64,000 bases of DNA from Mycobacterium sp. ITM-2016-00317 (lineage in GTDB: Bacteria; Actinomycetota; Actinomycetes; Mycobacteriales; Mycobacteriaceae). The translations under genes were made by a program, and so were the position numbers. Under the pieces are notes generated by a model. It worked only from the letters and a program-made list of their open reading frames with translations, had not been told where the DNA came from and did no database searches. The DNA lies in the NCBI RefSeq assembly GCF_002968295.1, contig NZ_CP134399.1, forward strand, positions 4,216,001 through 4,280,000. The letters are read 5' to 3'. Shown in pieces: positions 1 to 64,000 of the stretch (position 1 is the first letter of the stretch; every line of letters begins with the position of its first letter).

Positions 1-384
1 CTCGAAGTACAGGTCCACGTGGGCGTGCTCGGCGGCCTCCGCCAACTTGCCCGCCGACACGGCCATCAGCGCCTTGTTGGCGGTGACGACCGATTTGCCC
101 TGCTCGAGGGCGGCGAGGATGGCCTTGCGCGCCGGTTCGACCGGGCCCATCAGTTCGACGACGATGTCGACGTCGTCGCGCGAGACGAGCTCTTCGACGT
201 TGTCGGTCAGCATCTCCACCGGGACGCCGCGGTCGGCGGCCACCCGCCGGACCCCGATGCCGCGGATCGCCAGCGGTGCACCGATCCGGGCGGTCAGGTC
301 GGCCGCGCTCTCCTCGATGATGCGCACCACTTCGCTGCCCACATTGCCCAGCCCCAGTACGGCCACGCCGATTTCGTCACTCAC
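1..384 (-). CDS. hom: Homoserine dehydrogenase, N-terminal part (runs off the window)
   Basis: NADP-dependent reduction of aspartate semialdehyde to homoserine, the branch point to threonine and methionine. The visible 128 residues are the Rossmann NAD(P)-binding domain: the N-terminus reads [14 protein letters not shown], a GxGxxG dinucleotide motif, and later VTANKALM is the conserved block of the family. The start is GTG at 384, with GAGGTGA as ribosome binding site just upstream. The start overlaps the lysA stop as GTGA, so translation is probably coupled to lysA. The C-terminal catalytic and ACT regions lie beyond base 1. The order argS-lysA-hom matches M. tuberculosis (hom is also called thrA there). 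Confidence 0.95.
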
Positions 385-1806
385 CGCTTCACCTCACTCA
401 CTTCCAGACTCAAGAGATCGTCGACCGTCTCCCGGCGCAGGATCAGGCGTGCCCGCCCGTCGCGCACGGCCACCACGGCCGGCCGATCAGGTTGTAGCGG
501 CTCGACATCGAATAGCAGTATGCGCCGGTGGCCGCGACGCCGAGCAGATCCCCCGGTGTCACGTCGCCGGACAGCCATGCATCGCGCACCACGATGTCGC
601 CGCTCTCACAGTGCTTGCCCACCACCCGGGACAGCGTCGGCTCCGTGTCGCTGGTCCGCGACACCAGCCGGACGTCGTACTCGGCGTCGTAGAGGGAGGT
701 CCTGATGTTGTCGCTCATCCCGCCGTCGACGCTGACGTAGCGGCGGCTGCGGTCGGCGGCCACGGCGACGTCCTTGACGGTGCCGACCTCGTAGAGGGTG
801 ATCGTGCCGGGGCCCGCGATGGCGCGCCCGGGTTCGACCACCAGCCGGGGTGCGGGCAGCCCGACAGCGGCGGACTCCTCGCGAACGATCGACTGGAGTT
901 TCGCGGCCAGATCGGCCATCGGCGGCGGGTCGTCCTGCGGGAGGTAGGAGATGCCCAGTCCCCCACCGAGGTCGACGATGTCCATCTGGGAGGTCTTGTC
1001 GACGCCGAACTCGGCGACCACGTCTCGCAGCAGCCCGATCACCCGGCGGGCGGCCAGCTCGAAGCCGGCGACGTCGAAGATCTGGGAGCCGATGTGGCTG
1101 TGCAGGCCCACCAGGCGCAGGTTGTCGGTCTCGAACACCCGGCGCACCGCGGCCATCGCCGCGCCGCTGGCCAGCGACAGACCGAATTTCTGGTCCTCGT
1201 GTGCGGTGGAGATGAATTCGTGGGTGTGCGCCTCGACGCCGACGGTGACCCGCACCAGCACGTCCTGCACCACCCCGGCGGCACCGGCGATCGCGTCGAG
1301 CCGCTCGATCTCGATGTCGGAGTCCAGCACGATGTGACCGACCCCGGCCTTGACCGCCGCGGTCAACTCGGCGACGGATTTGTTGTTGCCGTGCACCGTG
1401 ATCCGTTCCGGCGGGAATCCGGCGTGCAGGGCGACCGCGAGCTCTCCCCGGTCGCCACGTCCAGCGACAACCCCTCTTCGTGGACCCACCGCGCGATCTC
1501 GGTGCACAGGAAGGCTTTCGCCGCGTAGTGGACGAACTCACCGCCGCCGAACGCTGCCGAGATGTCCCGGCAGCGGGCCCGGAAGTCGGCCTCGTCGATG
1601 ACGAACACCGGCGTCCCGAACTCCGCGGCGATGTCGGTCAGCGGCACACCGGCGATCGAGACGACTCCGTCGTCACCGCGAACAGCGTTCTGGGGCCAGA
1701 CGTTCGGGGCCAGCGCGAGGACGTCGGCAGCCGCTTCGGGGCGACCCGGGACCGGTGCCGGGTGGCCCTCTTCTGCATGTCGCTGCCCGGCAGGGTGGGC
1801 GATCAC
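381..1806 (-). pseudogene. lysA: Diaminopimelate decarboxylase with two apparent frameshifts
   Basis: PLP enzyme that decarboxylates meso-diaminopimelate to lysine. Two indels would have to be corrected to give a normal protein of about 476 residues. Segment one, from GTG 1806, includes VHYAAKAFL (PLP lysine near residue 97). The frame breaks at 1446-1449, where one G seems missing from a G run (GGGG on the coding strand) inside the conserved ATGGELAVAL. Segment two carries [21 protein letters not shown] and KHCESGD. The frame breaks again at 477-484, where a GGCC tandem unit seems lost (expected GRPAVVAV). The tail ends SLEVSEVKR. The start overlaps the argS stop (GTGA) and the stop overlaps the hom start (GTGA). 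Either two sequence errors or a real loss of function. Confidence 0.85.
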
Positions 1807-3455
1807 ATCCGCTCCGGAGCGCTGACGCCGAGGATGGCGAGTCCGTTGGCGATGACCTGGCGCGTGGCCGCGCACAGCGCCAGCCGCGCCGCGTGCAGAT
1901 CGCCGGGTTCCTCGTCGCCCTGCGGCAGCACCCGGCAGGAGTCGTAGAAGCGGTGGTAGTCGCCTGCCAGGTCCTCGAGGTAGCGCGAGACCCGGTGCGG
2001 TTCACGCAGACTCGCGGCGGTCTGCAGGACGCGCGGGAACTCGCCGATATTGCGGATCAGCGTGCCCTCTTTGTCGTGGGTCAGCAGATCCAGGTGCGCG
2101 GTGTCGGGTGCGACGCCGAGTTCGGCGGCGTTGCGGGCCAGCGCCGAGAGCCGCGCGTGCGCGTACTGCACGTAGTAGACCGGGTTCTCGTTGGACGCCG
2201 AGGACCACAGCTCAAGGTCGATGTCGATCGGGCTGTCGACCGAGCTGCGGATCAGCGCGTACCGGGCGGCGTCGACACCGATGGCGTCGACGAGATCGTC
2301 GAGTGTGATGACCGTCCCGGCGCGCTTGCTCATCCGGACCGGCTGACCGTCGCGGACCAGGTTGACCATCTGCCCGATGAGCACCTCGACGGTGTCGGGG
2401 TCGTCGCCGAGGGCGGCCGCGGCGGCCTTGAGCCGGGCGATGTAGCCGTGGTGGTCGGCGCCGAGCATGTAGATGCACAGGTCGAACCCGCGCTTGCGCT
2501 TGTCCAGGAAGTAGGCGAGGTCACCGGCGATGTAGGCGGGGTTGCCGTCACTCTTGATGACGACGCGGTCCTTGTCGTCGCCGAAGTCGGTGGTGCGCAG
2601 CCAGACTGCGCCGTCCTTCTCGTAGATGCTGCCGGTCTCGCGCAGTTTGGCGATGGCCTGGTCGACGCGTCCGGAGGTGTGCATCGAGTCTTCGTGGGTG
2701 TAGACGTCGAAGTCGGTGCCGAACTCGTGCAGCGATTCCTTGATGTGGTCGAACATCAGGTTCACGCCGATGGCCCGGAACGTCTCGTGCATGTCGGCCT
2801 CGGGCAGCTGCAGCGCGCCGGGCTCCTTGGCCAGCACCTGGGCGGCGATGTCGGCGATGTAGTCGCCGGCGTAGCCGTCCTCGGGGGCCGGTTCGCCCTT
2901 GGCGGCGGCGATCAGCGAGTTGGTGAACCGGTCGATCTGCGCGCCGTGGTCGTTGAAGTAGTACTCGCGGGTGACCTCGGCGCCCTGGGTGCTCAGCAGC
3001 CGGCCCAGCGCGTCACCGACCGCGGCCCACCGGGTGCCGCCGATGTGGATGGGGCCGGTCGGGTTGGCCGAGACGAACTCCAGGTTGACCTTCTTGCCGC
3101 CCAGCGCGGCGGAATGGCCGTAGCCGGGACCGGCCGAGATGACATTGCCGACGATGACGTTCTGCGCGGACGCCTCGATGCGCAGGTTGACGAATCCCGG
3201 GCCTGCGACGTCGGCGGCGGCGATGCCGTCCTGCGCGGCCAGCGCGGTGGCCAGCCAGCCCGCCAGCTCGCGCGGGTTCGCGCCGACCTTCTTGCCGAGT
3301 TGCAACGCCAGGTTGGTGGCGTAGTCACCGTGCTCGGGATTACGCGGGCGTTCGACGGTGACGGTTGCGGGCAGCGCGGCGGAGTCGAGGCCGTGCTCGG
3401 CCAGCACCGCGGCAGCGGTGGCCTTGAGCAGCTCGGCCAGATCGGCGGGGGTCAC
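1803..3455 (-). CDS. argS: Arginyl-tRNA synthetase
   Basis: Class I aminoacyl-tRNA synthetase charging tRNA-Arg; 550 residues, normal for the family. The N-terminal additional domain is residues 1-110. The nucleotide-binding signature appears as [10 protein letters not shown] (residues 131-140), with HIGG in place of HIGH, a known variation in actinobacterial ArgS. The second signature is RMSKRAGT near residue 375. The C-terminal anticodon-binding domain has the usual [12 protein letters not shown] helix. The start is GTG at 3455. The gene stands divergent from tRNA-Arg(CCG), about 100 bases away, and begins the argS-lysA-hom operon; its TGA overlaps the lysA GTG. Confidence 0.97.
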
Positions 3456-3556
3456 GAGGAACCATCCTATGGTCTGGGCTGTTCACGACCGAATCCGTTT
3501 CCGGTCCCGGCATGCGCTACGCTATCCACGCCCAACGGCGCAGCTGCACAGCACGC

Positions 3557-3629
3557 GCCCCCGTAGCTCAGGGGATAGAGCGTCTGCCTCCGGAGCAGAA
3601 GGCCGCAGGTTCGAATCCTGCCGGGGGCA
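3557..3629 (+). tRNA. tRNA-Arg, anticodon CCG
   Basis: A 73-base cloverleaf can be folded by eye. The acceptor stem is GCCCCCG with CGGGGGC and discriminator A at 3629. The D arm is TAGCTCAGGGGATAGAGC. The anticodon stem is TCTGC/GCAGA with loop CTCCGGA, so the anticodon is CCG and reads CGG. The T arm is GCAGG-TTCGAAT-CCTGC. The genome continues CCCA after the discriminator, so no exact CCA end is encoded. It lies divergent from argS, the enzyme that charges it. Confidence 0.96.
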
Positions 3630-4254
3630 CCCATCACACCAGGTGAATGTTCTACATCTGATACCCAGCGGGTGAAATCGGGTTTTCGGTCACCGCATTC
3701 GTTTGCCGTGTTCACCGCCCGTGTGTGCGGCAGCCTTCGGCCGCGGCCCCGAATAACCCCTCAGGCTTGCGGCCGGGTAACCAGGAGCGGGAACGCCGCT
3801 GACGCCAGTCTTTGCACCAGCATTTGCACGCCGGCAAGCGGAATACCGGCGATTGCCTCTTCGAATTGCGGCACGTGATGCCAAACGAGTCACGGCACCG
3901 TCGAGATGGCCCGGCGACCACGATCGGATTCGAATATGTCGACCTCGGCGCCCGCGCAGTTCCCCAGCGCGGGCCGAGCACGCCGTGTGACCTTCCGCAC
4001 GGACCCCGGACATGCGCTCCCCCGGCTGGATGATGTGCGCCGGTCTGGAGCAAGGGTCGCGTCCACCTGAGGGCCGGTGGTGGTCGCCGCACGGGCATAT
4101 CCGCCATCTACCGACAAGGCAACGAGTTCGCTGTTTTCGGCAGGTGAACGTTCGGAGCCTTTGTCGCACAGGCCGTTCCGTCGAGAGGCTGTACGAAGAG
4201 AAATTCGCCGCTGGATTTACCGGTCGCCAGTGTTCTATGGTCGGACCGCTACAG
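3630..4254. other. Gene-free stretch downstream of tRNA-Arg
   Basis: No open frame here looks coding on either strand: the candidates are arginine-rich shadows without a domain or a ribosome binding site. Base composition looks somewhat less GC-rich than the flanking genes. No duplicated tRNA 3' end, integrase or insertion sequence was seen. The right end holds the promoter region of the ABC importer. It could be an eroded region next to a tRNA insertion site, or it may hold an untranslated RNA; the sequence does not decide. Confidence 0.5.
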
Positions 4255-4273
4255 TTAGGTAAGGCAGTCCTTA
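4255..4273 (+). promoter_or_regulatory. IdeR-like iron box upstream of the ABC importer operon
   Basis: TTAGGTAAGGCAGTCCTTA matches the IdeR/DtxR consensus TTAGGTTAGGCTAACCTAA at 14 of 19 positions and contains a perfect TAAGG-CAGT-CCTTA dyad. It begins at the end of a possible -10 hexamer TACAGT (4250-4255) and lies 24 bases upstream of the first importer gene, a typical position for Fe-IdeR repression. The score is moderate, so binding is inferred. Confidence 0.55.
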
Positions 4274-4297
4274 TTACCTCGAGAGAACGGGGCCTGA

Positions 4298-5938
4298 ATG
4301 TCGGGCAGTACCGCGCGTCCCTACGTCCTGCCTCTGGTTCTGGCCACCGCCCTCGTCGTTGCCGCGTGTGGATCGTCCGGCTCCACGGCTTCCGGTACCG
4401 GTACCGCCACCGCCGACACGGTCACGGTCGCGGTGTCCAAGGACAGCGGGCCGCTGAATATCTTTGCGGGTCAAACCGATCAGATGACCGAACTGATCTA
4501 CGACAAGCTGCTGGCGCCGTCGCCGTATGTGGCCGAACCGCAGCCATGGCTGGCCAGCGAGGTCCGCCAGGTCAGCGCCACTACCTGGGACGTCGACCTG
4601 CGCGATGACGTGACCTGGCATGACGGCGAGCCATTCACCGCTGACGACGTGGCTTTCAGTTTTCACTTCATGCACGCCGCGCCGACCGGACGCTTCACCC
4701 ACCACGTCAACGACACCCCGTCGATCTCCACCGTCGAGGCCACCGGCGAGCACTCGGTGCGCTTCGTGTGCGACTACGCGTGCCCCGAACTCGGCACCGT
4801 CACTCTCGCCGACCTGCCGGTCCTGCCCGAGCATGTGTGGTCGAACGTCGACCCCGCCAAAGCCAAGGAGATGAACGAGCTTCCCGTCGGCACCGGCCCG
4901 TACAAGCTCGTCGACTACAGCCCCACCACCGGCTATCGCTTCGAGGCCAACCCCGAATACTTCGCGGGCACCCCGACCGTCGGGGAACTGGTCATGCCGG
5001 TGATCTCCGACACCTCGGCGGCATTCACGGCCCTGCGCTCGGGGCAGATCGACGCCGTCGACCGCGCTCTCACCCCGGAACTCGTCGACCAGTTCACCGC
5101 ATCCAGCGACATCGGCGTGGTGACCGTGTCACCGCTGGCCTATCCGGAACTCAAACTGAACTACACCCGAGAGCCGTTCGCGCAGCACGACGTCCGCGCC
5201 GCGCTGAACCTGGCCGTCGACCGCGACCAGATGCTCGACGTCGTCGCGCTGGGGCAGGGACGGCCCGCCACGCAGGGTTACATCCATCCGGACGCTCCGT
5301 TCGCCGATCCGGACGCCTCCACGCCCTACGATCCGCAGCGGGCCGCGGCGCTCCTCGATCAGCTCGGCTGGGTCGACGCCGATGGTGACGGCATGCGGGA
5401 GAACCCGGCCGGACCGACCACCCCGTTCACGCTGATCGTCGACGGGGGCAACGCTCCGCACGTGCGTGCCGCGGAGCTGGTGGCCGAGGACTTCGCCGAA
5501 GCGGGCATCGCCGTCGAGATCAAACCGCTGGACGCCGGGTCGCTGGCCGATGCCTCGGCGAAGATGGCCTACGACCTGTACATCAGGACCAATTCGCCAC
5601 ACGCCGTAGGTGATTCGACCCAGTTCATCATGTCGCACCGGTCCGACAACCTGTGGCAGCACCCCGATCTCGCCTACCCGGAGTTCGACGTGCTCTACGA
5701 CAAGTGGCGCGCGACCGAGACCAACGAGGCGCGCATCGCCGCGATGCAGGAGATGCAGAAGCTGTTCAACCGGCAGCCGACGGCGATCGCTCTGTACTAC
5801 CCCGACGAACACTGGGGCTACCGCGCCGACAAGTTCACCGGCTGGATCGAGACACCCGGCTACGGCATCGTGCACAAGTGGTCGTTCCTGCCGGCGGAAG
5901 TGGTCAAGGAGGCCAACGCGGAAGCACCGCAGGACTGA
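4298..5938 (+). CDS. Opp/Nik-type ABC importer, solute-binding lipoprotein
   Basis: Extracytoplasmic binding protein of the SBP_bac_5 family (peptides, nickel, opine-type metallophores), 546 residues. The N-terminus is a lipoprotein signal with lipobox VVAAC; Cys24 would be lipidated. Family blocks are WHDGEPFTADDVAFSF near residue 107 and VGTGPYKLVDY near residue 195. It is the first gene of a five-gene plus-strand operon and its TGA overlaps the ATG of the next gene by one base. The IdeR-like box upstream suggests derepression in low iron. Substrate is unknown; a peptide or a metal chelate are the main options. It is distinct from the OppA at 46022. Confidence 0.9.
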   Translation: MSGSTARPYVLPLVLATALVVAACGSSGSTASGTGTATADTVTVAVSKDSGPLNIFAGQTDQMTELIYDKLLAPSPYVAEPQPWLASEVRQVSATTWDVDLRDDVTWHDGEPFTADDVAFSFHFMHAAPTGRFTHHVNDTPSISTVEATGEHSVRFVCDYACPELGTVTLADLPVLPEHVWSNVDPAKAKEMNELPVGTGPYKLVDYSPTTGYRFEANPEYFAGTPTVGELVMPVISDTSAAFTALRSGQIDAVDRALTPELVDQFTASSDIGVVTVSPLAYPELKLNYTREPFAQHDVRAALNLAVDRDQMLDVVALGQGRPATQGYIHPDAPFADPDASTPYDPQRAAALLDQLGWVDADGDGMRENPAGPTTPFTLIVDGGNAPHVRAAELVAEDFAEAGIAVEIKPLDAGSLADASAKMAYDLYIRTNSPHAVGDSTQFIMSHRSDNLWQHPDLAYPEFDVLYDKWRATETNEARIAAMQEMQKLFNRQPTAIALYYPDEHWGYRADKFTGWIETPGYGIVHKWSFLPAEVVKEANAEAPQD

Positions 5939-6921
5939 TGGCTGTTGCGCGGCGGGTCGGGCAGTACGCCCTGGTGCTGTGGGCGGCGGTGACGCTGAAC
6001 TTCGCGCTGCCACACCTGGCGCCCGGGGACCCCGTCGTTTATCTGTACGGCGGTGCCGACCAGTCGCTGGACGAGGAGTCGCTGGCCCAGATCCGGGCGG
6101 GCTACGGACTGGACCGGCCGATCCTGGAGCAGTACCTCTCATTCTGGTCAGGCCTGCTGCACGGCGATCTCGGCCTGTCCGTGCAGCACAACCGTCCCGT
6201 CGCAGAAGTGCTGTGGGACAAGCTGCCGTGGACCGTCGCGCTGGTCGGCGTCTCGACGCTGCTGGCGTTCGTCATCGGTGCGCTGCTGGGGGCGTGGGCG
6301 GCATGGCGCCGCGGCACCGCCAAGGAAACCGGCGCCGTCGTCACCGTCCTCGCGCTGGACTCCATGCCGGGATTCTGGATCGGCATGATCCTCATCGCAG
6401 TGTTCTCGGTGAGCCTGGGCTGGTTCCCGTCCTACGGCGCGGCGGCCATCACAGCCACCGGCGGGGAGTGGCTCGTCGAAGTCGCGTCCCGCATGGTGCT
6501 GCCGATGGTGACGCTGACGGTGGCCGGCATCGGCGCCTTCTTCCTGATGACCCGCGCCGCGATGATCGGGGTGCTCGAGGAACCGTTCGTCCGACTGGCG
6601 CGCGCCAAGGGCCTCAGCGAGTTCCGCGTCGCGGTCCGCCATGCGCTGCACAATGCGCTGCTGCCGGTGTACACCACGCTGACGCTGACCGTCGGCGTGA
6701 TGTTGTCCGGTGCCGTCGTCGTCGAGAGCGTGTTCGCGTATCCGGGGTTGGGCAAGCTCATCTACGACGCGGTCACCGCGCGCGATTATCCGCTGCTGCA
6801 GGGCGCGTTTCTGCTGGCGACGGTCGGGATCGTGGCGGCGAACCTGCTGGCCGACCTGACCTATCCACTGTTGGATCCGCGGGTGCGTCGCACCGAGCGC
6901 CCGGAAGCGGTGCGCCGGTGA
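5938..6921 (+). CDS. ABC importer permease, DppB/NikB type
   Basis: Inner-membrane permease of the binding-protein-dependent transport family, 327 residues with about six membrane segments. The DppB-type N-terminus has RRVGQYALVLWAAVTLNFAL and LAPGDPV. The EAA-type loop contacting the ATPase appears as VRLARAKGLSEFRVAVRHAL. The C-terminus LLADLTYPLLDPRVR is characteristic of the family. The start ATG 5938 overlaps the preceding TGA (TGATG) and the stop overlaps the next GTG, so the operon is translationally coupled. Confidence 0.93.
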   Translation: MAVARRVGQYALVLWAAVTLNFALPHLAPGDPVVYLYGGADQSLDEESLAQIRAGYGLDRPILEQYLSFWSGLLHGDLGLSVQHNRPVAEVLWDKLPWTVALVGVSTLLAFVIGALLGAWAAWRRGTAKETGAVVTVLALDSMPGFWIGMILIAVFSVSLGWFPSYGAAAITATGGEWLVEVASRMVLPMVTLTVAGIGAFFLMTRAAMIGVLEEPFVRLARAKGLSEFRVAVRHALHNALLPVYTTLTLTVGVMLSGAVVVESVFAYPGLGKLIYDAVTARDYPLLQGAFLLATVGIVAANLLADLTYPLLDPRVRRTERPEAVRR

Positions 6922-8594
6922 AGGTTCTCGGTACGACCACCCGGTCCCAGCGCCTCGCGCTGACAGGTGCGGTGATTCTCGGCCTGCTGCTGATCATCGC
7001 CGCCGCCGCGCCGTGGCTGGCCCCCTACGACCCCGGCGAGCGCGTCACCCGGCCGTTCGCCGTCCCGTCGGCGGCGCACTGGCTCGGTGCCGATGACGCC
7101 GGCCACGACCTGCTGTCGCTGCTCATCCACAGCGCTCGCGTCTCCCTGTTCGTGGGTGTGGTCGCAGCCCTGGTGGCCACCGTCGTCGGCACGGTCGTCG
7201 GTGTGCTCGCCGGCTACCTGCGCGGCCCGGTGGACACGGTGCTGATGCGCGTGGTGGACGTCGTGCTGGCACTGCCGGTGTTGCCGTTGACCATCGTCAT
7301 CGGCGTCTTCGCGGGCCCCGGCCTGCGCACCCAGATCATGGTCATCGCCGCGGTGCTGTGGGCGGGCCTGGCCCGCGAGCTGCGCGCCCAGGTGCTGAGC
7401 CTGCGGGAACGCGACTACATCCAGGCCGAGCGCGCGATGGGCGCTGGAGCGTTCTACGTGCTGCGGCGCCACATCGTTCCTGCGATCTTCCCGTTGGTGG
7501 TCCCACAATTCGTGCTCACCATCAAGACCGCGATCCTGTTGGAGGCGTCTCTGGCGTTCCTCGGTCTCGGCGACATCTCGGCCGCCAGCTGGGGCTCGAT
7601 GCTGTCGATGGCGCATGAGCGCAACGCCTTCCTCACCGATGCGTGGTTGTGGTGGGTGCTGCCCCCGGGCCTGGCCATCGCCGTCACGGTGCTGGCGTTC
7701 GCGTTGCTGGGCAACGCGATTGAAGAGCGTTCGCGACCCGTTCTGCGTATCCGCCGCCGACGGGTCGGTCCCCCGGCCCGGCCTGTCGCCCCCGACGTCG
7801 AGGCTCCGCTGGTGGTTGACGGTCTCACCGTCGTGTACGGAGACCATCACGTCGGTGCGCGGAATGTCAGCTTCACCGTCGCCGCCGGCGAGGTTGTGGG
7901 ACTGGTCGGCGAATCCGGCAGTGGCAAGTCCACCGTTGCCGCCGCGGCCATGGGGCTGCTGCCGGCCGCCGCCGAGATCACCGACGGCCGCGTCCTTGTC
8001 GCCGGGCAAAACGTCGCGACCATGGCCGGGCCTGAACTGCGGGCCCTGCGCGGCAACCGGATCGCGCTGATCCCGCAGGAGGCGCTCAGCGCGCTGAACC
8101 CGGTGCGCACCGTCGGTTCTCAGCTCGACGAAGCGATCCGGGCGCACCGCTCCTGTAGCCGCGGCACCGCCCGCACGCGGACCTTGGAGCTGCTTCGGCA
8201 GGTGGGACTGCGCGATGACCACGTCGATGCCTACCCGCACCAGCTGTCCGGCGGCATGCGCCAGCGCGTGGTCATCGCGATGGCACTGGCCAACGAACCC
8301 GATGTGCTGATCGCCGACGAACCCACCAGTGGCCTGGACGCGATGCGGGAGGCCGAGGTCCTCACCCTGCTCGACGACTTGCGTATCCGGCATTCGCTGG
8401 CGCTGCTGATCGTCACGCACAACCTGCCGGTGATAGAACGGATCGCTCGTCGCATCGCGGTGATGAAGGACGGCGCCGTCGTCGAGATCGGTGCCACCGC
8501 CCAGATCATCGCGGCACCGCAGCATCCGTACACGCGTCGACTCGTCGAGTCCGCTCCTCGGCTCACGGCAGTGTCGCCGGGAGCTGCCCGATGA
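6918..8594 (+). CDS. Fused DppC-type permease and DppD-type ATPase
   Basis: A 558-residue fusion. Residues 1-275 are a second permease (WLGADDAGHDLLSLL, EAA loop YIQAERAMGAGAFYVLRRHI, six membrane segments). Residues 276-295 are an Arg/Pro-rich linker. Residues 296-558 are an ABC ATPase with Walker [10 protein letters not shown] (331-339), signature LSGGMRQR, Walker B DVLIADEPTSGLD and a switch histidine in LLIVTHNLPV. The two halves are usually separate genes. The reading frame is continuous through the linker, so this is a real fusion and not a frameshift. The GTG start overlaps the upstream stop as GTGA; the end overlaps the next ATG as ATGA. Confidence 0.93.
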   Translation: MKVLGTTTRSQRLALTGAVILGLLLIIAAAAPWLAPYDPGERVTRPFAVPSAAHWLGADDAGHDLLSLLIHSARVSLFVGVVAALVATVVGTVVGVLAGYLRGPVDTVLMRVVDVVLALPVLPLTIVIGVFAGPGLRTQIMVIAAVLWAGLARELRAQVLSLRERDYIQAERAMGAGAFYVLRRHIVPAIFPLVVPQFVLTIKTAILLEASLAFLGLGDISAASWGSMLSMAHERNAFLTDAWLWWVLPPGLAIAVTVLAFALLGNAIEERSRPVLRIRRRRVGPPARPVAPDVEAPLVVDGLTVVYGDHHVGARNVSFTVAAGEVVGLVGESGSGKSTVAAAAMGLLPAAAEITDGRVLVAGQNVATMAGPELRALRGNRIALIPQEALSALNPVRTVGSQLDEAIRAHRSCSRGTARTRTLELLRQVGLRDDHVDAYPHQLSGGMRQRVVIAMALANEPDVLIADEPTSGLDAMREAEVLTLLDDLRIRHSLALLIVTHNLPVIERIARRIAVMKDGAVVEIGATAQIIAAPQHPYTRRLVESAPRLTAVSPGAAR

Positions 8595-9346
8595 GCACGC
8601 TTCTCGAAATCGACTCGCTGACCGTCTCTTTCGACGGCAAGCCGGCCGTGTCCGAGGTGACGCTGACGGTGGCCGCAGGAGAAACCGTGGCTCTGGTCGG
8701 TGGGTCCGGAGCCGGCAAGTCCACCGTCGCTCGTGCGGTCGCAGGCCTGGTCACCCCGGCCTCGGGCACCATCCGCTTCGACGGCGTGGACCTGACGGCA
8801 GCGCGCCGGCGTCGCAGCCGGGAAGCGCGCCGCGGCATGCACCTGGTGTTCCAGGACCCCTACGCCGCACTCCCTCCGAACCTGCGGGTGCGTGAGATCG
8901 TCGCCGAACCGATGGTCATCCACCGTCTCGGCGACCGGGCCTCGCGCCGCGCCGCCGTGGTCGCCGCGCTGGAGAGCGTGCACCTGACGAGCGACCACCT
9001 CGACCGCTTCGCCCACGAACTGTCCGGCGGGCAGCGCCAGCGGGTCGCGTTCGCTCGAGCCCTGGCCGCCCGGGGGCGGCTGCTGCTGGCCGACGAACCC
9101 GCCAGCGGGCTGGACGCATCGCTGCGTGTGGAGGTCGTGGACCTCATGACCGAGCTCGCCACCACCCAGGGTCTCGCGGTCGTCCACATCACCCACGATC
9201 TGGCGCTCGCTGCGCGCAGCTGTCAGACCATCGTCGTCATGCAGGACGGACGGGTCGTCGAGAAAGGCCGCACCGCGGACGTTCTCGGCGCGCCGGCACA
9301 CGAATACACTGCCGCACTGGTCGCGGCAGCCACCAGTTCCAGTTGA
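8591..9346 (+). CDS. ABC importer ATPase, DppF/OppF type
   Basis: Second ATPase of the importer, 251 residues, expected to pair with the ATPase half of the preceding fusion. Walker A is GGSGAGKST, the Q-loop region reads HLVFQDPYAALPPNLRV, the signature is LSGGQRQR and Walker B is LLLADEPASGLDAS followed by VHITHDLAL. It is shorter than many OppF proteins and lacks the extra C-terminal oligopeptide-type extension with cysteines. Its ATG overlaps the preceding stop (ATGA). Confidence 0.93.
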   Translation: MSTLLEIDSLTVSFDGKPAVSEVTLTVAAGETVALVGGSGAGKSTVARAVAGLVTPASGTIRFDGVDLTAARRRRSREARRGMHLVFQDPYAALPPNLRVREIVAEPMVIHRLGDRASRRAAVVAALESVHLTSDHLDRFAHELSGGQRQRVAFARALAARGRLLLADEPASGLDASLRVEVVDLMTELATTQGLAVVHITHDLALAARSCQTIVVMQDGRVVEKGRTADVLGAPAHEYTAALVAAATSSS

Positions 9347-9356
9347 GGAGGAATAC

Positions 9357-9860
9357 ATGTCCACAGTGCTCGAAGTCGACGACAGCGGAACTGTCCTAGG
9401 TTTCACCTTCGATGACGTGATGAAGTATCACGGCCCCGGTTTTCCCGGCGGGGTGGCGCACGCGGTCAAGGTGCTCGAGCGGGCACTGCCGGTCCTGAGC
9501 CCCGGCGCACCGGCGCAGCGCCGCGAGATCTCGATCGTCACGGCGCACCGCGGTCCCGGTGTGCGCGACACCTTCGAGGCCGTCACCCGCGCCGTGACCG
9601 AGAACCGCTTCACCGTGGACTCCGCCCTGGAACGTCCGGACCGTGGCGCGACCCTGGAGCGGTACGTCTTCGAACTGACCTACCGCGGCACGACGGTGCG
9701 ACTGGAGATCCGCGACGGCTTCGTCACCGACGAATTCATCTCGCTCGCACGTAAACCCGATCGCAGCCAAGCCGACGAGGACCGCCTCACCGTCCTCAAG
9801 CAGGAGATGGCCGACCGCCTGCTCGCCGCGCCTGCCAACCAGGTGTACGACGTGGTCTAG
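9357..9860 (+). CDS. FmdE-like small protein, importer operon
   Basis: A 167-residue soluble protein without signal peptide or cysteine. The N-terminal block DDVMKYHGPGFPGGVAHA resembles the FmdE family (formylmethanofuran dehydrogenase subunit E-like), whose usual motif is HGHxCPG; here the cysteine position is phenylalanine, so the metal site is altered. A strong ribosome binding site GAGGAGGAA precedes ATG 9357, ten bases after the ATPase stop, so it belongs to the importer operon. It may handle the imported substrate or its metal in the cytosol. The family call is a resemblance seen by eye, and no function is claimed. Confidence 0.6.
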   Translation: MSTVLEVDDSGTVLGFTFDDVMKYHGPGFPGGVAHAVKVLERALPVLSPGAPAQRREISIVTAHRGPGVRDTFEAVTRAVTENRFTVDSALERPDRGATLERYVFELTYRGTTVRLEIRDGFVTDEFISLARKPDRSQADEDRLTVLKQEMADRLLAAPANQVYDVV

Positions 9861-9864
9861 CCGC

Positions 9865-10539
9865 TCAGGTGTTGTCCACCCACCGCAGCAGCGCGTACAG
9901 GAACCGGGTGGCCCCGGACATGAAGTTGCTGCCGTGGTGGTGCATCGGGTCCAGCGTCGTCACGATGATCCGCCCGGGCGTGCTCACGGTGTCCTCGTAG
10001 AGCATCATGCCGGCATCGTGCGGCGTGCCGTCGGCGCCGGGCTCTTCTGAAACCACCAGCGGCACAACGTCGGCCGTGGTGCGCAGCAGGCCGTGGTGAT
10101 GCCAGATGACCGCCTTGGTGGTCAGGTACTCCCAGGATTCGTGCTCGTGGCTACGGGTGCGGATCATCGGATCTTCCCCGATGGTCCACCACCAGAAGTT
10201 CGTCGGGCGGCCTTCCCATTCGATGCCCGGCAGCCAGGTGTGCACCTGGTTCTCGCCGAGCACCACCAAGGTGTCGCCGCGCTCGGCGACACCATGGAAC
10301 TGGGCGGCGTGGCGGGCGAGGAGTTCGGGGTGCATCCGGTCGCCCACGATGACGGTGCCGTAGCCGTCGAGCCCGCCGTCCTCGAGGTCGGCGATATAGA
10401 CGAAGTCCGGCTGATAGGCCAGCACCGCAGGGTCTTTCATCGCGTACAGGTGTGCGTAGGAGCCGCTGTGCACGATGGCGAGCCGGCGTCCCCGCCGCGG
10501 TGCGCGGTCGGTGCGATTGAAGGGTTCGACTGTGGTCAT
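9865..10539 (-). CDS. Glutamine amidotransferase-fold (ThuA-like) protein, second gene of pair
   Basis: A 224-residue cytosolic protein. Features include LAIVHSGSYAHLY at the N-terminus and VVLGENQVHTWLPG where class I amidotransferases carry the nucleophile elbow; there is no cysteine in the whole protein, so classical glutaminase activity is excluded. It is rich in His and Trp (HHHGLL, HHHGSNFM). ATG 10539 is chosen over the ATG five codons upstream because it overlaps the stop of the preceding gene as ATGA. It converges on the FmdE-like gene four bases away. Role unknown; probably linked to the importer by context. Confidence 0.6.
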   Translation of the reverse strand: MTTVEPFNRTDRAPRRGRRLAIVHSGSYAHLYAMKDPAVLAYQPDFVYIADLEDGGLDGYGTVIVGDRMHPELLARHAAQFHGVAERGDTLVVLGENQVHTWLPGIEWEGRPTNFWWWTIGEDPMIRTRSHEHESWEYLTTKAVIWHHHGLLRTTADVVPLVVSEEPGADGTPHDAGMMLYEDTVSTPGRIIVTTLDPMHHHGSNFMSGATRFLYALLRWVDNT

Positions 10540-11153
10540 CGCTGCATCAGCCAATCGATCAGTTGGGGTGTCATCCGGGCCGAGGTATTGGGATCGTCGG
10601 CGTAGTTTGTCAGGTCGTTGCCGCCGTGGACCAGCACCAGGCCCTCCCCCAGCGGGTAGACGTAATCCAGCGGCAGCGCATGCCGGCCGATGCGAGTGGT
10701 CACGACAGCGTCTGCAGGGATCTTGTCGGCGTAGCCACGCGCGTAGAAACCCGTAACGCCCTTGCGGACACTGAGATCAACGGGATCGACGCCCTCCCAC
10801 ACCGGATGCGGTTCGCCCATGCTGATCCACAGGTCCTTCGGACCGGTGTAGGTCAGTTTGCGCCAAACTCCCAGGCCGGCAAGGAAATCGGTGACTGCGT
10901 GTCCCATCACCGCGATACGGCCGCCGGCGGTGACGAATCCGTCGAGCAGCTCGCGGTTGCGTTCGAGAAAGATCTGGTCGGCGTCGGCGCCGACGATCAG
11001 CCCTCGGACGTCGGTCAGGTCCACCGCCGGCAGGCGGTAGATGTCGACCTTCCCGAGCCGCGGAGTCGAGCCGGGCGCGGGTTGATGGGTGCCCATAGTG
11101 ATCTTCAGCACGGGGGCAACTGTGACCGGTGGTGATGACGTTGTCTGATTCAC
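10536..11153 (-). CDS. Glutamine amidotransferase-fold protein, first gene of pair
   Basis: A protein of up to 205 residues with an alternating beta-alpha pattern: VDIYRLPAVDLTDVRGLIVG, then GGRIAVMGHAVTDFL at the nucleophile-elbow position, with His in place of Cys, and LVLVHGGNDL near the end. No cysteine is present. It resembles ThuA/GATase1-like proteins and is operonic with the next gene. The GTG at 11153 lies inside a 12-bp palindrome like an iron box, so the true start may be ATG 11096, giving about 186 residues. It was probably duplicated from, or co-opted with, its neighbour to act as a pair. Confidence 0.6.
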   Translation of the reverse strand: MNQTTSSPPVTVAPVLKITMGTHQPAPGSTPRLGKVDIYRLPAVDLTDVRGLIVGADADQIFLERNRELLDGFVTAGGRIAVMGHAVTDFLAGLGVWRKLTYTGPKDLWISMGEPHPVWEGVDPVDLSVRKGVTGFYARGYADKIPADAVVTTRIGRHALPLDYVYPLGEGLVLVHGGNDLTNYADDPNTSARMTPQLIDWLMQR

Positions 11154-11169
11154 GGTTAGGCAAGCCTAC
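11151..11169 (-). promoter_or_regulatory. IdeR-like palindrome at the 5' end of the ThuA-like pair
   Basis: The plus strand reads GGTTAGGCAAGCCTAC here, with a perfect dyad TAGGC-AA-GCCTA (11157-11168). Aligned to the 19-bp IdeR consensus it matches 13 positions, the mismatches being in the outer arm. It covers the first possible start codon of the minus-strand pair. Alone it would be weak, but it belongs to the same locus as the box at 4255-4273. Confidence 0.45.
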
Positions 11170-11254
11170 GCTGTGGCGATTTCAGATCCCGGTGCGGATG
11201 CAACGGCCACCGCTCTGGCGGGCTGACGCTGCCCACCACGTCCCGCTGTGCGAG

Positions 11255-11890
11255 CTACGACCACTCCGCGAGCACGCGCATCTTGCCCGCCTTCACGGCC
11301 GCTTCCTTGCGGAGCCTCTTGAGCTCCGGGGCGAAGGCGTTGCGTTCGTTGTCCTGGAAGTTCAGCGGCAGATCCAGCGCGTTGATCAGCTTGCGCTCCA
11401 GGTGCCACGGCTCAGGGTGCAGCACCCAGGACACCGTGGCGTTCTCGGCCATCCACTGCGTCAGCACGGCTTCGCCGCCGGCGAACGTCTGCCGCTTGCC
11501 CGAACCGATCCGGCGCAACGCGAAACCGAGCTCACCACCGAGCAGGACTCCGAGCGATTTGCGCAGCGTGGAACCGTCCGCGCTGGCGTTGCCCGCCCCG
11601 AAGTGGTAGCGGATGCGTTTGCGGAGATCCTGCGGTACCCGCGGTTTGCCGTCGGGCCGGGGCGGCCCGGAGGTGATGCCGACGTAGAGCAGGGTCCAGC
11701 CGTCGCGCTGTTCGCAGCCGGAGACGTCGATGTCGCCCGGGATGGTGCGGAACCACCAGCCGTGGACGCCGGGCTGCTCGGGAACCGGGCTGGGTTCGGC
11801 GAACACCTCGTCACGCGTGTACCGCTGAGCAGCAAGAAAATTCGCTACCGCGTCAGCGGCGCGCTTCGCGGACATCGACTCAGCCATCAC
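11255..11890 (-). CDS. GIY-YIG nuclease-family protein
   Basis: A 211-residue protein. The core reads WTLLYVGITSG, the GIY-YIG-like strand pair, followed by a helix with Arg (LRKRIRYHF) and later the acidic helix GGEAVLTQWMAENA. The N-terminal 60 residues are variable. Similar single-domain proteins of unknown role occur in actinobacteria. No restriction or recombination partner is adjacent. The start may be the first or third codon (MMAESM). Function beyond a probable GIY-YIG fold is not shown. Confidence 0.7.
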   Translation of the reverse strand: MMAESMSAKRAADAVANFLAAQRYTRDEVFAEPSPVPEQPGVHGWWFRTIPGDIDVSGCEQRDGWTLLYVGITSGPPRPDGKPRVPQDLRKRIRYHFGAGNASADGSTLRKSLGVLLGGELGFALRRIGSGKRQTFAGGEAVLTQWMAENATVSWVLHPEPWHLERKLINALDLPLNFQDNERNAFAPELKRLRKEAAVKAGKMRVLAEWS

Positions 11891-11969
11891 CTCAGACTAT
11901 CCATCGGTCGGCGTAACCGAACCATCGCCACCTGCGGGCAGCGCCGCCCCGCCCCGCCGGGTCGTCCCG

Positions 11970-12257
11970 TCAAATCCCTGTGCACAGCGCCACGAACGGG
12001 ATCGGCGCGCAGATGCCGATCGAGAAGCCCGGTGTCGGATCGCCGTTCCACGGTGGCGGCGGTGGAGGCGGGGGTGGTGGTGGAGGCGGGGGTGGCGGAA
12101 GCGGCGCGGCGATGCAGGTGTTCGACGGCGCGTCATAGACCGTCCCCACTCCACACTCGGCCGCCTGGGCGACGCCCGGTGAGATCGCCACCAGCGGAGC
12201 GAGCGGAGTCAACGCCGCCGCGGCGACCGTTACCGCACCACGCAATCTGTGCCGCAT
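11970..12257 (-). CDS. Small secreted polyproline protein
   Basis: A 95-residue protein starting at ATG 12257, which has a GGAGGG ribosome binding site. Residues 1-32 form a Sec signal peptide ending around AQA. The mature part begins AECGVGTVYDAPSNTCIA (two cysteines), then an uninterrupted run of about 17 prolines, then WNGDPTPGFSIGICAPIPFVALCTGI with two more cysteines. The proline tract is encoded by a GGC/GGT-type simple repeat on the plus strand (about 12050-12105), prone to slippage. Similar small proline-rich secreted proteins are common in mycobacteria; function unknown. Confidence 0.75.
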   Translation of the reverse strand: MRHRLRGAVTVAAAALTPLAPLVAISPGVAQAAECGVGTVYDAPSNTCIAAPLPPPPPPPPPPPPPPPPWNGDPTPGFSIGICAPIPFVALCTGI

Positions 12258-12395
12258 CGTAGGGCCCTCCTCGACATTCCCCGACCCTCTGCGTAAACAC
12301 ATAGTAGGTCTGCGAGACCGCGGATCGACGCGGTTTCGTGGGCGGTGACGACCTCTTCGATCGTTGCTCCGTCGGCGACCCGGGTGGTCACGCCT

Positions 12396-13370
12396 CTACT
12401 GCGGGTGCCGGGCCAGATAGTCCTCGACACGGATCGGCTCGGCCGCCGCGTAGCCCACCGGCAGCACCACGTCCCCGGCACTGGAGTTGTAATAGACGTC
12501 CCACCGGTAGAACCCGGCGAAGGCTGCGGGGTCCGCGGCGATCAGCGTCGCGTACTGGCTGACCGCCCGCACGTACTTGTTCGAGTTGTTGTAGCGGTAG
12601 AGCGCGGCGTCGCGGTCGCGCGCGAAGCCGTGGGCGGCCAGGAACCGGCCGGCAGCCATGATGCTGTCGCGCTCCGCGGTGATGTCGCCGCCCGCGCCGT
12701 AGGACGCGAACGTCGACGGCAGGAACTGCATCGGACCCTGCGCGCCGGCGGTGCTGACCCCGGCGATCCGTCCGAACGCGGTCTCGACCAGGTGGATGGC
12801 GGCCAGGTAGTTCCACGCGACCCCGGAGGCGGCCTCGGACTCGTGGTAGTACCCGACCAGTTCCGGTGCCGGCGCCGGCGGCTCGATCCGCCACGCCGGC
12901 AGGGTGGGCTTTCCCCGGCCGGTACTCATCGAGGTCAGCTGCCTACGGGCGTCGATGTTGCGGTCGTAGACCTCCAGCAGCGGTCCGGGAACCCGGGGTC
13001 GCACCAGTGCGTCCCATTCCGGATGACGCCCGAGCACCCGGTAGGCCACCTGCTGGCGGCGCGCCGCGGCGAGCAGGACGGCCTCCGACGACGACGGATC
13101 CCGCAACGCGCGTTCGTCGGCGACCAGGCCGTCAACCAGCGCGACCGGGTCTGCGGCCAGCCGAGGCTGTGCGCTCGGCGGCGTGGAGGGCGGTGGCGGG
13201 GGCGGCTGGGGCGGCACAGGCTGCGGGGCCACCTGCGCCGTCTCGGGGCCGTGTCCGGCATCACGGGTCGGCGAGACCGCGAACACCGCGCCGCCGACAA
13301 GCGCGACAGCAGCCAAAACCGCCAGGATCACCGCCGGTCGGGTCTCCACGAGGCGTTCACCCCAGCCCAT
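12396..13370 (-). CDS. Secreted or membrane-anchored lytic transglycosylase
   Basis: A 324-residue cell-wall hydrolase that cleaves the glycan strand of peptidoglycan. The N-terminus carries one hydrophobic segment (about residues 12-33), followed by a proline-rich linker (PVPPQPPPPPPS). The catalytic domain follows: HLVETAFGRIAGVSTAGAQG with the catalytic Glu, then PMQFLPSTFASYG and YNNSNKYVRAV, as in SLT/MltB-like enzymes. ATG 13370 has GGGAGA upstream. It faces a DUF1460 gene across a 91-bp divergent promoter region, which suggests joint control of two wall enzymes. Confidence 0.85.
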   Translation of the reverse strand: MGWGERLVETRPAVILAVLAAVALVGGAVFAVSPTRDAGHGPETAQVAPQPVPPQPPPPPPSTPPSAQPRLAADPVALVDGLVADERALRDPSSSEAVLLAAARRQQVAYRVLGRHPEWDALVRPRVPGPLLEVYDRNIDARRQLTSMSTGRGKPTLPAWRIEPPAPAPELVGYYHESEAASGVAWNYLAAIHLVETAFGRIAGVSTAGAQGPMQFLPSTFASYGAGGDITAERDSIMAAGRFLAAHGFARDRDAALYRYNNSNKYVRAVSQYATLIAADPAAFAGFYRWDVYYNSSAGDVVLPVGYAAAEPIRVEDYLARHPQ

Positions 13371-13461
13371 CACGTCTCCCTCGAATCGTCGGGTCGTCGC
13401 AGCACCAGTCTGACCGATGCCCGGGCCGTACAGTGGCCGCAGTCCCCCGGGAGGAGCTGAC

Positions 13462-14271
13462 ATGTCGAAGGCGGCCGAACGTGCCCGTCGCGTACCGAGG
13501 CTGGTCTGGACGGTCCTGCTCTGCACCGTCCTGTGCCTGACCGCGTCACCCGCCGCCGCGCACGCCGCGCCGGACGTCAGCATGTCCCCAGCCAGTGCAC
13601 AGACTCTGGCGTCGATGCTGGCCGCGGACAACACCGACCCCGCCGAGATCTCCGCCCGCTTCCTCGGAACCCCATACGGCGCGAACACTCTCATCGGCTC
13701 GGCGACCGAGCCCGAGCAGCTCGTCGTCGACCTGGAACGCGTCGACTGCTTCACCTACGCCGATTACGTCGAGGCGCTCAAGCGCGCGCACGACCGTGAC
13801 GAGTTCCTCGCCGGCCTCGCCGAGGTCCGGTACAAGGACGGCGTGGTTTCCTTCGAGAACCGCAGGCACTTCTTCACCGACTGGGCGGCGGCCGCACCGG
13901 CGATCGCGACCGATGTCACCGCGTCCCTGACCGACGACGCCGTGCGCACCCCCAAGAACCTCAACAGCAAGGATTCCGGCGGGGTGTACCTGGCGGGTCT
14001 GCCGGTCGTCTCGCGCACCGTCACCTTCATCCCCAGCGAGGCCGTCTCCGCGGAGGTCGTCGACGGCTTGCGCACCGGCGACTACCTCGGCGCCTACGCC
14101 GAGGACGGCGGACTGGACGTCACCCACGTCGGCCTCTTCGTCGACACACCGGATGGGCCGATCTTCCGCAACGCGTCGTCGCTGAGCAGGGACGACGCCG
14201 TCGTGGACACCCCGCTGTCCGATTACCTGCAGACCATCCCCGGGATCGTGGTGCTGCGCCCGCTCCGGTGA
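13462..14271 (+). CDS. Secreted DUF1460 family protein (amidase-like)
   Basis: A 269-residue exported protein with a signal peptide ending near AAHAAP. Residues 62-140 carry the DUF1460 signature: FLGTPYGANTLIGSATEP and VDCFTYADYVEAL with the presumed catalytic Cys; a later THVGLFVD supplies a His. The family has a papain/NlpC-like fold and in other bacteria acts on muropeptides or as an N-acetylmuramoyl-alanine amidase. The start ATG 13462 has GGAGGAG. It is divergent from the lytic transglycosylase, so the two may cut glycan and peptide parts of the same wall. Confidence 0.8.
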   Translation: MSKAAERARRVPRLVWTVLLCTVLCLTASPAAAHAAPDVSMSPASAQTLASMLAADNTDPAEISARFLGTPYGANTLIGSATEPEQLVVDLERVDCFTYADYVEALKRAHDRDEFLAGLAEVRYKDGVVSFENRRHFFTDWAAAAPAIATDVTASLTDDAVRTPKNLNSKDSGGVYLAGLPVVSRTVTFIPSEAVSAEVVDGLRTGDYLGAYAEDGGLDVTHVGLFVDTPDGPIFRNASSLSRDDAVVDTPLSDYLQTIPGIVVLRPLR

Positions 14272-14294
14272 GTGGGACGCCCGCCTGTTTGGCG

Positions 14295-14312
14295 ACCAAC
14301 CAAGTGGTTAGT
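14295..14312 (+). promoter_or_regulatory. Inverted repeat, probable TetR-type operator for the FadE pair
   Basis: ACCAACC-AAGT-GGTTAGT is an imperfect dyad (one mismatch in seven) 38 bases before the first FadE start. Its length and position fit a TetR-family operator of a fatty-acid or sterol catabolic gene. No regulator gene is adjacent, so the cognate protein is unknown. Confidence 0.45.
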
Positions 14313-14349
14313 CTGGCGGGTGGTCCACCGATGAACCAGGAGTCCGCAC

Positions 14350-15507
<1,158 letters not shown>

Positions 15508-15515
15508 GCTAAGAC

Positions 15516-16622
15516 ATGGATTTTCAGTTCAGTGAAGAGCAGGTCCTGCTCCGCGACACCACCCGCGAGATGCTCTCGCGCACCTATGACCCGGAGAGTC
15601 GCCTCAAGACGCTCGACACCGAACTCGGCTGGAGCCGGGACGTGTGGAAGCAGCTCGCCGAGATCGGCGTCCTCGGCCTCGGTTTCGACGAGGACGCCGG
15701 CGGGCAGCTCGAGGTGCTCGTCGTACTGACCGAGATCGGCCGCCGACTGGCGCCGGAACCGGTGCTACACGCCGCGCTCGGCCCGGGTGCGCTGATCGCC
15801 GATGCCGGAACCGAGCAGCAGCGCGCCCTTCTCGACGAGGTGGCGGCCGGCGAGCGGCTGCTGGCCTTCGCCCACCTGGAGCCCGGCATGCGCCTGCCGA
15901 CGGCGAAGGTGACCACGACCGCTGTCTCCGACGGTGGCTCGTGGACGCTGCGCGGCACCAAGAATCCGGTGCTCGCCGGTGACGCCGCCGACACCCTGGT
16001 GGTCAGCGCAGCCCTGCCCGACGGCGGCACCGGGTTGTTCCTGGTCGACGGCGCCGCGGTTCAGCGCACGCCGTACCGCACCTTCGACGGCCAGCGCGGC
16101 GCGCAGATCGACTTCGACGGGGTCGCCGCCGAACCGTTAGGTGAGGCCGTGGACGCCTCTGAGGCGATCTCCCGTGCGCTGGTGCGGATCTCGGCGGGTC
16201 TGTGCGCCGAGGCGCTCGGCGCGATGGAGGAAGCGCTGCGCTTGACGAGCGAATACCTCACGCAACGCAAGCAATTCGGCGTCACGCTGAGCAAGTTTCA
16301 GACGCTCACCCAGCGTGCCGCCGACATGTACGTGTCGCTGGAGCTCGCCCGCAGCATGACGTTCTACGCCAACATGTCCGTCGCCGACGGCGACCTCGAC
16401 CCGGCGAAGGCGGCACGGGCCAAGCTGCAGATCGGCCGGTCGGGCCGCCATATCGCCCAGGAGTCGATCCAGCTGCACGGCGGCATCGGGGTGACGGCCG
16501 AATACCCGGTCAGCCACTACGCAGCGCGGCTCACCGCGATCGATCACACGCTGGGGTCCTCCCAGGACCAGTTGCACGTGCTGATCGGGCAGCTCGGTGA
16601 CTACGAGGTCGTCGCCCTCTAG
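15516..16622 (+). CDS. Acyl-CoA dehydrogenase, partner subunit of a FadE pair
   Basis: A 368-residue ACAD-fold protein. It has TQRKQFGVTLSKFQTLTQRAADMY (the FAD-binding Arg/Phe block) and IQLHGGIGVTAEYPVSHY, but no YEGT-type catalytic Glu, and its middle domain is degenerate. This fits the non-catalytic beta subunit that supplies half of the FAD site in heteromeric mycobacterial FadEs. It is transcribed with the preceding gene. Its TAG overlaps the stop of the convergent M13 peptidase gene. Confidence 0.9.
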   Translation: MDFQFSEEQVLLRDTTREMLSRTYDPESRLKTLDTELGWSRDVWKQLAEIGVLGLGFDEDAGGQLEVLVVLTEIGRRLAPEPVLHAALGPGALIADAGTEQQRALLDEVAAGERLLAFAHLEPGMRLPTAKVTTTAVSDGGSWTLRGTKNPVLAGDAADTLVVSAALPDGGTGLFLVDGAAVQRTPYRTFDGQRGAQIDFDGVAAEPLGEAVDASEAISRALVRISAGLCAEALGAMEEALRLTSEYLTQRKQFGVTLSKFQTLTQRAADMYVSLELARSMTFYANMSVADGDLDPAKAARAKLQIGRSGRHIAQESIQLHGGIGVTAEYPVSHYAARLTAIDHTLGSSQDQLHVLIGQLGDYEVVAL

Positions 16623-19600
16623 TACCAGATCCGGACCCGGTCTTCGGGGGCGACCCACAGCGGGCTGGACTCGTCGACACCGAACGCCTCGTAGAACGCG
16701 TCGAGATTGCGCAGAATCCCGTTGACCCGGAACTCCGGTGGCGAGTGCGGGTCCGTCGCCAGGCGCTTGAGAATCTCGGCGTCGCGGGACTTGATCTGCC
16801 ACGACTGCACGTACCCGAGCAGCACACGCTGGGTACCGGTATAGCCGTCGATGACCACATCGGGGGTGCCGTCGAGTGACTTCGCGTATGCCTTGAGCGC
16901 GATCGCCAGGCCACCGAGGTCGGCGATGTTCTCACCGAGGGTCAGCGTGCCGTTCACATGCGGACCGTCGGGCAGCTGACGGGGCACGTAGCCGTCGAAC
17001 TGCTCGACCAGCACACGGGTTTTCGCCGCGAATGCGGCCTGGTCGGCCTCGGTCCACCAGTTGACGAGGTTGCCGTCGCCGTCGAACTGCGAGCCGGTGT
17101 CGTCGAACGCGTGACCGATCTCGTGGCCGATCGTGGCACCGATGCCGCCGTAGCTTGCGGCCAGATCCGCATCCGGGTCGAAGAACGGAGCCATCAGATG
17201 TGCTGCCGGAAACACGATCTCGTTCATCGTGGGTGAGTAGTAGGCGTTCACGGTCTGAGGAGTCATGCCCCACTCACTGCGGTCGATCGGCTTGCCGAGG
17301 TCGTTGAGAGCGCTTTGGAGGTCGGCTGCGAGCCCCCTCACGACATTGCCGTACAGGTCGCCGCGGTCGATGACCACTGCGGAGTAATCCACCCAGGTAT
17401 CCGGGTAGCCGACCTTGACGGTCAGCTTGTCGAGTTTCTCCAGAGCCTTCGCCCGCGTTTGCGGCGTCATCCATTCGAGTTCGTTGATGCTGTCCCGGTA
17501 GGCCTCGATCAGATTGTCGACCATCTCTTCGATCTGCCGCTTCGCCTCTTGCGGAAAGTACTTCTCGACGTAGAGCTTGCCGACGGCGTAGCCGAGGATG
17601 GTGTCGAGCGCCTCCAGTGCCCGCTGGGCACGCTCGCTGTTCTTCTCCACGCCGTTGAGTCGCTGCCGGAAGAACGCGAAGTCCTCCTCCACCAGATCCT
17701 CGGTCAGCAGGGGCGCCCGAACGTGGATGGTCTGCCAGCGCAGGTAGTCCTGCCAGTCCTGGAGCGACTCGGTCGCCCAGGCCTGCGCGAAAGCCGTCAG
17801 ATAGTCGGGTTGGTCGATCATCATCACTGCGGTGTGCTCCAACGGAACTCCACGCGACTGCAGCCAACTTCCCCAGTCGAAGCCGGGTGCCTCCGCGACC
17901 AGATCCGACAAACTCCGCAGGTTGTAGGTCAACTCGGGGTCGCGGCTCCTGACGAGGTCCCAGTGCGCCGACGCGAGCTTGGACTCGAGGGAGACCACCC
18001 GCTGTGCGGTCTGAAGGTGGTCGTCGACCGTCCCGCCGTAGACCAACGCGAACATCGTCGCGATATGCCGCGGATAGGCAGCCAGAATGTCGGCGTGCCG
18101 GGGGTCGGTGTAGTACGACATCTCCGGCAACCCGAGGCCTGCCTGAGAGAGTTCCAGAAGACGGCGCGACGAGTCTTTCAGATCCAACTCCACAGCCAGG
18201 CCGACGCCGGTGTTGACGCCGACCAGCGAACCCAGCACCGCGGTGAGCGCCGCGGAGTCGGCGGCGCCGTCGATCCTGGCCAGCTCGGCAAGCAGCGGTG
18301 CCAGACCTACCTCGGCGATGGTCGCGGTATCGGTGTAGCTGGCGAAGAAGTCGACGATGCGCTGCGCGTCGGTGCCCGGTTGAGTTCCGGTGCGCCCGAG
18401 CTCCGCAATCAGGTCGCGAATCTGCCGTGACACCGTGTCGCTCAGTTCAAAGATCAGCCCGTCGCGGCCACGGTCGGCGGGAATCTCGTGTTCTTTCAGC
18501 CACTTTCCGAGCAGCCAGCCGAAAGGGTCGTCCTGGACCCGCACGCTGTTGTCGATGTTGCTCAGGTCGATTCCCGACCTGACCGCCGGCGCCAGAGCAA
18601 TGGTGACCCGGGCGTAGTCGGCGTGCCCGAAGTCCGGCTTGGTCAGGAGGCTGACCAACCCCGGCAGATGCCAACCGCTCGACGCGTCACTGACCTTGTA
18701 GAAGAAGGTGTCGGTGCCACCCCGGCGGGCGAACGCGTCGTCGGGGTCATAGGTGAACGTGCCTGTCGCCTGGTCGAACGTGACCGTGCCGTGCTTGGGC
18801 CCGCGATTGCCGAGCAGACTGAAAGCCAAGGCGTCGCCGTCACGGTCGCGCGCCAGCAGTGCCACTGGATCGCTCATATTCTCTGGCTCGGCAAGTGTGA
18901 TCGTGACGAGCTGGTTGCGGGCATCGGGGGCACGGTTGAAGAAGGTCCGCTGCATGCCGGCGAAGAAGCCGGTCAACCACGAGAGCAGATTCGGAGCCGG
19001 CGCGACCGGGGCGGCGGGAACGACCGTCGGCACCGCGAGCGACTTCACCACGGTCACCGGTGGGTCCTGCGGATCCTGCGCCTCTGCGGGTGTGCGCGCG
19101 GTGGTCAACTCCACCGTCGTGAGATGTTCTGCTACGGAGCCGGTTTCAACGCTTTCGCGCGTCTCCGTGGGAACTTCGACGTGCACTGGGTCGTCGAGAG
19201 CCCGTGCCGCCGGGTCAACCTCGGTCTGCGCGTCGTCGCGATCTGGCCGCGGCTCGACGGCACCGTCGCTCGCATCGGTCGGGGGATCGTCTTCGATCGA
19301 GTCCTCGACGTCGTCGACATCCTTGACGCCGTCGTCGGATTCCTCGCCGTCGTCGCCGTCGTCGCCGGATTCCTCGCCGTCGTCGGATTCCTCGGCCGGT
19401 TCGACGTCATCGTGTCGGTCAACGGCAACTTCGTCGGCGGGGTCGCCGGCGTCCGGTGCGCGCGTCGTCGCGGCCGACCCGGCATCGCCTTGCTGCGACG
19501 ATTCCGACGACGAGTCGGAAGAACCCGTGCCCGTTTCGGCACCGGCGACAGCCGCGCCCTGCGTGGCGGCGACAGCCATTCCGACACCGAGGGCCACCGC

Positions 19601-19657
19601 CAGCGCACCTACCCTGCCGATGTAACGGCCATAACCGTCACGTGCGACAACGTCCAT
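16619..19657 (-). CDS. Large M13 family zinc metallopeptidase with acidic and cadherin-like N-terminal extension
   Basis: A 1012-residue exported neprilysin-type peptidase. Residues 1-40 look like a signal peptide. Residues about 45-200 are an acidic, Asp/Glu/Ser-rich low-complexity region (EESDDGEESGDDGDDG). Residues about 245-340 are a bacterial Ig/cadherin-like repeat (DRDGDALAFSLLGNRGP, GTFTYDPDDAF). The C-terminal 650 residues are the M13 domain: NAYYSPTMNEIVFPA, zinc motif HEIGH (845-849) and the third ligand in ENIADLGG (Glu909). M. tuberculosis Zmp1 has only the peptidase part (about 660 residues), so the extension is the unusual feature; it may tether the enzyme to the envelope. ATG 19657 has GGGGGA upstream. 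Confidence 0.9.
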   Translation of the reverse strand: MDVVARDGYGRYIGRVGALAVALGVGMAVAATQGAAVAGAETGTGSSDSSSESSQQGDAGSAATTRAPDAGDPADEVAVDRHDDVEPAEESDDGEESGDDGDDGEESDDGVKDVDDVEDSIEDDPPTDASDGAVEPRPDRDDAQTEVDPAARALDDPVHVEVPTETRESVETGSVAEHLTTVELTTARTPAEAQDPQDPPVTVVKSLAVPTVVPAAPVAPAPNLLSWLTGFFAGMQRTFFNRAPDARNQLVTITLAEPENMSDPVALLARDRDGDALAFSLLGNRGPKHGTVTFDQATGTFTYDPDDAFARRGGTDTFFYKVSDASSGWHLPGLVSLLTKPDFGHADYARVTIALAPAVRSGIDLSNIDNSVRVQDDPFGWLLGKWLKEHEIPADRGRDGLIFELSDTVSRQIRDLIAELGRTGTQPGTDAQRIVDFFASYTDTATIAEVGLAPLLAELARIDGAADSAALTAVLGSLVGVNTGVGLAVELDLKDSSRRLLELSQAGLGLPEMSYYTDPRHADILAAYPRHIATMFALVYGGTVDDHLQTAQRVVSLESKLASAHWDLVRSRDPELTYNLRSLSDLVAEAPGFDWGSWLQSRGVPLEHTAVMMIDQPDYLTAFAQAWATESLQDWQDYLRWQTIHVRAPLLTEDLVEEDFAFFRQRLNGVEKNSERAQRALEALDTILGYAVGKLYVEKYFPQEAKRQIEEMVDNLIEAYRDSINELEWMTPQTRAKALEKLDKLTVKVGYPDTWVDYSAVVIDRGDLYGNVVRGLAADLQSALNDLGKPIDRSEWGMTPQTVNAYYSPTMNEIVFPAAHLMAPFFDPDADLAASYGGIGATIGHEIGHAFDDTGSQFDGDGNLVNWWTEADQAAFAAKTRVLVEQFDGYVPRQLPDGPHVNGTLTLGENIADLGGLAIALKAYAKSLDGTPDVVIDGYTGTQRVLLGYVQSWQIKSRDAEILKRLATDPHSPPEFRVNGILRNLDAFYEAFGVDESSPLWVAPEDRVRIWY

Positions 19658-19971
19658 CGATCCCCCGATCCGCCTGAACCCAGCACCGGCGCGGAAGCAA
19701 ACTTCGTCCCACCCGAAGCAATCTGCGCAAACCTAACTCACTGATCCTGACGGACGCGTTAGTTTGCCGAAGTTTCGCATATTGGCCGAGGAAAGTCCTA
19801 GCGTGCCAATCTGCCGCTTGCTGCCTTCTGAGTCTCTACAGCTCTGGCAACCTCAGGTGCCACCTGACCGCACCCGTGCCCCTCGATGGGTCGAGCCGGG
19901 ATCCACAAAAGACGATACAAAGGAATGAGGACCTGAACGAGCGCCGATTTCCCGGTATTGAGGAGTGCACG
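19658..19971. other. Intergenic region between M13 peptidase and a small secreted protein
   Basis: This 314-bp divergent region should hold both promoters. One half-site like an iron box (AACCTAACT at about 19731) was seen but has no second arm. No coding frame, hairpin terminator or RNA gene is recognisable. Confidence 0.4.
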
Positions 19972-20199
19972 ATGCAGGTGAAGAAATTCGTCGCCGCCGC
20001 GGTGATCGCGGGCGGACTCGGGGCAGGGCTTTCTGTGGGTGTCGGCCAGGCCGGTGCCGATCCGCACTGGTGGCATCCCGGACCCCCACCCCCACCCGGC
20101 CACGTCGGCCATATCGTCCACGTCCCGCCCGGCCATCTGGGCCAGTGGGTCGGCGTGCCGCCGGGGCACTGGGACAAACCGTGGAAATGGCTCAAATAG
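19972..20199 (+). CDS. Small secreted protein rich in Pro, Gly, His and Trp
   Basis: A 75-residue protein with signal peptide VKKFVAAAVIAGGLGAGLSV and probable cleavage near GQAGA. The mature 45 residues are almost entirely Pro, Gly, His, Val and Trp, with two VPPGH repeats (VPPGHLGQWVG, VPPGHWDKPW). ATG 19972 has GAGGAG upstream. The His content could bind metal, but nothing else supports this. Similar small secreted proteins occur in fast-growing mycobacteria; unknown function. Confidence 0.75.
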   Translation: MQVKKFVAAAVIAGGLGAGLSVGVGQAGADPHWWHPGPPPPPGHVGHIVHVPPGHLGQWVGVPPGHWDKPWKWLK

Positions 20200-20201
20200 C
20201 G

Positions 20202-20873
20202 TCAATAGTCGTCATGCAGCCGCATCCAGCCATATGGGGGCTGCTGCGGCCATCCCGCCGGTGAGTCCTCCCAGTCCTCCTGGCGCCCGTACGGGGTGAG
20301 GTCGAGCAGGTCGAAAACCACCATGAACGGCTCCTCACCGCGGTCGAAGGTCTGCCAGGTGTGGAACACCCGATCGCCGTCGCGCAGGAAGACGCTGATG
20401 GAGTGGCGTTCTTCCCCGTCGACGGTGGTGCGCAAGTCCTCGTTGAAGGTGGTCCGGCCCGAGGACACCCACGGCAGGTCCCAGCCCATCCGGTCCTTGA
20501 ACGCGACCAGCTTTCCGACCGGAGCCCGCGACACCAACACCAGCGAGGTGTCCTTGGCATGCAGGTGGGAAAGAGGCCCGATGTGATCAGCCATCATGGA
20601 GCATCCGGAACACCCTGCGTCCCAATCTGATCCGAACATGAAGTGCTGCACGATCAGCTGCCGGCGGCTGTCGAACAGATCCAGCAGAGTCACCGGCCCC
20701 GCCTCGGTGTCGAAGACGTACGGCGTCTCGACCAGCACCATCGGCAGCCGGCGGCGCGCGGCGCTGACGGCGTCCTTGAGGCGGGTGAGTTCTTTCTCAC
20801 GCAGGAGCAGGTCGGCACGCGCGTGCTCCCATTCCTCTCGCGACACAATCGGCGGCAACGCGGCGGCTTCCAT
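20202..20873 (-). CDS. DUF899 family thioredoxin-like protein
   Basis: A 223-residue cytosolic protein. N-terminal helices (REEWEHARADLLLREKELTR) are followed by a thioredoxin-like domain. LIVQHFMFGSDWDAGCSGCSMMAD gives the family CxxC-type pair, and FNEDLRTTVDGEERHSISVF follows. DUF899 proteins are predicted dithiol oxidoreductases without assigned substrate. It converges on the small secreted gene (stops two bases apart) and lies in the same direction as the LLM oxidoreductase. Confidence 0.85.
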   Translation of the reverse strand: MEAAALPPIVSREEWEHARADLLLREKELTRLKDAVSAARRRLPMVLVETPYVFDTEAGPVTLLDLFDSRRQLIVQHFMFGSDWDAGCSGCSMMADHIGPLSHLHAKDTSLVLVSRAPVGKLVAFKDRMGWDLPWVSSGRTTFNEDLRTTVDGEERHSISVFLRDGDRVFHTWQTFDRGEEPFMVVFDLLDLTPYGRQEDWEDSPAGWPQQPPYGWMRLHDDY

Positions 20874-20895
20874 GCCCCGAGCTTGCCACCGCGAC

Positions 20896-21789
20896 TCAGG
20901 CGAGGTCGGCGATTACCTCGGCTGCCTGCCGGACCTGGTCGATGTCCGAGCTCGTCGGGATCAGGTGCACCTCGTCGGTGCCGATGCCGGCGAATCCGGC
21001 CAGCACGTCACGCAGTTCGTCGGCGGTGCCGGCGAACCCGGTGGTGGGCGCCATCGCATCGACGAAGTCGGCGGGGATCCAGTTCATGTACCGAAGCAGG
21101 TGACGGTGCACCTGTGCGCGCGGCGCGTCGCCGTCGCCGATGGCGAACCAGAACGACGTCGCCAGATGCGGTTTCGTCTTGTCGGCCTCCCGCCACGCCT
21201 GTCTCGCCACGTCGAACAGCTCGTTCTGCTTGCCGAGGTCCAGATCCAGCGTCGTGCCGGCCAGGCCGTCGGCCCAGGCCGAGGCGTTGCGGACCGTCTT
21301 GGGCCCCAGCGTCCCGACGTGCAGGACGGGGCCACCCGGCTGCACCGGCGGCGGGCCGACCGGCAGTGTCGACTCGGTGACCTTCTCCCCCGCCCACACC
21401 CGCTTCATGACTGCGACCCGCTCGGCCATCTGGCGCATCGTCTGGGTGGCGGGGTCGGCGCCCACAGCCCGGTAGTCCTCGTGGCGGCCGCCCACGCCGA
21501 CACCGACCGTCAGCCGTCCGCCGCACAGCATGTCTCCGGTGGCGAGCTGTTTGGCCAGCATCACCGGGTCGTGCAGTTGCGGGATGACCACCGTGGTGAC
21601 CAACCGGACCCGCTCCGTCCAGGCGGCCAGGGCTCCCAGCAGGGTCAGGCTCTCCGGGTTGTCGAAGGCGATCCGCTCGCCCCAGCACAGCGACGAGAAC
21701 GGTCCGTCGTCGACGAGCTGGGCCCATGACCTCAACGTCGCACGGTTGAGATCGGGCTCCATCACCGGCATCGTCATCCCGATTTGCAC
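20896..21789 (-). CDS. LLM-class, probably F420-dependent oxidoreductase
   Basis: A 297-residue TIM-barrel flavin/F420 enzyme of the luciferase-like family. The N-terminus is IGMTMPVMEPDLNRATLRSW. It carries LTLLGALAAWTERVRLVTTV and LTVGVGVGGRHEDYRAVG, the conserved stretch before the cofactor-binding loop, and ends with TDEVHLIPTSSDIDQ. Mycobacteria hold dozens of such genes, mostly F420-linked; which cofactor and substrate apply here is not visible. Confidence 0.87.
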   Translation of the reverse strand: MQIGMTMPVMEPDLNRATLRSWAQLVDDGPFSSLCWGERIAFDNPESLTLLGALAAWTERVRLVTTVVIPQLHDPVMLAKQLATGDMLCGGRLTVGVGVGGRHEDYRAVGADPATQTMRQMAERVAVMKRVWAGEKVTESTLPVGPPPVQPGGPVLHVGTLGPKTVRNASAWADGLAGTTLDLDLGKQNELFDVARQAWREADKTKPHLATSFWFAIGDGDAPRAQVHRHLLRYMNWIPADFVDAMAPTTGFAGTADELRDVLAGFAGIGTDEVHLIPTSSDIDQVRQAAEVIADLA

Positions 21790-21854
21790 GACGGTGATTC
21801 TGGCACGCGGTCAGGCGAACACCCGCCCGGACGGCAGCGCGCCGCCGCGCGAGC

Positions 21855-22973
21855 TCAGCGCGCCGGCGGGTCCTTGTAGGCGCGGATCGGGTCGGCGCCC
21901 GGTGGAGCGAACAACGCACCCCGCAGGCCACCTCGGAACGTGCGGATCGCCACGAGGAACCACGTGGACAGCAGCCCCACGAACGCAATCGCGGCCGCGT
22001 ACTTGAACGCAGGCAAACCGGTGTGCAGCGCGAGTTGGGTCGTGCCGGTGACGAAGGTGCCGACCGGGAACGTCAGGCTCCACCAGGTCAGCGCGAACGG
22101 CATCCCCCGACGCAACGTCCGCACCGTCAACGCTGTGGCCAGCCCGATCCACAGCACCGCGAAGCCCCACACCGGCACGCCGTAGAGCACCGCGAAGATG
22201 CGCATTCCGTCGGCCAGGCGCGCGTCGACGGCCAGCGCCGCGTCCGTGCCCAGAAGCCCTGCGACAGTGATGGATTGGCCCAGTGGCCCGAGCACGATCC
22301 ACAGCGTGGGCACGCGAGCGGTGCCGGAGGTACCGAAGTGGGCGAGCCGGCTCCAGACCATGGTGATGATGATCAGTGAGGCGATCAGCGACAGTCCGAA
22401 CATCGCGTAGCAGCCGTAGAGCATGGTGGCGCGTCCGGGGCCTTCGGCCATGTGCGGAACGAGAAGGCACCCGGTTGCCGCCGACACCATCGGCGGCACG
22501 ACCGGCATGAGCCAGCCGCCGAACGCCGCGTCGGGTTCCACGCGGTACTGAGTGAACATCAGATACGGGATGGTCGTCGCGGTGAACAGGCCACCGAGTG
22601 TGCCCGCCGTCCAGAGCACCCACGCCAGGCCGACAGCCGCGTCGACGCCGATCAGATCCGTGCCGACCAGCAGCGCCCCGGACGCCACCGTCAGCAGCGC
22701 CATCGGCGCCGCCCCGTAGAAGTGCGCCATCTGCGGATTGCGGGCGTGGCTACGGGCCACCACGGGGTTGCGGATCCAATGCGCGAGCATGGCCAGGATC
22801 AGCACCACCATCCACAGCGCCGAGAGCACCCACACCGCCAACGCGAACCCCCGCAGCCCCGGCACGTGCACCGGAAGCGTGGCACCCGCGGTCGCGACGA
22901 TGCCGGTTCCCATCACCGACGCGAACCAGTTCGGTCCGAGATAGCCGAGGATGGACGGCCGCTGCGTGTTCAC
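21855..22973 (-). CDS. TDT family transporter (TehA/Mae1 type)
   Basis: A 372-residue integral membrane protein with about ten membrane segments, of the tellurite-resistance/dicarboxylate transporter superfamily. The start is taken as GTG 22973 (VNTQRPSILGYLGPNWFASV), because LGPNWFASVMGTGI is the family N-terminal motif and upstream codons are Arg-rich and non-conserved. Family members export sulfite, malate or anions, or act as channels. It is divergent from a two-component system that starts 158 bases away, so it may be a target of that system. Confidence 0.85.
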   Translation of the reverse strand: MNTQRPSILGYLGPNWFASVMGTGIVATAGATLPVHVPGLRGFALAVWVLSALWMVVLILAMLAHWIRNPVVARSHARNPQMAHFYGAAPMALLTVASGALLVGTDLIGVDAAVGLAWVLWTAGTLGGLFTATTIPYLMFTQYRVEPDAAFGGWLMPVVPPMVSAATGCLLVPHMAEGPGRATMLYGCYAMFGLSLIASLIIITMVWSRLAHFGTSGTARVPTLWIVLGPLGQSITVAGLLGTDAALAVDARLADGMRIFAVLYGVPVWGFAVLWIGLATALTVRTLRRGMPFALTWWSLTFPVGTFVTGTTQLALHTGLPAFKYAAAIAFVGLLSTWFLVAIRTFRGGLRGALFAPPGADPIRAYKDPPAR

Positions 22974-23131
22974 CGGGACAGTATGGTCACCGCGAGCGTG
23001 CGCGAAGTTCCGGACCCGATCGGCGTTTCGCCCGCAGACACGCACTCTCGGCGGTGGGTGGGGGTTATCCCCCGCCAGACTGACCGGAAAACGCTGTGTC
23101 GCCGCGGCGCCGCGATCCATAGGTTGAAGAC

Positions 23132-24457
23132 ATGACCGCAGTCACCGACACCGATCCTGTCACCGACAGGGTCCCGCTGGACCACGACCGGCCCGCCCTC
23201 GGGACGACACCGCCGCGCGCACGCAGCGTCGTCGCGAGCGCGTCGCTGCTCACCGGCGGCACGCTCGCGGTGGTGTGGTTCTGGATTCCGTTGGCAGTCC
23301 TGGTCCTCGGTGTCAGCGCGATCCCCAGTGTCATCGGTTTCCTGCTGGCCGCCATCGTGTTCGCGTACCTGATGCGCGGCATCGACCACGTCGAACGGGT
23401 CCGCAGCGAAGCCGTGTTCGGCATGGGCATCCCGGTTCCGCCGCGCCGGCTGTCTCCCTACTCCGGCGCGCAGCGCTGGGCCCACCAGTTGTGGCTCGAC
23501 ATCAGCAGCGCCCGCCTCTGGAAGGCAATGGCCCACCACTACCTGCGCATGCTCTACGACGCCCTGGTCACCGCCGTTGCGCTGGGGCTGGTGGTGTTCG
23601 CGTTCCTGGCACCGGCGGTCGCGATCGGCGTCGGCCACAGCGACCCCGAGGCCGGGCTGTCGTTCCTGCCCACCCCGGTGGCTTGGCTGCTGGCCGTCGT
23701 CGCGCTGGCCGCCGCGGCCGCGTTGGTGACCTTCGCGCCGACACTGGACGCGAGGATCGACCGCTGGCTGCTGCCGCCGTCGTCGACCGCCGAACTGCAA
23801 CACAAGGTCAGCGCGCTGGCCGATGCCCGGCAGGGTGCGGTGACGTCGGCGCAGACAGAGCGCCACCGCATCGAGCGGGATCTGCACGACAGCGTCCAGC
23901 CGCGCCTGGTGTCACTGGCGATGACGATCGGGTTGGCGCAGACCAAACTCGACTCCGATCTGCCCGCGGCGAAGGCCCTGATCGCCGAGGCCCACTCGGA
24001 CGCCAAGGCCGCGCTGGTGGAACTACGCAACGTGGTCCGCGGGATCGCCCCGACCATCCTGTCCGACCGCGGCCTGGATGCCGCGCTGTCGGCAGTGGTG
24101 CAACGGGCCAACAACTCCGGCGTGTCCACCACGATGAGCGTGCACCTGCCGCGCCGGTTGCCCGAGGAGGTCGAGGCGTGCGCCTACTTCGTCGTCGCCG
24201 AAGCGCTGACGAACGTGATCCGGCATGCCGGGGCCGCCCACGCGGCGGTCACCGTGCGGCTCGACGAGACGGCGGAGCTGTTGCACGTCAGCGTGTTCGA
24301 CGACGGGAGCGGTGGAGCGCGGATCACCGACGACGACAACACCACCGGGCTGCGCGGCCTCGACGAGCGGGTGCGCGCAGCACAGGGCACGTTCTCGGTG
24401 ACCACCCAGCCCACCGGACCCACGATCATCTCCGCGGTGCTGCCATGCGGATCGTGA
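23132..24457 (+). CDS. Sensor histidine kinase, NarL/DesK type
   Basis: A 441-residue membrane kinase. The N-terminal half has four membrane segments in two pairs (residues about 40-85 and 150-205), of the Sensor/putative-sensor type found in actinobacteria. The HisKA_3 dimerisation helix RHRIERDLHDSVQPRL holds the phospho-acceptor His252. The ATPase domain ends with DDGSGGARI and TGLRGLDERVRAA. It overlaps its response regulator by 13 bases and is followed by a DUF4097 gene. Confidence 0.93.
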   Translation: MTAVTDTDPVTDRVPLDHDRPALGTTPPRARSVVASASLLTGGTLAVVWFWIPLAVLVLGVSAIPSVIGFLLAAIVFAYLMRGIDHVERVRSEAVFGMGIPVPPRRLSPYSGAQRWAHQLWLDISSARLWKAMAHHYLRMLYDALVTAVALGLVVFAFLAPAVAIGVGHSDPEAGLSFLPTPVAWLLAVVALAAAAALVTFAPTLDARIDRWLLPPSSTAELQHKVSALADARQGAVTSAQTERHRIERDLHDSVQPRLVSLAMTIGLAQTKLDSDLPAAKALIAEAHSDAKAALVELRNVVRGIAPTILSDRGLDAALSAVVQRANNSGVSTTMSVHLPRRLPEEVEACAYFVVAEALTNVIRHAGAAHAAVTVRLDETAELLHVSVFDDGSGGARITDDDNTTGLRGLDERVRAAQGTFSVTTQPTGPTIISAVLPCGS

Positions 24458-25083
24458 TCGCGGAGGATTCCGCGTTGCTGCGAGCGGGCATCGAGCGGAT
24501 CCTCACCGACGCAGGCCACGAGGTCGTGGCAGGCGTGCCCGACGCGACGAACCTGCTGCACCTGGTCAACGAGAAGCACCCCGACCTGGCGATCCTGGAC
24601 GTCCGGATGCCGCCCACGTTCACCGACGAGGGCATCCGCGCGGCCGCCCTGCTGCGCAGTCAGAACCCTGAATCACCGGTGCTGGTGCTGTCGCACTATG
24701 TCGAGGAGCGCTACGCCGCGGAACTGATCGCCTCGGACACCCGCGGGTTCGGGTATCTGCTCAAAGACCGGGTCGCCGACGTGCCGGCGTTCCTCGACGC
24801 CGTCGAAGTCGTCGGCTCCGGCGGAACGGTGCTCGACCCCGAGGTGGTGTCCCAGATCCTGGTCCGGTCGCGCCGCCGCAATGCGCTCGACGCGCTGAGC
24901 CCACGTGAGCGTGAGGTGCTGCAATTGATGGCCGAGGGCAAGACCAACGCGGCGATCGCGTCCGCCCTTCACATGTCGGTCGGCTCGGCCGAGAAGCACA
25001 TCGCGTCGATCTTCACCAAGCTCGCTCTCGCGCCCGACGAGAACCGCCGCGTTCTCGCCGTCTTGCGCTACCTCGAATCCTGA
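24445..25083 (+). CDS. Response regulator, NarL/LuxR type
   Basis: A 212-residue regulator. The receiver domain has acidic AEDS at residues 6-9, phospho-acceptor Asp52 in LAILDVRMPP, and Lys in LLKDR. The C-terminal LuxR helix-turn-helix reads LSPREREVLQLMAEGKTNAA and then HMSVGSAEKHI. ATG 24445 lies inside the kinase gene, so the two are coupled. The likely targets are neighbouring genes: the DUF4097 gene in the same operon and the divergent TDT transporter. Confidence 0.94.
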   Translation: MRIVIAEDSALLRAGIERILTDAGHEVVAGVPDATNLLHLVNEKHPDLAILDVRMPPTFTDEGIRAAALLRSQNPESPVLVLSHYVEERYAAELIASDTRGFGYLLKDRVADVPAFLDAVEVVGSGGTVLDPEVVSQILVRSRRRNALDALSPREREVLQLMAEGKTNAAIASALHMSVGSAEKHIASIFTKLALAPDENRRVLAVLRYLES

Positions 25084-25101
25084 AGCCCCGGAAGGACTCT
25101 C

Positions 25102-25986
25102 GTGACCACCACACTCGCCACGCCGCCGTCTCCCGCCTCACCCCCGCCGCAACTGTCACCGGGCGGACGCACCACGATCCGCACGCTGTTGATCCTGGCG
25201 GCGGCCGTGCTGCTGGTCGCCGTCGTCGCGCTGTCGGCCACGGCCGCGTGGGGCGTCAGTTCGTTCCGGGTGGTCAAGGATTCGCAGCCGCTGCCCGCGA
25301 CGCTGACCTCGGTGGAGATCGACACCGGTTCGGTGCCGGTGGCCATCCGCCTGACCTCCGACCGCGAGTCCCGCGAGCCCAGGGTCGACATGCGCATGGT
25401 CAACTCTGTCCGCGCCGCGGCCGATCCGTTGTCGGTCGACGCCGACGGCACCACCGCGCGGGTGACGATCGATGCGGAGCGCTCGGAGTTCCTGCAGTGG
25501 GGCCGGGCCGGGGAGATCACGCTCGTGCTGCCCCCTGAACTGGCACGCCGGTTGACAGTGACCACCCGGCAGGAGAGTGGCGTGGTGTTCGCCCAGACCG
25601 ACCTCGACCAGTTCACCGCCCACACCGTGGACGGCACCGTGGTGCTCAACGGCGCGGCCCGCCGCATCGACGTCACCAACCAGCACGGCGACATCACCAC
25701 CCGCGATCCGATCTCGGTGACCCAGTCATTCCGCGCGAGCACCACCACCGGCGACATCAGCGTCGAATTCGCCGAGACCCCCGGCACGGTGGACGCCGAC
25801 ACCCAGCGCGGCGACGTCGTGGTCACGTTGCCACCGCCGGGCCCGTATTTCGTCGACGCGTCCACCGGGACCGACAGCGGGGCGACGGTGGTGCGGGTCC
25901 CCCAGTCCAGGGACCGCGACGCCGCGGCAGCAGTGGTCACCGCGCGGACCGACAGCGGCGACGTCGTCGTCACCGACGGGCGTTAG
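25102..25986 (+). CDS. Membrane-anchored DUF4097 beta-strand repeat protein
   Basis: A 294-residue protein with a short Pro-rich N-terminus, one membrane segment (residues about 28-50) and an extracytoplasmic domain of repeated short beta strands with GDI/GDV turns (QHGDITTRD, TTTGDISVEF, QRGDVVVTL, DSGDVVVTD), typical of DUF4097. The GTG start 25102 has GGAAGGA upstream. It is third in an operon with a NarL-type two-component system, where such proteins often sit; it may act as an accessory or sensed component of envelope stress. Confidence 0.82.
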   Translation: MTTTLATPPSPASPPPQLSPGGRTTIRTLLILAAAVLLVAVVALSATAAWGVSSFRVVKDSQPLPATLTSVEIDTGSVPVAIRLTSDRESREPRVDMRMVNSVRAAADPLSVDADGTTARVTIDAERSEFLQWGRAGEITLVLPPELARRLTVTTRQESGVVFAQTDLDQFTAHTVDGTVVLNGAARRIDVTNQHGDITTRDPISVTQSFRASTTTGDISVEFAETPGTVDADTQRGDVVVTLPPPGPYFVDASTGTDSGATVVRVPQSRDRDAAAAVVTARTDSGDVVVTDGR

Positions 25987-26061
25987 CTCGGGCCGCCCTG
26001 CGCGACAATGCGTTCGGCGAACCACCGGCCGGTCGGCGCGGCCCGTCCTATCCTGGAGGGG

Positions 26062-26454
26062 ATGGCGATCACCCTCAACCACACGATCGTCGCCGCGCGG
26101 GACAAGACCGAGTCGGCGACGTTCCTGACCGAGTTGTTCGACTTGTCCGCCGCGCGGCCGTTCGGGCCTTTTCTCGTGGTCGGTGTCGGGGACACCAGCC
26201 TGGATTACGCCGAGGTCGGCGCCGGCGAGGACATCCACCCGCAGCATTACGCGTTCCTGGTCTCCGAGGACGAGTTCGACGTCATCTACGGGCGCATCCA
26301 CGACCGCGGTCTGCCGTACTGGGCCGATCCGAGGGGCACGAGGCCGGGCGAGATCAACCACAACGACGGCGGCCGAGGCGTGTACTTCCGGGATCCGGCG
26401 GGCCACTCTCTGGAGATCCTCACCCGTCCGTACGGATCGGGCGGATCGGGCTAA
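26062..26454 (+). CDS. VOC superfamily (glyoxalase-like) protein
   Basis: A 130-residue single VOC domain. It begins [20 protein letters not shown] and ends with [20 protein letters not shown], where the Glu/His pair would bind a metal. ATG 26062 has GGAGGGG upstream. It could be a glyoxalase, a dioxygenase or a drug-binding protein; no partner narrows this down. Its TAA overlaps the stop of the convergent Rrf2 gene. Confidence 0.85.
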
Positions 26455-26927
26455 CCGACCGAGTGGCCGCGGGCTTCTTCCTGGTCCCGGTAGTCGTCGG
26501 CCAGGCAGCGAACGTGCTCGGGCAGATCGCCGGAGGCGACATCGGCCAGGCTGGTCTGCTCGAGCACCGAGCGCATGCTGGCCCGCAGCGCCCGCCACAC
26601 GTCGGTCAGTGCCGCCGTCGGCCCCGAGTACGGCAGATCGCCGAGCCCGATGTCCCGGACGCTGGCGAGAGGACCGTCGATGCACCGCAGCACGTCGGCG
26701 ATGCTGATGTCGACCGCGGCCCGGGCCAGCTCATAGCCGCCGTCGCGACCCCGGTAGCTGCGCACCAGCCGGTCGGTGCGCAGGTCGGAGAGGATGTCGA
26801 CGAGGAACTGCGCCGGGATGCCTTGAGCCTTGGCCAGGTCGTCGGTTTTGACCGGCGCACCGTCGTCGACCGTCGCAAGCTGGATCATCGCGCGCACGGC
26901 GTACTCCGCCTTGGCCGACATCCGCAT
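26451..26927 (-). CDS. Rrf2 family transcriptional regulator
   Basis: A 158-residue winged-helix repressor: [16 protein letters not shown], then [19 protein letters not shown] and [14 protein letters not shown], the classic Rrf2 wing. The three clustered cysteines that bind a 2Fe-2S centre in IscR/NsrR are absent; only two distant cysteines remain, so it resembles the CymR/Rv1287 group linked to sulfur metabolism. In M. tuberculosis the equivalent gene lies beside cysN; here about 4.5 kb of other genes separate it from cysQ-cysNC-cysD. Confidence 0.9.
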
Positions 26928-26988
26928 GCGCTCAGGCTAGCTGGACGACGATCAAAGTGGCGACGAAGGAACCGCCGGCGCGAAGAAT

Positions 26989-27007
26989 TGAGGTTAGGCT
27001 AACCTTC
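26989..27007 (+). promoter_or_regulatory. IdeR iron box upstream of the acyltransferase operon
   Basis: TGAGGTTAGGCTAACCTTC matches the IdeR consensus TTAGGTTAGGCTAACCTAA at 16 of 19 positions, including the whole central GGTTAGGCTAACC dyad. It overlaps a possible -35 TTGAGG (26988-26993); a -10 like TACCGT (27012-27017) follows at 18 bases. This is the best iron box in the window and predicts repression of the downstream pair when iron is sufficient. Confidence 0.8.
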
Positions 27008-27068
27008 GTGCTACCGTGCGCGCCAAGAGCTGCACAGGTAGCTCCCAGGTAGAGCGAAGGCAGGGCTC

Positions 27069-28316
27069 GTGGCGCTTGCTGTCAGTGCCGCTCACGGCGA
27101 GCAACCAGCCTCTGCACACCGTTACCACCGTCCCGACGTTCAAGGGCTACGCGCGATCGCGGTGCTGGTCGTCATCCTCGATCACGTCGGCATGCCGGGA
27201 TTCGCAGGCGGTTTCGTCGGCGTCGATGTCTTCTTCGTGATCTCCGGTTACGTGATCACCGGGATGCTGCTGCGCAAGTCCACCCAGCCGCGCGGCGCAT
27301 GGTCCTTCGACTTCCTCGACTTCTACGCCAGACGGGCTCGGCGGATCGTCCCGGCCGCCACCCTGGTCATCGTCCTCACCGTGATCGCGACCTTCGAACT
27401 CACCAACTTCCTGCGCGGCGCCCGGGTACTGCCGGACGCGACGGCGTCGTCGTTGTTCCTCGCCAACTTCCACTTCATCGCGACCGGCACCGACTACGCC
27501 CGACTCGGTGCCGATCCCTCTCCGCTGCAGCACTATTGGTCACTTGCGGTGGAGGAGCAGTTTTACCTGGTCTGGCCACTGCTGGTGATCCTGGCGATCG
27601 CCGTCGCGGCCCGATGGCGCCGGGCGACGCTGCGCCGGGTGCTGTTCGGGCTTCTGGTCGCGATCGTGGCGGGCAGCTACCTGTCGTCGATCGTGACGAC
27701 CTCCGTCAACGGGGTAGCGGCTTTCTACTCACCGCTGACCCGGGCGTGGGAGTTGGCCATCGGCTGCCTGATCGCGGTGGCCCAACCGTGGCTGGCGGCC
27801 AAGATCTCGGCGAGCACGGCCCTGGCCACCTCCCTGAGTTGCTCCGGTGTCGCGGCGATCGCCTGGTCGGTCCTCTCCCTCGATGACACCAGCCGTTTTC
27901 CGGGGTGGGTCGCCGTAGTCCCGGTGCTCGGCGCCGCGGCGATCCTCGTCGCGGGGATGAGCGCGCAGCGCACGGTCCCGGCCGCCGTGCTGGGCAACCG
28001 GGCCTTCGGTTACGTCGGCGACATCTCCTATTCGCTCTATCTGGTGCACTGGCCGATCTTCGTCATCACCGCCGCCCGCATCGGCGACGACTTCGCCCTC
28101 CCCGTGCAACTGCTCCTCATCGGTGCGACCTTCGCCGCCGCCGCGGTCATGTACCACGCATTCGAGGATCCGATCCGTCGGTCACGCGCACTCGTGACCC
28201 GGCCATGGTTGAGTCTGGCCATCATCCCGGCGAGCATCGCCGTCGTGTTCGCGGTCGCGGCATTCGAGAGGTACCGGTGGTCCCTGCCTGTTCCCCTTGT
28301 CCAGCAATTGTTCTGA
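27069..28316 (+). CDS. Acyltransferase 3 family membrane protein (OafA type)
   Basis: A 415-residue membrane O-acyltransferase with about ten segments. Conserved blocks are YHRPDVQGLRAIAVLVVILDH (the catalytic His lies in this helix), FVGVDVFFVISGYVITGML, RRARRIVPA and HYWSLAVEEQFYLVWP. Family members transfer acetyl or other short acyl groups onto sugars, peptidoglycan or lipids. There is no fused SGNH domain; instead an SGNH lipoprotein is encoded 23 bases downstream. The GTG start 27069 gives a short cytosolic tail. The iron box upstream is unusual for this family and suggests an iron-starvation envelope or siderophore modification. Confidence 0.9.
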   Translation: MALAVSAAHGEQPASAHRYHRPDVQGLRAIAVLVVILDHVGMPGFAGGFVGVDVFFVISGYVITGMLLRKSTQPRGAWSFDFLDFYARRARRIVPAATLVIVLTVIATFELTNFLRGARVLPDATASSLFLANFHFIATGTDYARLGADPSPLQHYWSLAVEEQFYLVWPLLVILAIAVAARWRRATLRRVLFGLLVAIVAGSYLSSIVTTSVNGVAAFYSPLTRAWELAIGCLIAVAQPWLAAKISASTALATSLSCSGVAAIAWSVLSLDDTSRFPGWVAVVPVLGAAAILVAGMSAQRTVPAAVLGNRAFGYVGDISYSLYLVHWPIFVITAARIGDDFALPVQLLLIGATFAAAAVMYHAFEDPIRRSRALVTRPWLSLAIIPASIAVVFAVAAFERYRWSLPVPLVQQLF

Positions 28317-28339
28317 GTGTTCTGCGAAAGGATCGATGA

Positions 28340-29335
28340 ATGGCGATGCGCTTGCCCACCACGGCCATTGCGGGCGTGGCGATGTGCACTGCATTGATGC
28401 TGGCCGGCTGTCAGGCCGTGGTGGCCGACCAGACGGCTCCGGTCGCGGAAACGGAATCAGCGCCCGCCCCTGCGGCGATACCCCAAGCCGAGGTATTGCG
28501 GGCGGTGCAGGCCGCGACCGAATTGCGTGACCTCCCGGCGGGTATCACCAACGACGAACTGCTGGCTGCCAGCGGCGACTACACCGACCAGTGGTCGATC
28601 GAGGGATGCGAACCATCGCTGACGGAAAGTCGGCTCGACGACATCGGCCCCTGCACCCTCGGCGACACCACCAGCGAGCGAACCATGGTGTTGATCGGCG
28701 ACTCCGCCGCATCGATGTGGCACCGCGCCCTCGATCTCATCGGCCAACGCAACGGTTGGCGGGTGATCGTGTTGGCCAAGAGCAACTGCGGACCCGCGTC
28801 GCTGACCTACTACCAGTGGCAGCTGGAGCGCGCCTACACCGAATGCGATGACTGGCAGCAGTGGCGGATGGAGATCATCGGTCAGGAAAGGGCCGAGATC
28901 GTCGTGATGGCCGGGTTCTTCGACGGCGGAAATCAGGGCCCCGGCAAGGACACGACCCCGGAGGTCTGGCGCGACGCCCTCGTAAAGACGATCAGAGCAC
29001 TACCCGAGGGTACGAAGACGTTCATGCTCGGCAACATTCCGCGTCCGCCGGAAAGTCCGTCCGAGTGTGTGGCCGACAATCCCACCGATCTCACCCGGTG
29101 TGCCGTGCCGGCGGTCGAGGTGCTGCCGAATCAGGAGGGCTGGTCGGGTGCAGCAGAACTCACCGGCCAGACCTACGTCGACGTCGATCCGTGGTTCTGC
29201 GCCGAGGTCTGCCCGGCCGTGATCGCCGACCACCTCGTCTACTCCGGCAAGCATCACATCACCGCGCAGACCGCCCAGTACCTGTCGGGATCCATCGAGG
29301 AGGTCATGGCACCGGCGCTGACTGTGCCGCGCTGA
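28340..29335 (+). CDS. SGNH-type lipoprotein partner of the acyltransferase
   Basis: A 331-residue lipoprotein: signal peptide with lipobox LMLAGC (Cys24), Pro/Ala linker, then an SGNH-hydrolase-like domain. Block I is MVLIGDSAASMW, with nucleophile Ser122, and the C-terminal block is ADHLVYSGKHHITAQTAQYL, with an Asp/His pair. Many acyltransferase 3 proteins carry such a domain fused at the C-terminus (OatA, Rv0111 type); here it is a separate anchored protein in the same operon. Three cysteine pairs suggest an oxidised, extracytoplasmic domain. It probably completes the acyl transfer outside the membrane. Confidence 0.82.
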   Translation: MAMRLPTTAIAGVAMCTALMLAGCQAVVADQTAPVAETESAPAPAAIPQAEVLRAVQAATELRDLPAGITNDELLAASGDYTDQWSIEGCEPSLTESRLDDIGPCTLGDTTSERTMVLIGDSAASMWHRALDLIGQRNGWRVIVLAKSNCGPASLTYYQWQLERAYTECDDWQQWRMEIIGQERAEIVVMAGFFDGGNQGPGKDTTPEVWRDALVKTIRALPEGTKTFMLGNIPRPPESPSECVADNPTDLTRCAVPAVEVLPNQEGWSGAAELTGQTYVDVDPWFCAEVCPAVIADHLVYSGKHHITAQTAQYLSGSIEEVMAPALTVPR

Positions 29336-29336
29336 C

Positions 29337-29933
29337 TCAGTCGGGAACGGCGGCGGGGTCCGGCACGACGACCGCGAACAGGTCCGAGAGGGCGGCGAGG
29401 CTGGCGGACTGCAACGACGCGGCAGGCACCGTCTCGCCACCCACTACCGGCAGCGCACGGGTAGCGGTCGCCGAGGCGACCACTGTCGGCGCGTAGCCGA
29501 GATTGAACGCGCCGCGGGCGGTCGAGTTCACACACATGTGTGTCATGAAGCCGGCCAGCACGAGGTTGGACACGTTCGCCGCCTTGAGCCGCTCGTCCAG
29601 GTCGGTCTGCACGAACGAGTTCGGATAGTTCTTCACCACCACGGGTTCGTCGCCGCGCGGGGCCACCTGCTCGACGATCGCCCCGCTCTCCCCCGAGATG
29701 TCGTACAGTCCGCCGCCGTCGTCGTGCTGGATGTGGATCACGGGGATGCCCGCCGTGCGGGCGCGGTCCAGCAGGGCCGCCGCCTCGTCCAGCGCGGCCT
29801 GCACACCCTCGAGTTCCATCACGCCACGGGTGTAGGTGTTCTGGCAGTCGATGAGGACGAGCGCCGAATCGGAGAGACCGGCGGGCGCCAGAGGCAGCCC
29901 GGCCAACGAGCGCAGGGTCGGAAGGTCTGACAT
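29337..29933 (-). CDS. Isochorismatase-family cysteine hydrolase
   Basis: A 198-residue hydrolase. The triad appears as Asp in LVLIDCQNTY, Lys in VVVKNYPNSF and the nucleophile Cys in GFMTHMCVNSTARGA. The family includes nicotinamidases, ureidoacrylate hydrolases and true isochorismatases. Siderophore biosynthesis would need isochorismatase, but no such genes are near, so a generic amide hydrolase is more likely. Its stop lies one base from the SGNH lipoprotein stop (convergent). Confidence 0.88.
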   Translation of the reverse strand: MSDLPTLRSLAGLPLAPAGLSDSALVLIDCQNTYTRGVMELEGVQAALDEAAALLDRARTAGIPVIHIQHDDGGGLYDISGESGAIVEQVAPRGDEPVVVKNYPNSFVQTDLDERLKAANVSNLVLAGFMTHMCVNSTARGAFNLGYAPTVVASATATRALPVVGGETVPAASLQSASLAALSDLFAVVVPDPAAVPD

Positions 29934-29972
29934 CGTCGCAGCCTACTGCGGATCAGGCCCGCGGTGTCGGGA

Positions 29973-30584
29973 TCAGGCGGCACCCATGTCGGTGCAGTCC
30001 AGCCAGCGCCCGTCCTCGCGGACGAACGGGGTGATGTCCGTACTCGTCTGCGGGGCGCTGTCCCCCATCACACGGGTGACGGTGACGTCCGCGGTGGCGT
30101 TCTCCCCGTCGACCTCGATGTTGTCCACACCGTCGACGGTCAGGGTGGTCGATTCGGTCATCAGGTCCAGCATGGCTACCCGGTAGGCCGGCTCCTCGTA
30201 GTCGACGAGCGCCCGAGCCGCGCGGTCGAGGGTTTCCGTCCGGACCGCGCCGCCGAACTGTTCGGCCAGCAGTTGAGACATCTCCGGCACGGTCAGCGAC
30301 GTCACCTCCTCGCGGGTACCGAACGTGTCGATCGGCGGGACCAGGTGGGCGGCCGGATCGGCAGCGCGCTCGCGGAACTTCGCGCATGTCAACTCCGCCA
30401 ACGCTTTCCAGTCGCCGTCCGAGAACGCGTCGGCCTGGGCTTCGACCAGTTCGCGGATCTGACGCTGATCGTCGGCCTGCGACGCCGGCGGCACCGACGG
30501 TGCGCTGGTGTCGGCGGAATCCGAACCGCATCCGGCGAGTGCGAGCACCGTTGCGGCGATGGCGACGTGGATGGTCCGGGCCAT
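29973..30584 (-). CDS. Putative lipoprotein of unknown function
   Basis: A 203-residue protein. ATG 30584 is chosen because GAGGGG precedes it and it starts the signal peptide directly (MARTIHVAIAATVLALAGC; lipidated Cys19). The mature part has a helical segment (RQIRELVEAQADAFSDGDWK) followed by a mixed alpha/beta part, like an NTF2/DUF4878-type domain with one Cys near CAKFRE and another near the end (LDCTDMG). No partner gene explains it; it sits between the cysteine hydrolase and cysQ on the same strand. Confidence 0.7.
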   Translation of the reverse strand: MARTIHVAIAATVLALAGCGSDSADTSAPSVPPASQADDQRQIRELVEAQADAFSDGDWKALAELTCAKFRERAADPAAHLVPPIDTFGTREEVTSLTVPEMSQLLAEQFGGAVRTETLDRAARALVDYEEPAYRVAMLDLMTESTTLTVDGVDNIEVDGENATADVTVTRVMGDSAPQTSTDITPFVREDGRWLDCTDMGAA

Positions 30585-30662
30585 GGCATCCCCTCGACTA
30601 GCTACCCTGCGTCGCACTCTACCGACGGCCGTGCGCCTTCTGTCGAGATTGCGCCCAGCGGC

Positions 30663-31406
30663 CTAGCCGGCGGTGACCGCGAGCACCGCGTCGGCGAATT
30701 CCGGCCGGCACACGATCAGATCGGGCAGCCTGGGATCGCGCTGGTTGTAGCGCAGTGGGGAGCCGTCGATCCGCGAGGTGAACAGGCCCGCGGCCCGCGC
30801 GACCGCCACCGGGGCGGCCGAATCCCATTCGTACTGCCCGCCGGCGTGCACGTACACGTCGGCCAGGCCCTGCACCACCGAGGCGACTTTGGCTCCGGCC
30901 GAACCCATTTCGACGAGCGTGCCGTTCAGTGCGTCCTTGACCTGCAGCGCCACGGCCGGCGGCCTGGTGCGCGAGACCACCACGCGCGGTGGGCCGGACG
31001 ACGCCTGCGGCAGCGGCACGGTCGGGGTGGCCAGGGTGACTCCCTGCGCGGGCAACGCGACCGCCCCGGCGACCAGTTCGCCGGATTCCCACAACGCGAC
31101 GTGCACGGCCCAGTCGGTCCGGCCCAGCTCGGAGAACTCCCGCGTCCCGTCGAGAGGGTCGACGATCCACACCCGCTCCGCGGACAGCCGCGCCGGATCG
31201 GTGTCTTCGGCCGGGCCCTCCTCGGACAGCACCGCGTCCTGCGGCCGCTCGGCGGTCAGCGCGGCCAGCAGGAAATCATGGGACTGCTTGTCCCCCTGCG
31301 CTTTGCGCTCTTCGGCCGATGCCCCGGCCAGCTCACCACGGATGTCGAGCAGCAGGTTCCCGGCTTCGGTCGCCAGCCGCCCGGCGAGCGCGTGGTCGTC
31401 GGTCAC
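30663..31406 (-). CDS. cysQ: 3'(2'),5'-bisphosphate nucleotidase CysQ
   Basis: Removes PAP, the by-product of sulfate activation; 247 residues of the inositol monophosphatase family. Metal-binding motif DPLDGTREF and the C-terminal YEWDSAAPVAVARAAG are present. The GTG start at 31406 overlaps the cysNC stop as GTGA, so it is made with the sulfate-activation enzymes. In M. tuberculosis cysQ (Rv2131c) lies elsewhere, so this operon is a tighter grouping. Confidence 0.93.
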   Translation of the reverse strand: MTDDHALAGRLATEAGNLLLDIRGELAGASAEERKAQGDKQSHDFLLAALTAERPQDAVLSEEGPAEDTDPARLSAERVWIVDPLDGTREFSELGRTDWAVHVALWESGELVAGAVALPAQGVTLATPTVPLPQASSGPPRVVVSRTRPPAVALQVKDALNGTLVEMGSAGAKVASVVQGLADVYVHAGGQYEWDSAAPVAVARAAGLFTSRIDGSPLRYNQRDPRLPDLIVCRPEFADAVLAVTAG

Positions 31407-33259
31407 CGCGCGCGGCCTTCGAGCAACTCGATCACCGCTACGGCGTGCTCGTCGGGGGTGCGGTCCGAGGTGAGCCGCAGGTCGGGATTCTTAGGCCGCT
31501 GGTACGGGCTGTCGATCCCGGTGAAGTGGGTGATCTCACCGGCCCGGGCCTTGGCGTAGAGCCCCTTCGGGTCCCGTCGCTCGCAGTCCTCCAACGGGGT
31601 GTCGCAGAACACCTCGAAGAATTCCACGCCGGCGTCGGTGGCCACCTTGCGCGCCACTTCGCGGTGCTCGGCCAGCGGGCTGATCGCGGGCACAAGCACC
31701 ACCTGGCCGGAATCGGCGAGGATCGCCGCGACGTGGGCGAGCCTGCGCAGGTTCTCGGCCCGATCGGCCATCGAGAACCCGAGGTCGGAGTTCAGGCCGT
31801 GACGGAGGTTGTCGCCGTCGAGAACATAGGCAGGCACACCCTTTTCGAGCAGCTTCTGCTCGACCAGCATGGCCACCGACGACTTGCCAGACCCCGACAG
31901 GCCGGTGAACCAGATGGTCCGGCCCTTGGTCAGGCGGTCCTCGGGACGGCACAGCGACTCGTGACGGACGGTGTTCGGGCTGGCGGCCCGGGCGGTGCCG
32001 TCACGCAGCACCATGCCCGCGGCGATGGTGCCGTTGGTGTTCGGGTCGATCAGGATGAACGAGCCGGTGGCCGCGTTGCGGCTGTACTCGTCGAGCAGCA
32101 ACGGCACCTGCGAGCGCAGCGAGATCCGGCCCAGCTCATTGAGTTTCAGAGCCGTCGCGGTCTTGTCGCGGTGCAGGGTGTTCACGTCGAGGCGGTAGTC
32201 CAGACCCATCACCTTCACCCGCGTGGTGCGGGTGGTGTGCTTGATCAGGTAGTCCCGGCCGGGTTCGAGCGCGACCTCGTCGGCCATCCAGCACACTGTG
32301 GCGTCGAAGTCCTGCGTGACGCGGGGCTGGTTGTTGGGCCGGGCGATCATGTCGCCGCGCGAGACGTCGATGTCGTCGGCCAGGCTCACCGACACCGCCA
32401 TCGGCGGGAAGGCCTCCTCGACCGGCCCGGAGGGGCCCTCGATCGCCGAGATCCTGCTGGGCTTTCCGGCCGGCAGCACCACCACCTCGTCGCCGACGCG
32501 CATCACGCCGCTGGCGATGGTGCCTGCGTAGCTGCGGTGGTCGTGGTGTTCGCGGGTCTGTGGACGGATCACGTACTGGACCGGGAACCGGACGTCGACC
32601 AGGTTGCGGTCCCCCGCGATGTAGACCTCTTCGAGATGGGTCAGCAGGGACGGACCCTCGTACCAGGGCGTGACGTCGGACTTGGTGACCACGTTGTCGC
32701 CGTTGAGTGCCGACAGCGGGATCGTCATGACGTCGTGGATGTCCAGGCGCGCGGCGAAATCATGGAAGTCGTCGCGGATCTTCTCGAACTGCTCTCTGTC
32801 CCAGCCGATCAGATCCATCTTGTTGACCGCGAGCACGATGTGCCGGATGCCCAGCAGCGAGGCCAGGAACGCGTGCCTGCGCGACTGCTCGAGCAGCCCG
32901 TGCCGGGCGTCGACGAGCACGATGGCCAGCTGCGCGGTCGACGTGCCGGTCACCATGTTGCGGGTGTACTGCAGGTGTCCGGGCGTGTCGGCGATGATGA
33001 ATTTCCGCTTGGCCGTGGCGAAGTAGCGGTACGCGACGTCGATCGTGATGCCCTGCTCACGCTCGGCGCGCAGGCCGTCGGTCACCAGGGCCAGGTCGGT
33101 GTAGTCGTTGCCCCGCTCCTTGGAGGTGCGTTCGACCGCGGCGAGCTGATCCTCCATGACGGCCTTGGAGTCGAAGAGCAGCCGGCCGATCAGCGTGGAC
33201 TTGCCGTCGTCGACCGAACCCGCGGTCGCGATGCGCAGAAGCGTCATCGAGCTGCCCAT
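31403..33259 (-). CDS. cysN: Bifunctional sulfate adenylyltransferase GTPase subunit / APS kinase (CysNC)
   Basis: A 618-residue fusion. Residues 1-430 are the GTPase subunit of ATP sulfurylase: AGSVDDGKST P-loop, ITIDVAYRYF, DTPGH and NKMDL. Residues about 440-618 are APS kinase: GLSGSGKSSVA P-loop, DGDNLRHGLNSDLGFS, then KGLYAKARAGEI. Together with CysD it makes PAPS from sulfate and ATP. ATG 33259 overlaps the cysD stop by one base, and cysQ overlaps its end. The fusion is the normal form in mycobacteria. Confidence 0.96.
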   Translation of the reverse strand: MGSSMTLLRIATAGSVDDGKSTLIGRLLFDSKAVMEDQLAAVERTSKERGNDYTDLALVTDGLRAEREQGITIDVAYRYFATAKRKFIIADTPGHLQYTRNMVTGTSTAQLAIVLVDARHGLLEQSRRHAFLASLLGIRHIVLAVNKMDLIGWDREQFEKIRDDFHDFAARLDIHDVMTIPLSALNGDNVVTKSDVTPWYEGPSLLTHLEEVYIAGDRNLVDVRFPVQYVIRPQTREHHDHRSYAGTIASGVMRVGDEVVVLPAGKPSRISAIEGPSGPVEEAFPPMAVSVSLADDIDVSRGDMIARPNNQPRVTQDFDATVCWMADEVALEPGRDYLIKHTTRTTRVKVMGLDYRLDVNTLHRDKTATALKLNELGRISLRSQVPLLLDEYSRNAATGSFILIDPNTNGTIAAGMVLRDGTARAASPNTVRHESLCRPEDRLTKGRTIWFTGLSGSGKSSVAMLVEQKLLEKGVPAYVLDGDNLRHGLNSDLGFSMADRAENLRRLAHVAAILADSGQVVLVPAISPLAEHREVARKVATDAGVEFFEVFCDTPLEDCERRDPKGLYAKARAGEITHFTGIDSPYQRPKNPDLRLTSDRTPDEHAVAVIELLEGRAR

Positions 33260-34188
33260 CAGAAATACCCCTCGCGCTTGCGGTCTTCCATCCCGGCCTC
33301 CGAGATGCGGTCGTCGGCGCGAGTGGCGCCGCGTTCGGTCAGTCGCGAGATCGCGGTTTCGGCGATGACCTCCGACACCGTCGCCGCGGTGGACTCCACG
33401 CAACCGGTGCACGTCACGTCGCCGACGGTGCGGAAACGCACGGTCTTCTCGATGATCGGCTCGTCCTTGCGCGGCTGCAGGTACTTGTGCACGGCGAGCA
33501 GCATGCCGTCGCGCTCGAACACCTGGCGCCGGTGCGCGTAGTAGATGGCGGGCAGCTTGATCTTCTCGGCCCCGATGTAGGACCAGATGTCGAATTCGGT
33601 CCAGTTCGACAGCGGGAACGCGCGGATGTGCTCGCCTTTGCGGTGCCTGCCGTTGTAGAGGTTCCACAGCTCGGGACGCTGGTTCTTCGGATCCCACTGG
33701 CCGAACTCATCACGGAAGCTGAACACCCGCTCCTTCGCGCGTGCCTTCTCTTCGTCGCGGCGGGCGCCGCCGAAGGCCGCGTCGAACTTGTTCTCCCGGA
33801 TCGCGCGCAGCAGGGTGAACGTCTGCATCGGGTTGCGCGACGGGATGGTCTCCACCACCCGCCCGGCGTCGATGTCGTCCTGCACCTTGGCCACCACCAG
33901 GCGCACGCCGGACTCGGCGACCAGGTCGTCGCGGGCCTGCAGCACTTCGTCGAAGTTGTGGCCGGTGTCGACGTGCATCACCGGGAACGGCAGCCGGCCC
34001 GGCGCGAACGCCTTGATCGCCAGGTGCAGCATCACGATGGAGTCCTTGCCGCCGGAGAACAACAGCACCGGCTTCTCGAACTCCGCGGCCACCTCGCGGA
34101 TGATGTGGATGGCCTCGGCCTCGAGGGCACGTAGATGGCTCAGCTCGTAGCGCCCGGCAGTGACGGTGAGCTCGTCGGTGGCGGTCAT
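33259..34188 (-). CDS. cysD: Sulfate adenylyltransferase subunit 2
   Basis: Catalytic subunit of ATP sulfurylase, 309 residues, normal length. The PP-loop ATP-pyrophosphatase motif is LLFSGGKDSIVML, followed by HVDTGHNFDEV, GGARRDEEKARAKERVFSFR and the CTGCVES region. ATG 34188, preceded by GAGG, is chosen over an upstream start 27 codons earlier because the family begins at MTATDELTV-like sequence. It heads the cysD-cysNC-cysQ operon. Confidence 0.96.
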   Translation of the reverse strand: MTATDELTVTAGRYELSHLRALEAEAIHIIREVAAEFEKPVLLFSGGKDSIVMLHLAIKAFAPGRLPFPVMHVDTGHNFDEVLQARDDLVAESGVRLVVAKVQDDIDAGRVVETIPSRNPMQTFTLLRAIRENKFDAAFGGARRDEEKARAKERVFSFRDEFGQWDPKNQRPELWNLYNGRHRKGEHIRAFPLSNWTEFDIWSYIGAEKIKLPAIYYAHRRQVFERDGMLLAVHKYLQPRKDEPIIEKTVRFRTVGDVTCTGCVESTAATVSEVIAETAISRLTERGATRADDRISEAGMEDRKREGYF

Positions 34189-34240
34189 GGATACCTCATA
34201 AAGTTGGTAGGTTTGACCAGAATTACGCGCATAACCGGGA

Positions 34241-34269
34241 ATTGTGCCGCAGGCCGTGCGGTGTGTCAA
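34241..34269 (-). promoter_or_regulatory. SigA-type promoter of the cysD operon
   Basis: On the minus strand the -35 hexamer is TTGACA (34269-34264), the spacer is 17 bases and the -10 hexamer is CACAAT (34246-34241), about 53 bases before the cysD ATG. The perfect -35 is rare in mycobacteria and implies strong or activator-independent expression, unless repressed. A dyad-poor AT-richer leader follows; no known sulfur operator was recognised. Confidence 0.65.
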
Positions 34270-34365
34270 CGAATTGGGCCGATCGCCTCCATCTCGCAGC
34301 GCCGAGACTGAAGATATGCGCGGATTCCGGCCCGTTCGTCGAGCACAACCTCAGATTCGGCGGGA

Positions 34366-36255
34366 TCAGGGCTGCAAGTCGTAGACGGTCGCCCCGCCGA
34401 CGTCTGCCGGGCGGAAGCTCTGCTCGACCCACGTGGTGATCTGTGCCGCCGATCCGGTGTCACCGCCCGGCCCGCGGTGCCCGCCGGCGATGAAGTACCT
34501 GACCTGGCCGTCTGCGACGTACTGCTGGAACTGTTCCAGCGTCGGCGAATCGTCGCTGCCGGTGAAACCACCGACCGCCATCACCGAGGCCCCGGTCTGC
34601 AGTTGGAGATCACCGGCGGTCATGGATCCGACAGTGGCCGCTGCCCAGCGGTTGTCCGCTCCGGTCACCAACCGCTGCAGTTCGGCGTTGTCGGAGACCC
34701 TGGCGCCGGGACCGCGCGGACCTCCTGGGCCTCCTGGGCCGCCGAAGCCACCGTCGGGCCGGTCCGGGCCCGACATCGCAAGCGGGCCGTCGCCGGGATG
34801 GACCGCGGTCTCGATCGCGTACGCCAGCGGCGCGGCCGCGCCGAGCAGGAGCGCGGCGGCGACCACCGCGGCGGTGGCTCGGCCCAGCCGGTGCGCCCCG
34901 ACCGCCATCACGGCCGCCGCAACCACGATCGACCCCGCCGCCACCACCCACCGCAGCCACGGCTGCCAGTCCGGCGTGCGCGCGAGCAGGACGAACGCCC
35001 ATCCCCCAGTTGCCGCCGACATCGCCGCCAGCACCAGCCGAGCCGCGAGATCCGCTCGGCGGCGCCATAGTTCGACCGACGAGAGGCCGACGAGCGCCGC
35101 GATGCCCGGAGCCAACGCGACCGTGTAGTACGGGTGGATGATGCCGTCCATGAAGCTGAAGACGGCGCCGGTGACCAGCACCCAGCCGCCCCACATCAGC
35201 AGGCCGGCGCGAAGGACGTCGGTGCGGGCGGCGCGGCGGGTCAGCCACAGTCCCGCGACCAGCCCGATCAGCGCCGCGGGCAACAGCCACGACGCCTCGC
35301 CGCCCATCGAGGCACCGAAGAGCCTGCCGATGCCCGGGTCGCCACCGAAGAACAGATTGGCCCCGCCGCCGGGCCTGCCCGGGCCTCCGGGTGGGCCGTC
35401 CGGCCCGCCCGGCCCTGCACCCTCGCCGCCCATCACGCGCTGAATGCCGTTGTAGCCCAATGCGAGCTGCAGCAGGCTGTTGTCGGTGGAGCCGCCGATG
35501 TAGGGCCGCGAGTCCGCGGGCCACAGGCTGACCAGAGCCAGGAACGACCCTGCCGTCGCCACCATCGCGCCCGCACCGGCCGCCAGCAGGCCCACCCGTC
35601 GCCCGAGCCCGACCGGCGCGGCTACCAGGAAGGCCAGCGCCAGCCCGGGCACGACCAGGAACGCCTGCAGCATCTTGGTCAGGAACGCGACACCGAGCAC
35701 CACACCGGCCAGCACCACCCACCGGGATCGACCGTCGCCGATCGCCCGGACCATCAGGTAGGCGGCCACCACGAGCAGCAGCACCAGCAGCGCGTCGGGG
35801 TTGTTGAAGCGGAACATCGACGCCGCCACCGGGGTGACGGCCAGCGCGGCGCCGGCGATCAGGCCCGCGCCCGGGCCGCCCACGCGGCGCACCGCCGCGA
35901 ACAGCACCGCGACCGACGCGATCCCCATGAGCGCCTGCGGCAGCAGCATCGTGAACGGGCTGAACCCGAACAGCCTCCCGAACAACACCGTCACCCACAG
36001 CGCGGCGGGCGGCTTGTCCACGGTGATCGCGTTGCCGGGATCGAGGGACCCGAACAGCCAGGCCTTCCAATCCTGGGTGCCGGCCTGCGCGGCGGCGGCG
36101 TAGTACTGGTTGGCCCAGCCCGAGGAGCCGAGCCCGCAGAGGTAGAGCGCCGCGGTGGCGGCCAGCAGTGCGGCCAGCGCGGGCCACACCCAGCGCGGTC
36201 GCGCGGGTGCGGCGGCGGCGGTGGTGCGCGGCGCCAGGTCGGCGGTGGCGGTCAT
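34366..36255 (-). CDS. GT39-type polyprenyl-sugar glycosyltransferase (ArnT/YkcB-like)
   Basis: A 629-residue membrane glycosyltransferase of the PMT_2 family. The N-terminus has a membrane segment followed by the first extracytoplasmic loop NQYYAAAAQAGTQDWKAW and the block DPGNAITVDKPPAALW, with acidic catalytic residues. About 11 more membrane segments follow. A Gly/Pro-rich loop (GPGGPDGPPGGPGRPGGG) near residue 285 and a second near 515 flank extracytoplasmic parts. It uses polyprenyl-phosphate sugar made by the GT2 enzyme encoded just upstream (ATGA overlap). The acceptor is unknown. Confidence 0.87.
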   Translation of the reverse strand: MTATADLAPRTTAAAAPARPRWVWPALAALLAATAALYLCGLGSSGWANQYYAAAAQAGTQDWKAWLFGSLDPGNAITVDKPPAALWVTVLFGRLFGFSPFTMLLPQALMGIASVAVLFAAVRRVGGPGAGLIAGAALAVTPVAASMFRFNNPDALLVLLLVVAAYLMVRAIGDGRSRWVVLAGVVLGVAFLTKMLQAFLVVPGLALAFLVAAPVGLGRRVGLLAAGAGAMVATAGSFLALVSLWPADSRPYIGGSTDNSLLQLALGYNGIQRVMGGEGAGPGGPDGPPGGPGRPGGGANLFFGGDPGIGRLFGASMGGEASWLLPAALIGLVAGLWLTRRAARTDVLRAGLLMWGGWVLVTGAVFSFMDGIIHPYYTVALAPGIAALVGLSSVELWRRRADLAARLVLAAMSAATGGWAFVLLARTPDWQPWLRWVVAAGSIVVAAAVMAVGAHRLGRATAAVVAAALLLGAAAPLAYAIETAVHPGDGPLAMSGPDRPDGGFGGPGGPGGPRGPGARVSDNAELQRLVTGADNRWAAATVGSMTAGDLQLQTGASVMAVGGFTGSDDSPTLEQFQQYVADGQVRYFIAGGHRGPGGDTGSAAQITTWVEQSFRPADVGGATVYDLQP

Positions 36256-37526
36256 CGCGCAGTTGCCCCGGTGGCGGTGCGGCGGGGATGGAACACCCAG
36301 CCGCGCAGCAGGACGAAGCGCACCAGCGTAGCGACCAGGTTGGCGGCCACCAGGACGGCGAGTTCGACCATGTGGTGTGGGGTTTCGTTGGTGGCGTGCA
36401 ACAGTCCCAGCGCGCCGCTGGTGATCGCCAGCGCGATACCGAAGACCAGCAGCCCCTCGAGGTGGTTCCTGGCCAGGCGCGCCCGGCCGCCGATGCCGAA
36501 CGTGAAGCGCCGGTTGGCCGCGGTGTTGCCGATCGCGGTGAGCAGCAAGGCGATCAGGTTGGCCAGCTGCGCGCCGGCCCAGCCCTGCATCAGCATGAAC
36601 AACAGGATGTAGGCGGCGGTGGACGCCACCCCGATGCTGCCGAACCGCACCACCTGCCGCAGCAGCGAGCCCGGCGCGGCCGACCGCTGCGAGTCGCCCA
36701 GCTGCGCGGCGATCGTGTTGACCGGGATGGCGCCGGTGGCGAAGCCCCGCAGCAGCCTGCCGATGCCCCGCAGATCGGCGGCGGCGGTGGCCACGATGTC
36801 GACCCGGCTGTCGGTGTCGTCGACCCAGTCCACGGGGACCTCGTGGATGCGCAGCCCGCTGCGTTCGGCCAGCACCAGCAGCTCGGTGTCGAAGAACCAT
36901 CCGGTGTCCTCGACGTAGGGCAGCAGCTGGGCGGCGACGTCGGCGCGGATCGCCTTGAAACCGCACTGGGCGTCCGAGAAGCCCGCCGCCAGCGTCGATT
37001 TGAGGATCAGGTTGTAGCAGCGCGAGATGATCTCGCGTTTCGGCCCGCGCCGCACCCGGGAGCCGCGGGCCAGCCGGGTGCCGATCGCCAGGTCGGAGTG
37101 CCCGGAGATCAGTGGCGCCACCAGCGGCGCGATCGCGGCCAGGTCGGTCGACAGGTCGACGTCCATGTAGACGAGCACTGCGGCGTCCGACTCCGCCCAC
37201 ACCCGGTGCAGCGCGCGGCCGCGGCCCTTCTCCTGCAGGCGCACCACCCGCACGCCGGGCAACTCCCGGGCGAGGTCGGCGGCGATGCGGGGAGTGTCGT
37301 CGACGCTGGCGTTGTCGGCGATCGTGATCCGGGCCGGCACCGGCACGCAGTCGCGAAGGTAGCGGTGCAGCCGGTGCACCGATTCGGCGAGCGCGGCCTG
37401 CTCGTTGTAGACGGGCACCACGACGTCGAGCACCGGCACCCCCGCCGCGCGGGCGGCCACGGCGGCGTTCGGCCGGGCCGCGAACGGGCGGTCCGCGCGC
37501 GCGGGCTCCAGGACGGTATCGGTCAT
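36252..37526 (-). CDS. GT2 polyprenyl-phosphate glycosyltransferase fused to GtrA-like domain
   Basis: A 424-residue fusion. Residues about 30-260 are a DPM1/GtrB-type transferase: VVVPVYNEQAAL, ITIADNASVDDT and VYMDVDLSTDL (DxD-type metal site). Residues about 290-410 are a GtrA-like domain with four membrane segments (VVRFGSIGVASTAAYILLF). This makes undecaprenyl-phosphate sugar and flips it, for use by the GT39 enzyme. ATG 37526 has GGCAGG close by; ATG 37535 is an alternative. The promoter region holds a repeat shared with the OmpR regulator gene. Confidence 0.88.
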   Translation of the reverse strand: MTDTVLEPARADRPFAARPNAAVAARAAGVPVLDVVVPVYNEQAALAESVHRLHRYLRDCVPVPARITIADNASVDDTPRIAADLARELPGVRVVRLQEKGRGRALHRVWAESDAAVLVYMDVDLSTDLAAIAPLVAPLISGHSDLAIGTRLARGSRVRRGPKREIISRCYNLILKSTLAAGFSDAQCGFKAIRADVAAQLLPYVEDTGWFFDTELLVLAERSGLRIHEVPVDWVDDTDSRVDIVATAAADLRGIGRLLRGFATGAIPVNTIAAQLGDSQRSAAPGSLLRQVVRFGSIGVASTAAYILLFMLMQGWAGAQLANLIALLLTAIGNTAANRRFTFGIGGRARLARNHLEGLLVFGIALAITSGALGLLHATNETPHHMVELAVLVAANLVATLVRFVLLRGWVFHPRRTATGATAR

Positions 37527-37570
37527 ACCTGCCATGCTGGTGCGCCAACGTGTGCCCACCGTGGGCCGCA

Positions 37571-37590
37571 GCTATGCGCCGGCTGTGAGA
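37571..37590 (-). promoter_or_regulatory. PhoP-like direct-repeat box upstream of the GT2/GT39 operon
   Basis: On the minus strand: TCACAGC-CGGC-GCATAGC, two heptamers with an 11-bp period. CTATGCGCCGGCTGTGAGA (plus strand, 37572-37590) is identical over 19 bases to the copy at 41623-41641 upstream of the OmpR-type regulator. It lies 45-64 bases before the GT2 start. Confidence 0.65.
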
Positions 37591-37735
37591 AATGCGGCGC
37601 CCGCACCGGTACGCCCGGGGTCAGCTCGTGGCAATCCGCGTCACTGGGGCCCATCACAGCTGCGGCCCAGGCGAATTCATCGATCCCAGCACAGTCGGTG
37701 CCGAGGCTGTGGCGATCGCGTTCGCGGCTGACTGT

Positions 37736-39040
37736 CTAGTTTCTGGTTGGTGGTGGGGGTTGGTAGGGGTGGTACCACTTCCATTGGATGCGTTCCCCGG
37801 ATGGTCCGCGGTAGGGCCCGACCTGCGGTGGCGGTGTGGTCGGGGGCCGGGCCAACGAGCCCGGTTCCAAGGTTCTGCCGCGCTGATCGGTGACGACCAG
37901 CTGATCTGCCGGTCCGGTCAGAGTGATGCCCCCGCGATGGTGCAGCCGGTGATGGAACGGGCAGATCAGCACCAGATTGTCCAACTCGGTCGCCCCACCG
38001 TCCTCCCAATGCTGCAGATGATGGGCATGCAAGCCTTTGGTGGCCCCGCACCCGGGCACCACACACGAGCGGTCGCGGTACTCCAGCGCCCGGCGTAGCC
38101 GGCGGCTGATCGTGCGAGTCGTGCGCCCGGACCCGATGACCTGCCCGTCACGTTCGAACCACACCTCGCAAGTGGCGTCACAGGTCAGATAGCGGCGCTG
38201 CTCGGCCGAAAGCGCCGGCCCCAGATGCAGCGCGGCGATGCGATCCTTGACATCGACATGCACCACCACCGTGGTGTGCTGCCCGTGCGGGCGACGCGCG
38301 GCCTCGGCATCCCAGCCCGCTTCCACCAACGCCATGAACGCATTCCCGCCCGTCGGCAGCGGCGCGCGCCCCGCACCTGACTCCTCGGAGTGGTCGGGGT
38401 GGTCGCGTTTCCACTGGGCGATCAGCCCATCCTGATGGGACTGCAGCGCCGCATCGAAGACCGCAGCTTCCGGGGCCGGCAGCCGGATCTGCCAGCACAC
38501 GAACTCCCCCTCCACCCGCTTGGAAATCGACGGCTGCGGCACCACCACCGGCTCCGGTTCAGCGTCGTCGTCCGGCTCAGGTTCGGGCTCGGGGTCGGGG
38601 TCACGTTCGGGTTTGGGTTCCTGTTTGATCGCGGTGCGCAACTGACTGACCGTGGAATGCGACGCCAACTCCGCGTAATGGGCATCCGACCCCGCACCAG
38701 CACCCTCGGCGATCGCCCCGACCTGATCCAACGACAACCGACCCGCACGCAGATCCCGCACACAAAGCGGGAACTCCTCGAGCCGACGGGCGACCGCCAC
38801 GATCGTCTCGGCATTGCGCATCGAGGTGCCCAACCTCCAGGCGATCAACCCCTCCATCGACTTCACCCCGGTAAACCCCCACAACCGAGCCCCATCGATC
38901 TCCGCAGCGATCTCCGCGACCCGCCCGTCAATGGCATTGCGCTGACCCGCCAACTCCGCCAACTCGGCGAAAAACCCGTCCAGGCGCTCTGACTGACCCA
39001 TCGCCACATCGGCGGTGTCAGCGGCAACCCGGGAGGACAT
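37736..39040 (-). CDS. DUF222 / HNH endonuclease domain protein (13E12 type)
   Basis: A 434-residue protein of the multi-copy mycobacterial 13E12 family. N-terminal DUF222 (RLDGFFAELAELAGQRNAID, WRLGTSMRNAETIVAVARRL), an acidic Pro-Glu-Asp spacer (residues about 150-180) and a C-terminal HNH domain: CVVPGCGATKGLHAHHLQHW then LVLICPFHHRLHH. Such proteins are spread over mycobacterial genomes and may be mobile or nuclease-like; no flanking repeats or integrase are visible here. ATG 39040 is the likely start. Confidence 0.88.
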   Translation of the reverse strand: MSSRVAADTADVAMGQSERLDGFFAELAELAGQRNAIDGRVAEIAAEIDGARLWGFTGVKSMEGLIAWRLGTSMRNAETIVAVARRLEEFPLCVRDLRAGRLSLDQVGAIAEGAGAGSDAHYAELASHSTVSQLRTAIKQEPKPERDPDPEPEPEPDDDAEPEPVVVPQPSISKRVEGEFVCWQIRLPAPEAAVFDAALQSHQDGLIAQWKRDHPDHSEESGAGRAPLPTGGNAFMALVEAGWDAEAARRPHGQHTTVVVHVDVKDRIAALHLGPALSAEQRRYLTCDATCEVWFERDGQVIGSGRTTRTISRRLRRALEYRDRSCVVPGCGATKGLHAHHLQHWEDGGATELDNLVLICPFHHRLHHRGGITLTGPADQLVVTDQRGRTLEPGSLARPPTTPPPQVGPYRGPSGERIQWKWYHPYQPPPPTRN

Positions 39041-39237
39041 GACCCAATTCAAGCACCACCCACCGACAAAAACCGGCACCCGAAAACGGCTCGCGCACAG
39101 GAACGTTGCCCAATCCCGCATGCCGTCAGGCTGAGCTTCCGAGATCGACACCAGGGTCGTCAATCCGACGAGTCTCACCACAGCTGTCCCTGCAATCTCG
39201 CCGCTCCGGACGCTCGCGAGACCGCAGTGGCGCCCGA

Positions 39238-40848
39238 CTAGGCCTGGGATGGGCCGCGGCTGTGCGGCGGTTGTGGATCGGCGGGCAGCGTGACGACGAA
39301 TTGCGTTCTGCCCGGCACACTGTGCAGCTCGATCGTGCCGCCGTGCACCCGTACGACGGCGGCGACGATGGCCAGCCCCAGCCCCGTGCTTCCACCGCGG
39401 CGCGAACGTGACGAGTCGCCGCGCGCGAACCGTTCGAAGACCTCCGGCTGCAGCCGGGCCGGGATCCCGGGGCCGTCGTCGAGCACCGTCAGCACCGCCG
39501 ATCCGTCGTCGCCGACGGCGAGTGAGGTCGTCACCACGGTGCCCTCCGGGGTGTGCACCCGCGCGTTGGCCAGCAGGTTGGCCAGCACTTGGCGCAACCG
39601 GGCCTCGTCGCCGGTGATCGTCACGGGATCGTCGGGCAGGTCGAGTTCCCAGATGTGCTCGGGGCCGGCGACGTGGGCGTCGCTGACCGCGTCGACCACC
39701 AGCCGGGTCAGGTCCACCGCATCGCGCTGCAGGGGCCGGCCGGTGTCCAATCTCGCGAGCAGCAGCATGTCCTCGACGAGTTGGGTCATGCGTGCGGTCT
39801 CGGACTCGACACGGTTCATCGCGTGGGCGACGTCGTCGGGCAGCTGTGCCTGCTTGCGTTGGGCCAGCTCGGTGTATCCGCGGATGGCGGCCAGCGGCGT
39901 GCGCAGCTCGTGACTGGCGTCGGCGACGAACTGACGGACCCGCGTCTCGCTGGCGTGCCGCGCGGCCAACGCCCCGGCGATCCGGTCGAGCATCCGGTTC
40001 AGCGCGGCCCCCAGTTGTCCGACCTCGGTGTGCGCGGCGGCGGGCTCGACGTCGACGATCGGCGTCGGCAGCCGCACCTCCCCGCGGTCCAGTTCCAGGT
40101 CCGCGACCTGCCGCGCGGCTTCGGAAACCCTTGCCAGCGGCGCGAGTTGACGACGGACGATGATCGCCCCCGCGGCGCCCGCCCCGAGCAGTGCAGCGGC
40201 CCCGACGGCACAGAAGATCAGCGCCACCCAGAACAGGGTGTCGTCGACGTCGGCGGTCGGCAGACCGGTGACGACCGCCTCGCCCGGCACGTGCGCGGGA
40301 AAGGCGACCACCCGGTAGCGGCCCAGACCGTCGAGTTCGACCGTCCGCGGCTGCTTGTCGACCGCGACCTCGGCCAGTTGCCGGGCGGCGGCGGCGGAGA
40401 TCTCGTCGCGGGCGCCGTCGGCGGTGATCACGCCCGCGTCGCGGACCTGCCCGGCGGCCACCACCGCCCCGACGGTGTGGATCGCCTGGCCCGGCGCGTT
40501 CAGGAACGCGGGTCCGGGCCCCTCGTCGCCGATCCCGGTGCGCCGGTCCTGCCCCGGCGCCGGGGGCATCATCATGCCGGGCGGTCGCATCCCGGATCGT
40601 CCCATGCCGGGCGGTGGCGGCGGACCGAACTCGAAGAACACCGTCGATCGCCTGCCCGCTTCGACCACCTGCTCGTCGAGCTGGTTGGTCAGGAAGCGTT
40701 GTAACGCGAACTCGGTCGCCAGCCCGATACCCGTGCACACGACGGCGAGAAGCAGCAGCTGGGTGACGATCAGCCGGGTCCGCAGCGACCAGCCGCGTGG
40801 CGCGCGGAGAACGGGCCCGCTGCGCTCACCGCGCGGGTTTGAGGACAT
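39238..40848 (-). CDS. Sensor histidine kinase, EnvZ/TrcS-TcrY-like
   Basis: A 536-residue membrane kinase. Membrane segment one is at residues about 20-42; a sensing loop of about 150 residues, rich in Pro and Met (GPPPPPGMG, GMMMPPAPG), follows; segment two is at about 190-215. Then come HAMP, the phospho-acceptor His in FVADASHELRTPLAAI, and the ATPase blocks NLLANARVHT, DDGPGIP and STGLGLAIVAAVV. It overlaps the upstream regulator gene (40826) and lies in one operon with it. The Pro/Met-rich loop might sense metal or redox, but this is only inferred. Confidence 0.92.
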   Translation of the reverse strand: MSSNPRGERSGPVLRAPRGWSLRTRLIVTQLLLLAVVCTGIGLATEFALQRFLTNQLDEQVVEAGRRSTVFFEFGPPPPPGMGRSGMRPPGMMMPPAPGQDRRTGIGDEGPGPAFLNAPGQAIHTVGAVVAAGQVRDAGVITADGARDEISAAAARQLAEVAVDKQPRTVELDGLGRYRVVAFPAHVPGEAVVTGLPTADVDDTLFWVALIFCAVGAAALLGAGAAGAIIVRRQLAPLARVSEAARQVADLELDRGEVRLPTPIVDVEPAAAHTEVGQLGAALNRMLDRIAGALAARHASETRVRQFVADASHELRTPLAAIRGYTELAQRKQAQLPDDVAHAMNRVESETARMTQLVEDMLLLARLDTGRPLQRDAVDLTRLVVDAVSDAHVAGPEHIWELDLPDDPVTITGDEARLRQVLANLLANARVHTPEGTVVTTSLAVGDDGSAVLTVLDDGPGIPARLQPEVFERFARGDSSRSRRGGSTGLGLAIVAAVVRVHGGTIELHSVPGRTQFVVTLPADPQPPHSRGPSQA

Positions 40849-41578
40849 ATCCGGCACCGCGAAGCGTGTGGATCATCGGCTCGCGGCCGCTGTCGATCTT
40901 CTTGCGAAGGTAGGACACGTACAGCTCGACGATGTTGGATCGGCCGCCGAAGTCGTAACTCCACACCCGGTCCAGGATCTGGGCCTTGCTCAGCACCCGC
41001 CTGGCGTTGCGCATCATGAATCGCAGCAGCTCGAATTCCGTTGCGGTCAAGACGATCTGATCACCGCCGCGGGTCACCTCGTGGCTGTCCTCGTCGAGCA
41101 CCAGATCGCCCACGACGATCTTGGCGCCGCCGGCCTCGGTGGCGACCCCGGTGCGCCGCAGAAGCGCGCGCAGCCGCAGCACGACCTCCTCGATGCTGAA
41201 CGGTTTGGTCACGTAGTCGTCCCCGCCGGCGGTCAGCCCGGCGATGCGGTCTTCCACCGAGTCCTTCGCGGTGAGCAGCAGCAGCGGCAGGCCGGGCAGT
41301 TGCTGACGCAGTTTGCCGAGCACCTCCAGCCCGCTCATGTCCGGCAGCATCACGTCGAGCACGACCACGTCGGGCGGATTGTCCCGGGCGATCGCGATCG
41401 CGGTGGCGCCGTCGCCGGCGGTGGAGATCTCCCAGCCCTCGTAGCGCAGCGCCATCGACAGCAACTCGGCGAGCACGGGTTCGTCGTCGACGACGAGCAC
41501 GTGGATCGGGCTGCCGTCGGCACGGCGCATCACCGCGCGCGCGGGTTCGTCCCCGGATGAGGTCTGGGGGTCGGGCAT
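40826..41578 (-). CDS. Response regulator, OmpR/PhoP family
   Basis: A 250-residue regulator. The receiver has DDE at residues 31-33, phospho-acceptor Asp75 in VVVLDVMLPD and Lys in YVTKPFS. The winged-helix C-terminus contains LTATEFELLRFMMRNARRVL and NIVELYVSYLRKKID. Sequence is closest in my memory to TrcR/TcrX/PhoP of M. tuberculosis; the exact ortholog is not certain. ATG 41578 is chosen; a GTG seven codons upstream is possible. A three-unit direct repeat just upstream suggests autoregulation. Confidence 0.93.
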   Translation of the reverse strand: MPDPQTSSGDEPARAVMRRADGSPIHVLVVDDEPVLAELLSMALRYEGWEISTAGDGATAIAIARDNPPDVVVLDVMLPDMSGLEVLGKLRQQLPGLPLLLLTAKDSVEDRIAGLTAGGDDYVTKPFSIEEVVLRLRALLRRTGVATEAGGAKIVVGDLVLDEDSHEVTRGGDQIVLTATEFELLRFMMRNARRVLSKAQILDRVWSYDFGGRSNIVELYVSYLRKKIDSGREPMIHTLRGAGYVLKPAR

Positions 41579-41610
41579 GGCTCCATTATCGAAGCGCACG
41601 CTGTGCGCGG

Positions 41611-41641
41611 TCTATGCCGTTCCTATGCGCCGGCTGTGAGA
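41611..41641 (-). promoter_or_regulatory. Three-unit PhoP-like direct-repeat box at the OmpR regulator gene
   Basis: On the minus strand: TCACAGC-CGGC-GCATAGG-AACG-GCATAGA, three heptamers each 11 bases apart, a layout typical of OmpR/PhoP-type dimers bound in tandem (the M. tuberculosis PhoP box is TCACAGC-N4-TCACAGC). It lies 33-63 bases before the regulator ATG and also upstream of the divergent gene at 41710. Two units are identical to the box at 37571. Confidence 0.7.
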
Positions 41642-41709
41642 CAGCGCGTCATGTCGAACGCTGAGCCCGCACACAGCGGACTCACATCGACGGCGCCCAG
41701 TGTGGAGGC

Positions 41710-42195
41710 ATGAGCAGTCAGGAGCCGCGGCCTGCCGACGCCGCGCGGGACGACCCCGATCCTGCACCGCGCCGGTGGCGCCGGACGCAGACGTGGCTCG
41801 CCGTCGGGATCGCCGCCGTCATCGCGGTGCTGGGCGGCGCGGCGATCTACGCGGCGTCGGACAACTCGTCACCGCAGTTCCCCGGTCCGCCTCCCGTCCA
41901 CCACGCCGGGGATCCGGCGGACCGACCCGGGTCCGGACGACAGGAGGGCCGCCCACTGCACGGGCAGGAGGTGGTCGCGGTCAGCGCCGGCGGCTTTGTC
42001 ACGGTGGTCACCCAGTCCGGCACCGTCACGGCGACCGCGCCGGACTCGATCACCGTGCGCAGCGACGACGGCTTCACCCAGACCTGGTCGACCCCGGCCG
42101 GGGAGGGGTCGACGTTCGCCGTCGGCGACGCGGTGTCGGTCCGCGGCGTGCAGAACGGCATGACCGCCGAGCTGACCGAGGTGCTCCGGCGCTGA
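41710..42195 (+). CDS. Small membrane-anchored protein with OB-like (DUF5666-like) domain
   Basis: A 161-residue protein. It has a cytosolic N-terminus rich in Asp and Arg, one membrane segment (residues about 28-48), a Pro/His-rich linker (FPGPPPVHHAGD), and an extracytoplasmic beta domain VVTQSGTVTATAPDSITVRS then FAVGDAVSVRGV. ATG 41710 follows GGAGG. It is divergent from the OmpR regulator across a region with the tandem operator, so it is probably a target or accessory of that two-component system. Confidence 0.75.
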   Translation: MSSQEPRPADAARDDPDPAPRRWRRTQTWLAVGIAAVIAVLGGAAIYAASDNSSPQFPGPPPVHHAGDPADRPGSGRQEGRPLHGQEVVAVSAGGFVTVVTQSGTVTATAPDSITVRSDDGFTQTWSTPAGEGSTFAVGDAVSVRGVQNGMTAELTEVLRR

Positions 42196-42245
42196 GCGCA
42201 ACGCCCGCCGGGCCGTGTCGCCGGGCTGTAGCACGACATATCTCT

Positions 42246-42257
42246 TAACCTGGGCCC
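42246..42257 (+). promoter_or_regulatory. Predicted leaderless -10 element before the opp leader ORF
   Basis: TAACCT (42246-42251) is followed by six bases and then ATG at 42258. In mycobacteria a TAnnnT -10 ending six to seven bases before an ATG marks leaderless transcription starting at that A. No clear -35 is visible, which is normal for such promoters. Confidence 0.5.
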
Positions 42258-42287
42258 ATGCAGCCCCGAGGCGACCGCGCCGGATGA
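42258..42287 (+). CDS. Nine-codon leader ORF overlapping the oppB start
   Basis: ATG at 42258 opens MQPRGDRAG and its TGA (42285-42287) overlaps the oppB ATG (42284-42286) as ATGA. OppB has no well-placed ribosome binding site of its own, so a terminating ribosome could re-initiate at oppB. Short leaderless ORFs of this kind are widespread in mycobacteria and some act as translational attenuators. The two Arg codons and single Pro codon give no clear amino-acid signal. Confidence 0.5.
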   Translation: MQPRGDRAG

Positions 42288-43261
42288 CCCGATTCCTGGC
42301 TCGCCGGCTGCTCAACTACGTGGTGCTGCTGGGGCTGGCATCCTTTCTGACGTTCGCGCTGACCTCGCTGACGTTCTCGCCGCTGGACAGCCTGCTGGAA
42401 CGCAACCCGCGCCCGCCGCAGGCCGTGATCGACGCCAAGGCCGCGGAGCTGAACCTCGACAAGCCGGTACCCCTGCGCTACGCGGACTGGCTGGGGGGAG
42501 CGGTACGCGGTGACTTCGGCACCACCGTGAGCGGCCAGCCGGTGACCGACGAGCTGTGGCGCCGGGTCGGGGTGAGCCTGCGGCTGGTGCTCATCGGCTC
42601 GCTGGTGGGCACCGTGCTCGGCGTGGTGGCCGGCGCGTGGGGCGCGGTCCGGCAGTACCGGTTGTCCGACCGGGTCATCACGACGCTGGCGCTGCTGATC
42701 CTCAGCGCGCCGACGTTCGTGATCGCCAACCTGCTGATCCTGGCCGCACTGAACGTGAACTCGTTCCTCGGGATGCAGGTGTTCGAGTACACCGGGGAGA
42801 CGTCCGCGGACGCCGTCGGCGGCGCGTGGAACCAGTTCGTCGACCGCCTTCAGCATCTGGTACTGCCGACGTTCACACTGGCGCTGGGCGCGATCGCCGG
42901 GTTCAGCCGCTACCAGCGCAACGCCATGCTCGACGTGCTGGGACAGGACTTCATCCGCACCGCGCGGGCCAAGGGCCTGACCCGGCGCCAGGCGCTGTTC
43001 CGCCACGGGCTGCGCACCGCGCTGATCCCGATGGCCACGCTGTTCGCCTACGGGGTCGGCGGCCTGTTCACCGGCGCGGTGTTCGTGGAGAAGATCTTCG
43101 GCTGGCACGGCATCGGGGAATGGTTCATCCAGGGCATCGCCACCCAGGACACCAACATCGTCGTCGCGATCACCGTGTTCACCGGGCTGACGGTGCTGCT
43201 CGCCGGCCTGCTATCCGACGTGCTCTATGCCGCCCTCGATCCGCGGGTGCGTGTGTCGTGA
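42284..43261 (+). CDS. oppB: Oligopeptide ABC transporter permease OppB
   Basis: Inner-membrane permease, 325 residues, as in M. tuberculosis OppB. N-terminus [20 protein letters not shown], the DppB-type block [17 protein letters not shown] loop [20 protein letters not shown] and C-terminus [14 protein letters not shown]. The gene order oppB-oppC-oppD-oppA is that of Rv1283c-Rv1280c. The stop overlaps the oppC GTG (GTGA). Confidence 0.94.
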
Positions 43262-44178
43262 CCGCGACCGACAGCACCGAGATCGCCGTGCCGCACCGCT
43301 TCGTGTCCCGGCGCACCCTGGTGTGGCGCCGGTTCGTGCGCAACCGGCCCGCCGTGGTGTCGCTGTTCGTGCTGGCCGCGCTGTTCCTCAGTTGCTGGGT
43401 GCTGCCGCCGCTGCTCCCCTACTCGCACACCGACCTCGACTACTACGCGCTGCAGCAGCCCCCGACGACCGCGCACTGGTTCGGCACCAACGCGCTGGGC
43501 CAGGACGTGCTGGCCCAGACGCTGCGGGGTATGCAGAAGTCGCTGCTGATCGGTGTGGGCGTGGCGTTCCTGTCGACCGTCATCGCCGCGACCGTCGGGG
43601 CGATCGCCGGCTATTTCGGCGCCTGGCGCAGCGCGGTGTTGATGTGGGTCGTCGACCTGCTGCTGGTCGTCCCGAGCTTCCTGCTGATCGCGATCGTCAC
43701 GCCCCGCACCCGGGAGTCCGGCACCATCCTGTGGCTGATCCTGCTGCTGGCCGCGTTCAGCTGGATGATCAGCGCGCGCATCGTGCGGGGTATGACGATG
43801 AGCCTGCGGGAGCGCGAGTTCGTCACGGCCGCCAGGTACATGGGCGTCAGCCACTGGCGCATCATCGTCCGGCACATCCTCCCGAACGTGGCGTCGATCC
43901 TGATCATCGACACCGCGCTGAACGTCGGGCTGGCGGTGCTGGCCGAAACCAGCCTGAGCTTCCTCGGTTTCGGGGTGCAGCCTCCGGACGTGTCGCTGGG
44001 CACGCTGATCGCCGACGGCACCCGGTCGGTGACGACGTTCCCGTGGGTGTTCCTGTTCCCGGCCGGCGTGCTGGTGCTGATCGTGTTCTGCGCCAACCTG
44101 GTCGGGGACGGACTGCGCGACGCCCTCGATCCCGGAGTGCGGCCCGCCCACCGACGCAAGCGCCGGGCACGCCCATGA
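43258..44178 (+). CDS. oppC: Oligopeptide ABC transporter permease OppC
   Basis: Second permease, 306 residues. It has the DppC/OppC N-terminal domain ([20 protein letters not shown]), then six membrane segments, the EAA loop [20 protein letters not shown], and [17 protein letters not shown] before the C-terminal DALDPGVRP. It starts at GTG 43258 by overlap with oppB; the end overlaps oppD (ATGA). Confidence 0.94.
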
Positions 44179-46010
44179 GCCTGCTCGAGGTCAGCGGGCT
44201 GACCGTCACCTTCCCCACCGACACCGACCCGGTCCCCGCGGTGCGCGGCCTCGACTATCGCGTCGAATCCGGTGAGGTCGTCGCACTGGTCGGCGAATCC
44301 GGCGCGGGCAAGTCCGCCGGGGCGATGGCCGTCATCGGCCTGCTGCCCGAATACGCCGAGGTGTCCGGCTCGGTGCGGCTGCACGGCCGGGAACTGCTGG
44401 GCCTCAGCGACCGGCAGATGTCGCAGATCCGCGGCGCGAAGATCGGGACGGTGTTCCAGGACCCGATGTCGGCGCTGACCCCGGTGCACACCGTCGGCGA
44501 CCAGATCGCCGAGGCCTTGCGGATCCATCAGCGCGGCCTCGACCGTCGCGCCGCCCGCAGCCGTGCCGTGGAGTTGCTCGAGCTGGTCGGCATCTCCCAG
44601 CCCGCCCGGCGGGCCCGGGCGTTCCCGCACGAACTGTCCGGCGGGGAACGTCAGCGCGTGGTGATCGCCATCGCGATCGCCAACGACCCCGACCTGCTGA
44701 TCTGCGACGAGCCGACCACCGCACTGGATGTCACCGTGCAGGCCCAGATCCTCGACGTGCTGCGCACCGCCCGCGACGTCACCGGTGCCGGGGTGCTGAT
44801 CATCACCCACGACCTCGGGGTGGTCGCCGAGTTCGCCGACCGCGCGCTGGTCATGTACGCCGGGCGGGCCGTCGAGACCGCACCCGTGGCCGACCTGTAC
44901 CAGCGGCGCCGGATGCCCTACACCGCGGGGCTGCTGGGCTCCGCACCCCGCCTGGACGCCACCCAGGGCACCCGCCTGGTGCCCATCCCGGGAGCGCCGC
45001 CTGCGATGGCGGCCCTACCCCCGGGTTGCCCGTTCGCGCCGCGCTGCCCGCTGGCGATCGACGAATGCCGTTCCGCAGAACCGGAACTGGAGATCGTCGA
45101 CACCGACCACCGGGTGGCCTGCATCCGCCACGAACTGGTGGCCGGGCGCAGCGCCGCCGACATCTACGGCGTGTCGACCGCCCCGCCCGCCGAGACTCCG
45201 GCGCCCGACGACACCGTCGTCGTGCGCGTCACCGACCTGGCCAAGACCTACCCGCTGACCAAGGGCGTGGTGCTGCGCCGCCGCATCGGCGAGGTCCGCG
45301 CGGTCGACGGTGTCAGCTTCGCACTTCGGCAAGGCCGCACACTGGGCATCGTCGGCGAATCGGGGTCCGGCAAGTCCACCACGCTGCACCAGATCCTGGA
45401 CCTGTCGGCGCCGCAGGCGGGCACCATCGAGATCCTCGGCCACGACGTCGCCACGCTGGACCGCGGTGCGCGCCGCGCGCTGCGCGCAGACCTGCAGGTG
45501 GTGTTCCAGGATCCGGTGGCCTCGCTGGACCCGCGCCTGCCCGTCTTCGACGTCCTGGCAGAACCGTTGCAGGCCAACGGGTTCGACAAGTCCGCGATCG
45601 CCGACCGGGTCGGCGAGCTGCTGGGCGTGGTCGGCCTGCGCCGCGAGGACGCCGGCCGCTACCCGGCCGAGTTCTCGGGCGGGCAGAAGCAACGCATCGG
45701 CATCGCCAGGGCGCTGGCGCTGCAGCCCAGGATCCTGGCCCTCGACGAGCCGGTCAGCGCACTCGACGTCTCCATCCAGGCCGGCATCGTCAACCTGCTG
45801 CTCGATCTGCAGGAGCGCTTCGGGCTGGCCTATCTGTTCGTCTCGCACGACCTGTCGGTGGTGCGCCACCTCGCCCACCAGGTGGCGGTGATGCACGACG
45901 GGGTGATCGTGGAGCAGGGCGACGCCGATCAGGTGTTCGGCGACCCCCGGCACGAGTACACGCGGCGGTTGCTGGCCGCGGCGCCTCACCCCCGCGCCGA
46001 TCGCCGTTAG
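44175..46010 (+). CDS. oppD: Oligopeptide ABC transporter ATPase OppD, two fused nucleotide-binding domains
   Basis: A 611-residue tandem ATPase, equal to OppD plus OppF of other bacteria. Domain 1: [10 protein letters not shown] (Walker A), [21 protein letters not shown]. Domain 2 (from about residue 355): [30 protein letters not shown]. Between them is a Cys-rich oligopeptide-ATPase extension: [14 protein letters not shown], then Cys in VACIRH, four cysteines in the spacing that holds a 4Fe-4S cluster in the structure of the M. tuberculosis transporter (established knowledge as I recall it). No stop or terminator separates it from oppA except a hairpin 40 bases on. Confidence 0.95.
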
Positions 46011-46021
46011 AGTCAGTCCGC

Positions 46022-47761
46022 ATGAGCACGCACCCGCGCCCCTTGGGCTCGCGAGCAGACACAAAATCGCACGCCTGGTCCCCGAAAAGGGCGATTTTGC
46101 GTCTGCTCGCGGTGGGATCGGTGGCCGCACTGGTGCTGACCGGGTGCTCCGGCGCGCAGAACGACGCGCCGACGGCCGGCGGCAGCGCCGAGCTGGGCAC
46201 CACCGCCGACATCAACCCGCAGGACCCGGCGACACTGCAGCAGGGCGGCAACCTCCGGCTGCCGCTGACGGGCTTCCCGGCCAACTTCAACAACCTGCAC
46301 ATCGACGGCAACCTCGGCGAGATCGGCCGCATGTACCGCCCGACTCTGCCGCGCGCGTTCTTCATCAAGCCCGACGGCGAGATGACCGTCAACAGCGACT
46401 ACTTCACCGACGTGCAGCTGACCAGCACCGACCCGCAGGTCGTCACCTACACGATCAACCCGAAAGCGGTGTGGACCAACGACCGACCCGTCACCTGGGA
46501 GGACATCGCCGCCCAGATCAACGCCACCAGCGGCAACGACAAGCGCTTCCTGTTCGCCTCGCCCAACGGCAGCGAGCGGGTCGCGTCGGTAACCAAGGGG
46601 GTCGACGACAGGCAGGCTGTGGTCACCTTCGCCAAGCACTACGCCGACTGGCGGGGGATGTTCGCCGGCAACGGGATGCTCTACCCCAAGGAGATGACCC
46701 AGGATCCCGAGGCGTTCAACAAGGGCTTTCTCAACGGCCCCGGACCGTCCGCGGGACCGTTCATGATCACCGCCGTCGACCGCGGCGCTCAGCGAATCAC
46801 TTTGAGCCGCAACCCGAAGTGGTGGGGAACCCCGCCGCTGTTGGACAGCATGACCTACACCGTGCTCGACGACGCCGCGATGCTGCCCGCGCTGGAGAAC
46901 AACGCGCTGGACTCGGTCGGGCTCGCCACCGTCGACGATCTGGAACGGGCCCGCCGCGCCCAGGGGGTCACCATCCGTCGTGCCCCGGCGCCGAACTGGT
47001 ACCACCTCACACTCAACGGCGCCGACGGCGCGCCGCTGGCCGACCCGGCACTGCGCGCGGCGATCAGCAAGGGCATCGACCGGCAGGCCGTCACCGCGGT
47101 GTCGCAGCGCGGGCTGACCGACAACCCGCAGGCGCTGAACAACCACATCTTCCTGGCCGGCCAGGAGGGTTACCAGGACAACAGCATCGCCTTCGACCCC
47201 GAGGCGGCCAAACGGGAACTCGACGCGCTCGGCTGGACGCTCGGCGACTCCGGGGCCGGGCAGTTCCGGGAGAAGGACGGCAAACGGCTGACCCTGCGCG
47301 ACGTGTTCTACGACGGTGCGAGCACCCGCGCGATCGCGCAGGTGGTGCAGAACCAGCTGGCCCAGATCGGGGTCAACCTTGAGCTGGTGCCGGCGCCGGG
47401 CGGTTCGCTGTTCACCGACTATGTCGTGCCGGGCAACTTCGACGCCGTCCAGTTCGCTTGGGGTGGTGACGCATTCGCATTCGGCGGCCTGACCCAGATC
47501 TACGCCTCACAGGGTGAGAGCAACTACGGCAGGATCGGCAGCCCGCAGATCGACGCCAAGATCGAGGAGACGCTCTCCGAGCTGGATCCGGCCAAGGCGC
47601 GCACCCTTGCCAACGAACTCGACAAGATGATCTGGGAGATCGGGCACAGCCTGCCGCTGTTCCAGGCGCCCGGCAACGTGGCCGTGCGCAGCAATCTGGC
47701 CAACTACGGCCCCACCGGCATCGGCGACCTGAACTTCTCGGCGATCGGCTTCATGAAGTAG
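46022..47761 (+). CDS. oppA: Oligopeptide-binding lipoprotein OppA
   Basis: Solute-binding protein of the Opp system, 579 residues. Lipobox LVLTGC gives lipidated Cys near residue 42, so the signal peptide is unusually long. Residues 10-30 (GSRADTKSHAWSPKRAILRL) are encoded by a 60-bp palindrome that looks inserted. Family blocks are MYRPTLPRAFF, NDRPVTWEDIAAQI and GNGMLYPKEM. M. tuberculosis OppA is of similar size (591). The last bases overlap the convergent hydrolase gene by 11. Confidence 0.93.
   Translation: MSTHPRPLGSRADTKSHAWSPKRAILRLLAVGSVAALVLTGCSGAQNDAPTAGGSAELGTTADINPQDPATLQQGGNLRLPLTGFPANFNNLHIDGNLGEIGRMYRPTLPRAFFIKPDGEMTVNSDYFTDVQLTSTDPQVVTYTINPKAVWTNDRPVTWEDIAAQINATSGNDKRFLFASPNGSERVASVTKGVDDRQAVVTFAKHYADWRGMFAGNGMLYPKEMTQDPEAFNKGFLNGPGPSAGPFMITAVDRGAQRITLSRNPKWWGTPPLLDSMTYTVLDDAAMLPALENNALDSVGLATVDDLERARRAQGVTIRRAPAPNWYHLTLNGADGAPLADPALRAAISKGIDRQAVTAVSQRGLTDNPQALNNHIFLAGQEGYQDNSIAFDPEAAKRELDALGWTLGDSGAGQFREKDGKRLTLRDVFYDGASTRAIAQVVQNQLAQIGVNLELVPAPGGSLFTDYVVPGNFDAVQFAWGGDAFAFGGLTQIYASQGESNYGRIGSPQIDAKIEETLSELDPAKARTLANELDKMIWEIGHSLPLFQAPGNVAVRSNLANYGPTGIGDLNFSAIGFMK
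46051..46110 (+). repeat. Palindromic element inside the oppA signal-peptide coding region
   Basis: Left arm GCGAGCAGACACAAAATCGC (46051-46070) and right arm GCGATTTTGCGTCTGCTCGC (46091-46110) are complementary at 19 of 20 positions, with a 20-bp loop. The arms are far more AT-rich than the gene around them. I recall similar GCGAGCAGACGCAAAATCGC palindromes as dispersed elements in mycobacterial genomes. It stays in frame and supplies part of the OppA N-terminus; as RNA it would form a strong hairpin between oppD and oppA. Confidence 0.85.
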
Positions 47762-49013
47762 CCGCGCGCACCCCCCGCGGCAGCACCGATTCCGCGCGGA
47801 CGCCCGCCGCGAGCGCGGCGATCAGCAGCCGCACCGTCACGTTCGCCGGGAGGGCGTCCAGTTCGGTTGCCCGGGAGGGAAGTTCGGCGATGTTCCCACC
47901 GTGCACCGCGGTGCAGATCTGCAGGGCCGCGTGCTCCCGGGTGTCCAGGATGCTGTGGCCCGCGGTGGGCAGTTCGACGAGCGCAGATCCGGGAATGAGG
48001 TCGGCGATCCGGTGCGCCACCTGTGGGGGTGTGGTCAGGTCGCGACCGCCCGACAGCACCGCGGTGGGCCACCCGAAGCCCGGCATCGCCGCGGCGAGAT
48101 CATAAGGTTCGGCGACGAAGTCCACGTCACCGGAAGCCATTTCGCGCAACGCGACGGCGGGATCGAGCGGTCCGCCGTCGGGCACCGCACCGTAGTTCAG
48201 TTCCCGGTAGGCGATGCGCTCCACCAGGTCGGGCTCGTGACGGTACGGGGTCTTGCGTTCGGTCACCAGCTTGGTGATCCGCTCGGCGAACTTCCACAGC
48301 AGATCCCGGTCGGCCGCCAGCAGATCGAGCTGGCGGCTCAGCGCGTCGGGGCCGGCCAGCTCGTACAACCCGATGGTCAGCAACAGGGCCTCGGGCGTCA
48401 ACGTGCCTGCCGCGACCAGCTGCCGCACCTTCGCGGCCAGGTCCGCGTCGCCGCCGGCCGCGCCGTCCCACAGCACCCGGCGGGCCTGTGCGCGCACCGC
48501 CCCGATATCCCCGGCCGAGAGCAGCGGCGAGTCCAGCACCATGGCCTGCACCCGTCCCGGATGGCGCACCCCGACCCCGGCCGCCACATACGAGCCGTAG
48601 GACGTGCCGTACACCACCGCGCGCTCGACCCCGGCGTCGTCCAGCACCGCGGCGACGTCGTCCACGACGGCGTCGACCGTCAGCGCCTCCGGCGGCAGGT
48701 CGGCACCGGCGTCGTCGTGGCGGGACAGACCGACGCCGCGATGCTCGACCATGATGACGTCGAGCCCCGCCGCCGCGGCGTGCCTGCGGAACGTCCGGTA
48801 CAGCGCGACGGACGCCGCGCCGGGCCCGCCGGGGATGATCACCAGCGGATGCTCGGACGCGGGACCGGTCCGCACGTAGTACACGTCGAACTGCTCGTCG
48901 CCCGGCCCGGCGGGACGCGGGCGGACAGGACGGCGCACCGACCGCACCCCGGGCAGCGCCGCGAACCTGTCGTGCGCGCGGCGACGTCTGGCGTTCCTGC
49001 TCATCACGCTCAT
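47751..49013 (-). CDS. Alpha/beta-hydrolase, proline-iminopeptidase (S33) type
   Basis: A 420-residue hydrolase. Oxyanion motif IIPGGPGAASV, MVEHRGVGLSRHDD, nucleophile elbow VVYGTSYGSYVAAG (Ser catalytic), Asp in AVLSGGRDLTTPP and His in LPTAGHSILD. The fold and the HGGP-type block match aminopeptidases of the S33 family (prolyl/tripeptidyl). There is no clear signal peptide. It converges on oppA, so it may process imported peptides; this is only suggested by position. Confidence 0.87.
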   Translation of the reverse strand: MSVMSRNARRRRAHDRFAALPGVRSVRRPVRPRPAGPGDEQFDVYYVRTGPASEHPLVIIPGGPGAASVALYRTFRRHAAAAGLDVIMVEHRGVGLSRHDDAGADLPPEALTVDAVVDDVAAVLDDAGVERAVVYGTSYGSYVAAGVGVRHPGRVQAMVLDSPLLSAGDIGAVRAQARRVLWDGAAGGDADLAAKVRQLVAAGTLTPEALLLTIGLYELAGPDALSRQLDLLAADRDLLWKFAERITKLVTERKTPYRHEPDLVERIAYRELNYGAVPDGGPLDPAVALREMASGDVDFVAEPYDLAAAMPGFGWPTAVLSGGRDLTTPPQVAHRIADLIPGSALVELPTAGHSILDTREHAALQICTAVHGGNIAELPSRATELDALPANVTVRLLIAALAAGVRAESVLPRGVRAATS

Positions 49014-49060
49014 TGTGCCCTCGGCAGTGGCCGGGTGACGTCGCCGGACCCGCTGCGGGC

Positions 49061-51709
49061 CTAGGCGATCAGCTCGATGTGCTTGGCGGTCTGCACGTCG
49101 GCGTAGCGCTGCGGGCTGCAGGTCAGGATTATCACCTGGCCGTCACCGGCGACGGCGTCGAACACCTCGGCCATCTTGGTCAACCGCTCGGTGTCGGTGA
49201 AGCCCAGCGCATCGTCGATCACCACCGGCACACTGTCCTCCCGGGCGACCAGCGCCGCCCCGGCCAGCCTCGCAACGATGCCCAACTGCTCCTTGGCACC
49301 CCCGGACAGCGATTCGTAGGGCACGGTCCGGCCGGACAGCGTGCGGTGCCCGATGCGCAGCGAGCTGTCCACGTCGACCTCGAAGGTCTCCCCGAACACG
49401 ATGCGGCCCAGGCGTTCCACCTCGCCGCGGAACGGGTCGACATAGCGCTGGCGCATCGCGTCGCGGTGCCTGCCCATCACCGACCTGAGCAACTGGGCCG
49501 CCCGCGCACGGCGCTGCACCCGTTCGAACTCGGCCGCCGCGCGCTCCCGTTCGGTCTCGGCGGCATCGAGACGGCCCTTGCGCCCCTCGGTGCCGTACAC
49601 CTTCAGCTGCGCGGAAACCTCCCGCAGCGCCTCGGTCAGCTCACCCTGTCGCGCCGCGACCGCCGCGGCGTCGCGCTCGGCCGCGGCGAGCGCCGCCGCG
49701 ACGGCCTCGGGTTCGTGCCGTGCCAACTCGGCGCCCAACCGGGCCACCACGGCCTCGGCGGCGGTCACCGCATCGGCGTCGGCCTCGGCCCGCACCGCCA
49801 GCTCGTCGTCTCCGGTGACGGCCCGGTGTTCGGCCAGTCGTGCGCCCGCAGCGGCGAGCTCGGCCTGGGCGGCCTGCAGCTTCTCCAGCAGCCGCGCCGC
49901 ACGCAGGCCCCGGGCGGCCAGCAGTTTGCCTGCCTCCTCGGCGACCTTGCGATGGGTCTCGCAGTCGCCGATGGCCTGCTGGTGCGCGGCGGTGGCCTCG
50001 ACGAGCTCCCTCCGCTGCGCCGCCGGGTCCAGCGACCCGTCAGCCTCGAAAAGCCCTTCCTCAGCGGGCATCCGGGACCGCAACGTGACAAGGCGGGACC
50101 GCAACTCGTCGATGGAGTCGTCGGCGGTCAGCGCCTCCAGGATCGCCCGCACCTGCTGCCGGGCGGCCCGCAGATCGCGTCGGCGCCGGTCCAGTGCGCG
50201 CGCGGCGTCGACGTCCTCGACCCCGGCCTGGCTCAGCGCCTCGGCCAGCTTGGCCGTCGCCGCGTCGAGCACCGTCTGGGTGGCCGCCGCGGACGCCCCC
50301 GGCACCACCTGCACCGTCAGCACACCCGGCAGGTCGATCCCGGTCGCGGTGCCCGTCGCGGCCGTCCAGGCTTCGCCCGCCGCCAGGCAGACGTGCTGGC
50401 CGTCGATGCTGAGCTCGACGTCGGCGGCGGCGGTGATCTCGATGTGCGCCGAGGTCTGCTCGACGGCGGCGGTGGCCCGGTCGACGGCGGCCGCGGCGCT
50501 CTCGATGCCGGCCAGCATCGCGTCGGTGAGCGTGATCGCCGACAGATCGTTCTGCGCGGTCGCAAGCTCTCGTTCGTGCCGCTCGATCGCCGCGATCCGG
50601 GTGGTGAGGCGGTCCACGTCCTCACGGTCGGCCAGCCGCTGCACCGCGCCGCGGGCGGTGTCGACCCGTTCCTGGGCGGTGCTGACCGCGGTGCGTGCCT
50701 GCTCGGCGGCCTCTTCCGCGGCCACCTGCATTTCCTTGGCGATGTCCAGTTCGGCTGCAGCAGCGTCGGATCCGGCCTGCAGGACCGAGACCGAGGCGGT
50801 GCGTTCGTCGATCTCGGCGCGGGCGCGGCGCCGCTCGGTCAGCGCCGCGGCAGACGCGGTGTGCGCGGAACGCGCCGCCTCTGCGCGCACCGTCGCCTGG
50901 TCGAACTCGCCGCGCAGCACCGCGACAGCCTGGGCTGCGTCCCGCGCGGCGGCGAGTCGCTGTGCGGCAGCGGCACATTCACCCTCGAGGCGGGCCAGCT
51001 CGCCGGTGAGCCCGGCGTGGGTGCGCACCGCGTCGTCCACCTCGGCCATCGCCGCGGCGCAGCGCGCCACGTCCTCGTCGGCTGCGCGTAGCCGCGTCGT
51101 GGCCGCCGCCCATTCACCCGTGGGGCGGCCGGTGGTGGTGAAGTAGCGCCGGAACTCCTCCTCCACCCGGTCGATGAGCAGCGTCTCCATGTTCCCCGCG
51201 GCGGCCGCAGGCGCGTCGTCGACCTCACCGGCCACCACGTCCAGTGCCCGGGACAGCGCGTTGCAGCCCGACAGTTCCACCGCGGAGGTCGGTGCCGACT
51301 GCAGCACCCGCTGCGCCTGCCACAGGTCCAGGTCCACGGACTCGGCCAGAATCGCGCGCACCCGTTCGTGTGCCTCGTCGCCGGTGAGCTGTTCGCGCCG
51401 CGGGCTCAGCACGGTCAGCTCCGTCTCCGGGCGCTTGTGGAAGCGCTTGCGGTACACGAAACGGTAGGGGCCGGCGGAGATCTCGGCCGTCACCTCCGCG
51501 CCGACGTCGGCGTGGGTCGGCTTGACCTGCTTGACCTCTTTCCTGCTGGAGCGGTCCTTGGACTCCAGCAACAGGTCGAGCGCCTCGAGCATCGAGGACT
51601 TGCCCACCTCGTTCGGGCCGCTGACCACGACCACCCCGCGATCGGGGAACTCGATGTCGCGGTGGGTGATTCCGCGGTAGTTCGTCAGGACCAGTCGGTG
51701 CAGCTTCAC
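49061..51709 (-). CDS. SbcC/Rad50-like AAA ATPase with coiled coil (Rv1278-like)
   Basis: An 882-residue SMC-like protein. N-terminal Walker A GPNEVGKSSMLEA near residue 35 (KLHRLVLTNYRGI start), long Ala/Glu-rich coiled coil from about residue 190 to 740, and a C-terminal ABC signature YESLSGGAKEQLG with Walker B VPVVIDDALGFTD. The GTG start overlaps the stop of the SbcD-like gene (GTGA), as in SbcCD. The length matches Rv1278 (875 residues). A role in DNA end processing is plausible; it is distinct from canonical SbcC in its middle domain. Confidence 0.9.
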   Translation of the reverse strand: MKLHRLVLTNYRGITHRDIEFPDRGVVVVSGPNEVGKSSMLEALDLLLESKDRSSRKEVKQVKPTHADVGAEVTAEISAGPYRFVYRKRFHKRPETELTVLSPRREQLTGDEAHERVRAILAESVDLDLWQAQRVLQSAPTSAVELSGCNALSRALDVVAGEVDDAPAAAAGNMETLLIDRVEEEFRRYFTTTGRPTGEWAAATTRLRAADEDVARCAAAMAEVDDAVRTHAGLTGELARLEGECAAAAQRLAAARDAAQAVAVLRGEFDQATVRAEAARSAHTASAAALTERRRARAEIDERTASVSVLQAGSDAAAAELDIAKEMQVAAEEAAEQARTAVSTAQERVDTARGAVQRLADREDVDRLTTRIAAIERHERELATAQNDLSAITLTDAMLAGIESAAAAVDRATAAVEQTSAHIEITAAADVELSIDGQHVCLAAGEAWTAATGTATGIDLPGVLTVQVVPGASAAATQTVLDAATAKLAEALSQAGVEDVDAARALDRRRRDLRAARQQVRAILEALTADDSIDELRSRLVTLRSRMPAEEGLFEADGSLDPAAQRRELVEATAAHQQAIGDCETHRKVAEEAGKLLAARGLRAARLLEKLQAAQAELAAAGARLAEHRAVTGDDELAVRAEADADAVTAAEAVVARLGAELARHEPEAVAAALAAAERDAAAVAARQGELTEALREVSAQLKVYGTEGRKGRLDAAETERERAAAEFERVQRRARAAQLLRSVMGRHRDAMRQRYVDPFRGEVERLGRIVFGETFEVDVDSSLRIGHRTLSGRTVPYESLSGGAKEQLGIVARLAGAALVAREDSVPVVIDDALGFTDTERLTKMAEVFDAVAGDGQVIILTCSPQRYADVQTAKHIELIA

Positions 51710-52857
51710 GCCGCGCCCCTTTCGGTGAGACGCAGCAGCAGCGCCAGCGCGGCGCGGGCGTCCTCGGCGTCGTTGCCGGTCGACCGCGCGGTGGCCACCA
51801 GCTCGTCCACCGCGGCGGCCGCGAAGCCACCGATCCCGAGGTCGTCGAACTCTCCGTCGGCGGGCATCACCGCCAAGTCGGTCTGCTTGTCCCACGGCAC
51901 CAGCGCCGCGAACAACCGCGCGTAGCGGTCCAGGCAGGCGTCGAGCGCGGCCCGGTCGGTGACCGTGAGCGACCCGGTCAGCCCCAGCCGGATCACCGTG
52001 TGCTCCTTGTCGGGCATCTGGTCGAGGTTGATGTCGAGGTCGGCGACGTCGCGGCTGTCGTCCACCGAGTGCTTCAGCGACATGAAGCGCCAGGTGCCGA
52101 CCCGGCGCGCATCGACCTGCACCGGCCGACCCGGCAACGCTTCGTCGATGTCGACGACGAGCACGTGCCCGGGGTCGGGTTCGATGTCGTCGTAGTTGGT
52201 GACCTCGGGCGAGCCCGAGTACCAGACCCGGCCGGTGGCGCCGACACTCATCCGGGAGTGCTTGTCGCCCAGCGCGACATAGTGGACGGCGCCGCGGCTG
52301 ATCGCGGCCTCGACGGCGGCGAGCCCGATCAGCGACGGCCGGTCCTTGTCCGGCACCAGGATGTCGACGGCGCCGTGACCGACGACGACACGCGTCACCC
52401 CCGGCTCTGCCGGCAGTTCGTCGAGGACCCGCCCCACCAGGTCGGTGGTAGGTGCCTTGGAGAACCATGGCGCGGCCACCAGCTCCAGCCCGGGACGGAC
52501 CTCGTGCACGCCCGGCCGGTCGAGCACCACGACGTTGTCGGGCTTCTCGGAGGTGAACAGCGCGCTGGTGTACACCGACGACGCATCCAGCGGATCGTGG
52601 TTGCCCGGCAGCAGGTAGACCGGCACCGTGATGGCGCGCATGGCCTCCAGCGCGGTGCTGACCTCGCGCGGGGCCAACTGGTTGTGCTCGAACACGTCTC
52701 CGGCGACCACGACGAACTCCGCGCCCACCTCGGCAGCCAGGGACCCGAGCGTGCTGACCGCGCTGCGCCGGGACGCCGAATACCGTGGCTGCGCATCGCC
52801 GTTGAGGTAGTGACGGGTCATCCCCAGCTGCCAGTCAGCAGTGTGCAGAAATCGCAT
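51706..52857 (-). CDS. SbcD/Mre11-like DNA nuclease (Rv1277-like)
   Basis: A 383-residue metallophosphoesterase. The metal ligands lie in FLHTADWQLG, VVAGDVFEHNQL, LPGNHDPLD, VVGHGAVD and VALGDKHS, the order of Mre11/SbcD. The C-terminal 120 residues form the capping or partner-binding region. It is encoded directly before the coiled-coil ATPase. It begins a two-gene minus-strand operon divergent from sixA. Confidence 0.9.
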   Translation of the reverse strand: MRFLHTADWQLGMTRHYLNGDAQPRYSASRRSAVSTLGSLAAEVGAEFVVVAGDVFEHNQLAPREVSTALEAMRAITVPVYLLPGNHDPLDASSVYTSALFTSEKPDNVVVLDRPGVHEVRPGLELVAAPWFSKAPTTDLVGRVLDELPAEPGVTRVVVGHGAVDILVPDKDRPSLIGLAAVEAAISRGAVHYVALGDKHSRMSVGATGRVWYSGSPEVTNYDDIEPDPGHVLVVDIDEALPGRPVQVDARRVGTWRFMSLKHSVDDSRDVADLDINLDQMPDKEHTVIRLGLTGSLTVTDRAALDACLDRYARLFAALVPWDKQTDLAVMPADGEFDDLGIGGFAAAAVDELVATARSTGNDAEDARAALALLLRLTERGAA

Positions 52858-52970
52858 GTCGCCCCGCCCCCTTTGCGTCGTCGCCGGCTGTGTTTCTCAT
52901 GGCATGGCTACTGTAGGGCCGGCCCCCGACAAGTCCGTGGACGCGCACCGGCATGGCCTACGGTTGTCGG

Positions 52971-53495
52971 ATGAGTCACCGTCATCGCACCCTCGTGCTG
53001 CTCCGCCACGCCAAGTCGGACTATCCCGACGGAGTCGTCGACCACGACCGGCCGCTGGCCGAGCGCGGGGTCCGGGAGGCCGCGCTGGCCGGTGAATGGA
53101 TCAGGGCGAACGTCGGCGACGTGGACGCGGTGCTGTGTTCGACGGCGACGCGGACCCGGCAGACGCTGGAACGCACTGGCATCACCGCACCGGTGGAGTT
53201 CGTCGACCGCCTCTACGACGCGACGCCCGGCGTGGTGATCGAGGAGATCAACGCCGTACCGACCCGGTTTCCCGGCGACGTGTCGACCCTGCTGGTCATC
53301 GGGCACGAGCCGGTGATGTCGTCGCTGGCCCTGGGGCTGGCCGCCGACCCGGACACCGAGGCCGACAACCGTGCCTACCAGCAGGTCTCGGCGAAGTTCC
53401 CGACCTCGGCGATCGCGGTGCTGCACACCACCGCACCGTGGGACCGGCTCGCGCTGCGCGGTGCCCGGCTCGTCGACTTCCACGTCCCGCGCTGA
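52971..53495 (+). CDS. SixA-type phosphohistidine phosphatase
   Basis: A 174-residue histidine phosphatase. LVLLRHAKSDYP is the RHG-type active site with the nucleophile His, and VIGHEPVMSSLALGL holds the second His. ATG 52971 is chosen as the start because upstream codons are not conserved. Matches Rv1276c by neighbourhood. Its target phosphohistidine protein is unknown. Confidence 0.9.
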   Translation: MSHRHRTLVLLRHAKSDYPDGVVDHDRPLAERGVREAALAGEWIRANVGDVDAVLCSTATRTRQTLERTGITAPVEFVDRLYDATPGVVIEEINAVPTRFPGDVSTLLVIGHEPVMSSLALGLAADPDTEADNRAYQQVSAKFPTSAIAVLHTTAPWDRLALRGARLVDFHVPR

Positions 53496-53506
53496 CGCGG
53501 GGCCGC

Positions 53507-54052
53507 TCAGGCCCTGGTGGCCAGCGTCAGTTCCATCAGCTTGATCGCCATCCCGCACGCGTCCATCCCCGGCGTCTGGGGGTTGACCCACCAGCCGACG
53601 ACGCCGGCGGCGTCACTGGCGACACCGCAAGCGCCGTTGGGATCGTTGGGCCGCATGACGATTGACGAGATGCCCGCGACCGACCGATTCTCGATCTGAT
53701 ACTGCAACTGCTCGGCCACCTCGCGCTCGTTGTCGAGGCTGCCGGTCTCGAACCAGAAGCGGGTGATGTCGACCAGCCCGGCCGGGTTTGCGGCCTGCCA
53801 ACGGCAGATCGCGCCGACGAACGTGCTCTGGATGTCCAGCGGGTCGGCGCCCACCGTCTCGGCGAGGATGTCCTCGGTGAGGACCTCGCACTCCTTGAGC
53901 AGGTTCGGGTACTTGCGCTCGGAGTTGTCGTTCCGGGGCACGGTGCCGGTGCCGGACCTGGCGGCGGTGCCCTCGACGGTCTGCGTGCAACCGGTCAGCA
54001 CCACCAGCCCGGCCAGCGCGGCGACCATCCCGGAGAGCAGGCGGCGGGTCAT
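53507..54052 (-). CDS. lprC: Lipoprotein LprC, DUF3558 family
   Basis: A 181-residue lipoprotein with lipobox LVVLTGC (Cys22). The DUF3558 body has LLKECEVLTEDILAETVGAD, AICRWQAANPAG and GACGVASD, with paired cysteines. Its ATG overlaps the lprB stop (ATGA), matching Rv1275 and Rv1274. Role in the mycobacterial envelope unknown. Confidence 0.88.
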   Translation of the reverse strand: MTRRLLSGMVAALAGLVVLTGCTQTVEGTAARSGTGTVPRNDNSERKYPNLLKECEVLTEDILAETVGADPLDIQSTFVGAICRWQAANPAGLVDITRFWFETGSLDNEREVAEQLQYQIENRSVAGISSIVMRPNDPNGACGVASDAAGVVGWWVNPQTPGMDACGMAIKLMELTLATRA

Positions 54053-54615
54053 TTGGAGTTCACGATCGACTGGCGGGTGAGTTCCTTGGCGACCTCACAC
54101 GCATCCGGATAGGGCGGCTGGGCGTAGCTGATCGACCACTCGATGAAGTCGTCGTCGAACTGGATGCCGACCTCACACAGGTTCACGCCGATCTTCGGGT
54201 CGGGGTCCTCGTTGATCCCGATGAAGCCGTCGTAGCCCTCGATGTTGATGTCTTCCACGCTGGTCCGGGACAACTCCATGGTCTTGCGCTCCCGACCGAT
54301 CGGGCTCCCGCGGAACCACGAGAACGAGAAGTGCGGCCCCAGGATCGACCCGCCGGAGAGCCACTGACACCCGACCGACGTCTTGGCGGTGTTCACCAGC
54401 CCCGGCACCTTGGTCTGCTTGGTGATCTCCTCGTCGCTGATGCCGCCGCATTCGGGGAAGAACGGCCCGTGCGACACGGTCTCCTGCACCGGCGCCTCGC
54501 TCGACGGCACGGTCGGGCCCTGCGGCTCGGAGTCCGAGCAGCCGGCGACCACCGGCAGGATTGCCACAGCAGCAACGGCCAGCCCCCGGCGTACGCGAGG
54601 AGCAATAACCGACAC
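54049..54615 (-). CDS. lprB: Lipoprotein LprB, DUF3558 family
   Basis: A lipoprotein of 188 residues from GTG 54615, the start that best fits Rv1274; longer starts at 54651 or 54684 are possible. Lipobox VVAGC follows a signal peptide (RRGLAVAAVAILP). The body has GPFFPECGGISDEEI, TSVGCQWLSGG, GPHFSFSWFRGSPIGRERK and the C-terminal ELTRQSIVNSK, nearly identical to what I recall of M. tuberculosis LprB. First gene of the lprB-lprC operon. Confidence 0.88.
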   Translation of the reverse strand: MSVIAPRVRRGLAVAAVAILPVVAGCSDSEPQGPTVPSSEAPVQETVSHGPFFPECGGISDEEITKQTKVPGLVNTAKTSVGCQWLSGGSILGPHFSFSWFRGSPIGRERKTMELSRTSVEDINIEGYDGFIGINEDPDPKIGVNLCEVGIQFDDDFIEWSISYAQPPYPDACEVAKELTRQSIVNSK

Positions 54616-54784
54616 CGCAGGCCGACGCTGTCCGCGGAAGCTGGAGTTCACGCCATGCACTGTAGCGGCACCCATCACCCCCAACCACCGGCAGGCCGAT
54701 TGACCTGCCCATTTATCGGATTCTCAGGCGCGGCAGCGGCTCGCCCGGCACGGCGGGCACCCGAGGATGTGCGACAGTAGCGGG

Positions 54785-56527
54785 ATGCTCTGGGGGCTGC
54801 TCCGCCGGTACGCACGGCCCTACCGCAGGCTGCTGACGATCGTCGCGGCGCTTCAGGTGGTCAGCACGCTGGCAACGCTGTATCTGCCCACGGTCAACGC
54901 AGCGATCATCGACGACGGGGTCGCCCAGGGCGACCTGCGCCGCATCGTCGAGCTCGGCGCCGTGATGCTCGCCGTGACCGCCCTACAGGTGGTGTGCGCG
55001 GTCGGCGCGGTCTACTTCGGGTCCCGCGCCAGCATGGGCGTCGGCCGCGACCTGCGCTCGACGATGTTCCACCACGTCACCGGGTTCTCCGCGGAGGAGA
55101 CGGCGCGCTTCGGCGCACCGTCGCTGCTGACCCGGACCACCAACGATGTCCAGCAGATCCAATTGCTGGTCCAGCTGACGTGCACGATGCTGGTGACCGC
55201 GCCGATCATGAGCGTCGGCGGCGTCCTGATGGCCATCCATCAGGACGCGGGCCTGTCGTGGCTGCTGGCGGTCGCCGTGCCGGTGCTCGCCCTGGCGAAC
55301 TACTGGATCGTGTCGCATCTGCTGCCCATCTTCCGCAGGGTGCAGGGTCAGATCGACGGCATCAACCGGGTGATGCGCGAGCAGCTCACCGGCCTGCGCG
55401 TGGTGCGCGCGTTCGCCCGGGAATCGTTTGAGCGCAACCGCTTCGCCGAAGCCAACACCGCGCTGGCGGGCAGCGTGCTGGAGGCCGGGCGCTGGCAGGC
55501 GCTGATGCTGCCGGTGACCACGCTGGTGATCAACATCTCCAGCGTGGCGTTGATCTGGTTCGGCGGCATGCGCATCGACGCAGGACAGATGCAGGTCGGA
55601 TCGCTGATCGCGTTTCTGTCCTACTTCATGCAGATCCTGCTCGCGGTGCTGATGGCGACGTTCATCCTGGTCATCATCCCGAGGGCGTCGGTGTGCGCGG
55701 AGCGGATCACCGAGGTGCTCTCCACCGAGCCGGCGATCGTCAACTCCCCCACCGCGGACTCGCCCCAGTCCATCAACGGCGAGATCCGGTTCGACCACGC
55801 GACGTTCAGCTACACCGGCGCCGACCGTCCGGTGCTGCAGGACGTCTCGTTCACCGCTCGGCCCGGGACCACCACCGCCATCGTGGGGTCCACCGGCTCG
55901 GGCAAGTCGACGCTGGTGTCGCTGGTCTGCCGGCTCTACGACGTCACCGCGGGCGCGGTGTGTGTCGACGGGGTCGACGTCCGCGACCTCGATGTCGACC
56001 GCCTGTGGGACGCGATAGGGCTCGTGCCCCAACGGGGTTACCTGTTCTCCGGGACGGTCGCCGAGAACCTGCAGGTAGGGGTACGCCCCGGACATGTGGC
56101 GACCGAGGAACAGATGTGGGCGGCGCTGCGGGTCGCGTGCGCCGACGACTTCGTCGCCGCCCATCCCGACGGGCTGTCGATGCCGGTGGCCCAGGGCGGG
56201 ATGAACTTCTCCGGCGGCCAGCGGCAGCGGCTGGCGATCGCCCGCGCGGTGATCCGCCGCCCAGCCGTCTACCTGTTCGACGACGCGTTCTCCGCGCTCG
56301 ACGTGCACACCGACGCGCGGGTCCGCGAGCAGCTGCGCGAGGTCTCCGCGGGGGCCACGGTGATCATCGTCTCGCAACGCATCTCGACGGTGTCCGCCGC
56401 CGACCTGATCGTCGTCGTCGACGACGGCCGGGTGGTGGGCACCGGCACCCACGAACAACTGCTCGCCGACTGCCGGCCCTACCGGGAGTTCGCGGAGTCG
56501 CAGTCGATGCCGGTCGGTGAGCGATGA
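54785..56527 (+). CDS. ABC exporter half-transporter (Rv1273c-like)
   Basis: A 580-residue membrane-ATPase fusion. Six membrane segments (residues about 15-300), then the ATPase: Walker [13 protein letters not shown], signature [14 protein letters not shown], Walker [13 protein letters not shown], with His in VSQRIST. The Glu after Walker B is Asp, giving a degenerate (probably non-hydrolytic) site, as in many heterodimeric exporters. ATG 54785 fits the family start; ATG 54767 is an alternative. The stop overlaps the partner start (ATGA). Confidence 0.92.
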
Positions 56528-58428
56528 GCGGCCCGCTGGCGCGCCCGATGCGGATGAACGAGCCGCCCCAGATCCGGTCCCGCGACTTCAAGGCCTCGGC
56601 GATCCGGCTGCTGAGAAGGCTGACGCCTCACCGTCGGCTGACCGCGGCGGTGATGCTGCTCGGGATCGGTGGCATCGCCGTCAGCGTGGTGGGCCCCCGG
56701 ATCCTCGGGCACGCCACCGATCTGCTGTTCAACGGCGTCATCGGCCGCCAGCTGCCCGCGGGCCTGACCAAGGAACAGGCGATCGAGGCCGCCCGGGAAC
56801 GCGGCGACGGCACGTTCGCCGACCTGCTCTCGGGGATGAACGTCGTCCCCGGTCAGGGCGTGGACTTCGGCGCGGTGGCCCGCACGCTGGCGCTCGCACT
56901 GGGACTGTATCTGGTTGCAGCGCTGATGGTCTGGGTGCAGGCGCGGCTGCTCAACGTCGTGGTGCAGCGGACCATCATGATGCTGCGCGCAGACGTCGAG
57001 GCCAAGGTGCACCGACTGCCGCTGCGGTACTTCGACTCGCGGCAGCGCGGCGAGGTACTCAGCCGGGTCACCAACGACGTCGACAACCTGCAGCAGTCGC
57101 TGACCATGTCGATCACCCAGCTGCTGACCTCGGTGCTGACCGTGTTCGGCGTGCTGGTGATGATGCTGACGATCTCGCCGCTGCTGACCCTGCTCACCGT
57201 GGTCACCGTGCCGCTGTCGCTGTGGGTCACCCGGTCGATCGCGAAGCGGTCCCGCAAGCTGTTCGTCGCGCAGTGGACCAACACCGGCAGGCTCAACGCC
57301 CACATCGAGGAGACCTACAGCGGTTTCACCGTCGTCAAGACCTTCGGCCACCGCGCGCACGCCGAGGAGCAGTTCCGCGAACTCAACGACGACGTCTACC
57401 GGGCCAGCTTCGGCGCGCAGTTCCTGTCCGGGCTGGTCTCCCCCGCGACGATCTTCATCGGCAACCTCAGCTACGTCGCGGTCGCGGTGCTGGGCGGGGT
57501 GCAGGTGGCCACCGGTCAGATCACCCTCGGCAGTATCCAGGCCTTCATCCAGTACGTCCGCCAGTTCAATCAGCCGCTCACCCAGATCGCCGGCATGTAC
57601 AACACGCTGCAGTCCGGCATCGCCAGCGCCGAGCGGGTTTTCGACCTGCTCGACGCCGAGGAGGAGAGCCCGGACCCGCCCGCGGCACTGCCCGCCGGTG
57701 GCGGTGGCCGCAGCGGCCGGGTGGAGTTCGAGCGGGTCTGGTTCGGGTACCGGCCCGACGTGCCGGTGATCGAGGACCTCTCCCTGGTCGCCGAACCCGG
57801 CACGACCGTGGCCATCGTGGGACCGACCGGCGCGGGCAAGACCACGCTGGTGAACCTGCTCATGCGGTTCTACGACGTCGACGCCGGACGCATCACCCTC
57901 GACGGGGTCGACATCGCGTCGGTGAGCCGCGAATCGCTGCGCTCCCGGATCGGGATGGTGCTGCAGGACACCTGGCTGTTCGCCGGGACCATCCACGACA
58001 ACATCGCCTACGGCCGCCCCGACGCCGCCGACGCCGAGGTGCTCGAAGCGGCCAGGGCCGCATACGTCGACCGCTTCGTACAGACCCTGCCCGACGGGTA
58101 CGACACCCGTATCAACGACGGCGGCACCAACATCAGCGCCGGCGAGAAACAGCTGATCACCATCGCCCGGGCGGTGCTGGCCCAACCGCGGCTGCTGATC
58201 CTCGACGAGGCCACCAGCTCGGTGGACACCCGCACCGAGGTGTTGATCCAGCGGGCGATGAGCCGGCTGCGCCAGGACCGCACGAGTTTCATCATCGCCC
58301 ACCGCCTTTCGACGATCCGGGACGCCGACACGATCCTGGTGATGGAGGCGGGCAGGATCGTCGAACGCGGCACCCACGACGAGCTGATGGCCCGGCACGG
58401 CGAGTACTGGACGATGGCGAGCCGCTGA
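56524..58428 (+). CDS. ABC exporter half-transporter (Rv1272c-like)
   Basis: A 634-residue partner with an extra periplasmic loop (residues about 80-120, [20 protein letters not shown]). Walker [13 protein letters not shown], signature [14 protein letters not shown] and Walker [13 protein letters not shown] with the catalytic Glu, followed by IIAHRLSTI. Together with the preceding gene it forms an asymmetric exporter: one canonical and one degenerate site. The substrate is unknown; a lipid or drug is typical. Confidence 0.92.
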
Positions 58429-58493
58429 CATCTGAGCGGACCGCTCAATCGCATTCGCCGGACGCTCGCACAGCGCTCGGGCACCATGACGGC

Positions 58494-60656
58494 ATGAGCC
58501 GCACCGTGCACACCTTCTGCCGGTACTGCCTCGCCGCGTGCGGGGTCGAGGTGACCGTCGACGGCAACCGCGTGGTCAAGATCTCGCCGGACAAGCAGAA
58601 CCCGCACAGCTGGCGGGATTTCTGCGCCAAGGGCCGCACCGCCCATCAGGTCGTCGAGCATCCCCGCCGGATCGTGGCGCCGATGAAACGGGTGAACGGC
58701 ACGTACGTCGAGGCCGGCTGGGACGAGGCGATCGGTGACATCGCCGCGCGGCTCAACGCGGTCATCGACGCCGACGGGCCCGACGCGGTCGGCGCGTACT
58801 ACGGCAATCCGGCGGGCTACTCGTCGTCGAACCTGATGTTCATGAACGCGTGGCTGGACGCGGTCGGCACGTTCAACAGGTACGCGGTGGGCTCGGTCGA
58901 CCAGAACGCCATGCACGTGGTGGCCGAGAAGATGTACGGCTCGGCACTGCTGGCGCCGGTCTCCGACGTCGACAACTGCGACTACTTCCTGCTGGTCGGG
59001 GCCAATCCCGCGGTGAGCGCGTGGAATTGGCTGGAATCGGTACCCGGCGGCTGGCGCCGGGCGCTCGCGCGCCAACAGCAAGGCGCCACCATCGTGGTCG
59101 TCGACCCGGTGCGCACCGAGTCCGCGGAGAAGTCCGACGTGCATCTGCCGGTGCGGCCGGGACAGGACTGGGCGCTGCTGCTGGCCATGGTCAAGGTCAT
59201 CCTGGACGCCGGGCTGGAGCATCGGGGCGCGTGCGCCGAGCTGGCCGTGGGCACCGACCGGTTACGGGCGCTGGTCGCCGAAGCCGACCTCGACGACCTC
59301 GCCGCGCGCTGCGACCTGCCTCGCGATCAGATCGTCGACGTGGCAACAGCTTTCGCGACAGCACCGCGGGCGATGGTAGTGACCAGGACCGGGGTGTCGC
59401 TGCACCTGGCCGGCACGGTCGGCGAATGGCTGGGTCATGTCCTCAACGTGATCACCGGCCGCATGGACCGGCCGGGCGGACGACGGTTCGAACCCGGCTA
59501 CGTCGATGCGCTGCGGCTGGCCGGACTGGCCGGCACCAAGCCGCACACCAGCCGGCTGCGGGGCCGTCCGCTGGTCGCGGGCGCGCACGCGCTGAGCGAA
59601 CTGCCCGACGAGATCACCACGCCCGGGCGCGGCCAGATCCGCGCGCTGCTGATCAACAGCGGCAATCCGGTGGTCTCCGGCCCCGACGGCGCGAAGCTCG
59701 ATCACGCGCTGTCACAACTGGATCTGCTGGTTGCGATCGACTTCGTGCAGCGCGAGAGCCACCGCCACGCGCACTGGCTGCTGCCCGCCGTGCACTGGCT
59801 CGAGCGTGCCGACCTGCTGGCCTTCACCAGCAACCTGCACGACGAGCCCTACCTGCACTACGGCGTGCGCGCGGTCGACGCGCCGCCGCTGGCCCGCCCG
59901 GAGTGGCGCATCTTCGTCGACCTGGCGCTGGCGATGGATCGCCCGCTGTTCGGGGCACCGGGACTGAACCGGTTTGTCAGGACGTCCAGGAGGCTGGCCC
60001 GGGTGACCGGAAGAGCCGGGCTGGAATTCAGTCCGGACTGGGTCGACCGGCTGTTGGTGGCGACCGGCCGGAAGCTCGCCGGACGGCGGATCCGGTGGTC
60101 GGATGTGCTCGCGCATCCGCACGGCTGGGTGCTCGGGCCGCGCGAGTTCGGGCACTTCCGGGACGCGTTGCGCACCCCGGACAAGCGGGCGCACGTCGCG
60201 CCGCCCGAGTTCGTCGTCCGCGCGCGCGAACTGCTCGCCGAACCGGTGCCGCAGCCGCCGCCGGACTACCCGTTCCAGCTCGGCAACCGTCGTCACCGGC
60301 ACTCGATGAACTCGTGGCTCAACGAACTCCCGGATCTACACCCCGCAGGCAAGGGCAACGAGGTCGTCGTGCATCCCGACGACGCGGCCCGGCTCGGGAT
60401 CGCTGACGGCGACCGCGTGACGGTCAGCTCCCCCGTCGGCGCGGTCGAACTGAGCGCCTCGGTCAGCGAGGCGACCCGTCCTGGCGTCGTCGTCATCGAC
60501 CACGGCTGGGGCTCAAGGGTTTTCGACCCGCACGCCGGGGCGGTTCCGCAGTCCTACGGCGTCAACCGCAACCTGCTCGTCGACGGCGGCCCGGTGGATC
60601 CGCTGTCGCAGACCTCGGCGCTGAACTCCAGCTACGTGGCGGTCACGCCCGCCTAG
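58494..60656 (+). CDS. Molybdopterin oxidoreductase (formate dehydrogenase-like)
   Basis: A 720-residue Mo/W-bisMGD enzyme. The N-terminus FCRYCLAACGVEV with FCAKGR further on gives four cysteines for a 4Fe-4S cluster. It also has YYGNPAGYSSSN, the MGD-binding LLVGANPAVS and VVVDPVRTESAEKSDVHL, and at the C-terminus KGNEVVVHPDDAARLGI and ELSASVSEATRPGVVVIDHG. No twin-arginine signal, electron-transfer subunit or chaperone gene is adjacent, so it is probably cytosolic and uses an external partner. The substrate is not evident. Confidence 0.88.
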   Translation: MSRTVHTFCRYCLAACGVEVTVDGNRVVKISPDKQNPHSWRDFCAKGRTAHQVVEHPRRIVAPMKRVNGTYVEAGWDEAIGDIAARLNAVIDADGPDAVGAYYGNPAGYSSSNLMFMNAWLDAVGTFNRYAVGSVDQNAMHVVAEKMYGSALLAPVSDVDNCDYFLLVGANPAVSAWNWLESVPGGWRRALARQQQGATIVVVDPVRTESAEKSDVHLPVRPGQDWALLLAMVKVILDAGLEHRGACAELAVGTDRLRALVAEADLDDLAARCDLPRDQIVDVATAFATAPRAMVVTRTGVSLHLAGTVGEWLGHVLNVITGRMDRPGGRRFEPGYVDALRLAGLAGTKPHTSRLRGRPLVAGAHALSELPDEITTPGRGQIRALLINSGNPVVSGPDGAKLDHALSQLDLLVAIDFVQRESHRHAHWLLPAVHWLERADLLAFTSNLHDEPYLHYGVRAVDAPPLARPEWRIFVDLALAMDRPLFGAPGLNRFVRTSRRLARVTGRAGLEFSPDWVDRLLVATGRKLAGRRIRWSDVLAHPHGWVLGPREFGHFRDALRTPDKRAHVAPPEFVVRARELLAEPVPQPPPDYPFQLGNRRHRHSMNSWLNELPDLHPAGKGNEVVVHPDDAARLGIADGDRVTVSSPVGAVELSASVSEATRPGVVVIDHGWGSRVFDPHAGAVPQSYGVNRNLLVDGGPVDPLSQTSALNSSYVAVTPA

Positions 60657-61219
60657 AGCTGCGGACCCGCCGAGCGGAGGTCGTCGACTTCGCGCATGGC
60701 GTCGCGCAGTTGGCTCAGCCACTCGTCGGCATGGTCGCCGACCAGTCGCACCGACCACGCGAGGGCATCGGAGCGCGACCGGGCCACGCCGGCGTCGACG
60801 AGCGTGTCCAGCACCCGGCGCTCCGGCTGCCGCAGCCGCGTCATCACCGGAACCGCGAGGTGGGTGAACAGGATTCGCTCCGTGCGGGTGTCGACGGGGA
60901 TGTCCACACCCCAGGCGACCTTGCGCCCGTAACGCGCCTCGGCCTCGTCGGCGATCTGCATGCGTTCGGAACGCGTCTGCTCCCGGAAGCGGGCGGCGCG
61001 GCCGGAGGCGCGGGCCTCGCTCTCGGGGTCCTCGGCGTCGGGAAGACGACCGATGACGGTGATCTCTTCGCGGTCGACGATGACCTCGGGGTCACCGGCG
61101 AACCAGGTGTCGGGCAGTCGGCCGGCGATCCAGTCGCCTGCGTCCGCCGCGTCGGGTTGATCGGCCTGCTGCCAGCCGCCGGGGCGGCCGGCCCGTCGGC
61201 CATGAGGTTGATGCCGCAT
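60653..61219 (-). CDS. Conserved hypothetical protein
   Basis: A 188-residue protein with no recognised domain. The middle has DPEVIVDREEITVIGRL and DPESEARASGRAARFREQ, a possible helix, then VDTRTERILFTHLAVPVMTR. The C-terminus (RSRSDALAWSVRLVGDHADEW) resembles a ribbon-helix-helix or DUF-type dimer region. Its end overlaps the Mo enzyme gene by four bases (convergent). The N-terminal 30 residues are low-complexity, so the true start may be later. Confidence 0.6.
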   Translation of the reverse strand: MRHQPHGRRAGRPGGWQQADQPDAADAGDWIAGRLPDTWFAGDPEVIVDREEITVIGRLPDAEDPESEARASGRAARFREQTRSERMQIADEAEARYGRKVAWGVDIPVDTRTERILFTHLAVPVMTRLRQPERRVLDTLVDAGVARSRSDALAWSVRLVGDHADEWLSQLRDAMREVDDLRSAGPQL

Positions 61220-61342
61220 GATTACATACTTACACCGTTGCAGCGGCAGCCGGGAGAGCCTTCGCCGAGAGCAGAACCCCCCGGCCCGGCCGGGCGTCGG
61301 CCCCTAGGGTGAATGGCACGAGTCACATCCGAGGAGGCGGCG

Positions 61343-62203
61343 ATGACAGCACCCGGACCAGGCAGTTGGCAGCCCGATCCCGAGGGCCGGTTCGACTACC
61401 GATGGCATGACGGACGGCAATGGACCGACCAGGTGTCCCATCAGGGACAGCTGCATCGGGCGCCGATGGGCGGTCCGCCCCCGGCACAACCGGGCCCGCC
61501 CCAGGCACAGCCGATCGGCGGGTCCGACGGATTCGCCGGCATCAGCGGCGACCTCGTCGACGGGCGCTTCAGCGAGAAGGAAGCCGAGCCGATCGCCAAC
61601 CAGAACACCAGACTGCTCCGCGTCCGGCTGGGCGAACCGTTCATGGCCAGGCAGGGCTCGATGGTGGCCTACCAGGGCAACGTCGACTTCGCCTTCGAGG
61701 GCGGCGGTGCGTCGAAGTTCCTGAAGAAGGCGCTGACCGGCGAGGGGCTGCCGCTGATGCGGTGCCACGGTCAGGGCGATGTGTTCCTCGCCGACCGGTC
61801 CTACGACGTGCACCTGCTGAACCTGACCAACTCCGGTCTGTCGATCAGCGGTAAGAACGTGCTGGCGTTCTCGTCGAGCCTGGACTGGAACATCGAGCGG
61901 GTCAGAGGCGGCAGCATGGTCGCCGGCGGGCTGTTCAACACCACGCTGCGCGGCACCGGCTGGGTCGCGCTGACCACCGACGGCCCGCCGGTGGTGCTCA
62001 ACGCCGCCGAAGCCCCCACCTTCGCCGACACCAACGCCGTGGTGGCGTGGTCGGCGAACCTGCAGACCCAGCTGAAGACCAGCTTCAAGGCCGGTGCGCT
62101 GATCGGCCGCGGTTCCGGCGAGGCGATGCAGGTGTCGTTCTACGGCAACGGGTTCGTCATCGTGCAACCGTCCGAGGGCGTCCCGGTCGGCATGCCGCAG
62201 TAG
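61343..62203 (+). CDS. AIM24 family protein with DUF2510 N-terminus
   Basis: A 286-residue protein. Residues about 5-35 are a DUF2510 motif (GSWQPDPEGRFDYRWHDGRQW), then a Pro/Gln linker, then the AIM24 beta-barrel domain (about residues 75-280). ATG 61343 has GAGGAGGCGG upstream, which decides the start. The family name comes from mitochondrial AIM24; bacterial members are uncharacterised. No signal peptide; DUF2510 suggests a membrane-edge location. Confidence 0.85.
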   Translation: MTAPGPGSWQPDPEGRFDYRWHDGRQWTDQVSHQGQLHRAPMGGPPPAQPGPPQAQPIGGSDGFAGISGDLVDGRFSEKEAEPIANQNTRLLRVRLGEPFMARQGSMVAYQGNVDFAFEGGGASKFLKKALTGEGLPLMRCHGQGDVFLADRSYDVHLLNLTNSGLSISGKNVLAFSSSLDWNIERVRGGSMVAGGLFNTTLRGTGWVALTTDGPPVVLNAAEAPTFADTNAVVAWSANLQTQLKTSFKAGALIGRGSGEAMQVSFYGNGFVIVQPSEGVPVGMPQ

Positions 62204-62204
62204 G

Positions 62205-62636
62205 TCAGAGCTCCAGCAGCACGGTCACCGGCCCGTCGTTGACGAGCTCGACCTGCATGTCGGCGCCGAAGACGCCCGTGGCCACGTCGGCGCCGAGTTC
62301 GGCCAGGGAGGCGGCGAACGTCTCGACCAACGGCTCCGCGACCGACCCGGGCGCCGCGGCGTTCCACGTCGGCCGCCGTCCTTTGGCGGTGTTGCCGTAC
62401 AGGGTGAACTGGCTGACCACCAGGACCGGCGCACCGATGTCACAGGCCGACTTCTCGTCGTCGAGAATGCGCAGCTGCCAGAGCTTTTCAGCCAGTCGCC
62501 GCGCCTTGGCCGGGTCGTCGTCGTGGGTGACACCGACGAGCGCGAGCAGCCCCTGACTCTGCGGACGGATCTCACCGACCGTCTCACCGCCGACCGTCAC
62601 CCGGGCAGAACTCACCCGCTGCACGAGGATTCGCAT
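62205..62636 (-). CDS. dtd: D-aminoacyl-tRNA deacylase
   Basis: A 143-residue enzyme that clears D-amino acids (and Gly from tRNA-Ala). Family motifs are [15 protein letters not shown], the active-site loop [15 protein letters not shown] and the cross-dimer Gly-cisPro region [12 protein letters not shown]. Full length and ordinary. Convergent with the AIM24 gene, one base between stops. Confidence 0.95.
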
Positions 62637-62645
62637 GCGGCGAAA

Positions 62646-63296
62646 CTACAGGGAGCCGAGGATCTCTTTCATCGTGGCGATCTCGCGCTGCTGGGTCTCG
62701 ATGATCTCGTGCGCCAGGTGCACCGCGTCCTGCGATTGACCGGTGTCCACCTCGGTCTGTGCCATCGTGACCGCGCCTTCGTGGTGGGCGATCATCCCGG
62801 TCAGGAACTGCTTGCCGGCCTCGGCGCCCTCGGCCCGGCGCAGCTGCTCGAGTTGCTCCTCGGTCATCATGCCCATCGCCGCGTGCGCCGACGGGTCCCC
62901 GCCCATGTCGTGACCCTCGTGCCCGGACGCCGCCGGGGCGCCCCAGTCGCTCAGCCACTGCCGCATCGTGTCGATCTCCGGCCCCTGCGCGGCCTTGATC
63001 TGTTCGGCCAGTTCCGTCACCCGGGGATCGATGCCCTGCTTGGCCAGGATGATGTCGCTCATCACGACGGCCTGTTCGTGGTGCGGGATCATGTCGCGCG
63101 CGAACGTGGCGTCGGCCTCGTTGTGGCCGGCGTGCTCACCGTGGCCGTCTCCGGCGGCCTGCGAGGTCGTCGGGTGCTCATGGGTGCCGTGGTCGTGCTC
63201 GGCCGACTCGGTGCCGACGTCACTGCACCCGGAGAGCAGCAGCGTCAAGGTGGCGCCCACAGCGCCCGCCCCGGCCAGCAGACTGTGTTTCGACAT
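62646..63296 (-). CDS. DUF305 lipoprotein, His-rich, copper locus
   Basis: A 216-residue lipoprotein with lipobox LLLSGC (Cys24) and a His-rich linker (HDHGTHEH, HGEHAGH). DUF305 repeats occur twice: RDMIPHHEQAVVMSDIIL and MIAHHEGAVTMAQ, which may bind copper. GAGGAG precedes ATG 63296. It is divergent from a copper chaperone across a CsoR-like operator, so it is probably an extracytoplasmic copper-binding protein induced by copper. Confidence 0.88.
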   Translation of the reverse strand: MSKHSLLAGAGAVGATLTLLLSGCSDVGTESAEHDHGTHEHPTTSQAAGDGHGEHAGHNEADATFARDMIPHHEQAVVMSDIILAKQGIDPRVTELAEQIKAAQGPEIDTMRQWLSDWGAPAASGHEGHDMGGDPSAHAAMGMMTEEQLEQLRRAEGAEAGKQFLTGMIAHHEGAVTMAQTEVDTGQSQDAVHLAHEIIETQQREIATMKEILGSL

Positions 63297-63324
63297 CTCC
63301 TCAAGCTCCCTTCGTGTGACTTAC

Positions 63325-63341
63325 ATACCCTAGGGGGGTAT
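63325..63341. promoter_or_regulatory. CsoR-like copper operator between divergent copper genes
   Basis: ATACCC-TAGGG-GGGTAT is an inverted repeat of the CsoR/RcnR type. A -10-like TATAGT (63339-63344) for the plus-strand genes overlaps its right arm. It lies between a DUF305 gene and a copper chaperone, so both are predicted to be derepressed by copper. Confidence 0.65.
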
Positions 63342-63380
63342 AGTACAGACCAGCTGTCAACATCCGTGGAGAGGAGCCTG

Positions 63381-63587
63381 ATGAGCACCACCACCATCAC
63401 CGTCGAGGGTATGAGCTGCGGAGGGTGCGCCAACTCGGTGCGGGCCGAACTCACCCACATCCCCGGCGTCGTCGGGGTCGACGTGGACATCACCAACGGT
63501 ACGGTGACGATCGACAGCCAGACCCCGGTCGACCCTGCGGCCGTCCGTGCGGCGGTCGAAGAGGCCGGCTACACACTGGCGGGCTGA
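63381..63587 (+). CDS. Heavy-metal-associated domain copper chaperone
   Basis: A 68-residue HMA domain protein (CopZ type). Metal motif VEGMSCGGCANSV holds the CxxC that binds Cu(I). ATG 63381 has GAGAGGAGC upstream. It precedes a short membrane peptide and a P-type ATPase, to which it should deliver copper. Confidence 0.93.
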   Translation: MSTTTITVEGMSCGGCANSVRAELTHIPGVVGVDVDITNGTVTIDSQTPVDPAAVRAAVEEAGYTLAG

Positions 63588-63592
63588 CCGTC

Positions 63593-63748
63593 ATGGCCGC
63601 CCCGGTGAAGATCGCCGCATTCGTCGCGATGCTCGCGGCGGTGTTCGCGGTCGCACTGTGGGTGGGCCACACCGTCGGGCCGGAACCCGTACCGGCGCCC
63701 GCCCCCACGAGCGAACTTTCCCACCTCCACGAAGGTGACCATCGGTGA
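63593..63748 (+). CDS. Small single-pass membrane peptide, copper locus
   Basis: A 51-residue peptide. Residues 6-25 are one membrane segment ([19 protein letters not shown]), and the C-terminus [18 protein letters not shown] is Pro/His-rich and could bind metal. ATG 63593 lies five bases after the chaperone stop and its TGA overlaps the ATPase GTG (GTGA). Its place between the chaperone and the ATPase suggests an accessory role in copper export. Confidence 0.75.
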
Positions 63749-64000
63749 GCACTGTCGAACTGAACATCAGCGGGATGACCTGCGCGTCGTGTGCGGCGCG
63801 CGTCGAGAAGAAACTCAACAAGCTCGACGGGGTCACCGCGACGGTGAACTTCGCGACCGAGAAGGCCCGCGTCGAGTACGGCGACGCCGTCTCCCCCGCC
63901 GACCTCGTAGCCGCCGTGGAATCGGCCGGTTACCACGCCGCGCTGCCCGAACGCGCCCCCGAACCCACCGAGGATCCGGCCGACCCGGCCGCAGCGCTGA
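63745..64000 (+). CDS. Copper-type P1B ATPase, N-terminal metal-binding domain (truncated at window end)
   Basis: The visible 85 residues start at GTG 63745 and form an HMA domain: [20 protein letters not shown] with CxxC, then a Pro/Glu/Asp-rich linker ([13 protein letters not shown]). The ATPase core lies beyond base 64000. By family and neighbours this is a Cu(I)-exporting ATPase (CtpV/CtpA-like). Confidence 0.88.

Follow-up and report, generated by a model that had tools for sequence, protein, structure and literature searches.

The stretch of DNA analysed here, referred to as the window, spans 64,000 nucleotides of the genome of a soil mycobacterium, which consists of one 6.06-Mb contig. 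Open reading frames together with Pfam and NCBIfam scans place an Opp/Nik-type importer operon at 4298-9860 and a convergent two-gene operon at 9865-11153 (Table 1). The names GatA and GatB were coined in this analysis for the products of the two convergent genes. A sequence-only reading of the same DNA had described this gene content and the tail-to-tail arrangement of both operons, and in these respects it was accurate. The locus adjoins argS and tRNA-Arg. An island inserted at the tRNA was considered and is not supported because argS is absent within the 18-19 kb of both close mycobacterial copies.

Table 1. Genes and IdeR-like boxes of the locus, in window positions
Feature	Position	Strand	Basis or remark
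IdeR/DtxR-like box, importer operon head, TTAGGTAAGGCAGTCCTTA, 14/19	4255..4273	+	24 bases before binding-protein ATG
SBP_bac_5 lipoprotein, 546 aa, NikA-like rather than DppA-like	4298..5938	+	Pfam/NCBIfam
Opp/Nik-type permease B	5935..6921	+	Pfam/NCBIfam
OppC-like permease fused to first ATPase, single 557-aa frame	6921..8594	+	Pfam/NCBIfam
Second ABC ATPase	8591..9346	+	Pfam/NCBIfam
FmdE-like protein, 167 aa, without the FmdE Cys ligands	9357..9860	+	Profile comparison
GatA, Cys-less GATase1-like paralogue of GatB, conserved His and Trp	9865..10554	-	Profile comparison
GatB, Cys-less GATase1/ThuA-like protein	10536..11153	-	Fold model
IdeR-like box covering the GatB start, 13/19	11151..11169	-	Consensus scan

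The importer and its partner proteins

By Pfam, the importer operon encodes an SBP_bac_5 protein (E 7.5e-75 for the product of 4298-5938), two BPD permeases and two ABC ATPases, which is the composition of an Opp/Nik-type ABC importer. The metal and metallophore importers NikABCDE and CntABCDF share this composition and transporter class, and the binding protein of the window is nearest to NikA models. However, it falls far below the equivalog cut-offs of both systems, with 144.1 bits against a cut-off of 393 for the NCBIfam NikA model and 104.5 bits against 800 for the staphylopine CntA model. The window system also differs from them in its permease-ATPase fusion, its IdeR-like boxes and its GatAB and FmdE-like partners. 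The DppABCD haem importer of M. tuberculosis is likewise Opp-type and serves iron nutrition in a mycobacterium, and the accessible part of its description mentions no GatAB partners (PMC6751184). The binding protein of the window scores 67 bits, far below the cut-off, with the NCBIfam dipeptide DppA model, a comparison made with that model and not with the M. tuberculosis protein itself. No description of the gene set was found in the open literature searched, a coverage from which subscription papers are mostly absent.

The Asp residue in the GW-motif of DppA and OppA anchors the peptide amine. When TNSPHAVGDSTQF of the window binding protein is aligned with GWTGDNGDPDNF and GWCADYNEPTSF of DppA and OppA, the Asp column is occupied by Ala, and an alignment of five GatAB-linked binding proteins has an H[AG]V[AG]D motif at the position of the GW-motif. 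A peptide substrate is unlikely because the binding protein does not have this anchoring residue. The peptidic substrate suggested in the sequence-only reading is therefore disfavoured, and the importer class is moreover swapped for a FecCD or Ssu type elsewhere.

GatA and GatB have no Pfam match above the family cut-off and no NCBIfam match to E 0.01. GatB models as a GATase1/ThuA-like fold, and the profile similarity of GatA to GatB identifies the two as paralogues; the amidotransferase fold proposed earlier for both proteins thus holds by model for GatB and by profile similarity for GatA. They had also been described as Cys-less. Cys is indeed absent from both window proteins, and neither alignment has a conserved Cys column, the maximum being 14% of 74 rows for GatA and 28% of 54 rows for GatB. 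The conserved nucleophilic Cys of class I glutamine amidotransferases is missing from the pair. The known ThuA-like and GATase1-like proteins 3rht, 1t0b, STM1381 and STM3548 are distant, at 10-17% identity, and GatAB differs from them in having no conserved Cys and in being two paralogues that are linked to importers. A number of conserved D, H and G residues appear to follow strands, at the usual ligand face of a GATase1-like fold, and GatA and GatB probably form a heterodimer.

The label FmdE-like is weak. It is favoured by a weak profile similarity to the FmdE family PF02663 (E 8e-6, profile-profile probability 84%), but the protein reaches the cut-off of no family and has no Pfam match to PF02663 to E 1, and this family has no match anywhere in the source genome. 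The FmdE motif FHGHxCPG reads YHGPxxPG in the FmdE-like protein, with the Cys absent and the metal motif lost. The FmdE-like protein shares 98% identity with one from M. vaccae, which places the source of the window in Mycolicibacterium, near that species. Some TAL-repeat PDB chains also matched the alignment and were ascribed to chance repeat-like similarity.

Iron-type boxes at the operon heads

The sequence-only reading had placed a 14/19 box at 4255 and a 13/19 box at 11151, and a consensus scan found both as given. Neither score was equalled when each 260-base head region was shuffled 60 times with its dinucleotides preserved. Both boxes are weak by consensus; a score of at least 14 occurs at just two places in the 64-kb window, the 4255 box and one at 26989, and neither box is among the five sites in the genome that reach at least 16/19. 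The source genome encodes two DtxR-family proteins above the Pfam cut-off.

In actinobacterial relatives the best IdeR-like match was scored in an interval that reaches 200 bases upstream of the operon head and 60 bases into it, and for GatB, with starts mapped by homology, the 250 bases upstream were scanned. The counts include close relatives and the rows are not independent. Boxes are found at operon heads in Mycobacterium, Rhodococcus, Tomitella, Gordonia, Corynebacterium and most of the Streptomyces loci examined. All ten GatAB-linked actinobacterial Opp heads (the window, L033-L039, L041 and L056) score 14-15/19, unmatched by 60 shuffles, and the head of a second Opp operon in Pseudonocardia acaciae, unlinked to GatAB, scores 10. 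Of the 25 FecB heads scored in FecCD-type operons, 18 reach 13-18, another three reach 12 and the remaining four fall below 12. Among these four, L048 and L065 have by locus scan a site of 14-15/19 next to a frame start that was over-extended, and L069 and L070 have no site in the locus scan either. The L068 locus has an 18/19 site by locus scan, its FecB head lying outside the head-scored set. Among the five FecB heads from Streptomyces, three score 17-18, one more reaches 18 by locus scan, and the last (L070) has none.

Where GatB heads its own operon, the region upstream of the homology-mapped start scores 12-15 in all ten loci and at least 13 in nine of them; by head scoring, the nine intact frames have shuffle p values of 0.016 to 0.066. 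Where GatB is internal to a FecCD operon, none of 27 reaches 12 by the same upstream scan. The starts of FmdE-like genes have a box of their own scoring at least 13 in one of 42 rows, three genomes being counted twice. In Rubrobacter (L108, Opp type) neither the locus scan nor the scan upstream of GatB gave an IdeR-like site of at least 13. Two further mycobacteria have boxes scoring 14 and 16 at the binding-protein gene and 15 and 17/19 upstream of GatB. Two genomes of the genus with the order FmdE-GatB-GatA-binding protein score 15 and 16 before GatB and 9 and 9 before the binding-protein gene. The collinear seven-gene operon L157 (binding protein-permease-fusion-ATPase-GatB-GatA-FmdE) scores 16 at its head and 8 at GatB, and the collinear FecCD operon L156 (FecB-FecCD-ATPase-GatB-GatA-FmdE) scores 15 at FecB and 10 at GatB. 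The box therefore tracks the operon head across differing gene orders. A DtxR-family regulator in the genome and a head box conserved in relatives, both expected for a member of the IdeR/DtxR regulon, are present here.

Could this be an ordinary peptide or nickel importer with boxes that arose by chance? The family membership of the transporter would agree with that, but the boxes are kept at heads and missing inside operons, the peptide Asp motif is missing and the score with the nickel model is far below its cut-off, and we regard such an explanation as very improbable.

Outside the actinobacteria, Fur boxes were found in Firmicutes at Cohnella (17/19), Paenibacillus (15 and 16) and Romboutsia (15 and 16), all unmatched in 100 shuffles each, with some of the heads placed by eye. 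The Methylobacter head has no Fur box, its best Fur match being 10/19. In alphaproteobacteria, Irr-type boxes at the heads of GatAB loci are suggestive at best. The Ssu-type heads of six loci match 10-12 of 14 arm bases (p 0.01-0.14), the 18 FecCD-type heads tested are weaker with 7-11 of 14 (p 0.02-0.70), and the 14 internal GatB genes that served as controls give 6-8 of 14. Judged by the conservation of the boxes, the predicted iron control of the importer and GatAB operons is well supported.

GatAB with different importers

Comparison loci were obtained by a GatA profile search, from which the best 80 of 262 relatives were used, all of them named loci. Among these best 80, GatB adjoins GatA in 78, an importer lies within 6 kb of GatAB in 78 and an FmdE-like gene lies within the same distance in 33. 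The importer within 6 kb is of FecCD type in 47 of the 80, Opp type in 19, Ssu type in 11 and both Opp and Ssu type in one; two have none. When the importer label is mapped onto a maximum-likelihood tree built from 76 GatA proteins, at least 8 changes are required, versus 26.4 in shuffles, and the branches with good support by themselves already imply 3 or 4 changes for each importer class. The importer type is inherited within clades yet has repeatedly changed, for example between neighbouring Rhodococcus groups, and GatAB is constant. In Methylobacter (L083) the genes are collinear in the order TonB receptor-FecB-FecCD-ATPase-GatB-GatA-FmdE.

Close copies of GatB are present in three of 396 genomes of the genus, the source genome included, and distant copies (33-38%) in four more, with one further marginal match. 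Homologues of the genes are also carried by M. smegmatis strains. Among 401 genomes of the source family, 62 have the FmdE-like gene and 55 have GatA; 47 have both, 15 the FmdE-like gene only and 8 GatA only (Fisher p 1.5e-39, uncorrected for kinship). The sequence-only reading had proposed a search for the gene set in other actinobacteria, and a wider search finds GatAB with FecCD, Opp and Ssu importers across several phyla. From this distribution the GatAB module is not mycobacterial in essence. The earlier view of the locus as an undescribed iron-responsive uptake system with amidotransferase-fold partners is well supported by the comparative data, that is, by the head boxes and the importer-linked GatAB.

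Alkanesulfonate-monooxygenase-like and rhodanese genes occur near some Rhodococcus copies. Reading the substrate from gene order was rejected, as these Rhodococcus neighbours, together with GntR-type ones, resemble lineage synteny.

The substrate and the intracellular step

Why would the GatAB pair be kept while the importer beside it is exchanged? GatAB stays tied to iron-type boxes while the importer changed about eight times on the GatA tree, and for this reason the intracellular step may be regarded as the constant one. The reading that we favour, and consider somewhat probable, is iron-repressed uptake of an iron chelate, on which GatAB and the FmdE-like protein would then act within the cell. 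At low iron, IdeR would be released from both boxes. The binding lipoprotein would then capture the iron chelate, which need not be made by the same cell, and the Opp/Nik-type permeases and ATPases would carry it inward. In the cytoplasm GatA and GatB, probably as a heterodimer, and the FmdE-like protein would bind the chelate and either release the iron or modify the ligand. This reading draws on the head boxes, the constant GatAB with its changing importers, the joint occurrence of GatA and the FmdE-like gene, the TonB receptors near some loci and the conserved D, H and G residues. Speaking against it are the weak consensus scores of the two window boxes, the FecB heads below 12, the missing boxes in Rubrobacter and Methylobacter, and the behaviour of the FmdE-like gene, which rarely has its own box, lies near GatAB in only 33 of the 80 loci and lacks a GatA match in 15 of 62 genomes.

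It may also be that the substrate is haem or another iron tetrapyrrole, and that GatAB is a haem-handling or iron-releasing pair, with a nitrogenase-like reductase assisting it in certain anaerobes. A haem-like substrate, the alternative given in the sequence-only reading, is possible. Haem is carried elsewhere by importers of the Opp type and of the FecCD type; Ssu-type importers are not known to carry it. M. tuberculosis DppA is reported to take up haem (PMC6751184). A TonB receptor lies within 7 kb of GatAB in 15 of the best 80 of 262 loci. Five receptors beside GatAB were tested and four of them score best with a haem/haemoglobin receptor model, but three of these are below the cut-off and only that of Chelatococcus composti is above it, with 534 bits against 317. 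The best PDB match of the Methylobacter receptor is the haem receptor PhuR, and the fifth receptor tested, from Magnetospirillum, is nearest to a copper-receptor model, below its cut-off. The Chelatococcus receptor adjoins FecB/FecCD-like genes of its own, and by eye four Ssu-type relatives do not have such receptor or FecB/FecCD-like genes nearby. A verdict on the substrate from the receptor type was not adopted; haem is retained as a rival, since four of the five tested receptors resemble haem receptors but only one passes the haem cut-off.

In Romboutsia the GatAB system is flanked by NifH/D/K-like genes that have a Fur box. After the TonB receptor, one Rhodoplanes has an H-like and a D-like nitrogenase-like gene, and a second Rhodoplanes has a D-like gene and a K-like frame matching no NCBIfam model. 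The substrates of the known Group IV and V nitrogenase-like enzymes are reported to be tetrapyrroles, methylthioalkanes or isethionate (PMC11423573). However, as seen by clustering, nitrogenase-like genes occur in only 3 of the best 80 of 262 loci. The receptors and the nitrogenase-like genes hint at a tetrapyrrole for part of the lineages without deciding the matter, and haem or another iron tetrapyrrole as the substrate is considered unlikely.

Another proposal is that the system spares iron, taking up a non-iron nutrient or another metal that is needed at low iron, with GatAB acting on that ligand. The NikA-like binding protein, the Ssu-type importers at some loci and the Rhodococcus monooxygenase-like and rhodanese genes could all be accommodated in this way. 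However, three importer classes with at least two types of iron-regulator box (DtxR and Fur) indicate iron starvation, and the TonB receptors are mainly of the haem-receptor type; iron sparing is thus thought distinctly unlikely.

A few reductases, hydrolases and haem-degrading enzymes are known to take iron out of chelates after import. Under the favoured reading of iron-chelate uptake, the gene set is a form of ABC iron import whose intracellular part is uncharacterised. The presence of GatAB across distant bacteria with three kinds of importer suggests an undescribed intracellular handling of an iron-bearing compound. Tentatively, and with more doubt than conviction, GatA and GatB could be the first members of a new class of intracellular iron-release proteins, a Cys-less amidotransferase-fold pair that removes iron from an imported chelate, that has been combined in several phyla with three importer classes unrelated to one another, and that in anaerobic lineages acts on an iron tetrapyrrole together with a nitrogenase-like reductase. 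The genes can be deleted in harmless bacteria and may offer a route to a missing iron source and possibly to a new enzyme class.

Neighbours of GatAB and FmdE-like genes in relatives

The importers found with the GatA/GatB pair in relatives are of the FecCD, Opp and Ssu types. In Romboutsia and in two Rhodoplanes loci, nitrogenase-like genes adjoin a FecCD or GatAB system (Table), and a Fur box accompanies those of Romboutsia. The closest models for these genes are NifH, CfbC and NifE, every score being below the cut-off.

In the Magnetospirillum-type loci (L101 and L109) GatAB adjoins an importer of the Ssu type as well as a TonB receptor. The L109 copy of the receptor was scored and is closest to a copper-receptor model (162 bits, below the cut-off). 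In L101, a gene ahead of GatB falls into one cluster with Romboutsia's Crp-like regulator. DUF444 and SpoVR genes immediately precede the Opp-GatAB operon of Thalassospira.

No GatA match was found in 15 of the 62 FmdE-positive genomes. An FmdE-like gene adjoins a cupin-like gene (by eye) in locus L154, from genome G227 of the window's bacterial family, which is without a GatA match.

Another IdeR-like site in the window

A predicted site elsewhere in the window (16/19) outscores both boxes of the GatAB/importer region. It precedes two genes, both named by eye: a divergently placed Rrf2-like regulator, at a distance of about 60 bases, and an acyltransferase-like gene.

Coordinates of the features described
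Feature	Locus	Coordinates	Strand
Nitrogenase-like genes	L095, Romboutsia	5089-8416	
Nitrogenase-like genes	L087, Rhodoplanes	16285-19653	
Nitrogenase-like genes	L088, Rhodoplanes	16621-19618	
DUF444 and SpoVR genes	L085, Thalassospira	2731-5684	
FmdE-like and cupin-like genes	L154	6640-8211	
IdeR-like site	window	26989-27007	
Rrf2-like regulator	window	26451-26927	minus
Acyltransferase-like gene	window	starts 27069	

Public names of GatB relatives

Public records give the name "phosphate starvation-inducible protein PhoH" to relatives of GatB from Paenibacillus, Brevibacillus and Bacillus (proteins P0302, P0314, P0317, P0319, P0320, P0322 and others), a label that looks like a misnomer.
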